Shown: one piece after another, positions 1 to 64,000 of the stretch
Layout: every line of letters starts with the position of its first letter
Numbering within the stretch: the first letter of the stretch is position 1
Origin: Hypoxylon rubiginosum
Lineage: Eukaryota > Ascomycota > Sordariomycetes > Xylariales > Hypoxylaceae
Assembly (NCBI GenBank): GCA_902806565.1
Contig: CADCXA010000051.1
Location: 496,001-560,000 of the forward strand
Direction: 5' to 3'
DNA length: 64,000 bases
Notes under the pieces: generated by a model
What the model was told of the DNA's origin: nothing
The model's input: the letters and a program-made list of their open reading frames with translations, nothing else
The model's database searches: none
Position numbers and translations under genes: made by a program

Positions 1-132
1 ATGGATTGATAATACTATCACTAGCTTGTTATAAGTTTCTAGTTATCATTGACCCTACCGCGTCTCACTGTGCCTTAGACTCGATGATGGTGTTGTTTTA
101 TCCCTCTCAGTGACCCACGAGACTGGTCCGGA

Positions 133-462
133 TTACTCAGTCTCGTCCGCCTCAGCAATCTCCTTGTAGGTAGGCCTGTACTGACGTTCCTCAAGGCCAG
201 TCTCATTTCCTTCGTCAATCTCCTTGTAGGTGGGTCGGTACTGACGTTTCTCAACGTCGGCCGGCTCTCCTTCAAGAGCCTTCCCGACCTTGAGAGTAGG
301 CCTGTACTGGCGCTCAGCGAGTCCTGTAGAAACCTAGACCTCATATGTTAGACTGAGGCTCATGAGGAAGGTCTCACACGGTTTATCAAAATTACCTACC
401 TCAACAGGTGCTGCGAACGCAACGGCAGCAAGGCCGGAAAGGAAGATAACCGAGGCACGCAT
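133..462 (-). CDS. Candidate secreted RiPP precursor with three QYRPT(Y/L)K cores
   Basis: Two exons are read here: 462-400 and 333-133, joined over a 66 bp intron (399-334, donor GTAGGT, CTAAC branch site, acceptor CTAG). The product is 87 aa. Residues 1-17 form a signal peptide ending in AVAFA, followed by APVE. The rest is acidic and carries three near-identical segments at residues 30-36, 52-58 and 72-78 (QYRPTLK, QYRPTYK, QYRPTYK), each directly after a basic site: ER, KR and ER. Signal peptide plus tyrosine-containing repeats behind Kex2-like sites is the layout of ustiloxin, phomopsin and asperipin precursors, whose cores are excised in the Golgi and cyclised by UstYa oxidases. A UstYa gene lies divergently about 1 kb away, which strongly supports this reading. 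Oddities are the few repeats, only one canonical KR site, and a first core without its second Tyr. An unmodified secreted peptide (KEP-type signal) is an alternative. The splice model is inferred; the repeats are directly visible. Confidence 0.8.
163..309 (-). repeat. Three core-peptide repeats within the RiPP precursor
   Basis: The three core copies lie at 309-289, 243-223 and 183-163 on the minus strand, with spacings of 66 and 60 bases, so they stay in frame. Copies 2 and 3 extend their identity to QYRPTYKEI and are followed by acidic spacers. Copy 1 has diverged after QYRPT. Synonymous differences between copies (for example CGA/AGG for Arg, CCC/CCT for Pro) suggest the peptide is under selection rather than freshly duplicated. 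Confidence 0.85.
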
Positions 463-1476
463 TTTGACGAAGACTTTAAAGATCAGGAAGTATTGGTCCT
501 GAGGTCGAAGAGAAATCTACTGGGCGATTGTGTGGACATAATATGGGGGTGTTACGAGAACTTATACCCGTGTCTAGGTGACGGAACCCGGGGTTGGTGT
601 GAGATGAGAACATTCTACGAGGCACTCGATTCATCGGAAGCACATTCACATGCTCCCCTACATATCATCGGTCCTACATATTGTGCCATATCATCGGGGC
701 CACGATGTTTGCTACACTCCCCCGCGCGCACCGGCCCTACGGTTCCCACTGATGGACCGCAATCCGAGCCAACCAACGAAGATCCCTTCCTCTTCCGCGA
801 TTGGTGGTGACCACGACTCATGGTTAATGCGACGTGATCTAGCGTGGCATTGGTTGACCTTCCCCGATGAGTGAGCGAAGCTAAATATCCAGGCATACAG
901 GCATCTGAAAAGGGGCGATTATACAAGGCTAGGGTGCTCGCGTAGTCCTATCCGTGCCGTCTCCGCGCCGCACGAGTACAAGCTCCTATTACGCCTTACA
1001 GGTCTGAGCGAAGTAGCGTTATTCTCAAATCGTCCAACCCCGATCGCAAACTTCGTATAATTAAGCCAACAATGGCACCATTCCAGGGCTAGCCAACCAG
1101 TCGGGTGCTTGTCAGGGTTGGAGCCGGGGACATTTCTGTACAACACAAACCGTTTTCAAACGAGCAACTCCTCCTCCTCTAGAAGCCAGTCCCATGTGAA
1201 GCAGATGCATGGATCGTTATTAGCCCTGACCTCTCTCGGAGCTACCAATCGCGATTATACTAGGTTTATCATTAAGACAAGTTATTCAGGACATTCTGCC
1301 TCGTCTAGGCGCTTACAAACTTCATCAAGATCGCCAGCTGTGCCGCTTCCTTCGAATGCATCCATGGGATAAGTGCCGGCGGCAAATATTTTACCAATTA
1401 CAAGCTCCCGTAGCGGGGCGTCCAGGTGAAGGACATCGCGGTCCCCTATTTTCACAGTTGCTAAAGACTTCGATCA
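463..1476. promoter_or_regulatory. Divergent intergenic region between RiPP precursor and UstYa gene
   Basis: About 1 kb separates the two divergently transcribed start codons, so it probably holds both promoters. I see no convincing conserved ORF, RNA gene or repeat in it; short open frames on both strands lack family features. A shared bidirectional promoter would suit co-regulated cluster genes, but no specific binding site can be assigned from sequence alone. Confidence 0.4.
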
Positions 1477-2640
1477 ATGTTCACAACTAGCATCTGGTCG
1501 AACATGTCGGATTCCAAGTTCATATATGCGCCGGAACGCTCGTCCGTAGACGGCATATCAAACGAATCCCTCGCGTCGCCGTCTTCCACCCTCGCCATGG
1601 AGGATGAGGAGACGGAAACACTGCTGAGCGAGAAATCACAGCGGGGGAAAGGCCAGATTCGATGGGGATCATGGACAAGCCCTACCATACTATTATCAGC
1701 CCTAAATATTGTCATCTTCTTAATGTCGCTGGCCCTTTTCGTTGCATCGCGAAGCCAAAAGACCCCTCTCAATGCAGAGCTTCGCCGGGCATCAACTTAC
1801 AGTAAGAAAGCATCCCAGCCATCATCCAAAATATACCTAGGTACCTAAAGCAGTTGCTAAAGCAGGACAACAGGCCCCGTATTCGACAGGTTAGACCTAG
1901 AAATGAAGCCGCGGACGGTTCAGGGGACGCTGTTCGCTGCTAAGGAGGGGACCTCGATCGCGCGGGAGCTGCCGAACGCGGCCGCCGACGAGCTGTGGGA
2001 GGAGTGGGAGCTGAGCCGCTTCTACCCGCTGACGCGCGCCGAGATCGTGCGGATGGGCAAGGACCCGACGACGGTGCCGAAGCTCGAGGACGCCGAGTGG
2101 AAGTTAGGCGACGACGCGTACGTAGGCGCGTTCGACGTGTACCACCAGATCCACTGCCTCAACTCCCTCCGGCGGAACGCGTATCGCGGCTACTACAACC
2201 TGACGACGCGCAACCACGCCGTCATGGGTCTGCCCGAGATCCATATCAACCACTGCGTCGACATCCTCCTGCAGGCGCTGCAGTGCAGTGGGAATGTCAA
2301 CCTTATGACATATCATTGGGTCGCCGGACAGGAGTATCCGCAACCTGATATGTGAGTCATCTGTCTCAGCTCTATTGCTGTATGTGCAAGGTCATGTAGA
2401 AAAGCTGACAAGTATCCGGGAAATAGGTCGATCAACCGGCAATGTGTCAACTTTGAGAAGCTCACAGCTTTCAGAAAGGAGAACGGGCTTGACCTGGATA
2501 AGTATGTCCGAATTATGAAGAAGTCCTTACACCCAGGGGTCAAGGAACGCCACCAGAGTGATGCGTATTACTATTGGTACAATGAAACAAATCCAAATCA
2601 TATCGACGGGGCAAACCCTGGGGAAGATTTCAATATGTGA
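1477..2640 (+). CDS. UstYa family (DUF3328) oxidase, RiPP-cyclising type
   Basis: Three exons: 1477-1801, 1874-2351 and 2427-2640 (introns of 72 and 75 bp), giving 338 aa. An in-frame ATG at 1504 is an alternative start. Residues 1-68 are a cytosolic tail, 69-90 a single membrane helix, and the rest the lumenal DUF3328 domain. Across intron 1 the join restores the family element TYSPVFD. The two diagnostic motifs are HQIHC (199-203) and HINHC followed by VD (232-238). Across intron 2 the join gives PDMSINRQCVNF, again typical of the family. UstYa proteins act in RiPP and related pathways (ustiloxin, asperipin, phomopsin), where they catalyse oxidative crosslinks involving tyrosine or other side chains; the HxxHC histidines are thought to bind the metal. 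Its divergent neighbour encodes a Tyr-containing repeat precursor. Exon 2 is much more GC-rich than exons 1 and 3. Confidence 0.93.
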
Positions 2641-2878
2641 ATATCGTGCAGGGTGCTTAATAAAAAATATTTTTACAGTACTCTCTGAAACAGCGTGAAT
2701 GGAAGTGATATGAGACTAAATCCATATAGGTCAGTAAGAATTTGTTACTGTTTTATTATTTAGATGTAGCTATATTCGAGTCTTGGAAACAAGCAACCTT
2801 CGAAGATTAGCTTCAACAGTTAGCGAATTATAGATTCTTCAAACGGTCTGTCATGATGAGCCGGATACCTGTACCTCA

Positions 2879-5800
2879 CTAATCTTCTTCCTCCATCTTG
2901 ATCGCGTCTTCTCTATCGATCTGACCATCACTCTCTATCTCATCCATCCTAGCAACAAATTCCCCTTGAAGCCTTTTGAGGTAGCTACCTAGCGCGGCAT
3001 CATCCATGTCTGACTCTCGTAATTGGAGAAGTGTGTCATGCAAGTTCAAGATTAGCTTCCGGCGTCTAAGCAATTTCCTGGATTGGGAAGTTTGTTTCTT
3101 CCTCTCAATGTTCTCGGCGAGTGTCATTGAGACATCCTCCGCGACTTTGATAAACCGTTCCGGGAAGCCAATGGCACGGGCAAGATTCAGACCGTAGTGC
3201 TCTTCTTGCACAGGTCCTGAGCTGATTTTATACAGCATCGTCATCTTCAGGTTGTCGCCGTCTACATCATGCGTTTCGGTGGCGAGGTGGAGATTGAGAA
3301 CTCCTGGTCGGCTCCCTAATACCTTTGCTGCTCATATAATGAGCATACTCCTGATGTTTTCAAGTGTTATCACTTACCAAGTTGCTGGAAGTGCGTCGCG
3401 AACCATACCAAGGAACTGCTTTGAATTAGAGCCTCAGACACTGCAAGTGCAATCGCTAGCCCATCCCTCGTGCTAGTTCCTCGGCCAAGCTCGTCAATAA
3501 TAGTAAGACTCTTTTCATTGATATTCCTAATCCAAGATTAGCGTACTTAGGCGCACCAGAAGTAAGTAGATGTAAAACACCTCAGTATAAATGCCATTTC
3601 TCGCATTTCAAGCGAAAACGTGGACATGTTGGCTTCGATGCTATCATCCGTTGACATTCGTACGAACAGTTGTTGAATAATAGAGAATGCCGCATACTGG
3701 GCAGGTACAAAACAGCCGACCTGGGCCATCACCTGTAGAAGCGATATCATTCTGATATAAGTGCTTTTACCACTCATGTTACAGCCGGTAATGATCTGAA
3801 ACCGATGCTGCTCATTGGCAAACACATCATTGGGGACAAAGCGCTCTGGGTTAGCCTTAAACTCGTCAGTTACAGCTACCATTTATATGACCTTAGAAGA
3901 CTACTTACACGCTCGCAAATAGGATGCCTGGCACCTTTCAGAGCTAACGCATTGCCTATTTCAGGCCTCACATAGTCCCTGGTAGTAGTACACTGCCCGA
4001 AAGCTGCAATCATATCCAGTAGGGCAATGCTTTCGCAGACGCGAAAGAGGTCTGGTACGTGTACTCGAATCGCATCTAGGAGTTCCTGCATGACTTTGTC
4101 GCTGAGCATGATAGCCTCATTGTGAGAATCTGTAATGCGATGATTGAGCTGGACTAGGGTCAGGGTTTGGCATTCAATCCAAACACCCTTGCGGACCTTG
4201 TTAATGAGAATATCTGGGATATTCCGGTCTTCGAAGTCGCTTTGCCGGAGTCGTATCCAGTACTGACGGTTGGTGTCGAACTTCAATTCCGGAGCAATGT
4301 CATTGTCCCCTAAGAATATTAGAATGTTACCAGTCTTAGTGGTACGATTGAAGTAAACTCACTGCTTAGATCTTCTAGATGACGATGAACATCTTCTGTT
4401 GCCTCCTTATAGGTCTGACGGGCTACGTCAAGGAGTCCATGGACCCCAGACTTGGGGATATATCAGCAGCGGCATAGGAAATAAGTTAGAGGTTTCATAC
4501 TTTGACTGCGTACGTCCTTTGGTTCCTCATGTCGAGGGGTGTTTTCATTGCTGTGACATCCTCGTTGATAGCAGCCGCAATAAGATTCGCAACAGGCTGA
4601 GTGAGCTCCGGACGACATATTTCGCGGATTCTAGTTAGTAGATCGGCCCGTGCAGTGCCTAGTGCCTCGTACAATGACGGAACAGCGGTGATAAAGGCCT
4701 TGACGCCCAGAATGTTGTTGATAGTCTGCGCTGACGTATGTATGGAAGACTGATGAGGTACAATGACGAGCTTCCATTGATCAGCCAGCGCCGGTATTGC
4801 ACACCCACAGGGCACTCACAGCAGTTAGAAGCTTCTCTACATCTACAAACCCTTTGAGTGCTACATGAAGTTAGCGAGGAATTCGAGGAAGATCCATTAG
4901 CTCTGACCCTTGCGGATTTCAAAGAACATATCTTCCTTTACAGTAAGTTCATCCACCGCATCGTAACGAGGCATTAGGGTATTGTCAACTTGACACGAGG
5001 GCTGAAGTATGTTGCTCCGTAGCATTCTTGAGCCCATAGGAGTAAGCGTCTCGTTCAGGAGTCCGAAGAGGCAATCTTTGGACTTCGCGTTTTGTAGATT
5101 CTGGATAAGTTCGAGAGAGTGAATGGTGGATATATCGATCATCATAGTATCCTCTGATGGTTGATATCTGACTCGAAGGGAGTGGGGCAATATTGACACG
5201 CGACATGAGAGCTCGACGAACTTGATAGCCTAATAGGGATGAGAAAAGGACATAGAAGAGTTAAAAGGGCAGCTACCTACGGCGGCGAAAGAGCACGTTG
5301 CGTAGAAGTTGCCCTCAATTGCTACTTTGATTGCTTCCAGATCTTCTCTGAATGCCAGAGACTGAATAAACTCGAGGCCAGCATTTTCAGACCAATACTT
5401 ACGATCAAGGGGCTCGATCGCTGTGTCCGGAAGTTCCTCTTCGATGATGGAGAGGAGGCTAGATTTGGCATTCGGGGCACATGCCGTGTTGATAATCAAG
5501 ATTGTGGATGGCTCGTACATCTGAATCTTGTGACATGTCTTGACATAGAATTGTGAGTCACAGATTTGACTCAATACAGCCTCATTTGTTGTGATGTTGA
5601 TGAAAGCAAGGCCTACAGTAGGAGATACACCGCGGGCCTCGGAAACAGCACAGATGATCTCATGCGAGTCAGAACCCCAGACAGACGAGGTAGCACGAGA
5701 CTTACGTCCCGAAGTAGTGCTGGTATGGCGACGCTGTCTCGAAGGCTGTGACAAGCTAGTTGCGGAACGATTGCCGCTGTATGAAGTAGACGAGAGTTGA

Positions 5801-5964
5801 CTAGTGGAGGTGCTCGGTCTGGGTGGAACACTAGGCCTACTAGTTGAATGGGAAGTAGAAGATGAAGTACGCGATATCAAGTTGATAGGTGTCATTAATG
5901 AACGAGTGGATGTTCCCCTACCAGAAGACTCCTGAGGTCTTGGAGGGCCGGGGGATGCTTCCAT
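2879..5964 (-). CDS. MSH4: Msh4, meiotic MutS homologue
   Basis: I read nine exons: 5964-5281, 5229-4908, 4860-4820, 4770-4501, 4450-4363, 4309-3909, 3861-3581, 3526-3378 and 3327-2879, for 894 aa; the intron near 3908-3862 is the least certain junction. After a Ser/Thr-rich tail of about 90 residues the protein goes straight into the MutS connector and core domains, so the mismatch-binding N-terminal domain is absent, as in Msh4. The ATPase has Walker A GCNMSGKST at about 628-636, with Cys where most MutS proteins have Pro, the same as I recall for yeast Msh4. It also has STDDSIEAN, Walker B IIDELGRG at about 705-712, and the FATHF motif. Msh4 pairs with Msh5 in the nucleus to stabilise recombination intermediates and promote interfering crossovers. 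All junctions are in frame, so the gene appears intact. It converges on the UstYa gene (238 bp apart) and diverges from RSA4. Confidence 0.93.
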
Positions 5965-6514
5965 TGTGAGAGAATATTTCTAGTTCTCTAGAGTCGGTCA
6001 AAGAGGATATAAGTGAGGGGGGACGCAACGCATCCCTTGGGGGTTTCTTGGAAATGAGCACAAGCCTCATGTCGGGAATGACACGGGGAGGAAATTGAGA
6101 TTGAAATAAGATTATTTCCATATCTGCCTAGGGACCTATCTGGGAACTCAATCGTAGCTTCTATACAATATAGCTGGTGTGTACATCATGACTGAATGCA
6201 CTTTCCAATCTGAAGGTAAGACCACGCTGCGTAGGAGAGCTCTGGGCTGAGTCATCAATCGATAAAAGATTTGGCATTGGCGCCATCAAGGTTGTCGCAC
6301 AGGAGAATTATCGATAAGATAACGATAAGCCATGGAAATTATTATTCTAAACTTTTTGTTCTTTGCTCCACCACCCCGCGACACTGCAAATTGAGTGTCG
6401 ACAGTTATTCCCATCGCCTGGGTTTTATTCGCGTTGCTACTTGTCTACGGTTTCAAAAGTAGTCGAATATTTATTGCCCCATTAGCTTGCTGAACAACTA
6501 GTTAACTCCATACA
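5965..6514. promoter_or_regulatory. Divergent promoter region MSH4/RSA4
   Basis: This 550 bp gap lies between two start codons facing away from each other and so should contain both promoters. It holds two ATCGATAA-like stretches (about 6258 and 6310), but I cannot tie them to a known factor. No gene is seen. Confidence 0.35.
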
Positions 6515-8548
6515 ATGGCTACCGTAGCCCCGCCACCTTCGAAGCGACAGCGGCGAGAAGCTCTGGAACGAACCCAAGTTCAGCAGGATGTCACCCCTCC
6601 TATGGTGGAAGCTGGTTCATTCAAGGCGCGGTTTGTAGACAATGATGGGAATCAGTTGGCCGATACCATAGAGGTGCCGTTAGCCGATGCGACAGAGAAG
6701 AATGTGTCCCTACTGCTCAATACTTTGTTAGGACGGGTATGACTATCGCCTTGAATATTGCACTCCGAGACAGATTGGGAACTAAGACCTCGCTATTGTA
6801 TAGGATCGCGAAGAGTTTACGCCCTACCGGTTTCGTATACATATACCTAGCTCCGATATAGTAATTGACAACTATCCGACACCCTCCGAATTCCTCGCCG
6901 TCCTACGTAAACATGGCATCGAGAACCCTTTCGAAACTACCATCACTTTAGCAGCCGAACCTCAAGCGGTATTCAAAGTGCAAGCGGTGACGCGCATGTC
7001 CAATAAGATACCGGGACATGGAGAGGCTATCCTAGCAGCGCAATTCTCACCAAAGACGAGTAGCCTCCTCGCAACCGGTTCGGGCGACAACACCGCGAGG
7101 ATATGGAACACAGATAGTGGTACACCGAAGTATACACTTAAAGGACATACGGGCTGGGTCTTGGCACTTGCGTGGAGTCCAGCGGGCGACAATTTGGCAA
7201 CTGGGAGCATGGACAAGACCGTTCGGATATGGGACGAATCGGGTCAGGCTGTCGGTAGACCATTCAGTGGCCATACGAAATGGATTACGAGCATCGCATG
7301 GCAACCCTTCCATCTATGGCGTGATGATACGCCGAAATTGGCAAGCGCCAGCAAAGACGCGACAATTCGGATCTGGATTGTGAATACCGGTAGAACGGAA
7401 CATGTTCTATCAGGTCATAAAGTGAGCATTGGCTGATTCGGTGCCGACGTCTGCGGAATCTGACAGTGATACAGGGCAGTGTTAGCTGCGTAAGATGGGG
7501 CGGAACGGATCTTATTTACAGTGCCAGCCAAGACAAGACAGTCAAGGTCTGGGATGCGGTGAACGGAACACTGAGACACACGCTCGCATCGCATGCCCAT
7601 TGGGTAAATCACCTTGCGCTATCTACAGATTTCGTACTCCGGACGGCGTTTTACGACCACACAAAGAACGTACCGGCGACAACGGAGGAGAAGCGAGCAA
7701 AGGCGAAGGAGCGTTTCGAGAAGGCAGCGAAACAGCAGGGCAAAATAGCCGAACGGGTCATCTCGGCTAGCGACGATTTTACGATGTACCTCTGGGACCC
7801 CGAACAAGGGACGAAACCTTTAGCGCGACTATTAGGGCACCAGAAGCAGGTTAACCATGTTTTATTCTCACCCGACGGAGCCTTGATTGCGAGCTCGTCT
7901 TGGGATAATTCCATCAAGCTATGGAACCGGTAAGTCATCTTTTCAACTCTGGCGGTACCTGGCTGCCTACACGCCGCCTGGCGCACGTGCCTCTTATGCT
8001 GCTAGGATCTCAAACAAGCGGGAAGATCGCTAATATGGTACATGACGAATAGCGACGGGAAATTTCTGACGACGCTACGGGCTCATGTAAGTCGGCAGTT
8101 TCCTAAATTGTCCTGTGGTGCTACTATCACCAGTTTTTGAGCCATTCATGTTGCTCTATTGAAACCCGGAGAAGATTAAGTGAATTGCTAACCTGGAACA
8201 GGTTGCGCCAGTGTATCAGAGTGCATTTTCAGCCGATTCGGTAAGTCCATTTTCCAGCAACCTCCTTGATTACCTCAGCTCTCTGCACAGAGCCTCTGAA
8301 GATCGTAGAGGTCTTCTATCGGGCCTGTCCGCTATAGATCTATGTAGGATCTGACATGTGATACTTAGCGCCTCCTCGTCTCTGGATCGAGAGATACTAC
8401 TCTAAAGGTATGGGATATGCGATCTTTCAAGTTATCGGTTGATTTACCCGGCCACGAGGATGAGGTGTATGCGTTAGACTGGTCTTTGGACGGACGGCTA
8501 GTTGGATCCGGAGGGAAAGACAAAGCTGTACGGCTCTGGCGCAATTGA
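6515..8548 (+). CDS. RSA4: Rsa4/Notchless, WD-repeat 60S ribosome assembly factor
   Basis: Six exons: 6515-6736, 6804-7421, 7475-7929, 8053-8086, 8202-8240 and 8369-8548. All are in phase and give 515 aa, the length I recall for yeast Rsa4. After a short basic tail (SKRQRR) comes the ubiquitin-like NLE domain (about 33-125), then a WD40 propeller with repeated GH...WD units such as GHGEAILAAQFSP, GHTGWVLALAWSP, GHTKWITSIAWQP and GHEDEVYALDW, ending in VRLWRN. Rsa4 binds pre-60S particles in the nucleus; its NLE domain is pulled by the AAA-ATPase Rea1/Mdn1 to drive remodelling and release. In yeast the key Rea1-contacting residue is Glu114. This model also has Glu at 114 by simple counting, but I have not aligned it. 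The exons of 34 and 39 bp are unusually small. No lesion is seen. Confidence 0.95.
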
Positions 8549-11500
8549 GGTTAGAAACGTACCACTAGGTAATTTAGAGCTGAGTCGAGATAAGCTCATC
8601 AGCATGAGTGTTGTGCTCCACAATCTTGATGGCCCGACTACCCTTTTGCTACCACACTGCGTGATCTCCCATGTTGAAATGCCGATTCTCGCGAACGGTA
8701 ACCTAACTCTTTTCGATGGAGGGTTCTCACCAAGTTACTTAGTGGAATGGAACTTTTTAGATATTGGGCACGTGGAACAGTGTCGTTCAAAGGACAGGAA
8801 ACCTGAACCACGTAACACATTAATACAGCTAGTTCGTTTGTTCCCCAGGTGTGGATATCGATGCAAGTTGCGATGATCCAACCAACTGGCACACGATATG
8901 CGGGCCGTTCCTGCGCAAGTTCAGTGGCGGTACTCCCGTGGGCACGTCGGAATTAGAGCCGAGTCGACAGATCCAACGATAGATCCGATTTCCAAGTCAA
9001 GTCATGATGTTATTGTACATGAGAATACTCGCCGGACGTTTGGTCGCGGAGGGGAGTAGAAGTTCCTTATTGGCATCCATACGTTCAAGATTATCACTAT
9101 GGCAGTTCAGTCCGTCGTATATGTGTATGTATGTATGTATGTATGTATGTATGCAGTGTCCTGCTGCTGCATGGGAAGCCAAGCGCTTAATTTCGAACGC
9201 GCTTAACAGGCAACAGGTAGGCTGCAAGGTCACAGAAAAAAAAACCAAGGCTTGTGACTAGGGTTGGTGCCGCCAAATCTTACACACGTACCTAGGCACA
9301 CCCACACCCACAGAGGAGCCATGGAAAGTGAAGCATCAAGAACCAAGGCGGGGTAGTAGCCGTGTACATGGTTTGTTGAGATATAGGATCAAGCGAGAAA
9401 TAGCTTGATAACCTGATAGAATGGTCGAGACACATCACATGCCAAGAGTATGGCATCCCTTTCAAGGCTGGGTTCAGCATCCTCTACCTGTCAGCCTGTA
9501 TCAATGGCCACACCTGCGTGTCGATGGCCAATATTATCGGAGATTGAGTTGGTGATGCCTCTAAAGTTGAACCGGCCCGTTGATGAAATCCGGAAGAGCA
9601 GAGCTTTGACTTCAGAAGTTCCCGCAACTCCTAAGCCAATGGCGGAGTCCCACATATATGAAGCGTTCGTTAGTGCCCGAGACGGCATCTTCTTTGCTCG
9701 ACTGAGGCTGTAAATGGAGCGAGTGGGATGTGCCACGGTAGTTGCTGGCGGCGTGATGGACTACCGCGTGACCGACCCGGAGGCCCGGAGTTCACAAGTT
9801 TTTGGATGCCTCCCTTCACGATCTAAATCAGGTAGCCAGGATGGACGCGTCAGGCGTCGTGATTCAGTTGACCAAGAGGATACATTCGTCGGTCCTGAAG
9901 ATATTGGTGAGGGGTGCGTCTTAATCGGCTGGATGTATCCAAAAATTTTCGCATTCCCCTGCAGAAAATACGGACGGAAATCGGCCTACAGGCGGCCCAC
10001 GGGCAGCATGTGCAAGCATGTGAGCTTCCTCTAAGCATCTTGGGCATCAAGTATTGAGGATTTACTGCATTAGGTAAGCCGCACTGAAGCTGCAGATGCT
10101 GGATGGTTCTAGGCTCTTCGCAGGCTTCGAGGCTGTCCTGTATCCAGTTGACGCCTTTCACGATAGTAGCTCAAGTAGTAAGTAGGCAACTCAAGACCGA
10201 GGTTTCTACGAACCCACGATAGGTGCGGCTTAATGGATCTTAATTTAGGTATTAATGCATCATGGACATGGCCTTGGTAGGCTAAAAACAGCCAAGTACC
10301 GCAGTATTCCACCGGGCTGGCTGGCTTCGCGTGCTCCTTAGACGGACGAGTAAGATTGCTCATGATTGGATATATTGAAGGATTGAGCTATAGCTAAAGG
10401 GAGCTGATGAGACCTTGGGGCCAAAACAAGGCCCTAACTCAGGTTGGCAAACTGGTGACTGTTGAAGCTATCGCGTCTTGAAGGGTGATCGCGAAAGCCC
10501 GACTCAGTAGGTTGCATTGCGGGCAAAGTCGGCCATTCACTGAAGGCCCGTGACGGTCCTATGTAGAGATTTGAAACAGCCAATGGGACTCCCTGGAAGG
10601 ACAATGTGCTTGGAATCTGAAGCATAATTTACAGAGGCGGCAGCAATTCAGCGCAGGATGGGGTCGAATGGTCGAATCCGAACAAGTGGATGGCAAGGTT
10701 GAGGCTGTACCACACCCCTTTTGCAGATGGTGAGAGAAAAAAAATAACGAAGAAAAAAAGGGACGAATGAAAATGAAAAGGGGAAATAAACCGGAGACTC
10801 CGGTATCACCAGAGTACGGAACCAGAGATTTGGCCGCGAGGAAAGTTATTGCATCCCATCCACGAGATTGTTTCTTCCTCTTTTTGACAATTCCAACCTG
10901 GTGAGAGAATAGAATTCATCCAGCCAAGCTCAGATTGTTGGCCCCTCCTAATTCAAGTCAAGTCTTGTTGCCTTCATGAATTGTAGTGTACCCAAGTTGT
11001 AGTGTGGAGTGTGGGCCTTTTTTTGATGGGTGCGTGTGGTATTCGCATTATCGCGTTAGCCTCGGACCAAACCCTCCTGGGTCAAAGACGAAGCGAAGAA
11101 AAAAAAGCCAGGCTGGCGATCTGGGATCGGTAGAGAAGATACTGGAATACTCGATCCCCTCATAGGGCTGTGATTCTCCAACCTCGTCGTCGACGTCGAC
11201 GTCGAACAATCCTATCCTTGTGTCGGAGCAAATTGTCCTGCGGCTGTTGAATCGCTATTGATAAATATCCGAATTGAGAAAAGAGGTGTTTATATGGAAC
11301 GTATGAAGTCATATATGTTTTGGAAGATTACGTTAAGGAGCATTCACTCCTATGTTTGCAACCTATCTACTACCTAAGTACTGACGGTGAATATCGATTC
11401 ATGAGATGGATGGGAAGTTGAGAGAATTGGCCTCTAGAATTTGTGTTTCTTCTAGTCAGCTTGCTTTTCAGCAGTAAGACCGTAGTGAGACTTCGACGGT

Positions 11501-12234
11501 TAGGTAGCTGAGTTAGGTACCATAGTAATAAAGTACATGTACCCTATAATGTGGAAACCCTGCCCAGAGCTACGCCGCAAGGAGCTTGGCCCGGGATGTT
11601 AAGGTATCCTTGGTATTCTTTACCTCGTAAGTACGTCACTCGTCACCTATTTTCTTAGCGTCTAGCGTGTCCCTACAAGAGTCATCCTAGCACAAATTGA
11701 ACTTCATTGACATCAATTCGATCCAACTGTTGTTTAGCCTACCAACCTACTTCGTACCTAACCTAGCTTTTCTTATGCTGGCCGGACCAATATTCATTCT
11801 TCTCAGCCATACAGCCATACATACAGCCGTACACCGTTTTGCGTCGTCACCTTGACCTACATATATCGTCAATGAATGTCCTTTCTTACTAACCCCTCCA
11901 GGTAGTATTTTGTATAAGCATTGCCCTCCACCACCTAATTGCTCAACTTCTTAAAAAGAAGCACGTCCGATCTTCAAACCTTTTTTTTATATATATCTAG
12001 ACGGACTCCAGCAACAGCAAAGCATTTACCTCCACATCAACATAAATACCAACCTACAAAAACACACTGGGTCTTTGAACGACCTACCTTTCCCATGAAC
12101 TTGCAATTATTCTTCTGCCAGTAACATTTCCATTATCCAGACTGCTCTGCCCAGCTGCGGTCTGGGTTGTGTCTCCCCAATTTCACTCATACCGTCCTTC
12201 ACTTCTTCCTACTAGGATCTAAAAATTTCCCACG
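8549..12234. other. 3.7 kb intergenic region between RSA4 and TSL1-like gene
   Basis: No protein family is recognisable. The stretch contains a GTAT microsatellite (9125-9154), poly-purine tracts around 10738-10790, a CGTCGACGTCGACGTCGA tract near 11187, and a CT-rich leader-like segment from about 11690 that probably belongs to the 5' UTR and promoter of the gene starting at 12235. CCCCT stress-response-like pentamers occur near 11155 and 11892; such short motifs are weak evidence. Confidence 0.5.
9125..9154. repeat. (GTAT)n microsatellite
   Basis: About seven tandem copies of the tetranucleotide GTAT run uninterrupted in the gap downstream of RSA4. They are open in several frames but no gene is supported here. 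Confidence 0.9.
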
Positions 12235-15200
12235 ATGACGGTCTTCCTAGCGTCGCTGTAAGTTCCATATTCTATTCTATACCTATGCTCACAATTTTTC
12301 TTTTTTAAATCTTTCCTCTCTTCCTTCCATCGGGTTCAGACTGGCCACTGTGGCGTTTTAATAGCCGCACTATTTTAAGCTCTGAGCTCTTCTCTACCCC
12401 GGCAAGCTAGCCAGGGAGAGAGAGCTATGGTCATACTGCATGAAATACATGCGCCATTGCGGAATCCACATTCGATGCCCTATCGTGGGAACATCTATAC
12501 GATCTCAGATCTGCATCTAACTTTTTGGTCTTCAGATTCCTCCCCAAAACCGTCTACTTCAGGCTCCCCCACACTCCGCCTACCAGCGAGCACCTTAGCA
12601 AAAAACCAAGTAGCAAGAAGACAACGAAGCGACCGCCACTAGAGCTTCGTACCAGTCTTTTTCCCGATCCCGCTATCACTCCTCCTAAGACCCCCGAAGA
12701 GGAGGAGGGCTACCTTGGCGATGGGTTCTTCGTAAACGAAGACGGCTTGCGTGTCGCGAACGTATCGGACGACGAAGAATTTAGAAGTCCAGCCCCAGCT
12801 GACAAGCAATCGCCGAAATGGGGCGGTCGCGCGAACCAGCCGAAATCCCGAGCTAATTCACCACCTCCGGCTTCCCTCCTGGAGCACGCCAGGACTTTTG
12901 AAAAGGCTAAGGAGCTTGGGCGACAGGGGATCGTCCAACCTCGAGTAGCCCGAAGCGATAGCCATGACAGAGTCTTTGCCAACGCCAATTGGCGCATTGT
13001 AAATGCCGACCAAGGAAATGGAGGTCTTCGGAACGCGGCTGAGGCTGCAGCGCGTGATGGACATACCGATGAATACTCGTGGGTGGGCACCTTAGGGATG
13101 CCTACGGACGCGCTTGAGGGGACGCAGCAGAAAGAAGATATCAACGACAGACTAGTCACCGAGTACAGCATGTATCCCGTGTTCTGCTCCGACAAAGATT
13201 TCGACGGACATTATCTGCACTTCTGCAAGCAGATCCTCTGGCCCGTCTTCCACTACCAGATTCCCGATAACCCGAAGAGCAAGGCATACGAAGACCACTC
13301 GTGGCAGTTCTACGTCAACCTCAACCAGGCATTTGCCGACAAAATCGTCAAGAATTGGAAGCGAGGTGATACGATATGGGTCCACGACTACCACTTGCTG
13401 CTAGTTCCCGGCATGATTCGCAAGAAGCTACCCGATGCAAAAATCGGCCTGTTTTTGCACGTGGCTTTCCCTTCATCCGAAGTCTTTCGATGTCTGGCCG
13501 TCCGGAAACAACTTCTCGAAGGGATGCTTGGCGCGAACTTGATTGGCTTCCAGATCCACGAGTATTGCCGACACTTTCTACAGACTTGCAGCCGTCTCCT
13601 CTCGGTAGAGGCGACGCCTGAAGGAGTCCAATTAGAGGACCGGTTCGTGAATGTCATGAACCATGCCATTGGCATCGACCCTGTCAGCCTCAATGCTCAC
13701 CGCCAAGAGGAGGAAGTAATGAAATGGATCAATATCATGCGGGATCGATACAAGGACAAGAAGATCATCGTTGCCCGTGATAAGCTCGACCATGTCCGTG
13801 GTGTTCGCCAGAAGCTCCTCTCCTATGAATTGTTTCTTAACAAGAATCCGCAATGGAGAGACAATGTTGTTCTTATACAAGTTGCGCTGTCTACCGGCGA
13901 AAAGACAGATCTCGATGCCGCCGTCGGTGACATCGTCACCAGAGTGAATTCAAACTGGGCCAACCTTGCCTACTTGCCACTGGTGTATCTGAAACAAGAT
14001 ATCCCCTACTCCCAATATCTTGCACTATTGACTATCGCGGACGCCCTCATGATCACAAGTCAACGCGAGGGCATGAATCTCACCTCACACGAGTTCATCG
14101 TGTGTCAGGACGGAAAGTTCTCCGATAGGAAACATGGGTCTCTCATTTTATCGGAGTTCACTGGCACATCGTCGCTATTCGGGAACAAAGAGTTGACCGT
14201 TAACCCGTGGAGCTATCGTCAATGCTCTGAAGCCATCAAGCAGTCTCTTGAAATGCCAGAGGAGGAGAAGACAGAACGGTGGGAAGCACTGCGCGAAGTT
14301 GTTAGCCAGCACACCGGCGGCCACTGGTTTTCCAAATTCCTAGCCACGCTCGATCAAGTATACAAGGAGCAACATAGCCACGATCAAACCTCCGTCCCTC
14401 GGCTCAATCTGAACAACCTTGGTCTGCGATATTCGCAAAGCGGGAATCGACTTTTCTTCTTAGACTTGGAAGGCACGCTGATCCCTTACGGCCCGATGAA
14501 CGAGATCATCCCTATGAATCCTCAGGTGAGCTATCCCCGGATGATAAAACCTTTTGAGAAATAGAAGTCACTGACGAGATACAGCGTACCTTGGACGTAC
14601 TAAATGATCTAGTCGATGACCCGCGTAACACAGTATACGTCATGTCCGGACGTAGACCCGAAGAGCTCGATCGCCTTTTCCGCTTGGTCCCCAACCTGGG
14701 TCTCATAGCGGAGAATGGTTGTTTCATCAGGAATAACCGCACATCCACCTGGACCGAAGTGGCAGACCACGACAGGGTTACATCGTGGAAAGATTCGGTA
14801 CGAGGAATCCTCCAATACTACCTCGAGCGCACACCAGGATCCGAAATCGAGGACCGCAACTGCTCGTTGACCTTCCACTACAAGAATGCCGATGACTACG
14901 CCAACGCGGAACGGCAAGCAAGCGACTGGACCGGGCATATCAACGAATCGTGTGAAGAGCAGCGGGTCCATGCCACACAGCTAGATGATTGCGTTGTGGT
15001 CGAGTCAATTGACTGGACTAAGGAAACCGCCGCATCTCAAGTCTATCATGACATGAACGCAGCTCCCGAAGGACTGGAGAACAGCTCTGTCGACTTCCTC
15101 ATGGTTGTCGGCGATGGTCGCGAGGATGAGAAGGTTTTCAAATGGGCCAACAACTTGAAGAGCCAAGATGGAATCAAGGATGTTGTGACGGTAAGCTTGG

Positions 15201-15339
15201 GTAACCGAAACACCGAAGCAACCTCGACTTTGACGCAGGGTGTCAGCGGTAAGCATATCCAATCCATCTAATCGTGAAGCCATACTAATAGAGCCCAGGT
15301 GTACTTGTGACGCTGCAGAAACTCGCCTCACTTTCTTAG
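12235..15339 (+). CDS. TSL1: Trehalose synthase complex regulatory subunit (Tsl1/Tps3, TslA type)
   Basis: Four exons: a 23-base first exon (12235-12257), 12536-14525, 14585-15248 and 15299-15339, for 905 aa. The tiny exon supplies MTVFLASL, which after a 278 bp intron continues into FLPKTVYF, the typical start of fungal TslA-type proteins; starting at the next exon would lose it. A disordered Ser/Pro/acidic region (about 20-190) precedes a GT20 domain with HDYHLLLVP (291-299), and a HAD trehalose-phosphatase-like domain follows. The catalytic loop usually written DRLDYIKG reads RDKLDHVRG (422-430). HAD motif I reads DLEGTL (651-656) instead of DxDGT, and the later motif is GDGREDE. This argues for a mainly regulatory subunit that holds Tps1 and Tps2 together in the cytosol, as Tsl1/Tps3 do in yeast. 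A residual phosphatase role cannot be excluded, since the first HAD Asp is kept. Confidence 0.9.
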
Positions 15340-16827
15340 ATACTTAGACAGGATTGCTGCTTCGAGTTTTAGGCAGGTGCCGACGACGATGTTGTAGCTA
15401 GTGCCTCCAGAGGCTAGGTTCCTTTCTATCGAACTCGGCGTTCGTTATGGTTTCGCGGGTCTGTTGGCGTTAAGCGTTAGATCCGTGGTATCTGCATTTT
15501 TCATAGCCCAAACAGAGACTCCCTCCCCCTTTTTTAGAGTCCCTTGTACAACAATCTCTTGGAGATACGCATTAGAATGGCGTTGACGAGCTTCGGGTTT
15601 TGTATTGTCTTAGTTGCCGAGTCGGCTCCGACTTAAGCAGTACTCGGCGCGGTAGACTTCTTTGTAGGTGGAACAGGATGAAGCATAGTTGAGTTAGGTC
15701 AATTCCGCATGGAGGGTGTTCTTTTTTTAGAGCTGGTTAATGCATCAGGGGGGGAGTGTGTACATGAAGAAATGATGATCGGATAAACTAATGAACTGCG
15801 ATGAATGCTCGGGGCGGATTTGGTGGTCGAGTTGGGAAGACCTTGTACGTTATGTTATGGTGGTTGTAACGTTCGCTCGCGCGGACTTACCCACAAGATT
15901 CGGTCAATAGAGAAAAGAAAGGCCTCTCAATCCATCTCATAGAATACCTCTTCTTTCATCTCCATTTCTAAAATCAGTTCGGTGCGTATAATTTGGTTAG
16001 CATCGTCATCCAGGGATGTCCAGTCCAGGGCCACTAATCCTATCACGCCAACGTGTTGTTAGTGATCGCGAAGCAGAACAAGCTATGTTGCATAACCAGG
16101 AAGCTCCGTGGATGTAATCAAAAGCCAAGTGCATTCCTATACCTTTCCAGGTCTTTAAAGCTGTGTTCGCCGTGCTTGAGCAAGACTATTAAGAAGACTC
16201 TACTCCGGCAGTATAATAGAAGGAATTGTCATCTTGTACCCATCATACTCTCCACCGGAAATAATGAGGTAGGCTGATTTCCGTAGGCATTACTACGCCA
16301 GCTTATGGTATCGCAGCTTACATTCTACGATATTATCCCATGCCCACGTCTAATCCGCTGGTAAGCGTCGAATAGCCATGGCGTATGCCTTCTAAATGGT
16401 CAGTATGTCCATGGCTTGTTGTAATTGTTGCTGAATTGTATGGCGTTTCGCCACAACCCCCGCGACGAAGAAACTCGGGTCTCTGAAATTATCGAACGGT
16501 CTAGTCTGAGGATGACTCGCCGACGTAGCTGCATTACGGTCAGCAGATAGGCCTGCCTTAGGTAGGTACCTATCCTGCAAGGGAGATATGATATAATTCA
16601 TAGCCAAGAGCTGGGTGCGAACAACTGCTGGAGCGCACGTGAGAACATCAGATGATGGACGAGATTGTCTCCAACTACCGCGTCGATCTAGAACTAGCAT
16701 CATATCGGAAGGTTGTGGCCACGAAGAGACTTTCTCGTGACACGGTTACATAATTGGCAAGGAAATAAAACGTGGCCCGCCGGTTGAGGATCTAAACTCC
16801 ATCGTACGTCCGCGCCGGTAGATGTAG

Positions 16828-16866
16828 TGGGTATGGGGTTGGGGGGTAAGGGGGTAAAGGGGTTGG
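16828..16866 (+). repeat. G-run tract with quadruplex potential
   Basis: Four runs of four or more G, separated by TT, TAA and TAAA spacers, fit the G-quadruplex pattern on the plus strand. This is a sequence pattern only; folding and function are unknown. Confidence 0.6.
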
Positions 16867-16911
16867 TAGCACATGGGAAACTCCGCACGCGATCATGCGA
16901 TATCGTGGGCT

Positions 16912-16943
16912 GTGGCCCGTGGCTCGTGGCCCGTGGCCCGTGG
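16912..16943. repeat. 7 bp tandem repeat GTGGCCC
   Basis: Four to five copies of a heptamer (GTGGCCC, one copy GTGGCTC) lie in tandem, just 50 bp from the G-run tract. No coding frame is supported. Confidence 0.75.
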
Positions 16944-17588
16944 GATAAAGCCGCCGCGGTGGTTCGTGATTATTAACCAATATGCATCGGGGCCATTAAT
17001 AACCTGCCAACTGTATTCTCTTCTCTCGACTCGATGCTGATCACTGATAAGGGACGTATGTCATATTAGGTACATGTAAAGAAGCAAACGATACCACCCA
17101 AAAGGAGTAGTAGTATTCATACCAAAGTACATTCGGCCGAGAGCACGTCAGATAGGCAGATAGGATCCGTCAGGTCGGGGAATGTAGAAACGAGCCGGTG
17201 AGCTGTACATCGTCACCGTCACTTGATATTTGGTGGGCCTCCGTACTCCGACTGATAGCTCCGAACCACCGTAAATTACAAATCCAGAGGTCGTTTGCAC
17301 AAACGACAAACGTCATCGATGTGCATTTCGTTGATATAACTAGACTCTAAGTCCTAGAGTTGTCTCCTATGAGAACCAGCAGAACAATTGCTAGATCTCG
17401 CTATCAGAACCGTACACAGTCATCCGAGCCTCTGATTAAGTTCATAAGAACGAAAGAAAGAAAAGGAAGATTCGGAAGTGCCTAAGTTAGCTTACCCCAA
17501 CATCCCAACGTCTCATCCGGAGTTCCGACCTCAGCAAAAGATCGCTCGCCAATATACAACCATCCCCGCAATCTGTGGGGGAGACGCA

Positions 17589-17595
17589 TATATAA
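17589..17595 (+). promoter_or_regulatory. TATA-like box
   Basis: TATATAA sits in an otherwise mixed-composition region, about 190 bases upstream of the small ORF at 17788. The match to a TATA element is good, but without transcript data its use is inferred. Confidence 0.35.
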
Positions 17596-17787
17596 GAGGA
17601 CGACTGAGATCAACCCCGTTCGATCCAGAACAAATCCTAGAAGTTTGATTCATATCACATCTGGATCAGCGCTAGGTCGAAAGGATCGTGAACGTGCGAG
17701 GACGATAGACGCGGAGCGAGCCACAGCCAAAACAAAAAAAATACACAAAAAAGGGTCGAACCTGTACATATTTATCACAACGACAAC

Positions 17788-17883
17788 ATGGAACCTAAGC
17801 CTTCATACCCTACGAACCCCTCGCCAACAGCCGAGTCGGACACTTGGTTCTGGTCCTGGGTCACAACCTCATACCCGTCTTAA
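17788..17883 (+). CDS. Possible 31-aa small ORF, unrecognised
   Basis: An ATG in context ACAACATGG opens 31 codons encoding a Pro/Ser/Thr- and Trp-rich peptide that begins MEPKPSYPTNPS and ends SYPS. It is preceded by A-rich leader-like sequence and a TATA-like box about 190 bp upstream. I do not recognise it. It could be a small protein, the first exon of a longer gene, an upstream ORF, or chance. No good donor site follows within it. Confidence 0.2.
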   Translation: MEPKPSYPTNPSPTAESDTWFWSWVTTSYPS

Positions 17884-18860
17884 CCAACCAATTACAGCCT
17901 CGGCGGTGCTGTCAATTGGCATGTGCCGCTCCTAAAAGAAGCAATTGTACGAGCACAACGAAAGGAACCGACACGAATTTATGACCCCTTTTTGAGCTTG
18001 TATTCCAAGCCATGTATTATCACGATATGAATTTTCATGATTATTTTCTTTACGATTACTACCGTTCTCAATTGTATATACGGGTCATCGGACTAGTAGT
18101 CTCGGCCGCGTAGAGGGAACAACTCCTCCGATTTACGACAAGCTCCATCAAGCAACTATTGCGGGACGATTAAGACACCATCGCACAGATATACATCTGT
18201 TTACTCCCCTTTACAATACCCAATGTTGTTTCAGAAGACATCTCTGGAACTTCCACCATCGTCTTCTGCACCTCAACGAAAGCATGAAGGCATCGGTGTG
18301 AGAGCAGTCTTCAGCTGAGCGAGGTCGGGCATGGGTTGGCAGTGGTTTAGCGGTCTGATAGATGAAAGCGATATCATCTAATCAAAGGATTGGAGCAAAG
18401 GGCGCAAGAGGCTAGCGGGTCAAAGGATCTTGGAGGGAATAAAAGCTATTGCCAGTCTTGTACGTATAGCAACGGCGTTTGAGCGTATCGAAAATTCAGT
18501 TCATTCTCATTTCTAAGGGTTGAATCGTAGTGGCCGTGATTTTGCTTGGTAATGTTGATGATTCAGCTCGATCCAAATACATCATTCTTGAAGGCTGACT
18601 AAGCTGACATCCAGGGTTTAACATTGGTTATGACCCCGCGGTTCCGACATTCGGAGGTAAGAAAGTCGATCTTTACCTGAGCCACGGTGTGCTGAATTTC
18701 GGAATTTCGCAAAAAAATTACAGAGCCAATGAACTGATCGCTTTTTTATTTCTAGCATTGATCAACCTCTCGACATTGCCTGAGCTTTGGAGTTGAATAA
18801 TAGTATAGTACGACAATCAATCGAAGCCTTAGTACATTTAGTATCGACGCCTTTGACATA

Positions 18861-20195
18861 ATGACACCATTCCCACCGCCCCCAGTCAATACCATTGACT
18901 GGTCCAATGTCGGCTTTCGAGTACGCGAGGGTGAGTCTGCCTTGTTCCGCTCCTGAATGAGGGGAGAGAGAAGCAGATTGACTAACACCCCTGGACCTGT
19001 CAGTGAACGGACACATTGAGTCGCAATACTCTCAGAAGACGGGGAAATGGACGCCGCTCAAGTTCGTGACGGACCCGTACATCCGCATACACGGCATGGC
19101 CCCGGCCCTCAACTACGGCCAACAAGCCTACGAGGGTCTCAAGGCCTTCCGAAACCCGTCTGGCGACCTACAGATCTTCCGACCCGATCGCAATGCCATT
19201 CGAATGCAGCACTCGGCCGAATTCATCTCGGTTCCCCCCGTACCTACCGACCTATTCATCGACGCCGTGAAAGCCGCCGTCTCTCTCAATGCCGAGTACG
19301 TCCCGCCTCACGAGACTGGCGCCGCCATGTATGTCCGACCGCAGATCTACGGGTCCAGCGCGCAGTTGGGACTGAGCCCACCCGAAGAGTATACCTTCTG
19401 CGTTTATGTCCTGCCTACCGGCGTGTACCATGGCACGCATCCGGTGAATGCATTAATCTTGGATGAATTCGATCGCGCAGCGCCGAACGGAACGGGGAGC
19501 GCAAAGGTAGGAGGCAACTATGCGCCCGTGCTTCGGTGGAGCGACAAGGCCAGATTGGAGGGATACGGTATCACGCTCCATCTGGACAGCGCGACGCATT
19601 CCGAAGTCGACGAGTTCAGCACCAGCGGATTCATCGGTGCCATAGTGGATGGTGACGATGTAACACTCGTCGTGCCCGACTCCAACAACGTGATCCAGAG
19701 CGTAACGGCCGATAGCATCACGGATATCGGCCGTAGCTTTGGTTGGAAAGTGGAGAAAAGATCTGTAAGCTCTCGTCTGTCTAAGAAAGGAGGTTATGCC
19801 AAGACATGCTAACATGACCGTAGATCAAATACACCGAATTACCCAAGTTCTCCGAAGTCATGGCTGCTGGTACTGCTGCGGCACTTGTGCCAATTCGGTC
19901 CATCACGCGGCGCTTCGACCCTGCCTCGCCGCAATCCATCTCGTCTGCGGCCGGAACACATCCTCGATTATCGACAGAGGAAGGTCTGGAGAAAGTTACC
20001 TACATCCCCGATGCTAACGAAGATGCCGGCCCGATATGCCTGCGGCTTTTGACCCAGCTGAAGGGTATTCAGCTGGGAAAGGTCAAGGACGACTTCAAGT
20101 GGTGCTTCGCTGTCACACGTGAAGATGGCACCAAGGTGTCAGGCGAGACCAATGGGGCAAATGGCAATGGACAAACAATTGACCAATTAGATTAA
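18861..20195 (+). CDS. Class IV branched-chain amino acid aminotransferase-like protein
   Basis: Three exons: 18861-18930, 19004-19764 and 19824-20195 (introns 73 and 59 bp), giving 400 aa. The fold-type IV PLP aminotransferase signature is clear: YGQQAYEGLKAFR (61-73), the early arginine segment RPDRNAIRMQ (83-92), YVRP (133-136), and the PLP lysine K191 in GSAKVGGNYAP. Enzymes of this family move the amino group between Leu/Ile/Val and 2-oxoglutarate. The N-terminus (MTPFPPPPVNTIDWSN) is not a mitochondrial presequence, so a cytosolic enzyme is likely. It resembles the fungal BCAT-like group that also includes TOXF of the HC-toxin cluster, so a specialised substrate is possible. There are no biosynthetic neighbours here: the downstream gene is a K+ transporter. 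The gene appears intact. Confidence 0.9.
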
Positions 20196-21922
20196 ATTGG
20201 ATCATGATCAGTGATCTTGGGCCATGTATGTGGCGCATCCCCGTCGAGCTAAGACTAAGAGCGGCCTTGATTCTCGATCTTATTTCCTCATCTTCAGGAA
20301 CGGTCTATGGATAAGACAAAAAGGGCTGAGACAACTCGAAGAAAAGACAAAAATAGATAGACAAAAGATTCGCTTCTTCTTTATGGGAAAAGGGAAAAAA
20401 TCGATCGTGTTACCCCTCTAATCCAAGCAGTGCAACATGAGTCTAGTCCGAACTGCCTGAGCGGGAAAGTCGTAATGCACGACCGCATATCTACGGTACA
20501 CGAAGCCGACTAATGAGGCTCTAGTCTTCCGAGTGTTGTCTCCTGTCCCGAGAGGAACACGAGGGAAACGAGAGACCCAATAACCGACACAATGAAACAA
20601 GCTGACTCCGCTACTTAGCTGCTCTGCTTACACTACTTTGGGATATTCAAAATTTTCCAATAGGTAGTTTTTCCTTCTAGCGTTGCCCTTGATGTCGGCT
20701 GTGAAACAATCTGGAAATGGACACCGAAAAGGTACAGTAGATAGTCTCCCCTTTTCGCATACTCTCGGGATGAGCCATTTTCTCCTTCACCTATCGAGAT
20801 CCTAGAAACCACCATGTGCCACACCGCCGATCTCTCCCTTTGTTGAAATCATACCTCGTTTATTCCGTTGGTACTTGCGCGGGTTGAACACATTCGTGTT
20901 TTGATGACTGTCAACCCTTACCATGAGGCTGACTTCGAGATAAGCAAATCAAGTTTTCTAATTCGACGGCCCGATGAGTCTGTCATACAACCCCTATATC
21001 AAATCCGTGGGACTGGGCCTTGGCGTCATCGTTTTGCACTTCTGTCCCCCCGCGCCCATCCAGACAGCCCAGACTAGAGGTATTCCAAAGAGGCCTCCGC
21101 CTGAAATGACCTGTGACATAGCGCCGGGAAGCTACGGTAGCGTCCAATCGCAAAATCCATCTTCGGCTACAAAAGCAAGCCTTCCCAACAAGCTTCTGCT
21201 AGACTAGACCCCTGACGGATGCGTGCGCCACCAATGGTCAGCTCTTAAGCTCCTTACTCCATGTAGCAATTGTAGTAGCTGTCATCGACGCGAGATGCGG
21301 TCGTGGTGGAGCTACCCCAACCATCTAGCCCATCTCAGCAGCGGAGTAGCCCTGGAGCTTTTTCAGATGTCAATGTCACATCACCCAGGCTGCATATTTC
21401 AGCCCCCGTCGGCCATTGATATCAATTCTCACCAGCCGAGTTGGACAGCTCGAGCAAGCAACGCGCAATATTCATGGATTTTTTTATCGGTTCGCATATG
21501 CAAAGTACCTAACGTAGACGGGATTAGTAGCCTTCTCTCCCAACGTCCATGTTTGGGCCGTCTTATTATCGTAGCCGAGCAGGCTCTCTCGTGGGAGATA
21601 GTGTAAATTTTTTTTTACCTGGATCTGGGATCTTGTTGATGCAGCAAGCAAGGCGTTTGGTCTGGGCCGATTCCTTTCAGGGCCACCAGCGCCAGCGCCA
21701 GCACTACACACCATCCACATATGTACATCTATCCACCCTTTATCTAGCCTCTTATATTAAAGATCCCCCTCCCCATACAATACGAAAGTTTGTAGCGTCG
21801 TGTAGTGTCGTATATATATCATATGTCACTGTTGCGTCCGTGTGAATGAGCTCCAATAAGAAGAAATTTGCATACCCGATACTACTGCTACCCTTCATGT
21901 CCCTACAATAACATTAGTAGTC
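20196..21922. other. 1.7 kb intergenic region
   Basis: I see no supportable gene. Open frames of 60-127 codons occur on both strands but show no domains, no codon pattern and no splice continuity. The last 200 bases are T/C-rich with ATATATATC-like stretches and are probably the promoter and leader of the HAK transporter gene. Confidence 0.5.
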
Positions 21923-24865
21923 ATGGCTGCTGCGCCCACAATCACCATCGCCGCCGAGGACGACCTGGCCATCAAGCCGGCGCCCTCCGGCGGCGCCCCG
22001 GATCTCGGTGGCATCTACCACGCGCGAAACCTGTCGCGGACCCGTAGGCCGGGCAGTCGTACCGCGTCTCGCGCCTCCCACGAGCGGCGGAGCGAACATC
22101 TCAACGTCGAGGACGACGGCGACGACTGGCTCCGCGACGACGGCCGGAAGAAACAGGTCTTCAAGGGTACCACGCTGCTCTGGTACCGTAGCTCCCTATC
22201 TCCTGATAGTAGTGTGACCAAACGTCCTCAAGCTCTTTGCTGATCGATCATGCGTATGAAGGCTAGCATACCAGTCCATCGGTGCTATCTACGGAGACAT
22301 TGGAACGAGGTAGGATATCGCTCTTTCTCACCTTCGGGGGAGTTGGTGCTAAGACCAAAAACTACAGTCCTCTTTACGTGTTTTCGAGTACCTTCACCGA
22401 CCTCCCCAGCTACGATGACCTGCTTGAGGTCCTCTCCGTGATACTCTGGTCCGTAACCATCATGGTCACGCTGAAATACGTGTTGATCGTCTTGCGGGCC
22501 GACAACCAGGGAGAAGGCGGCACGTTTAGCTGCTACTCGCTGCTGACCCGATACGTGAGTTTCCCATAACAATGTTGAGACCGCGCATCAGTAGTGTTAA
22601 CACGGGGAGTGTAGGCCCGCCTCACGGACCGCGACCCTCGAGAAGAGCGCCTGGTAAAGATGGAGCGCCACGAGACGGGCGACATGCGCGCCTCCAACCG
22701 GACGCTGCGGTCGTCCATGGAGCAGAGCAAGTTCATGCGGGGCCTGCTCAAGACCATCGGCGTGCTCGCCGTGTCCATGGTCATCGCGGACGGCGTCCTC
22801 ACGCCCGCGCAGTCCGTGCTCGGCGCCGTCCAGGGCCTGTCGGTCGTGAGCCCCAGCATCAGCAGCTCCGCCATCGTCGGCACGTCGTGCGCCATCCTCG
22901 TCGTCCTCTTCTGCATCCAGCCCCTCGGCACCACCAAGCTCGCGTCCCTGTTCGCGCCCATCGTGATCCTGTGGCTCGGCTTCAACGCCGGCTTCGGCAT
23001 CTACAACCTCGTCGTGTACGACCACTCGGTCCTCAAGGCCTTCTCCCCTTACTTCGCCATCCACTTCTTCGTGGACAAGAAGACGGAGGCGTGGCGGATG
23101 CTGGGCGGCATCCTGCTCGCGTTTACCGGCGTCGAGGCCCTGTTCGCCGATCTGGGCGCCTTTAGCATGAGGGCTATCCAGATTAGCTGGCTTTTGTGGT
23201 GCTATCCATGCCTCCTACTCGCGTAGTATGTAACATCTAGAGTTCCTTTTCCCGCTTTCTAGTATCATTTCTGCTCACTTGGGAGTAATCACTCCCATTA
23301 AATGAGCCAATCCCCTTCTTAAACAAGCAATTACTAACTCCTGTTATAGTGTTGGCCAGGCTGCATATATCAGTGTGCATCCGGAGGCGTACAGCAACCC
23401 CTTCTACAACTCCGTGCCCCCGGGCATGCTGTACCCCAGCTTGATCGTCGCCGTCCTGGCAGCTATTGTTGCCTCGCAAGCTATGATCATGGCCGTCTTC
23501 CAGGTAGGACTAGGACATGCCTTTTCTTTAAGAGATGCTTGCTAATTACCCCAAAACAGCTCATTAGCCAGTTGATGAAGTTGTCATACTGCCCCCAAGT
23601 CAAAGTCGTCCACACGTCGACGAAATTCCACGGACAGCTCTACGTTCCTTTCGTCAATTGGATTTTGCTGTGCGGAACTATCCTTGTCACTGGTGTATAC
23701 TCGAATACCACTCGCCTCGGAAACGCCTACGGGTAAGCCTGTTTCTCTTCTCCTAACTTGTTATTCTTTTCAGGCTATGCGCTGACAATTCCCAAGGGTG
23801 TGCGTCATGTTCGTCACATTCTTCGACACCTGCATGGTGACCCTGGCGTCCCTGATCGTCTGGCGCCTGCCCCCGGCCCTCGTCTTCCTGCCGTGGCTCT
23901 TCTTCGCCACCGTCGACGGCCTCTACCTCTCGTCCGCGCTCATCAAGGTGCCCGACGGCGCCTGGTTCACCATCACCATCGCCGGCATCCTCACGGGCAT
24001 ATTCCTGCTCTGGCGCTTCGGCAAGGAGAACCAGTGGCGCGCCGAGGCCGAGGACCGGTTCCGCCCCGCGCAGCTGCTGCACCGGACCGACGACTCGCCC
24101 GACAGCGGGCTCGTGCTGGGGCCGCGCTGGGGCGGCGGCGGCGTCAGCCGCATCCGCGGGTTCGGCATCTTCTTCGACAAGACGGGCGTGCTGACGCCGA
24201 CCGTCTTCACGCAGTTCGTCAGCAAGTTCGGCACCGTGCCCGACGCCATGGTCTTCTTCCACCTGCACCCCGTCGAGGCGCCGTCGGTGTCGTCCGGCGA
24301 GCGCTACGCCGTGTCCCGCATCGCCGCCGTGCCCGGCTGCTACCGGCTTGTTGTCCGCCACGGGTTCATGGACGAGGTCATCACGCCCGACCTCGCGGCC
24401 CTGATCTACGAGCAGGTCCGCAACTACGTCATCCAGGACACCGTCGGCGGCGACGGCGGGCCGCCGCGCGTCGAGGTCGTCGCCGGGGACCACGAGGACC
24501 CCGAGCTCCAGAGCGATACGACCTCGACCGCGGCCGACGGCCGCACGGACGCGGACAGCCAGGAGGTCAAGACGGCCCGGGAGACCAGCAGCGGCGAGAA
24601 GAGGGGGAGGGCGCCGCAGGTGCTCGCGCTCGGCGACGAGGCCGTCAAGGCGGAGCTCGGCAGGCTGGACCGCGCGTTCGCGACCAAGGTCATGTACGTG
24701 GTGGGCAAGGAGCAGATGCGGATCCGGGCCCACCCGGCGTCGTTCCCCCGCCGCGTCGTCCTCACCACCTTCCTCTGGATCCGCGACAACACGCGCGCCA
24801 AGATCGCCAACCTGCGCCTCGCCATGGACCGCGTCGTCGAGGTCGGCTTCGTCAAGGAGATTTAG
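21923..24865 (+). CDS. HAK1: HAK/KUP/KT-family potassium transporter
   Basis: Seven exons: 21923-22182, 22262-22309, 22368-22554, 22615-23225, 23350-23503, 23560-23732 and 23797-24865. All are in phase and encode 833 aa. A hydrophilic N-terminus (1-80) leads to LAYQSIGAIYGDIGTSPLY (88-106), the signature of the family, split over exons 2 and 3. About 12 membrane helices follow, with ADGVLTPAQSVLGA and GVEALFADLGAFS, and a long cytosolic C-terminal region (about 540-833). These proteins are plasma-membrane, proton-coupled high-affinity K+ importers, in fungi typically induced by K+ starvation. From exon 4 on, third codon positions are almost all G or C, which creates long meaningless open frames on the other strand. 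Intron 4 (23226-23349) has a near-identical inverted copy at 25455-25590. Confidence 0.95.
23226..23349 (+). repeat. Introner-like intron, copy 1 (HAK intron 4)
   Basis: This 124 bp intron (GTATGT donor, ACTAAC branch site, TTATAG acceptor) is far longer than most introns here. It matches the reverse complement of 25455-25590 at roughly 90 percent, and the match runs from donor to acceptor with no clear extension into flanking exon. Exact intron-bounded homology is what defines introner-like elements. Confidence 0.75.
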
Positions 24866-25293
24866 ACTACCGGGCTGCGGCGGCGTCCTTTTTTTTTTTC
24901 CTGGACGGACGGATCGAATCAATTTGTTGTCCAATGGTTTCGGTCTTTGGAAGTGCGCTGCTTCTGGCGAGGGAAATCTAGGCATACGAAATGAGATGGG
25001 GGGGCTGGTCTGGGATTTAGGTACGGATTGGGTCGGCCGAGGTGGTACATGAGATGGCTGTATGGATGGTGCGAAAGGGTGGGAAGACGGGACTATAGGA
25101 ACAAGAATGCTGGAGATATGCGGATTGCTATTCATATCTTCGGAGGCAGTCATTTAATTCGTTTGCTATTCGTCGTGTCTACATTTTATTCCATAAAGGG
25201 TGAGATTTAATTGCTGTTGAGGTTTGAAATATCCGACTCGAAAAAGATTCAAAATAGGGGGATATCATAACCAACGAAAGCCCGCCCACCCCT
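24866..25293. other. Downstream region of HAK1
   Basis: This segment probably holds the HAK1 3' UTR and terminator, starting with a poly-T stretch at about 24890. No gene is seen. Confidence 0.4.
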
Positions 25294-25863
25294 TCATTCG
25301 AACAGCGCCGGGATCCATGCTTGAAACGTAACACGAATTATAAGCATGGTCTGTTTCTGGCCACAGTTTGAAAATTGGAAAACGGATTTCTTGTCGTGGA
25401 GCATAAAAAGCGTTTTCGCTAACGAGTCGGCGCGGTATTCACAATTTCCCTCCACTATGACAACAGAAGTCAGCAATTGCTTGTTTAGGAAGGGGATTGG
25501 CTCATTTAATGTATGTCTCGTGAGTGATTACTCCTAAGCGAGCAGAAATGATACCAGAAAAGGGGAAAAGGAACTCTAGATGTCACATACGAGATTTGAA
25601 ATGGCACCGTTGTGTTCTTCTGGTTTGTTCCTGTAAGACGCTGACGGGTTCGCTATTGCCTTTAGTGCAGCGTTAAGTAAATACTGCAAAGAAGGATAGA
25701 TGTCATCATCGGTGCTCAAACAAGCGCAGACGACAGTCTGTAGCTCAGGATCGGCCCCCTTTTTGAATGGGACGATCAGGGTGGCATCAGTTTGGATCGT
25801 TTCGCCCTCTTATTCGATTTCAGGCAAGTCGTCTTCGTCGGCATCAGGATCTAATAGTTCCAT
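25294..25863 (-). pseudogene. Decayed unrecognised gene carrying an introner-like copy
   Basis: From an ATG at 25863 a frame of 91 codons runs to 25591, with an acidic start MELLDPDADEDDLPEIE and then one TAA (25812-25810) where CAA would continue the frame. At 25590 it meets an intron-like element (25590-25455), then an open frame continues to a stop at 25294 (including EYRADSLAKTLFMLHDKKS). If the element is cut exactly at its ends the two frames are out of register by one; using the AG five bases further on restores register. I do not recognise the protein. It abuts the AT-saturated block, and the single stop is of the CpA-to-TpA kind made by RIP. It could also be a live gene with another exon structure. 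Confidence 0.4.
25455..25590 (-). repeat. Introner-like intron, copy 2 (inverted)
   Basis: Read on the minus strand it starts GTATGTGACATC and ends TTGTCATAG, 136 bp. Against HAK intron 4 it shows about a dozen substitutions, one 9 bp and one 3 bp insertion, and a GCTGAC branch site. Both ends are valid splice sites. It lies inside the open-frame relic described above. Confidence 0.7.
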
Positions 25864-25920
25864 GCTTAGATCAATAAGATACACCATAACTTATTTTATC
25901 TATTAATTTGTGGCTGTAAC

Positions 25921-26237
25921 AAAGGTTTATATTAAAAACTTAAAATAATTTCAATTTAATATAATAATTTTTATAGGTTTTAAGGTTCTTAATTTTTTTT
26001 AATTTAAATAAAAATCTAAGGTTTTATTTATATTTTAAAGTTATTATTTAATTTTTATTTTATTATTATTTTAAACGTTTAATTAATATATATTAATTTT
26101 ATTATTTTAATTTAAATTATTTTTATTTATTTAATTTTAATTAATTTATATATTAATATATAAAATATATATTTATTAAAATTTATAATTATAAGTTTTT
26201 TAAATTAAATAAATTATTTAAATTAAATTATATAATA
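25921..26237 (+). repeat. Outer direct repeat, left copy
   Basis: About 317 bp matching 50352-50645 in the same orientation. This copy has kept more C and G (for example TATAGGTTTTAAGG against TATAAGTTTTAAAA), and substitutions are nearly all transitions, plus one gap of about 22 bp in the right copy. It marks the left edge of the AT block. Confidence 0.8.
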
Positions 26238-27997
26238 TTAAAATTTTTTTTTTAAGTTTTATTTTAAAATATTATTTTATAAATATAAAAATCTATAAGT
26301 TTTTTTAATTACTACTAATAAAAATTCTTAATAAAATATTTAGTTTTTTTATTAAATAAATAATTATAAGGTTTTTAAATTTAATATTTTTTAATAAATC
26401 TTTTTTTTATTTAATTAAATATTTTATTTTTTTTAAGTTTTTTATAAAGTTTTTTACTTTTTTTATTTAATAATTTTTTATTTTAATTAAAATTATTTTT
26501 TATAAAACTTAATTAAAATTAAATAATATTTAATTATTAATATAATAAAATTTAATAAAAAAAACATAAAATAAATTATAAATTTTTTAATTTTTAAAAA
26601 ATATAAGTTTTATAATAATTAAAAAAATTACTTTTTAAATTTTAAAAAGTTTTAATATTTTTTAATTTAACTTTTTTATAAACTTTTTTATTTTTATATT
26701 TTTAATGTTTAATATAATTAATTATTTTTTAATATATTTAAAATTTTTAATATATTTTTTATTTATTTAAAATTTTATTTATTATTAACTTTATTTAAAA
26801 TATTTTTAAATATTTTTTTAAATTTAAGTTATTTAATAAAAAATAAAATTAGTTTTTTAAATTTTTAAATATTTTAAATAAAAAATTATATATCGTGAAA
26901 TAATAATTATATTTAATATAAAAAAATATTATATAAAAAAAAAAAATTTATATTATTATAAATAAATTTAATTATAAAAAATAAATTTTTCTAATTATTT
27001 ATTTTATAATTAATAAATAATTATAAATAAACTTTAAAAATTTAATTAAATTATTTAATTTAATTATTAATTTAAAAATAAAAAACTATATTTATATAAA
27101 ATTTAATATTTATTAATTTAAAGAATTTCTTTTATAAAAATATTATAAACTTAAAATTTTTATTAAAAATAATATTTAATAATATATTATATAATTTTTA
27201 ATATTTTTTAATAAAAATTTTATTAAAATTATTAATTTTTATTTTTTATTTTAAAAGAAATAAAATAAAGTATTTTTATAAAAAAATTTATTATTATTTA
27301 TATAAAATTATATTTATTTAATAATAATAAATTTATAATAAAATTTATTATAATAATATATTAAAATTTATAATAAAGTTTTATAAATTAAAAAAAATTA
27401 TAAAATATATATTTTAGAATTTTATTTTTTTAATATTTTAAACATTTTTTAATATAATTTTTAATTATATTTTTTAAATTAAACCATTAAAAGTTATAAA
27501 TAATTAATTTTATAATTTTATTTATTTTTATATAATTAATAATATATATATTATATTTAAATTTTATAATTTTTTATTATAAAACTATTAATATTTATAA
27601 ATAGTTTTTATAATAAAATAAAATATTTTATATTTTTATAATTTTTTTCAATTAATTCTTTTATTTTAAATAAATAAAATCTTTTAATATAATTTTCTTA
27701 AAACTTTTTATAAATTTTAATAATTATTATAATATTTTAAAATTATAAAATTATTTTAATATAAATAAAATAATAATTAAAATAATAAATATAATTTCTT
27801 ATAAATATAAAAAATATTTTTCTTATAAAATTAAAATAATTAATTATTTTTTAAAATTTTTTTTTTTAAATAATATTATAATAATTTAAATAAAATATTA
27901 ATTTTTTTATTTAAATTTTTTAATTAATAATTAATAATAAATTAATATAAAATAAGTTATTAAGTTTATTAAATTTATTTTTAGTTTAATTATAAGG

Positions 27998-28192
27998 AAT
28001 TAAGTTTATATTATAATATATATATAAAATTATATATAACGTTAATATAATTTATTTTAAATTATATTTATAAGTTATATTTTACGTTTTAAAATTTAAT
28101 TATAATTAATTTATAATTAAATATAATTATTATTTTTATATATATTTTAATATTATTAATTTTTTTATTATTATTATTAATTTAATATTAAT
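27998..28192 (+). repeat. Inner direct repeat, left copy
   Basis: About 195 bp starting AATTAAGTTTATATTATAAT, matching 45223-45418 in direct orientation with only transition differences that I can see. Possibly an LTR or other terminal repeat of an element nested in the outer pair. Confidence 0.8.
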
Positions 28193-31100
28193 TAATAATT
28201 AATTAATAAATTAATTATAAATAAATAAAATTTAAAAAGTAAATAACGTTAAAATTTTATTTTATAAAAAATAATATAAAAGCCACGTTTATATTAATAA
28301 AAATTTTAAGAATATATTTCTATTTATTTTATTATAATATTACTTTATATTTTTAAACTTTTTAAGAATTTTAAAATATAATTTTATATATTTTATTATA
28401 TTATTATTTTATATTTTTTAAATTTATATTTTATTATATAAAAAAATTTAAATTATAATTTTTTTATTAGTTTTTAATAGTTCTAGTTAATTATAAGAAA
28501 GATTTTTTATAGAATTTTTAATTATTATAATTTATTAATTAAACTTAATAATATTTATTATTAATATTTTAATATTATTAATTAATTATAAAAAAAAAGT
28601 TTTTTAATTAATAAATTAATATATATTTTATTATATAAAACTAAGTATTATTTTAAATTTTATATTAATAATATATATATTTTTATATTTTACTTTTAAA
28701 TATTTTTATAACTTATATATAAGTAGTAAGGTTTAGTATTTATAAAATCCTAAGCTTATAAAAAAATAAAAAGTTTTTTTTATAAAAGTTATTTTTTTTT
28801 TATTTATTTTTTTATAAAGTTACTTTTAAGATTATATTTAAATAAATAGTTTTAATATTTAAATTATATTTTAAGACTTTTTAATTTTTATATTATTATA
28901 AATAACTTTATATTATTTTTTTATTTTTTTTTTTATTTTTTTATTATAACATATATATTATAATAAAATAATTTATTTAATAAAATTAATTATTAGTTAA
29001 AATTTATTAAAATAAGGATAAAATAAGATAAATAATATAATATAAAATATATTAAAATTAATTTTTTTAATAAAAAAACAATTATAAAAATAAATAATAT
29101 AATAATATTTAAAACTTATACTATTAAATCTTTTTAAATTTTACCAATAAATTATTATAATAAAACATTATAAAACTAATTTAAAAATAAATTTTATTTT
29201 TAAATAATATTATATTTTAATAATTTTAATAAAGAATTTTATATTAAAATAACTTATTATTTTAATATATATAAAATATATATTTTTATTAATAATTATT
29301 ATATAAATAATATATAATTTTATATAATATATATAATAAAAATATAATTAAAATAACTTAATAAAAAACTTAAAAATTTATTAAAAATAAATTAAAGAAA
29401 TTTATTTTTATATATAATTTATATTATTAAATAAAAATTAAATAAATAATTATAATAATAATAAAATTTAAACTTAATATAAATATATTTTTATTAAATT
29501 TTATTATAAATTATATAAATCTAATAAATATATTTATTAAAATTAATAAAAAATTAAAAATATTATTTTAAATAGTTTATTAATATTATTTATAATTATT
29601 TTTAATATTATAAAAATTAACTTTTTTATTTAAAGTATATTTAAATTAAATAATAATAAATAATATAATAACTTATAAATAATAATAATATAATATTTTA
29701 TAATAATAACTAATATTTTAAACTTAATTAATATTTATATATTTATTAGTTTTATAAAATAATTAATAGTTTTAATTAATATATTAACCTTAATTAATTT
29801 TATTAAATAGTTAATATTTATAACCAGTATATTAATTAACATAAAAATAATATCAAGTTATAAAAAATTACTTATAATATAATTTTATATAAATTTATTA
29901 TAAATTTATATTATTTTATTAAATTATTATATTATTTTTTATTAATAATTTATTAAAAAATAAATAATAAATATTTTATAATTAAATTTTAATTTTATAT
30001 TTAAAAATATAAGGATTTTATTTATTATTAAATATAAAACCTTAAATAAATAACTTAATAATTTAATAATTATATTTATATTTTTTAATATAAAACCTTA
30101 TTTACTAATAATTAACATATTATTAACTATTAATTTATTATTAATAACTAATTTATTATTAATAATTAATTATTATTTTTTAATTATAAAATAATATTTT
30201 TTTATAACTATATTTAAAACCTTATTTATAATAATTAAAACTTTATTTATAATAATTAAAAATTTTATTATAAAGTTTAAAACTTTTATTAATATTTTAT
30301 AGGAATTTATAAATAAATTAAAAGTTTTAATATTAATATTTAAATTTTTTAATAATAAATTAAAATAATTAAACTATAAATATAAACTTTTTATTATATT
30401 AAAAAAATTAATATATAAATTTAAATCTTTTATTAAATTAAAGGAATTAACTTATAAACCTAGATTTTTTATTAAATTTAAATTTGTTTTTAAATTTAAG
30501 ATTTTTACTTTTTAATTAAAAAAGTTAAATATTAAATTTAACGCTTTTATTATTATATTTAAAAAACTATTTAATATATTTTTTACCATTTAATTAATAT
30601 AAAAATATTTAATTATATATTATTATTAGTTTAATTAAAATATATTATAATAATATAAATAAATTTACTAGTATAAAATATAATATTTTAAATAAAAGAT
30701 ATAAAATTTTCTATAATTATTATAATAAAATTAATATTAAGTTTAATTAATATATTTATATATATTTAATTATATTAATTAAATATCTTTTTAAATTATT
30801 ATTATTTATATATCGCTAAAAAAAGATATTTTTTTAATATAATATAATATATAATTAAAAATTATTTCTATTTAATAAAAAATAAATAAATATATATAAG
30901 TTTATAAAAAAAAATAACCTTAATAAAAATAATAATAAAATACCTAAAAAATAACTTATTAATATAAGTAAAAAAGTTAATTAAATATATTTAATAAATC
31001 TATAAAAAAGTTATTATAAATAATCTAAGAAAATATAATTTAAAAAAAAAACTATTTAATATTATATAAAAACATATAAATTTTTTAATAATATTTATAA

Positions 31101-34100
31101 AACTAATAAATACTTTTAAAAATATATATTTAAATATATATAATATAATTAAAAATATATATAATAATAAAAACTATAATTAATATTATATTTATAATTT
31201 TAATTATTAAACTAAATATATATATTATAATAATAAAATTAATAAATAACTATATAATTAAAAAAAATCTTATAAATAAAAATACTTAAAATCTTATAGT
31301 TATTTAAAAAATAAAGGTTAATTTTAATATTAAGATTTTTTATATAATTAAAAATATTTTTAAAAATAAAAACATAGTTAATTTAATTAATATTATAAAA
31401 ACAATAAAAAAAAAAAATGTTTTATTTATAAAAAAAAAAAATATTAATTTATAAAACATTTTAATAAAAAATATTAAAATAAATTTAAAAAATAATAATA
31501 ATATATATAAAAAAACTAATATAATTTTATAAAAAACATTTATATATTATTTTTAATTAATTATAAAAAAATTAATATTAATAGTAATTTTAATTATAAT
31601 AATAATAAAATAAATAATTATAAATAATAAATATTTATATATAATAACTTTTATAATAAATTTAATAATATTAATAAATAATATATTATAAATTATAATA
31701 TAATTAATAATAGTTAAATTATAAATATATTAATAAATTAAATAACTTTTTATATTTTTATTGAAATTAATATAATATATAATTAATAAAAAACATTAAT
31801 ATTAATTGGTTATATAATAATAAATAATAATATTTTTAAATTTTTAATAATATTTTTTATAAATAATAAATATAAATATTAATTTTAAAATATTAAGTTT
31901 TTATTATTTTATTAGTTAAGTTATAAATTTATAAGTTAATTAAATACTTAAAATCGTTTTATATTTTTATATTTTTTTTATTTTTATACTTTAGTTTTTA
32001 TTTTAATTATAATATAATTAATTTTAAAAGGTTATATAAAATACGTTTTATTAAATAGTATTAATTATTAAGCTTTTTATAAAGAATTTATATTAATATT
32101 ATATTTTAAAAAAAAAAAATTTAAATATATATTATATAGTGGTTAATATAATTAATTATATATTTAATATATATTTAAATATTTAATAAAATAATTAAAA
32201 TTTAATTAATAAAATAAGGTGTTAAAATAATATATTTAATTATTAATTAAGTTTTAAATAAGGAAGAATTTAACTAATAAAAGTTTTTAAACTTTTATAA
32301 TTAAAATTTTAAATTTTATAATATAAATTAACATTTTTTAATTTAAAATAATTTTAATTAATAATTTTTTTTATAAATCTTTTTTTATATTATTTGGTTT
32401 TATTATTATTATTTTATAGTTTTAATTAATATTTTTTTTTATAAATTTTTTTATAAATTTTTTTATAATATATTATTTAATTATATAATTATTATTTTAT
32501 ATTTTTAAATAATTTTATATAATCCTTATTAGTATTATTTTTTATTTTATTAATTTATTTTAATTAAAATTTATATAATTTTATAATTTTATATAATATT
32601 AAATTATTTTAAATGGTTTTAATTAATATATAATTTTAATTAATAAATAATTTTAATTAATAGTAACTTTTATTAATTAATTTCTTCTTATAATATTATT
32701 TATTTAATTTTTAGTAATTAATAGATTTTTTTTAGGTTTTTTAGTTATTGTTAATAAATATAAAAAATTTAAATAATAATTTTTATATATTATATTATTT
32801 ATATTAATTTTAACAAATATTTTTTAGTAACTTTTAAGATTAAGAGGTATTTATTAATTATAATAAATATAAATAAAAGTAAATAAGTTATTTTTAAATT
32901 TTTTTTAAAGATTTATTTATAATATTTTTAATATTAAAATTATTTATTTTAAAATGTTTATTATATATTTATTATATTATACTTTTAAAAGTAATTATTA
33001 TTTTTAAATCTTAAAAACTAATCTATAAGTTTTATTAAGTTAAAAATACACTAAAAATTTATTTTATTTTTAATATATTTTTTTTTTAAGGTTTAACTTA
33101 TAATAAATTAATAAAATATAACTTAAAAATATAAAGATTTATTATATTATAATTAGTTTTTTATAAAGTTAATTAAAATTTATTGGTTTTATAAATAATT
33201 AAAAAGTTATAAATAGTTTAAGGTTTTAATTATAAATTTTATTTATTTTATTTATTAAAGTTTTATAAAAAGTTATTATTTTTAATATTATTATTATTAT
33301 AAAGATTTTATAGTTTTAAAAAGGTTTAAATTTAATTTATATATAAAAATTTTTAAGTTATATAAAACGTTATTTAATTTATTATTTTAAAGTTTAAAAT
33401 ATATTTATATTATATTTTTAAAAATAAATATAAATAATTACAAGTATTTAATTATTAAAATAAGTTTTAATTATTATTTAATGTTTATTAAAATTATTTT
33501 TAATATTTTAAAAAGAAGCTTTTATTTATATTAAATTAAATAAATAAGGTAAATAAGTTAACTATATTAATTATTAAGGTTTTAAGTTTTTTTATAAATA
33601 ATAATTATATAATATTAAAATTTATAGTTATTAATAAAATGTTTTTTATTTTAATAAAACCTAGGTATAAAAATTTATTAAAAAAGAATTATATAAAACC
33701 TGGAATTATTAATTAAAACCTTTTTACTTTAATTTATAAATATAATTAAAAAGAACCGTTAAAAAAAAACTTAGTAAAAATTTAACTGGTAATTTTAATA
33801 TAAATTTACACTTTTTTAACGTGTTTATTAAATAAAAGCTTTTTTTTTTCATTTTTATTTAAAAAAAGAAAAATTAATAATCCTTAAGAAATAAGTTTTT
33901 TAAAAGTTATAAATGTTTTTTTTAATTTTAATAGTTGTTTATTAAATGTTATATTTATTTTTAATTAGTTTATAAAAAATATAATAAAAAAAAATTAAAA
34001 AAAAGATATTATAAATAAGTATATATATATATATATAAATATATTAAAAAATATAAAAGTTAGTTTTAAAAATAAATTTTATTACTATATTTTTTAACTA

Positions 34101-37100
34101 GTTATTATTAATATAAAATAAACTTTTTTATGTTTATTAAAATTTATTTAAAATATAAAAAAGTTTAGTTTTTTTTTAAAATAAATATTAATAGTTATAT
34201 AAGTTAATATTTTTATATTTATAGTTTATATTATTTTTTAAAATAATATTTATTATTAAAAAAGTTAAATTAAAATGTTTTTTATAGTTTTAAACGTTTT
34301 TAAAAGAATTTATTTATTTTTATTAAATAAAATTATTTTTTTAATTATTTTTTTATATTTTTTTTTAATGTAAGATGTTTTAAATTTTTTAATTAATAGT
34401 AATTAAAACCTTTTATTTATTATTTAGTTTAAATATTAAAAAATGGTTTTTTAAATATTAAAATTTATAATATTAAAGTTATAAATAAATAATATAACGT
34501 ATATAATGTTTTATATTAATTAAACAAGCGTTTAAAAAATAAATTAAATAAAAATAAAACTTTTATTTTTTATTATAAAAATAAAGATATTAAATTTATA
34601 AAAACTTATAAATTATTAAATTTTTTAAAATTATTCTTAATTAAAACCGATTTTAAAGCTAGGTTTTTTTAGAAAAATATTTAACGTTATAATTTAATGT
34701 TAATATTTATATTAATATATTATAAATTAATTGATTTTTTTAAAAGCTGTTTAAAATTAAATTATTTTTTAATATAAAGTGTTTTATATTATTAAATTAA
34801 CTTAATAAAAATAATTAAAAATAAAAAATTTAAATATATTTAATTATATTTTTATAATTTATAAATAGTTTTTAATTATTAAATAATTATAAATAATAAT
34901 AATTTAAACTAAGATATTATAATATAGTTATTTAAAAAAATTTATATTATAAATTTTTATGTTAATAAATATATTATTATTTAAAAATAATTTTAAGATA
35001 TTATATATTAAATAAAAGTAGCTAAAATTAATTAAATATAATTTTAAACGATTTTAAATATAAATTTTAATTTTATTATTAAAAAAAATATTAATTAAAA
35101 ATAAGAAAACCTTTTAATAACTAATAATATTACTAAGATTATTTTAAACGTGTTTAATATTAAATAATAATAAAGGGAGATTATTTTAATTAAATAAAAT
35201 TATTTAAACGTTTTTATATATTTTTATATACGTGTTTTAGTTTTTTATTTATTATATATATTGTTTTTTTATTTTTTAATATAGTTAAATAAAAAAATAA
35301 ACTAGGATTTAAATATAATTATTTATAGTAAGAACTATAAAAAAATAAATTTAATTTTAAAATAATATTTTTAATATTATTTTTATAGTTAAAAGCGATG
35401 GGAATTGTTTTTTTTTATTTTTAAAAAACTTTTCTAATAATATTTAGTTAATATTTAAGTTATTATAAATTAAAACGTTTTAAATTAATTAAAATATAAA
35501 TAAAATAATTTTTAAAAAACGTTTAAAAATAGTTTTAAAGATGTTATATTAGTTAAAAATATTAATATATTATTTATTAAATATATTATATATTTACCGG
35601 TATTATTTACTAGTTTTAAAAAATTTATATTTTATTATTATTAAGATTTAATAGTTGTTATTTATAAATAAAACTAATTAATATTATTTATTATTTTTAC
35701 GGTAAATTTATATTAATTAGAAATTTAAAATAAGTTTTTTTTAAAATAAATTATAAGTAATTAATTAAATATTAATATAAAAGTTTTTAATTAAAAGTAA
35801 GTAATATTATTAAAAAATATTAAATATAATAAATGTTTTAATAATTATATAAAATTAATATAAAATATTAAATATTAAAAACAAAGTTTATTATATATAT
35901 ATTACTTAGTTTTTTTATTAAAAAATAATTATAAATAATATTTATAGTTTAAAATTATTAATAAAGTAATTTAAATAAAAGTTTTTAAGTTTAATATTAA
36001 TTTAAATAATGTTTTATAAAAAGTGGGTTTTTTAAATATAATATATAAATTTTATAAATTAAATAAATTAAATACTTTATATATATTAAATAATAATTAT
36101 ATTAAAAGGTTTTTAAAATTATTTTATATTAAAATTATAATTAAATTTAATAGTTATTTTATTTATAAATAAAAATTTACTGTAAAAATCCCTGGTAATT
36201 ATTTAAAGTTATAAAATTATAATAATAATTAAATAATTTTATATAACTTTTATTTAAATTAAAAGTTTTAAGTTTATATTAATATTAAAATTTATATAAT
36301 AATAAAAACGGTGAAATATATTTATAAATATATATATAAAAATATTAATAAAATTATTATATATTTATAAATTAATAAAAGTTTAAAAGGTTTTAATTAA
36401 GGATTTTAAAATTAAGATAAAATTAATAAATATTTATAAAATTAATTTATAGGATTTTTTAAAGCTATATATTAATTATTTAAATTTTTTATTTATAGTA
36501 TTAAATTAATTATTTAATTTTTTATTATTTATTTACCTAAAAAAAATAAAATAATATATAATATTATTAAAAGTTTTAATATATTAATAAATAAAATTAA
36601 TTAGTTTTAATTAATATTAACCGTTTAATTTAATTATAATAAATAATATAAAAATAAATGTTATATTTTATATTAAGATTTTTTTAGTAACTTTTAATAG
36701 TATTTAAAATTAAAATAAATTAAATATTAATATAATATAAAAAAAAAAATTAACCGGATTTATTTTATTTATTTAAAAGTTAAAAAAAGGTTTTATTTAT
36801 AAATGTTATTTATAATAGTTTTAAAAGCTATAAATTAGTTTAATTTATATAAATATAAAAATTATTAATATTATATTTTTTAATAAACTTATAAAATTTA
36901 AAGTTTATTAAAAAATAATAATTATTAAGATTATTTTTTAAAAAAAACGTGTGTTTTTATTATAAGTTAATAACTAAAACTTATATTTATATATGTTATT
37001 ATTAATAATAATTACTAGATTTTTTTAAATATTTAAGATAAGTTTAAAAGGTATTTTTATAATAATTTATTAAAAATAATTACTTATTTTTATAATTTAT

Positions 37101-38740
37101 TAATTTTTTTTAAAACCGTTTATTTAAATTATAAGTTTTATTTTATTAAATAAGATATTATATATAATAAAAATTAAATTAAGGTTAGCTTTTTAAATTT
37201 TAAATATAATTAAAATTAAATAAAAAGAAATTGTTTTTTAAAAAAAAAGTTAAATTATAATAAAAGTAAAAAAAAAAATTTATAAAACCGATCGTTTTTA
37301 AAATTAAATAATTAATAATATTTAACTTTTAATATTATTATAAAAACGGTATAAAATAATTCCTTAGATATATACTTTTATTTTTAAGGTTTTATTAAAA
37401 TAAAAAAGACTTTTTTATATTTAGTTTTTTATTATTATTACTAATTAAAAAAAAAATAGTTTTATATATTATTTTTTTTAAAATTATAACCTTTTTATTA
37501 TTTGGTGGAAAAATTATTTATTTATAATTTAAGATTTTTATTTAGTTAAATTTAAATTTTATTTATTTTATAAAATAAAAATTAATAACTATTAAGTTTT
37601 TTTAATAAATATTATTAATTATTTAAAATAAAATAACTATATAATATAAATATATTTTTAAAGCTGTTTATAAGATATTATATAATATTAAAATAAATAA
37701 GTTATTATTTAATAAAATCCTTACTTTTTTTAAAAAAGATTTTATATAAATTTTACTTGTTATTTAAAAAAAATTACACTTATAAATTATTAATATTTAT
37801 TTATAATATTTATTTATATAAGTTTAACTTTAATAATTAATTTTTATAAAAAATATATAAATAAAATAAATAAATACTAATAATATTTAGTTTATAAAAT
37901 GGTTTTATAAAATATTTTATAGTTTTAATTAAAATAAAATAACTTTATTATTAAATATTATAAAAATGTTTAAATATAGTTAAAATTTATATAATTATAT
38001 ATTTTTTTTGGTATTTTTAAATATAATTAATTATAATTTTATTGTTTTTATTACTAGGTTTATTTTATTTATATATAATACGTTTATTAATAAAATTAAT
38101 AATAAATTATTTTAAAATATTTTTAATAATATTAAATTATATTAATTAATAAATAATTATTTTTATATAAAAGATATAAGTTTTTATTAACCATTAATAA
38201 AAATTATATAGTTTTTATAGCTAAATAAAATATTTTTAACGAAATTATATTTAAAAGTTAATATATTTATTATACTTTTATATAATTTTAACTTAAATAA
38301 AAGTTTTTATAATAAAATATAACTAATAGTAATTTAGTTTAAAAAATATAATATTAAAACGAAAATACTTAAAAAGGATTTTAATAATAAGGTTTATATT
38401 ATTTTTAAAGTAAAATTAATTTAAAATAATAATAATTAGTTATTTTTATAGTTTAAATAATAGTTTTTAGTTTTAATTTATTTTATAATAACTATAAATA
38501 AAATATAAAAGTAATTTTTTAATATTATTAATATTAATTTATAATTTCTAGTTTTTATTTATAGTTAATTTTATATGGTTATATTTAAAGTATAAAGTAT
38601 TTAAAGTTTAGGAATTTTAAAACCGTTAAAATTAAATAATAATATTTATAATATAATATACTTTAAAATTTTCTAAAAATTAAAAAACAATAATAATATA
38701 TAAATAATTATTAAAAACTAGTAAAAAAATAATAAAAGAT

Positions 38741-38778
<38 letters not shown>

Positions 38779-40089
38779 AAAGTATTTATTATAATATAAT
38801 TATTTATAAAAGTTTAATATTAATTAATATTAATAAAAATCATTAAATTTATATATATAATATATATTTTTTTTATTTTAAATTAAAAACCTAACTAGAT
38901 TTTAAAATTTTTTTATAATTAAAATTATATTTTTATAAATTCTTATAAACGCCGTTAATTAAAATTATAAAAAAAAAGCTAATAACTTTATAATAATTTT
39001 AAATTATAAAATAATAATTAAAAATAAAAACGTTTTATTTTAATATTTTTAATGTTTATTTTAAATAATTATAGTTTTTATAGTAAATATAATTAAACGG
39101 ATATAATTAATATTTTTTTTAAAAGTTTTAAACTTAGTTAATATTAGTTTAAAACTATTATTATTAATTAACTTTAATAAAAACAATAATAATAAAATTA
39201 TTTATATAATAATAAAAACACTTTTAATTTTAATATATTTATTAGTGTTTATATATATATATATATATATTAATTATTATTTACTTATAATTAATATTAA
39301 TTAAAAAAAATTAAGGAAAATTAAAAAAAAAAAAAAAAATATATTAATTTAATAAATATATTTATTATTATTATTATTATAATAATAATTAATATAAACT
39401 TTATTAAAATAATTAAAAACAATTATATAGTAATTAAAAATATTATTATTTTTTTTATAATAATTATAAATTATTTTAAACGGTAAAATAATATTAATTA
39501 TAAATTTATAAATAGTTAAAAAGATATTAAAATTTATAATTAATAATATAAGGAATTAAAAAATATATATTTATAGTTACTAATATTAATAAAAATTAAT
39601 ATAATGTTTTTAAAATATTTAACTTAATTTTTATAAAAAGTTTAAAAAGATAAATATTATTTAATTAAAAGTTATTAATTTTATTAGTTATTAAAAGTTA
39701 AAGAAAAATATAATTTAGTTTTAAAAAAAATAAATCTTATATTTAAGTTATTAATTATATTTATAAGGTTATTATTAAAATGTATTTTTTTAATATAATT
39801 AAGATATTAAATTAAATATAATTAATAATTAAAATTATTTTTAAAGTTAAATAAAAGTTTTTTAAAAATAAAATTAAACAACGTAAAATTATTATTATAT
39901 AAAATTAAAAAATATAAATAAATATTAAAAGTTTAATTAAATATTATTATTATATTTTAATTAAAATTATTAGTTTTTAATTAAGGATTATTATAATTAT
40001 TATTATTAGTTTAGTTTTAAATACGCTTATTATTTAATTAGTAAAATATAAAAAATAATATAATAAAAGATATTTCTAGTTTTTTAAAA

Positions 40090-40205
40090 TTATTATAAAT
40101 AGTTTTTAAGTTATTATAAATAACTTTTAAGTTATTATAAATAACTTTTAAATTAATTTAAATAACTTTTAAATTAATTTAAATGGTTTTTAAGTTAATA
40201 TAAAT
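40090..40205 (+). repeat. About five tandem copies of a 21-22 bp unit
   Basis: Units of the form TTATTATAAATAACTTTTAAG recur five times with small changes. The period of 21 is a multiple of three, so it may be a relic of a repeat within a coding sequence, but the A+T saturation allows no firm reading. Confidence 0.6.
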
Positions 40206-43200
40206 TAAGTAATTAATATTATTATAAATATATAATATTTTAAGTAATAATAAAAACTTGTAAAAAACTGTTAAAATCTAGTAATAAAGTTAATAATTAA
40301 AAAAAAAACGAGATTTTAATTAAAATTAATAAATTAATTAATATAGGATTTTTAAAAGGTTTTATTAAATATAAATTAGTTATAATAAATTTATATTAAT
40401 TATTTTAAAATTTAATTAATTTTTTTTAATATGAAATAAATAAAAGATTAATATATTAATAAATTTAAATATATAATTAAAATTTATAAAAATTAAAAAT
40501 AAGTGATTAAGATTATATAATTTAAATAAATATAAAATATTATAATATTATATATAAAAGTGGTTTTTAAAAATTATAAATTTTAAAAAAGTTTTATTTA
40601 AAATAAAATAACTATAAATAAAGTTAATAAAAGGTTATTAATATTAATAAGAAACTAAAAATATTAAGAATTTAAATATAATATTGTTTTTTATATATAA
40701 TAAATAAAAGTTAAAAAAAAAAATAAAAAAAAAATAAAGAAAATTTAAAAATATTATAAAAAAGTAAAAAAGATTAAAAAATATAATTAGTTATAACTAT
40801 TTATAAAAAGTAGGTTATAAATAATATAAATTAAATAGATTATATATAATATAATTATTATAAAAAGATAAATTATTTAATATTAAATAAAATTAATTAA
40901 AATTATAAATTATTAAATAATAATTTATTTAAAAAATATAATTTAGTTATTTATAAAATAAGTAGTTTAAAAAACTAGTTATATTTAATATAAAAACTAT
41001 AAAAATGTTTATAAAAAATAAACTTTAATTATAAGTTTTATAAAAAATATATTTAAAAATAAAATTAAATATTATTATAATAAAATATTATAAAATTTAT
41101 TTTAATAATAATTTAAAATAAACTAATTTAAATATAATAAATATTTTTATATTATTTAATATTATTTTATTTTAAATAATATTATTTAATATATTATTTT
41201 TATTATATATTAAAAATATAAACAAATTAAAAATTTATTTAAATAATTTATAAAATATATTAGTTTATAATAAAAAGATTTTTTTAGTTATTTATAAATA
41301 AAAACATTTATAATATTTTTTATATAATTATAATATAATAATTATTTAATGTTATTTTATAAAAACTAATTTATAAAATATCTATTAATATTTTAATTAT
41401 TTAAACGTAAAATAATTTTATAAAATACTTAAAAAAACTGGTTATAATAACTTAAATAAAAATATTATCAATAAAATTATTAGATTTTATTATTAATATT
41501 AAATATATAATAAACCGCCGGGTAAATTTAAATTTATAATTAAAAATAATAATATTAATTTTAATTATATTATATATATTAACATTATATATATTATATA
41601 AAAATTTATATTATATATTATTAATAAAGTTATAACTTTTTAAGTTATATAATTTCTTTTAAATATATTAATAAAACGTATTTAAAAAATATTATAAATA
41701 ATATAAATAAATAATTATTTTAATTTATTTAACTAAATTATTTATAACGTTAAAATTAATTTTATTACGGTTAAATTTAAAGTTAATATAAAAAAATTAT
41801 TTATTTTTATTAAAAAAGTTTTTATAAAAATATATAATTTAATTAATAAACTAAAATAATATTATAAATTATTAAAATATATATATAAAATAATTACTAA
41901 AAACCTTAAAAACAATTAAATAAATATAAAATATATTTTTTAAATAATAATAAAAACTATAAATAATATTATAAAACTTAATAAATTAATTTTTATATTA
42001 TTTATATTTAAAGTATATTTATAAATAACTAATAGTTTATTAAACGTTTTATTTTTTTAAAACCGCGTAAAAATAATATAAAAAGTTATAAAAAAGGTTA
42101 ATAAATTAAAAACGAGGTAATAAATTACTAATATTTTTAAAATAAAAAATAATTTAAATATATTAAATATTTTAAACTTTTTATTATAATTAAAAGTAAA
42201 ATTCCACTAAGAAAATTATAATTAAATAAAACTTTATAAGCTTATTAATAAAAATAAAAAAACATATATAATAAATATTAATAATAAATTAATAAATTTT
42301 TATATTATAATAATTAAGTTATATAAAAAAAATAAAATAATATTTATTTTAAAAGTTAATATTAATACTTTTAAACTAAATAACAAATTAAATAAATATA
42401 TATTTAATAAAAATCTATTTGTTTTTAAAAAAAACTAAAAATAACTTTTTAAAAATAAAAATAAATTAAAAAAAATTATAATAATAAACGTAATAATAAT
42501 TATTTTATATTTTATTATAATTAAAAATATTATTTATTTATTTTTAAAAGAAATATTAAATATATAACTTATAATTTAACTTTATAAAAAAGGAAAAATT
42601 ATAACATTAAAAAAATTATTTAAAACTTTTAATTTTATAGAAATTAAAAGATTTATTAAAAAAAAGGAGTTTTTTTTTTAAAAAAATATAATAAAAAAAA
42701 GCATAAAGAATATTAATTATATAAATTAAAAATAATTTATAAAATTAAAAATAAAAAAATTAAAACTTATTATTTAAAAATATAATAATAAAAAAAAAAT
42801 TATAATATTAATATAATTACTAATAATTTAAAAAGTAAATTAATATATTTTAAAAACATTTATAATAATAATAACATTAAAAAATATAATAATATATTTA
42901 TATAATATTATTTAAACTTATATTTAATTAAATATAAAATTAAATTAAATTATTATTATAATATTATTTAAAAAGTTTATTAATAAATATTTTAAAAATA
43001 TTATTATAATTATTATAAAACTATTATATAAGGTTTTAATAGCTAGTTTATATTAATAAGCTATATATTTTCCTTATTATAAAAATAAATTTAAAATAAT
43101 AACATTTTTTTATAATTTTTATTTATTAATATTTAATATAATAAAATATTTTAAATTTATTATAATATAAATAAATAATATATTTAACTTAATTAATAAA

Positions 43201-45222
43201 ATTTTTAATTAAGTTAAAAAAAAGAAGTTAAAAAAAGTAAAATTTAAGGTTAAATTAAAAATGTATTTTATAAAAAATAATTTAATTATATTTAATAAAT
43301 ATATTTTATTAAAAAAAAATAATATTATTTATATTTAATAAAAAAACTAAAGTAAGAAAATTATATTAATAAATATAATTATTAAAAATATAATATAATA
43401 ATATATTTAACAGTAAGCTTATAGTATATATATTATAATAATATATTAATTAAAAGTAATATTTAATATAATAAAAATAATATAATATAAAAAACCAGGA
43501 TTAAAAAAAATAAAAAGATTTAATAAAAAGTTAAAATAATAAGTAAAAAAATTTAAGGGTGGTTTATAATATATTTTAATTAATTTATTTATAGTAAAAA
43601 TTTTTATATATATTAATAAATTTTTTATTAATAATAAAAACTTTTTATTTTAATTAAAATTTATAATTTTTTTAATAAATAAAACAATAAATAATAATAA
43701 ATTTACTATTAAAAAAAACTTATTTTATTAAAGTTTAATAAAAAATAAATAAATTATAAAAAGTATTTTTATAAGTAAAATTTATATAATAATATAAAAT
43801 ATTAATATAAAAATTATAATTAATATAATAATTATTTTAATTTTTAAAATCTAATAATTATTTAAAATATTAATTATTATATATATAAATTTATACTTTT
43901 TTTATAAATATATAGTTAAGCTCGGAATAATTAAAAAAAAATAATTAATAATAAATATTATAATATTATATTAATTATATAAATAATAAAAAATTATAAA
44001 TATTTAATAAATATATAATAAAAAGAATCCTGTTAATATAATAATAAAAATAAATTTAAATAAAATATTAAAAAGATTTATTAATAATAATTAAATTATA
44101 ATAAAAATATAAAAAATAGTAATTAAAAATAAAAAGAAATTATATAAATATTTTAATTTAATAATAAATAAAAGATAATTTTAAAAACTTTATAATTTAT
44201 AATTATAATTAAATTATATATTATAATAAATAAATTTCTTTTAAATAAAAAGTGCTAAATTAAAAATATTTATTAAAAAAATAAAAAATAAAAAATTATA
44301 AAAATATAATCTAAAATAGGAATTAAAATTAAAAATTATTTAAAAATAAGAATTAGTATAAAATAAACATAAAAATAAAAAAAAATATACCTTAAAAAAC
44401 TTAATAAAAAAAATCTTTATAATAATATAAAAAAAACATATTTTAATAGTAATATTTTATAACTTAATATAAATATATTTTATTATATTTATTAATTATT
44501 TTTTATATTTTCTTTTATAATTATAATAAATTTTAATAATATAAGTTTTATTTATAATATTTTTTATTTTTATATCCTTAAGATATTTTCATAATTTTTA
44601 TTAAGTTTTTTTTAAGACTTTTTATAAAAAATTAATAAAACAAAAAAAAAAAAAAAAAATTTAATTTAAATATATAATTATTAATTAAATATAAAAATTA
44701 AAATTATTATAAAAAATATTAAAAGTTATTATAATAAAATAATAATAATAAATTAACATTAAAATATAAGTTTTATAATTAGTTTTATAATAAATATATT
44801 TAATTAATACCGTTATAAAAAAATTAAATATATATTAAATAAATAATTAAAAAATTATTTATATTTAAAATTATAATAGTTAAAATTTAAATTTTAACCT
44901 GGTTATTATTTTATAATGTTATAATAATATTATTAGTAAAAAACTAGTTGTTTTAATAACTTTTATTTTTAAGAAGGTATAATAATAAAGGAATTTAAAA
45001 AAAAGTTATTAAAAATAAAAGAAAATCATTAAAAATACTAATATAATAAATTATAATTAAACTTTTTTAATAAGTTAAATTAATATAAAAAAAAGAAGAA
45101 AAAAGTTATAAAAAAAGGAAAAAAAAAAGACGTTATATTTAATATTTAACTTTTATTAAAATATATTATTATTAAAAAATATATAATTTTATAATAAAAA
45201 AAATTTTTTAATTAATATAAAA

Positions 45223-45418
45223 AATTAAGTTTATATTATAATATATATATAAAGTTATATATAATATTAATATAACTTATTTTAAGTTATATTTATAAGT
45301 TATATTTTACGTTTTAAAACTTAGTTATAATTAATTTATAATTAAATATAATTATTATTTTTACGTATATTTTAATATTATTAATTTTTTTATTATTATT
45401 ATTAATTTAATATTAATA
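45223..45418 (+). repeat. Inner direct repeat, right copy
   Basis: Partner of 27998-28192, 17.2 kb away in the same orientation. It keeps G/C at several sites where the left copy has A/T (GTTATAT, AACTTATT, TTACGTAT) and the reverse elsewhere, so both copies decayed independently. Confidence 0.8.
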
Positions 45419-48400
45419 TTTTAATAATAATAAAATAAAAAAAGTTTTAATAATTAAAATAAATTTTAATTTAATAATATATTTTTTTAAAATATTATTT
45501 TTATTTCTTAAAAAAATTAATAATATTTAATAATTTTTTATTATAAATTTTATAGTTTATTTTAACTAGGTTTAACTTTTAAAAGTAAAATATTATAAGG
45601 TAAAATTTCCTGGTTTTATTTTTTTAAAATAAAATTAATTTTATTATAAAATTTAAAATATTTATTTTAATATAAGTAATTAAATTTAAATTAAAATAAT
45701 TATAAATTAAATTTTTAATATTTTAAAAATAATTAATATTAATTTTATTTATTTTTAATTTTTTTAATTTTTTTTATTAACGTTTATTAAAAGTTTAATT
45801 ATTACTAAAAAATTATAAATAAAGCGTTAATAAAAATTTATAAATTTTATAAATTACTAGTATTTTTTAAAATTAATTAAATTTTTTTATTTTTAAATAT
45901 TTTTAATTTTATTTAAACTTATTAATATATTATTAGTTTTAATAATATATTTTAAAAACTTAACTTTTTAAATTTTCTAAAAATATTTTTTTAATAATAT
46001 AATTAAATGGTATTTTATTAGTTATTTAAGGATTTTTTTTATTAAAATATTATATTTTTTTTAAATGTTTTATAAATAAAAATATTATTAAAATAAATAA
46101 ATATATTAATATTAATTAAATTTTAAAATATATTATTTATTATAATTTAAAAAATTACTAAAATATTAATAAGTTTAAAAAATATTATTAAATATTTATA
46201 TAAATTATATTTATATTTAAAAGTTATTTTTTATTTGGTTTTTCTTTTAATTTATATAAAATTAAATTTAAATTTAAGGTTAATTTTAATAAAAGATTTA
46301 ATAATTTTAAATTATATTTAAAATTTTATAATTAAAAAATTTAAATAATAAATTAATATAATAATAATATTAAGTTTTTAATAATTAATAATAAGTTATA
46401 ATAAATTTTTTAAATTTATTTTTTTAATAAATATTATTAAAATAACATATAATAAAATAAATTTTTAAATTTTTTTAATATTAATTATTTTTTTTAATTA
46501 AAGTTTTAAAGTAAATAATTTCTTTTTATTTATAATATAAAAAGGTTTTTAAAAAAAATTTTTTTTTTATAAAAGTTTATAATATAATTTTAAAGTTAAT
46601 AATTAGAAAATTATTATTTTATTTTTTAAGTTATAATTAAATAAAATTCCTGGAATTTTTTAAAAATGTTTTTAAATATTTTTTAAATATTTATTTAAAT
46701 TATAATTAAAATGAAAAAAATGTTAATAAGTTTATTAAAATTTTATTTATATAATTTCTTTTATAATATTTAAAAATAAATTAAATTTTTTAAGTTTAAA
46801 AAAAAAAAAAAATTAGTTAATATTATTTAAGTTATTATTAAAATAAAATAATATTATATTTTTTATTTAAATTAATAAATTTAAAGTTAAAATAAATAAA
46901 ATAGTTTTTTTAATATTTAAATATAAAAACTTTTAAATAAAATCTATTTTTTTATTTAAATATTAAAATTTTAAAATTTATTATAAATTAAAGATATTAT
47001 TATTTATAAATAAGGATCTTTTATTAATATATTTTAAAAAAAAATATAATTAATATATTATTTTTTATATTTATAAGTATTTTTATTTAATATTTTTTAT
47101 TATTATAAATAAATATTATTTTATAAATAAATTAGTTTTTAAAATATAATTTAAAAATTAATTAATTAAAAATTAAAAACCTTTTATAATTTATAATTTA
47201 ATATATTAAAAAAAAATATAAGAATTTATTAATATAATAAAATAGCTATTTAAAAATCTAAGTTAAAATCTTTTTTTTTAGTGATTTTTTAAAAAAAAAA
47301 GTCTATTAAAATTAAATTAATTTTTATTTTTTTTATAAATATAAAAACCGGTATTATATTATTATTAAACTTTTATTTTATAAAAGTAATTTTTTTTAAA
47401 ACTATAAATAATTTTTTTTTTTTTATATTATTTTTTATAAAATAAAATAAAATATTATAATTATTTTTTTTATAATATTAATATAAATATTTTTTTTTTA
47501 TATTAATTAATATTTATTTAATTATTTTTTTATAAAACTTTTTTATTAAAAACTTAATATTTATTTTTAAAATTAAATTAGTTGTTATTTATTTATTAAT
47601 TTTATTTTTTTAAGGATTAATTTTAATTAAATTTAAAACGGTTATTTTTATTATAAAAATAATAATTTCATTTTAATTACTTTATTATTAAATTAAGTCT
47701 ATTTTTTCTTAATATATTAAAGTTTATAAATATATTTTTATAAATTTATTTAATTTTTTAAATAATATTAATAAATTTTTTATCGCTATTTAAAAGGTTT
47801 TTTTAATAAAAATATATTTATTTAATAATTTTATTTAGTAAAATTTTAATAATATAATTTTAAAAAATAATTTTAAACTATTAAATTAACTTATTTAAAT
47901 TTAATATTTTAATAAAATATTAAATTATATTTTTATTATATTTAAGCTTAAATATTTTTTTTAAGTTATAATATTTTTTTAAAAAATCTTTAAAACATTT
48001 TTTAAAAATAAATTTATAATTTATTTAAAAATCTATAAATTTTATTTATTTTATTATTTATAATTTTTATTAATATTATATTTAGGTTTTTTTTATTAAT
48101 AAAATCCTTATTTAATTAATATAATAATAATTTTTTAAAAAGCTTTTTATATATATTTTTATATTTAATTTTATTTTTAAATATTAAAGTTAAAACTTAA
48201 AAGTTTTTTTATTATTATAAATAATAAACTTATTAAAATATATAAATTTAACAATAATAAAAACAAAATAAACTAATTATTTAAATATTTAAATTAATTT
48301 ATTTTTTAATGTGGTTAAAAAAATTAATTTAATATATAAAATATAAAAAAATAATAATTTTTATAAAAATTTTAATAATAGTTTATTTTTTTTTTATTAA

Positions 48401-49774
48401 AATTATTTAAATTATTATTAGAATTATTAAAAAAGAAATTTAAATTACTTTTTTTATTTTTTTTAAATATAAAAAATTTAACTTATATAAAATTAAATTA
48501 ACTTTAAATATTAATAATAATTTTTTTAATTTAATTAATTTATAAAATTTAAATAAATAATTAATTTTTTATTTTTATTTTTAAATTAAAATATATAAAT
48601 AAAAAATAAATACCAGGAATAATATTAATTTAAATTAATTATTAAAAGTTAAATTTAAATATAGTTTATTTTTTTATATTTTTAAATATTAACTATATAT
48701 TAATTAATTAATTAACAGTTAATTATTTAATAAATTTAATAAAAACAGTTTTAATATATATTTAAAAATTTAATAACTACTTTTAAAAAACTTAATTTAA
48801 TTAAATTAAATTAATATATTTTTAAATAAATAACTTATTAATTTACAAGTTTTTAATAATAACTTATTTAATAACTTTATTTTAAATCTTTTTATAAATA
48901 TTAAAATTAATATATAATAATTTTAAAATTAAATGTTATTTTTATATAATTTAAACTAGTTTATTAATTATAATTTATTATATAATATTATTATTTATAA
49001 ATTTAATAATAATTTTTTAAACTTATTATAAAAATATTTAATTAAATTATTTAACTTAATTTTTAAAATTAATAATTTAAATAGTTAATATTTTAATTTT
49101 TATATTATATATTTAAATAATACTATTATAAATTATATAAAAAGTATTATAATTTTTATAAATTTTTTAGTTTTTTTAATAAATAATATTTATTTAAATA
49201 ATTAAGGTTTAAATAATATTATAAAAGTTTTATATTTAAATATAAAATTATAAAATTTATTTTAAAAAATTGATAATAATAATATTAAATATAATAAAAT
49301 TAAAAATATTTTTTATAATTAGTTTATAATTTTAAGATTAATAAAATATAAAAACTAAGTTTTTAAATTAAAATATTATTTTTATTTTAATAAATTTTTA
49401 AATAATAAAAAAAATATTAAATTTAATAAAAAATCTTTTAAATTTTTAATAAAAAGAAAATTAAGGAGATTTTTATTAATATTATTTATATAAAAAGTTA
49501 ATTAATTAAAAAATTTCTTTAATTAAAAAAATCTTAAATTTAAAATTTTTAAAAAATAAAATAAGTTTTTTTTATTTTAATAATTTTAAAATAAAATATA
49601 ATAAAATTATTAATAAAAATAATAATAATATTAAGTTATAAAAAAATTATATTAAAATAATAATATTAAAAATATAATTATTTATAAGTAACTTATATAT
49701 TATTATATATATATAATTATATATATATAATTAATTTTATATATATTATAATAAAATTAAAATATTAAAATATT

Positions 49775-49794
49775 AAAATATCACGTGATATTTT
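49775..49794. repeat. Perfect 20 bp palindrome with CACGTG core
   Basis: AAAATATCACGTGATATTTT is its own reverse complement and stands out for its intact CACGTG inside the AT block, next to another GC remnant (AGGCCG). The CA and TG steps in its core are prime RIP targets yet survive. It could be a transposon terminus or two abutting inverted ends. Confidence 0.6.
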
Positions 49795-50351
49795 AGGCCG
49801 TATATAACTTAAATTTATTATATAACTTATTTAAATATTACGTTAAAACAACCTTTTTTTAAATATTATTTTTATTATATATAATATTTTAATATTAATT
49901 AAATATTTATATTAATTAATATATTTTTAATATATCTTTTATATTTATTATTACTTACGATATCTTCTTTTAATTATAAGATATTAAAGTTTTATTTTAT
50001 TATAATATTTTTCCCACTTATTATTTCTAGTAAAAAATTTTTTTTTTTAATAATTAATTAAATTTTATTAGTTTATTTTTATATTTTACTTCGCTTATAT
50101 TACATATTATTTATTTACTAGTAAATATTTAGTTTTTTTAATAAATAATATAAGTTATTTTAAAAAAAATATTTTTTAATAATAATAAAAAAATATTATT
50201 TACTAGAAAAAAAAGTTTTAAATTATTAAAAAAAATCATAAAATAATTAACTTAAAATAAAAAAATATTAAAATATTTAATATTTTAAAAATTCTTATTA
50301 ATTATTTAAATTTAATATAATTTTTAAGGAAAATAAAAATTATTTATAATA

Positions 50352-50645
50352 AAAATTTATATTAAAAACTTAAAATAATTTTAATTTAATATAATAATTT
50401 TTATAAGTTTTAAAATTTTTAATTTTTTTTAATTTAAATAAAAATTTAAAATTTTATTTATATTTTAAAATTATTATTTAATTTTTATTTTATTATTATT
50501 TTAAACGTTTAATTAATATATATTAATTTTATTATTTTAATTTTAATTAATTTATATATTAATATATAAAATATATATTTATTAAAATTTATAATTATAA
50601 GTTTTTTAAATTAAATAAGCTATTTAAATTAAACTATATAATAAT
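50352..50645 (+). repeat. Outer direct repeat, right copy
   Basis: Partner of 25921-26237, 24.4 kb away in the same orientation and more fully converted to A/T. About 0.8 kb of AT-rich DNA follows before normal composition returns near 51440. Confidence 0.8.
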
Positions 50646-51440
50646 AATTAAAAATTAATATATTAAAGTAATAAAAAAAACTTATTTTTTTAATATTTTA
50701 TATGTTTTTTTTTTCATTTTTTTATATTTTATTATATTAAAATTAATAAGTTTTAATATAAATATAATTTTATATTTATTATTTAAAAGGGATTTTTTAA
50801 AAAAAATTATAATTATATTAATATATTTATAATTATATAAAAATTTATAAATATATTATTTTTATAATAAATATTATTATAATTTAAGTTTTTTATATTT
50901 TTATTAAAAAAAACGGTTTTATTAATATTAAATTATTAAAAAAATAAATAATATATAATTATAATTATAAAAGTTTTTATTATTATATATTTAATTAATT
51001 TAATATTTTTAAAATAAATAATTTATAATATAAAAAGAATTTTTAAAAAAAATAATTTAAAAAATATTTTTCTTTTAATATTATTTTTTTTATTAATTAA
51101 ATAAATAAATAAATAATATTATTAAATAATTATTTTAATAAAATCTAGTTATTTTAATTTATATTAATAAAAATTAAAAAAAATATTTAAAAGATTATAT
51201 ATTTTTATTATATATTTATTAAATTATAATTTATAAAATATTTATTTAAATATTAGTTTTTTATATAATTATTAATAAATTATAAGTTTAAAAATATATA
51301 TAATAAAATAATTCTTTTTTTTTTATAATAAATCTATGGCTTTTTTATTTTTAAAGGTTTTTTTTATTATAAAATTTTTAATATTTAAAAACCTTTAATT
51401 ATTAAACCGAATTTAAAACGCCTAAGTATATTACTATTCA

Positions 51441-52360
51441 CCGATTAATTTAACGAATTAAAATCGTGGCGGCTTTGTAAAATATTTTTTAATGTCGGCT
51501 ATTTTTCGCACCTTGGTTTTTAAGCCTTACTTACAGATATTTTAAGAGGTAAAAGAAGCTTCTTATAAACTTTAATATAAATTATATGGCTTGTCTGCGG
51601 AAGTATAGTACCTAGGTTCATATGTTAAATTTATTACTCTTGGTCAGCATCTTAAGAGTGTTTTAATCTTTGTATGGAACTATTTTTTGTCACCTCTTGC
51701 ATCAAAACATCACCTTTCATAACACTAGAAAGCAACAGCTTATACTACCCCTTAACCAAATCCTACATTATTATAACTCATTACTTGCACATAATACAAG
51801 CGCCACCTTCATCCTCGCCGACGCGTTTTTGACTCAAACCACATTCCGGCCTAACGAGAAGAGCTAAGCTATATTCATTTATAAAGCGCTACATACCAGG
51901 TACATAAGATTAGATGCACGTCACTGCGTAGCAACCCACTGGACTATTGGACTGTAATATTGTCCAGATCTTATAACCAAATAGTCGGGTCTAGAGCGCA
52001 TCCGAAACCACGCATGTTGGTCAGTAAAGGACCAGGTAGGCAAGTATCTGCGGGCTAGCGAACTGCTCATATGGGGATCGCATGCCTCCGGACTCGCGAA
52101 TGCTTTTGTAAGCTAAATGCTGGCCTGTAGAGCTGTGAAGGTTGGTCGCAACTTTTGAGCTAATCTTCGTCACGATGAATCAGCAGACGCGATCGTGCCG
52201 CCTGCTCGATACTGCTTGTGGTAGGTATAGTTGTGGTGCGCAGCTTTGGGAAGCTTGCAGTGGTGTCTATGAGGTCGGCTCGTCTGGTCAGGTCTGCATA
52301 GACAGTCTCCGTTAGCTCACCGTCGAATCCAGTCTCGGATTAGAAGAACGCGAATGACTT
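51441..52360. other. Flank of AT block, no supportable gene
   Basis: Base composition returns to normal over about 150 bases. A 65-codon open frame at 51670-51867 has no recognisable feature and ends in low-complexity context. Nothing else is seen. Confidence 0.45.
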
Positions 52361-52545
52361 ACACGATATGATCGCAGCCCCCTGGTTAACAAGGTTCGTG
52401 CAGTTCGGACAGGCCCCTACAGTTCGGGCAGGCCTTCCAGCCCTTGTCTTGGGCGAGCTTGTGAAGTCCGTTCGTGGCTTAGCGACTGGTCTGGACGATA
52501 GCCTGGTCGCAGGGATCAAAGTGAGTTCTCCCGTGGCATGACTCG
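52361..52545 (-). pseudogene. Fragment of an IBR/RING-type E3 ubiquitin ligase gene
   Basis: Reading the minus strand from about 52540, the frame gives a zinc-ligand pattern: ESCHGRTHFDPCDQ, then LAQDKGWKACPNCRGL, then GGCDHI. This is the in-between-RING (IBR) spacing found in fungal RBR ligases, where a C-x-G-x-x-H segment is followed by GW..C..C and GC.H. Two in-frame TAA codons interrupt it, both one transition from CAA. After GGCDHI a GTGTAAGT donor-like site follows, and the expected C-terminal zinc ligands are not found. Upstream, out to about 53035, the minus strand is C/T-rich like a fungal leader, so this may be a true old gene rather than a transposed piece. The family call rests on pattern only. 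Confidence 0.5.
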
Positions 52546-55500
52546 ATAATAATGCGCTTGTAGATATATCTGTCAGCGCTTTTGCGAGAGAACTACAGTG
52601 GAATACAAGTAGGATTAACTGAATGGTTAACTTACCCCAATTTAGTTCTGGGACCCCGTGAAATGGTTGAGGTCGTAGTTGAAGTGTAAAACGTAGTGAG
52701 GATGTTGTAGATTGTTCTGTATGGTAGCGTGGTTGGATTTTAGTTTCTGAATGCCATGACCAATGGGAGTAGGATTGTGTTGCTGTGCGTAATTAAGTAT
52801 TTAAGTGTATTGTCAGTTGCGTTTCTCAATGTGGGTTGAGCGAATGTGTTTGCATTAGATAAAAAGTGGTCGAATCACCTCGAATAGGTAGGAAAAGCGA
52901 GACAAATATGATGAAGTTGTGTAGAAGATTATGATGGTGGTTGTATGAAGGTTGTTGGGTATTTAGGAGGGAGTTCGTAGTGTAGAGAGGAGGATGAATG
53001 AGGAGAAAATAATGAAGGATGGAGGGAAAGGAAAAAATATTTTAGTGAGGAGACCTAGGAATGGACCTAGCCTAAGTACTTACCTATCTCCTCTAGGGCT
53101 AGGTATGCGGGTGGCCCAGCTTGCTATGTTATTCCGCTTCGTACCCTATGCTTAATCCGCTCCTTCTATCCAGTGGACTTTATTCTATTAGTCCAAAGGT
53201 GCCTATCTCCGCTTCTATTCTGTTCCGGAAGCAGCTATTAGGTACCTAGGTAGGTAGAAAAAGAAAAGTGAATCACCCCCTATTTGTTGGTAACTGCGCG
53301 GAGCCCAGCAGATACTTTGCCCCTACAGGCCAGGAGTCTGTAGAGTATGAGAGTACGGTGTGTTCAATCTAGCCCCATTTGCCCCCTCACCGCACCGTTA
53401 ATGGGAAAGTGGTAGCAGCGTATTCCACTTCCTAGACACCGAGAGACATTGATACCCTTAGAACAAATTCCTTTAGAGGAAGGTGTTTGTTTGCCTTGTT
53501 ATAGTTGTCTCACCACATAGGCTTAATAGTGCCCCTGTGGGCCCGTTCAGGGAGGAACTACCTATATCGTGACCGCCGTCTGAGTGGCAACTGCAATTCG
53601 TCTGCACGTAGGCAGCCAAAGGCAGGGGGAAGGGGAATATACGATCCTGTTTATTAGGAAGCTCTTTACCTGTGCATTCATTATTAATTCGCTTAAGAAC
53701 CTACTTCGATAGACCAATACCTGCTACGCTGAAAGCTTAACAACGCAGTACGTAGTAGCATGTTAGTAGGTAGGTACCTATTCTATACTCTATGTTCAAT
53801 GGTTGTCAGAGAAATGTGGGAGGCTCATAGTACCTATCCTCTAAATATAATCGAGTCGAACCATTCGGCTCCAGTAGGGCACGGTATATCGTAGCCATCG
53901 ATATGTTGGTGCGTTGAGAGCCCAATTGAAAACATTGGATCTTATGCACCATGTGATATAAAGCCGAGAAAATCCGGTATTATATGAGTACCTAGGTAGG
54001 TACCTAGTTATCGCTTAATGTGATCTCTTTGTGAATGAATCGATATCTTAAGACATACAAAGTCCAAAGTCCATCTCTTTTATCACTGAGGCACTGAATC
54101 CCTCCGAGACGAGACCTACCGCGGGAATATACGGCCTTATTCTCCAAATATGATATTTCTCCATTTACTCATTGTTGTTACAGTTAAAAGCAGGTATGGT
54201 GTTGGAAGGCAATTAACTTCTCTAGAAAGCCTATGAAACCGTTGATAGCTATTCTCAGATTTTTTAGTTACCGACTTGTACTCAAAAGTGAAGTTCCCTT
54301 TTCGAAACGATTTTATGGAATAAACACCTCTGGAAAAATATTAGTAGATAATTAACTTAAATAGGGAGTTTTCACTACATATTGCAGAAATCAACTACCA
54401 ACGGTGTTCGAGATATGGAATGGTATAAGGTAGGGCCTAATTCCGACCCTTAAATAATGGATGCGCTATTAACGGCATAATATATAAGGTCAATGAATCA
54501 TTTTTATCAAATAACTTCTCATTATATTACTTTCAACCCGTTGTTGAGGCACCTTGTAACCTTGTTACTGTCTATGTCTAAATCCAGCTGGCATTATCGA
54601 AGTTGCTTGAGAACAACCACTTACATTATTCTGCTAAGACCATAGGCTACTAGGCAATAAAACAGCTCAACCGTTACACATTAAGTGAACGATTTAGATT
54701 GAATTCTAGAGAAGTACCTCATGAGTAGTACCTGGGTTCCTAGGTAGGTAAATATTATTTGTTGTACCCTAATATTATCAATTAAAAACGCTGATACCAG
54801 AGTGACAAAGCTTGGTATAAGCAGCTTCGCGCTTGTGGGTGAGGAGTTTGGATGCGTTCTTAATGCATAATTAATCCGCGCTTGACGTCTGTAAATAATT
54901 AGTGATGTTTACTCAAGTAATATGTTAGGCGTGGTATGAGTACTACTAGGTACAGTCCCATTACTAACAATGGCTAATGCACCCTCGCGATCCTCGGACG
55001 TAGTATTCGGAGGGCGGGAAATCCAACAAGAGTACCTGACTTTAGATATTTCTCCAAGTTGCTATATGTTCTATAGACATAACAGGACCAAGGTTGGCTT
55101 CAGAGAGTCAGCATAACACCAACAGCAGCATTGATGATTTGCAATACATATAAGCCAACTAGTAATTATTGGCTCTGCTTAGAGATCCACCGTTGTGGGT
55201 TGTGGGTTGGTTTAAAAGGCTTGTGGGATGGGATTATGTGAGTATCGTATAACCTTTCCTATGGTAGGAATATACGATAACCCCTGTCGGAGAGTTTCAC
55301 TCATCACAAGTGTGGGGGTCGGATTCGCGAAGGGACCAACCACCCGTTCGACCTATCATATACCTGCCTGTCTCGCTACTCGCGATTTCCCCTAAATTAA
55401 AACCCCGATTTCGTATGTCAAGTCCAAGTGAACAAGTGCCGAATCTCAAGTTCGATAGGCTACCTCCTTCTGCTGTGTGCTGGAATGGCTTGGGATCGAC

Positions 55501-55831
55501 ACAGGGGATATGGGTTGTTGCCCTTGGAGAGCTGACGGAATGACCAAAACAGTCAAATCGCTAGTCGTCCGTTCCTTGGCCCCTTGAGAGGGGAGAGGGG
55601 AACAGTGTCTTCAAGATAGGTGCTGCTTTAATTTAGCAATACCTCGACTTCGACCGCTCCCCTCTTATTATAAATGCTGGCTGCAAAGCGTATCAAACCC
55701 TCCCCTTCCCCTTTATATTGATACCTACTCCGTCTGTAAATATTCAAGTCTGAATAAAAAGCCCTCTACCCCTTTTGTTTCCCGCTCTAGACTTTTCCTC
55801 TCCCACTTAGCTGACGCTGTTCCTATTGAAG
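52546..55831. other. 3.3 kb gene-free stretch with GGTACCTAGGTAGGTA-type motifs
   Basis: No gene is supportable. Several copies of a short palindromic motif made of TACCTAGG/GGTAGGTA steps occur (about 53233, 53767, 53990 and 54735). The last 100 bases before 55832 are C/T-rich with TTATAAAT and TTTATATT boxes and are probably the promoter of the monooxygenase gene. A 77-codon open frame at 55310-55543 shows no family features. Confidence 0.5.
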
Positions 55832-58228
55832 ATGTCCCCAAGTAAGTCCGGTGCCACAAAGCCAGAAAACGCGCCACATTATCTCACAGTGTCTAGGAGT
55901 AGGTGCCGATGTACAATCATCGGATGATGACTATCCGAGAAGGGTCGACTTGCGCAAGGAGCTCTGTCGGCCGCTACCCGACATTGCCCCTGACATATTG
56001 AACCCCGCTATAATGAACAACGAAGAGGCGAGCAAGCAGGCACGCACAGTCCTAAGCACATTCAACGATGCTTTGAAAACAAACGATACCAAGAAGCTGG
56101 AAGCATGCTTCTTTGCTGGCCAGGCATTCTGGCGTGATATGTTGGCCTTGACCTCCCATTTGCGCACCTTCACGACGCCCAGTGTGATATCTACGGCCTT
56201 CTTGGAGACGAAGTCTCTTAGAGGAGTCGTCGGGGACATGACACTTGAAGGCGAAGCAATGCTTATCACGGCAACTCCAGCTCTGGTAAGAGCCATTATC
56301 ACTGAACCTAAGCAAGACTTTTCTGAACATTTTTAGCAATTTATCGACTGCAGAGTTGTATTTAAGACTGACATGCCCGCGGCTACTTGCGGCGGCAGGT
56401 TGGTACTCTTGCCGATTAGAGTGGTGGGCGAGCCAGACCAGGAAATCCTTAAGTGGAAAATATGGATCTTATCTACCTGGATCGAGAATCTGGACATGCA
56501 AGTAGAGGACGAGGCTCTTCTTCAGTCCGATGGGAGAAAGCTAGACGGTGATGAAACGATCGAAACGGAAGTCTTGATCATCGGTGGCGGAAATTCGTAA
56601 GTCAAAACCCCTATTATTATTGGGAAGTTCCCAAAGCTTTAATACTTAGAAAATATCTGACTGGTTTATGTAGTGGAATCGCCGTTGCGGCTCGCCTGAA
56701 AGCCTTAGGCATCGAGAGTGTTATAATCGACAGGAACGCTAAAGTTGGCGACAATTGGGCTCTCCGTTACGACTGTATGACTTTCCATATCCCGACGTCC
56801 AGTACCGAGTTGCCATATCTTCGTAAGTAAGAATTAAACTGATATAAAAAACGGAATAACTAACGATTGCTAGGCTACGGCAAGAATCTGCAGACACCCC
56901 ATCTACTCACTAGAAACGAGCTCGCCGAACATCTCACTCGATACGCTGCAGCCTTCAACTTGAACATCATTAATAGTGCTAACATACAATCTACTATATA
57001 TGACCAAGTGAACAAGCGATGGGTAGTGAAGTTTGGAACTCCTGGAGGTGAGAGGAAGATTGTTTGCAGGCAGCTTGTTCAGGCGACGGGAATCGGCTCA
57101 CAGAAGCCCTATCTTCCGTCAATCCCAGGTTCTCTCCAGTATAGGGGCATAAGCGTTCACTCGGCACATTATAAGAATGCCAAGTCTTTGGTAGATCAAG
57201 GGGCCAAGGTAAATATGTGCCCGATGCCAAATCAACAGCGCTGCTTCAACTGCATCTAACTCGCTTCTAGTCTGTGCTCGTAATCGGATCGGCTAATACA
57301 GCATTCGACATCATGGAAGATTGTTATGAAGCAGGACTGAAGACTACAATGATCGCTAGGTCGGCAACTTATATCATCCCAATAGACTATCTTTTTGAGG
57401 CCCATACGCTTGGCGTCTACGACCATTTTCCTACCGACGTCGCTGATAAGATGTTTCTTACCTTACCTTCACCTGTTGACACCCAGCTATTACATGGTAT
57501 GCTCTCACAAATGGCATCTGCAGAGCCGTAAGTGCTCACGAATCCTCATACTTCCTCTTTTAACCATTGTTATCTCTCCATAATCATATGATGAAGATAC
57601 TCTTCAGCGCCGTAACTAAGCTTTTGGCAGTGACCGTTATAAACCCCTAGCCGATGCCGGATTTCCGGTGATCGACAGCAGCCACCCAGACGCGCATTTG
57701 CAGCACTACTTGCTCGAGCGCGCGGGTGGCCACTACGTAGACATGGGCAAGGGCGTGCACCTGATTGCGGAAGGAAAAGTGGGCGTCAAGGGCGGCTCCG
57801 AGCCGGTGGAATTCACGGAGACCGGCCTCCGCTTCTCGGACGGGAGCACCTTGGACGCCGATGCCGTGGTGTGGTGCACGGGCTTCGCCGACCGCGATGC
57901 GCGCACCATGACTGCCGAGATATTAAGCGGCGGCAGCGTCACGGGCACAGCAAATGATGACGTTGAAATTGGTACGGCCGAAAACGTGCTGGGTCCCCGG
58001 GAGATAGCCGCCCGCCTAGACGCCACGTGGGCTCTGGATTGCGAGGGCGAGGTCCGCGGCCTGTGGAAGCGCCCACTGCGAATGGAGAACTACTGGGTAA
58101 TGGGAGGGCACACGCAGTTTCAGCGGTGGTACTCGCGCATCGTAGCCCAGCAGATCAAGTTGGCGCTGGAGGGCAACTTGCCGCCTGCCTACAGGGACAC
58201 ACCCAAACCTACAAAGCAGTCTGGATGA
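55832..58228 (+). CDS. FAD-dependent monooxygenase (FMO-like, group B)
   Basis: Seven exons: 55832-55841, 55897-56285, 56337-56596, 56674-56822, 56874-57208, 57271-57527 and 57631-58228. All are in phase and give 665 aa. The first exon has ten bases (MSP plus one base). An N-terminal region of about 205 residues resembles a SnoaL-like small fold, though this is uncertain. Then come the FAD Rossmann motif GGGNSG (216-221), an FMO fingerprint-like element YRGISVHSAHYK (359-370), and a second nucleotide site VLVIGSANTAFDIM (383-396) with GSANTA in place of GxGxxG. VVWCTGF near the end is the usual C-terminal motif. Such enzymes use NADPH and O2 to hydroxylate substrates or insert oxygen; fungal members often act in secondary or indole metabolism. 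The substrate is unknown. It is tail-to-tail with the SAT4 gene, 234 bp apart. Confidence 0.88.
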
Positions 58229-58462
58229 GTTGATTAAGCATAATGTAGGGGTTTTATGTGGTCATTGGCGCCCCTGATACTAGAGTATAGGCAACAAGAG
58301 AGTGGGATCATCGGTCTTGTAAATTATCTCATGGTAGCAGTTCAAGGCGGGATTGTACTGTTAAAGGAATCTAATATCTCTCCTCAAAGCCTCTAAGATT
58401 AGGCCCTTTTTCTTATTGACCCCTCTAATATTGTTAAAAGACTGCCACTCTAGACAATACGG

Positions 58463-60139
58463 TTAAACATAGTGTTGATTCCACGGATTCTGAAATTGGT
58501 GGATCTCAGGTATCTCCCCTTGACTTCTGCGTTCTTCGATAACAGTAAAGTGCGTAGTGCGTACAATTGCCGGCTGGGGACGACTTAGATGGTCGGGGAG
58601 CCGGGAATAGGTGGTCAGCTCCCAGCTTTCCGCATTCGTAGACTCAGGCTGTCTTAGAGGCACAGTATGTCGCTGTGCACTTGGCGGCTGAGAAGAACTG
58701 TTGCGCCATACAGGATTATTGCTGCTTTTCGTTTCACTGGTAGAAAAGCAATTTGACGTGGATACTGTGGTTACCATCGGAGCCCAGCGTCTAAAAACGG
58801 TTGGAAGAATTGGCATGTAAAAAACGAGAATGGCACACATTATCTCGGTATGGCACCACAATGCCACGCTGCATATACCATATGTCGCATCTTCGGAGTG
58901 AAGGAGTTGAATCGAAGCAGCAAGCCGAAAGCCAGCTGCAATACAGGCGCTACATAGAAACAGTCAGATACTTCTTGTAACTTGAAAGCGACCCCTGCCT
59001 TGCGATGAAAAGGAGGTGGGGAAAAAGGGGCTTTAGTTAGATACGTACAATATGCCTATAGCGAAGATTAGAGCAACGCCAATCTTCTTCTTAGTTCTGA
59101 GATGTAATTTCCAAATGTTCCGTTGGGCTAATATCAAGATGACCAAATGAGATACAAGATTGAATGAGCCGGTAGCCACATCCTCAGCCTGCCTGCCGTT
59201 GCGGCATGTGCCAGGAAGCGTCTTGTCCCACAGTTTCGCATATGGTCTACAGAAAGTATTGCCGGCAATCAATATCGACGTATAGAACATAACGTTTATC
59301 CATAGTAGAGCATGGCATGTCCACTAAGCTCACGAAGGTTAGTAAGTAATAAACAAACGCTTGGATACCCGTTCAGGCCATTAAGAAACTCAACTCAAAT
59401 AAGGTATCCTTGACCTATTATTTGGCACTAAATGAAGAAGCTTACATATAAAGGCCCTCGAGTACCACGTGGGACAAATATTCGTGTCCACTCGAGAAGT
59501 ATGGCGGCCTTGAAGGTCATCATGACTGTAGCGTATAGTTCCGAACCGACATGTGTAGCCTTTTGCGGTCAACGAGATGTCTCAAAGTAAGGAGAATATG
59601 TTAGGGAATACAGGATCGAATGAGTGCGTGACAAATGGTAAAGCAATGTATTGGGGCTTACATAAAGAATATCAGATAAATCCCTTACGCGAATGTTCCA
59701 CTGGTGAACAAAGTAGCCCACACCCACTACGATACGGTAGGAAGAGTAGGCGAAGCCAACAGAGAGTGCCTGGAGAAAGCTATCAGTATTATAGTAGGTA
59801 TGAATTGTAATCAATGTATGGCAAACTACATATCCCGAAAATGCAAGGACTACACGCATTGGGTACCTAAATCAGCTAGGGAACATCTGCTAACATATTG
59901 AGGTTCTTACAGTCTTCGATATGCAAGTTTTTCATAAGACGCAACTTTGAATATGCTCCTAGAGCGAATGCAATTGTAGATACGCATAAGCATGATGTAC
60001 TGACGGCAAGGGCAAGAGTATTGCTGTTCGGGGGGTTCTCTAGGTTGGGTGTGACTCCTGGAGGAGGAGTGAGCGAAGGCCCGTTCAGAATGGTTTCTTG
60101 CGCTGCAGGGGGAAGTAGGTAAAAGTTATCAAGAGACAT
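58463..60139 (-). CDS. SAT4/Pth11-like seven-helix integral membrane protein
   Basis: Five exons: 60139-59911, 59849-59662, 59559-59446, 59323-59049 and 58949-58463. All are in phase and give 430 aa. The fungal rhodopsin-domain (SAT4) hallmarks appear in order: PPPGVTPNLENPPN (25-38) before helix 1 (about 41-62), LHIED (72-76), QWNIRVRDLSDILY, KAAILLEWTRIFVPRGTRG (from about 156), WTCHALLWINVMFYT, NTFCRPYAKLWD with a cysteine-rich loop, and ALWCHTEIMCAILVFYMPILP in the last helix. A Ser/Thr-rich cytosolic tail of about 110 residues follows. The family is large and restricted to fungi; Pth11 of Magnaporthe is a surface-sensing receptor, but most members have no assigned role. The gene appears intact although its exons lie in different frames and none exceeds 490 bases. 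Confidence 0.87.
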
Positions 60140-61488
60140 CGTGTAGAGTATTAGCTCTTGGATAATTAAGAATACGCGAGTGAGTTCAACGTTACAAGAG
60201 GGAGAAAGGAGGATAAAAAACAAGATGAGCTGGCCTGGGATCCAACCAACTTAGGTTATCTTCTCTTTTCGAAGACCGGGGTTCTAGGTGATACTGAGCA
60301 ATATATCAAGAGTATTTCTAAGTGAGCTTACGGCGCAGCCTACCTACAAAATGGTAATGGCTTTGATGGGTTCCATTGTTGGAGGGTAGGTAGCCGATTA
60401 CACTCCAACAAGGCCCCCAATCAGATCCTCATAATATACGACGGTACTACGAACTCTAATGAAGGCTTGATATACTATTATCAAATCGAAGGTAATATTG
60501 AGATATGTAGTACCTATAGCATGTCGTGCAACTCTCGGGAGGTCGGAGTTCGCTTCCACTATACCCGAGAGCCTGCCTCAAGAGAGAGCCTCGTGGGATG
60601 CCAACCCACCAACCCACATGCCTCAAATAGAAGGTGCCTACTAGAGGTAGGTACCTTGCAAGAGGAAATCGACCATTCAATGATAAATGCTTAATGGTGT
60701 AGAAGTTATTTATACCATGTACGTGCATTATGTTGTTGGGAGCACGGAGTCAACGAAGTGAGTATAGGGGGTACCTACCTAAGGTACCCCTTAAACATCA
60801 AGGTGAGCTGGTCATGCATCTGGGTACTAACTGCAGAAATCTTAGTTGCACTGATGTTGCATTGATCAGTAGGTACCTCCTAGAAGGTACGTACTTATGT
60901 ACGCCACTTAATCAATATTAATATCCAAAATTGTCTCAGCGTCTTATGTGAGGTGTAAAAGGAGGGGCGGGGGCTATTGTCTCCTCTGGGAATCTTCTAG
61001 GCGACTTGTATGGTCGCCTCTGCGATATCGGATAGAAGGAGAAAATGGTTATTTCGAATTTCCCTTTCTGAGAGCATGCAGTACAACGAATTCATTGGAA
61101 AGGTTTGGCCCAGATATCCAGGGGTGAGTCAGAAACATAAAGGGCCCATCTACCTAGTATGTACCTTAGAGAGCTGAGAGAGAAAACCCCGCGAACACTC
61201 GTGATTCCTACACTCTCTAAATACCAAAGCTCCTCCTAAAATATACGACTTAACGTCTAGCTCCCCTTTCTCGGTGCATCAGTACCTACCTACCTAGGTA
61301 GCTAAGGTAGCTAACGGAATAGCTCGTTGTGTACTACTAACACCAGCGAAAATACATTATCCTAGCTATCAGTTGACATAGATTCACACCTCTCATTAAT
61401 ATTATCTTCACTCCCCGCGGTCCTCAGCTATGTCCCTGTCTTTAATGCGGCTCAGATTATACAGCAGTGACATGAAGATCCATCGTCC
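60140..61488. other. 1.35 kb intergenic region with palindromic GGTACC motifs
   Basis: No gene is supportable. GGTAC/CTACC/CTAGG motifs recur (about 60648, 60766, 60868 and 61282), and CCAACCCACCAACCCAC occurs near 60602. Open frames of 60-90 codons run through these motifs and look fortuitous. Confidence 0.45.
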
Positions 61489-62193
61489 TCAGCAGGTAGT
61501 TGAGGGCCTTTCCCTCTCTTTCAATTCCGCAATCCAAGCTTTGAGGTCGTTCTGCTCTCTCTTGGTACACCGACGGTACGGAGGTGGAAGGTTCTAGAGG
61601 ATCGTTCTGTCAGATATTTCTTCGTCTGATGGGGGTCCATGGAGTAGAGTGTGGTATACCTGGCCGCCGTTGAGATGTTGCTCAACAATGTCTGCGATGA
61701 AGTTACCCTCTTTGATCTCTGGCCCAATCTCAAGAATGAAAAGGTATAAATGGTTCCGCTCTTTCCGTTCTGTGTCTACGCTCACTGTCTGTATGAGCAT
61801 AGTCTTATATGTCGAACGGGGTGTGAGGATAGGTTCCCAGTTGGCCCCAAAATAAGCATATTGCTTTATTCCTGAATTGTCTTTCGTATCGGTAGCTTCG
61901 AAAACTACAAGCCAACTTTTACTGCATCTGCTGCAAGAGAAGTCGTGTCCGTTTAGTGATGTAGTGGAAGCTTATCTGCTTGACTTTCTTGCAAAGGGTC
62001 GATTGGCTGTTCTGCGACGGTATTTCGAAGACCACGCATCAATCTCAGCCTTCTTTTGACGAATCAAAGCCTCATATCCCTTTCGTCCTTGCCCTCCGGA
62101 TCTCAAGAACTGTGATAGGGGGATCAGCTGCAAACGCTTCGAAGTGCGGTTGCGGGCGAATTTAGAAAACTCATCAACCATTTCGCCAATCAC
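61489..62193 (-). pseudogene. Unrecognised ORF relic with two in-frame stops
   Basis: One minus-strand frame from an ATG at 62193 to a TGA at 61491-61489 (235 codons including stops) is open apart from TAA at 61974-61972 and TAG at 61596-61594. The three parts read as one composition: a basic start (FAKFARN-like, LSQFLRSGGQGRKGYEAL), a CSRC-containing middle with WLVVFEATD and YAYFGANWEPIL, and a tail with NLPPPYRRCTKREQNDLKAW. Both stops are one C-to-T change from Gln codons. I do not recognise the family. A shorter live protein starting at 61800, or a programmed structure, cannot be excluded. Confidence 0.4.
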
Positions 62194-62429
62194 TGAACGC
62201 TTCAGACTCCGGAAGTCTTACCTTCTATACTGATTTATATGATTTTGATAACGTGAGAATACGAGTTTAACAATGCCTAAGTAAGGATAGTGCTGAGTAC
62301 CCATCCAGGTCATTACCTACCCCTATATATCAAAAGTCACGATAACTTGGGGGGTTTTTTTTTCATTTCAGCAAATAGTAGCTATAAGTAGCCATATCAT
62401 TAAACATATTCTAGGCAATACATAAGAAT

Positions 62430-63509
62430 TTAAACGTAATGCTTCCATTGTTCCTCGCACCATTCCCAGAACGCAGTGGCCTTGCCTTCTGATACTGCAT
62501 TTAATACATCTGGCCGTGAAATGGGGTGGATTCGGCCCCATGGCCAGATATACGCACCATTAGAATCCTCGCTCACCTCGGGAGACATACCGGAGTAAAG
62601 CATGGTATAGGCACCATACTTGGCCTCATATAGAATAAAACTCCTCAGAAACGTCACAAACAGCCAGTTTTCGTTTGCATAGATACCTGTATATAGATTC
62701 CCAGGGTTCTGACAGACACTGATGATACCGTATCGACCCCAACGGCGAGCACCATCAACCGCAAAGAACCAGTTGCCCGCCTTGGACGCGCCATAATCCT
62801 CATACGTGACTGTAGTGGGCTTCTCGATACGCGCAAAGTCAATCCCACCCTGGGGCGCAGCCATTTCGATCTGTGTCGAGCCTGACCATACGACGCGCAC
62901 TCTGCCTGGAGCGGCCGTTTGTGCTGCTGCGCGGAGCATAGGCAGGAGCTCCTGAGTGAAGAGCAGCGGAGCGACACAGTTTGCACCCACGTGCGCCTCA
63001 ATGCCCTGCTTTGTCACACTCCCCGGAGGGCACCCGCTGCCAGCGTTATTCCATAGGATATCTAGGCGCGTCTCTTGCGAGGCAAACGACGCCGCTGCTG
63101 ATTTGACCGTTGTCAAGTCGGAGAGATCGAGAAACAGAGACTTTAGGGTTGAAGGCGTTGTAGGAGAGGGCAAGATGGAGCTAACTTCGGTTATGGCGGC
63201 TTGAACCTTCGCGGGCGAACGTCCTGCGAGGTAAATAGTAGCGCCGGTGGGATAGAGAAGTTTTACGAGGGCTAGACCGATACCTAGTGTAGGTTACACA
63301 TGTTAGGAATTGTTTAAATGCCTACATGTATATAATACTATAGAGTCCGTAATAATGGCAGAGTTGTTAGAAATAATACCTGAATTGGCGCCAGTGATGA
63401 TAAAGACCTTGCCTGATTGACTACCAGGGCCGACGTCCTTTTCGGTGAAGGTGGGGGCTGGTGGGAAGAACTGCTGCCAGAGTGCCCAGAGGACAGATAA
63501 GGTTGGCAT
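62430..63509 (-). CDS. Short-chain dehydrogenase/reductase (SDR)
   Basis: Two exons, 63509-63380 and 63283-62430, joined over a 96 bp intron, give 327 aa. The classical SDR elements are present: TGANSGIG (39-46), the NAD(P)-binding glycine motif, which is split by the intron; LDLSDL; NNAG (122-125); a Ser-containing strand VVWSGS; and the catalytic YGASK (Tyr207, Lys211). The N-terminus starts MPTLSVLWALWQQFFPP, which may be a membrane anchor or a start-proximal helix, as in retinol-dehydrogenase-like fungal SDRs. The enzyme should reduce or oxidise a carbonyl/alcohol with NAD(P)H; the substrate is unknown. Pro-to-Asn and similar differences aside, no key residue is missing. It lies next to a relic ORF and may belong to accessory metabolism with the monooxygenase, but 3.3 kb or more and a membrane-protein gene separate them. 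Confidence 0.92.
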
Positions 63510-64000
63510 GATGGGTTTTCGCTAAATACTCGCAACTAGATCAGGATATGGCCGGATGGATATCGATTCATGAATAAACTTGTTTATGAAATGAATGAAA
63601 TTCATAACGTTAACGATGCAATCAAAAGAATACAACTTTGGGGGGATAGAGCGATAAAGGAAAGACAGGGTTGACGTACGCGGCAGGAGAGTTCCCAGTT
63701 TACGACTGCTTTGCCGCGGGTAGTTTTTTCGAAGAGCCGTCACAAGAATAAAGTTATCGCGCTTAGGAGTTTAGGGGTTCAGGGGTTCAGGGGTACCTAG
63801 CGCTCACGCCGTAAACCTGCTAAAATCTCTCCAAACGCTAGTGACTGCTATTCCTCCCGCTATTTGGTACAAAAAGGAGACTAATTCCTGACACATCAGT
63901 CTATGCGGAACATGAAGAGGATGTGGAGGGCGAGGTGCGAATACCAATAACACTAAAGTCCTAAATGTTCAAGCAATTTCAGCCGATATTGATAGCTAGC
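63510..64000. other. Upstream region of the SDR gene
   Basis: This segment contains the SDR promoter and a short GGGGTTCA tandem (about 63773-63793). No gene is seen before the window ends. Confidence 0.4.

What the first reader, a model, noticed from the sequence alone, without database searches (positions are those of the whole stretch)
133..2640. Undescribed dikaritin-type RiPP locus: three-core precursor plus UstYa oxidase
Seen: a spliced 87-aa secretory precursor with three QYRPT(Y/L)K cores behind ER/KR sites, divergent from a DUF3328 gene with HQIHC and HINHC motifs. Known: UstYa proteins cyclise Kex2-released, Tyr-containing core peptides in ustiloxin, phomopsin and asperipin pathways. 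Inferred: the product is a short, possibly Tyr-Tyr or Tyr-side-chain cyclised peptide. The core QYRPTYK matches no family core that I can recall. The precursor is invisible to simple ORF calling because its intron separates signal peptide and cores. The cluster probably continues left of position 1.
Basis: partly seen in the sequence, partly recalled or inferred. Interest (0 to 1): 0.92.

Follow-up and report, generated by a model that had tools for sequence, protein, structure and literature searches.

The report
Hypoxylaceae QY-core peptide and UstYa pair
Wood-inhabiting Hypoxylon fungi and their relatives share a small two-gene locus that most likely makes short, oxidatively modified peptides beginning with Gln-Tyr; it is a new, widespread member of a known kind of fungal peptide pathway.

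Summary
The window's assembly matches Hypoxylon rubiginosum MUCL 52887 in size and scaffold number. The predicted 87-aa precursor is identical to an NCBI hypothetical protein of that species; the divergent gene is an UstYa/DUF3328 protein with two HxxHC motifs. The pair is not a one-off: a profile search found 18 core-bearing precursors in 18 taxa of Hypoxylaceae and Durotheca, and in 8 of them an UstYa of the same clade is listed with a contig of equal length, with consecutive locus tags in two. (1) The 'ER' sites fit Kex2's LxxR motif: 23 of 23 non-dibasic sites carry an aliphatic P4 residue, whereas two published precursor screens count only dibasic sites. (2) A Tyr-Tyr bond is not the shared chemistry: the second Tyr stands in 21 of 49 cores, and six taxa have one Tyr per core; Gln1-Tyr2 is what is conserved. 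(3) No larger cluster was found to the left: contig C51 has no second UstYa, no tyrosinase and no S41 peptidase match. The published ustiloxin-like cluster of this fungus is most likely on contig C18. Product, modification and role are inferred.

The parts
400..462 (-). precursor exon 1: ATG at 462, signal-like start MRASVIFLSGLAAVAFAAPVE
   Evidence: identical to P0001
334..399 (-). 66-bp intron (GTAGGT...TCTAG, CTAAC branch-like site)
   Evidence: splice supported by P0001 and by the alignable junction in relatives
133..333 (-). precursor exon 2 with three core units and stop codon
289..309 (-). core 1 QYRPTLK, preceded by TGLAER (LxxR site)
223..243 (-). core 2 QYRPTYK, preceded by DVEKR (dibasic site)
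163..183 (-). core 3 QYRPTYK, preceded by TGLEER (LxxR site)
463..1503 (.). intergenic region between the divergent genes, about 1.0 kb (first in-frame UstYa ATG at 1477; the 329-aa length of P0006 fits a start at 1504)
1504..1801 (+). UstYa exon 1: N-terminal tail and transmembrane-like helix (codons about 1678-1752)
1874..2351 (+). UstYa exon 2: catalytic part, Pfam PF11807
2143..2157 (+). HQIHC, motif 1
   Evidence: copper role of the motif from PMC12435403 passages
2242..2256 (+). HINHC, motif 2
   Evidence: copper role of the motif from PMC12435403 passages
2427..2640 (+). UstYa exon 3 and stop codon

Best explanation
A minimal two-gene RiPP locus. The precursor enters the secretory pathway and Kex2 (one kexin P-domain place was found in this genome) cuts it after dibasic KR and monobasic LxxR sites, exposing an N-terminal Gln on each unit. 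The membrane-anchored, lumen-facing UstYa protein, a copper oxidase by family, oxidises the unit at the conserved Tyr2, most likely by joining Tyr2 to the side chain of a nearby residue (for example position 5, Thr or Ile in 36 of 49 cores) or by another C-H oxidation. Gln1 probably closes to pyroglutamate. Shown: gene structure, repeats, conserved sites, and the listing of both genes on equal-length contigs in eight taxa. [quoted passage not shown]
For: Eighteen core-bearing precursors and UstYa relatives of 17 entries in one clade with FastTree support 1.0. Eight taxa have both with equal contig lengths, two with consecutive locus tags. After the signal peptide 44 of 48 [KE]R sites are followed by QY. 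23 of 23 non-dibasic sites have Leu/Val/Ile at P4, against 14 of 26 KR sites and 2 of 40 other Arg (one of those 2 is itself a core site, already among the 23). Kex2's extended motif is LxxR, with Glu among the higher-ranked alternative P2 residues (PMC8528282, passages). Kexin P-domain at one place in the genome. DUF3328 enzymes CctR, ApnU and AprY are copper- and oxygen-dependent, AprY being a cyclase (PMC12435403, passages). The predicted model has a helix at 59-83 and the two motifs on two separate later helices, which fits the description of CctR; I did not measure distances or model a dimer.
Against: No product, transcript or enzyme activity is known. Sharing a contig is read from equal lengths, not from maps, and some of those contigs are megabases long. 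Seventeen of the 23 non-dibasic sites are the first site (16 ER, 1 SR) and share descent, so they are not independent. No peptidase or transporter gene was seen beside the pair. Spacers are partly conserved in some species (VHxALEG), so the core may be longer than seven residues. Tyr2 is missing or shifted in 3 of 49 cores.
Confidence: 0.75

Rival explanations
1. The precursor is an ordinary Kex2-processed repeat protein whose peptides are secreted linear (with pyroglutamate at most), and the UstYa gene beside it acts on something else.
For: In Umemura's survey 22% of repeat precursors have a DUF3328 gene nearby, so most do not, and some are linear signals (PMC7329392, passages). This genome has many other UstYa matches (43 exon-level matches).
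Against: Precursor and UstYa are listed with equal contig lengths in 8 of 18 taxa, with consecutive tags in two, and Tyr2 is nearly invariant (46 of 49).
Confidence: 0.15
2. Only the KR sites are cut. The product in this fungus is then a 36-residue peptide holding cores 2 and 3, and core 1 stays on the pro-region.
For: KR is the preferred Kex2 site; this precursor has a single dibasic site.
Against: 23 of 23 non-dibasic sites keep an aliphatic P4; outside the inherited first site it is 6 of 6.
Confidence: 0.15
3. The UstYa protein does not close a ring but hydroxylates, halogenates or otherwise oxidises the peptide.
For: DUF3328 proteins hydroxylate (CctR) and halogenate (ApnU).
Against: A nearly invariant Tyr with Pro two residues on suits a Tyr-anchored cross-link, but this is an argument from pattern only.
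Confidence: 0.3

Closest known systems
Asperipin-2a pathway (one DUF3328 protein, AprY)
   Same: Secretory repeat precursor, Tyr-containing short core, a single UstYa-type oxidase
   Different: Core there is a different Tyr-rich sequence behind dibasic sites (recalled); here QYxPxxK-like cores behind mixed KR and LxxR sites, often with one Tyr only
Ustiloxin/phomopsin pathways (dikaritins)
   Same: Signal peptide, repeated cores, DUF3328 enzyme with two HxxHC motifs
   Different: Cores YxIx with a Tyr-Ile ether and a tyrosinase needed; no tyrosinase, second UstYa or S41 peptidase match lies on this contig. This genome has such a set on contig C18
KEX2-processed repeat proteins (KEPs)
   Same: Secreted precursor with repeated units behind Kex2 sites
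   Different: Umemura's screen needs at least three repeats of 8 or more residues between KR/KK/RK/RR; none of 18 family members has three such doubly bounded units

Membership tests
Dikaritin, as defined by the UstYa/DUF3328 enzyme (Montalban-Lopez 2021, as quoted in PMC12048977, passages) | DUF3328 protein with two HxxHC motifs encoded with the precursor | tested here: met
   PF11807 E 1.8e-32; two HxxHC motifs in 17 of 17 clade members
Dikaritin, as defined by the UstYa/DUF3328 enzyme (Montalban-Lopez 2021, as quoted in PMC12048977, passages) | Precursor with N-terminal secretion signal and repeated cores | tested here: met
   signal read by eye, no signal predictor was run
Dikaritin, as defined by the UstYa/DUF3328 enzyme (Montalban-Lopez 2021, as quoted in PMC12048977, passages) | Oxidatively modified (usually Tyr-ether) product | not testable with these tools
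   needs LC-MS and NMR
Dikaritin cluster in the older five-gene sense (Ding, as quoted in PMC12048977, passages) | Tyrosinase, methyltransferase, several DUF3328 genes, transporter or peptidase in the cluster | tested here: not met
   on C51 no tyrosinase, no second UstYa, no S41 peptidase match; methyltransferases, transporters and other peptidases were not searched by profile, only chosen ORFs of the flanks
KEP in the sense of Umemura 2020 | At least three repeats of 8+ residues between KR, KK, RK or RR | tested here: not met
   0 of 18 members have three doubly bounded units; the H. rubiginosum protein has one dibasic site. Counting end segments too, 8 of 18 have three or more segments of 8+ residues, H. 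rubiginosum not among them
Ustiloxin/phomopsin type precursor | YxIx core | tested here: not met
   the three cores of the window are QYRPT(Y/L)K; in relatives Y-x-I occurs in QYDIAAL, 3 of 49 cores

The most novel reading that the evidence does not exclude
The pair is a family-wide, single-copy peptide signal of Hypoxylaceae rather than a toxin: a conserved Gln-Tyr, UstYa-modified peptide whose middle residues (RPTY, EPIE, DIAA) have diverged between lineages, as expected of a recognition or developmental signal, and released by a mixed LxxR/KR grammar that dibasic-only genome screens overlook.
Probability: 0.25. Interest if true: 0.75.

Novelty: new member of a known kind. Interest (0 to 1): 0.52.

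Why it matters
It adds a widespread peptide locus to a fungal family whose gene clusters were reported as rarely conserved (PMC8403587, passages). That all 23 of its non-dibasic sites follow the LxxR rule suggests that screens counting only dibasic sites miss UstYa-linked precursors, which can be tested on existing genomes. A two-gene system with natural core variants in 18 taxa is also a compact set for asking which residue UstYa enzymes attack.

Tried and rejected

Counts: P0139 (signal part only, no cores) was dropped from all core counts. The 49 cores were picked by a pattern that favours QY and positions are read from the residue after the site, so two units with an extra or missing first residue count as departures; the unbiased count is 44 of 48 [KE]R sites. 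P0127 carries extra N-terminal residues as annotated, and I shifted its signal cut-off but not. Alignment and tree used 79 of the 120 listed UstYa proteins, chosen by hand, mostly leaving out unnamed metagenome entries and short fragments; 176 reached the E-value limit. The profile search scored only the 7996 candidates sharing most words, so the list of precursors may be incomplete. The Trichoderma RiPP paper PMC7099791 (passages) gave nothing that bears on this core.

Full report
What is there. The minus-strand gene at 462-133 has two exons and a 66-bp intron and encodes an 87-aa protein with a signal-like start and three units, QYRPTLK, QYRPTYK and QYRPTYK. The same protein, letter for letter, is held in NCBI as hypothetical protein F4820DRAFT_444817 of Hypoxylon rubiginosum. 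The window's assembly has 48,274,338 bases in 70 contigs; Kuhnert and others list H. rubiginosum MUCL 52887 with 48,274,337 bases and 70 scaffolds (PMC8403587, passages). I take the window to be that strain; this is an inference from size. The NCBI record has another contig length (407,554 against 656,878 for C51) and is probably another assembly or strain.

The family. A profile search returned 19 proteins, of which 18 carry cores and one (P0139) only the signal part; it scored only the 7996 candidates sharing most words. The 18 come from Hypoxylon, Daldinia, Annulohypoxylon, Parahypoxylon and Durotheca. No second copy was found in the own genome. Seventeen UstYa proteins of these fungi (with Whalleya and Jackrogersella) form one clade with FastTree support 1.0 among 79 proteins compared. 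In eight taxa (H. rubiginosum, A. moriforme, P. ruwenzoriense, D. eschscholtzii, Hypoxylon sp. FL1150, Hypoxylon sp. FL0543, H. crocopeplum, Durotheca rogersii) precursor and UstYa are listed with a contig of the same length, and in two (AAE478_001035/001036; Daesc_004765/004766) the locus tags are consecutive. No map of another species could be read here, and the other 10 of 18 precursors lack such a listing, perhaps because proteins are clustered at 90% identity.

Core grammar. Of 48 [KE]R sites after the signal peptides, 44 are followed by QY. Among 49 cores, position 1 is Gln in 46, position 2 Tyr in 46, position 4 Pro in 40, position 5 Thr or Ile in 36, position 7 Lys in 35, and position 6 is Tyr in only 21. 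The commonest cores are QYRPTYK (17) and QYEPIEK (11). In H. trugodes, H. texense, Hypoxylon sp. FL1150, H. crocopeplum, A. maeteangense and Hypoxylon sp. CI-4A each core has one Tyr in its first eight residues. A Tyr-Tyr bond within a core therefore cannot be the shared modification; shared chemistry would have to rest on Tyr2. Gln at the freed N-terminus suggests pyroglutamate (inference). [quoted passage not shown]

Cleavage sites. Twenty-six sites are KR, 22 ER and one SR. All 23 non-dibasic sites have Leu, Val or Ile at P4; 14 of 26 KR sites do, and 2 of 40 other arginines, one of which is LVER before YRP, a core site already among the 23. Seventeen of the 23 are the first site of their precursor (16 ER, 1 SR) and share descent, so the independent part is smaller: six of six later sites follow the rule. 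A review gives Kex2 the extended motif LxxR, with aliphatic P4 and Glu among the higher-ranked alternative P2 residues (PMC8528282, passages). The kexin P-domain was found at one place in the genome. Umemura's screen counts only KR, KK, RK and RR with three or more repeats (PMC7329392, passages and part of one section), and Le Marquer's uses KR, RR and KK (PMC6339444, passages). None of the 18 members has three doubly bounded units; if end segments are counted too, 8 of 18 reach three segments of eight or more residues, so the miss is certain only under the strict reading. The window's precursor, with one dibasic site, fails both.

The enzyme. Two HxxHC motifs are present in all 17 clade members and in 77 of the 79 compared. 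The AlphaFold2 model of P0006 (mean pLDDT 78.0, pTM 0.67) has a helix at 59-83 and the two motifs on helices 187-202 and 219-237. CctR, a copper enzyme of this family, is described with a transmembrane helix and one motif on each of two adjacent helices, joined in a dimer (PMC12435403, passages). I did not measure distances or model a dimer. No solved structure resembles the protein in the searches run.

Surroundings. To the right lie MutS and WD40 domains and glycosyltransferase family 20 and trehalose-phosphatase domains. To the left, about 3 kb of non-coding-looking sequence precede a FAD monooxygenase at C51:491424-493070. On C51 there is no other UstYa match, no tyrosinase match and no S41 peptidase match. 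In the 20 fetched regions around other UstYa matches, the screen gave five further repeat frames, plus two low-complexity hits in A+T-rich sequence that I set aside. One of the five is an EDYVIS frame on C18 close to UstYa matches, tyrosinases and an S41 peptidase; this fits the ustiloxin-like cluster reported for the species. Seven further UstYa regions could not be fetched.

Novelty. Exact core strings occur in none of 5.39 million open papers (QYRPTYK; QYEPIEK, QYRPTY, RQYRP, KRQYEP). Hypoxylon together with dikaritin occurs in one, which names Hypoxylon once, in the table row of type G-6; whether G-6 overlaps this family could not be settled. Subscription papers and supplements were not searched. 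I rate it a new member of a known kind: a new UstYa-linked precursor family with a mixed cleavage grammar.

Noticed in passing
window 25900-51400; also G000:C51:456001-472000: Tracts of about 5% G+C (811 G and 549 C in 24,000 bases sampled), almost as incompressible as shuffled letters; Tandem Repeats Finder on 26000-32000 found one weak array of 2.1 copies. This is below what I recall for RIP-mutated DNA. G exceeds C over 32-40 kb.
   Followed up: partly
L021 9706-9999 (G000:C18:61706-61999), minus: Repeat frame with EDYVIS units near several UstYa matches, tyrosinase matches and an S41 peptidase match; likely the ustiloxin-like cluster reported for this species.
   Followed up: partly
L017 2767-3309 (G000:C9:558767-559309), minus: Repeat frame near an UstYa match with AEYGIVVYSIGKR units.
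   Followed up: no
L028 2688-3308 (G000:C21:880688-881308), minus: Repeat frame near UstYa matches with ESPAYYFYFSKR units.
   Followed up: no
L030 7322-7615 (G000:C32:81322-81615), plus: Repeat frame near an UstYa match with IVF/IVY..DVPV..KR units, most without Tyr.
   Followed up: no
L033 2942-3238 (G000:C56:825942-826238), minus: Repeat frame near UstYa matches with DGATxADTDYWLKAKR units.
   Followed up: no
G000:C51:491424-493070 (left of the window), minus: FAD-binding monooxygenase (PF01494, E 1.6e-81) about 3 kb from the precursor; membership in the locus untested.
   Followed up: partly
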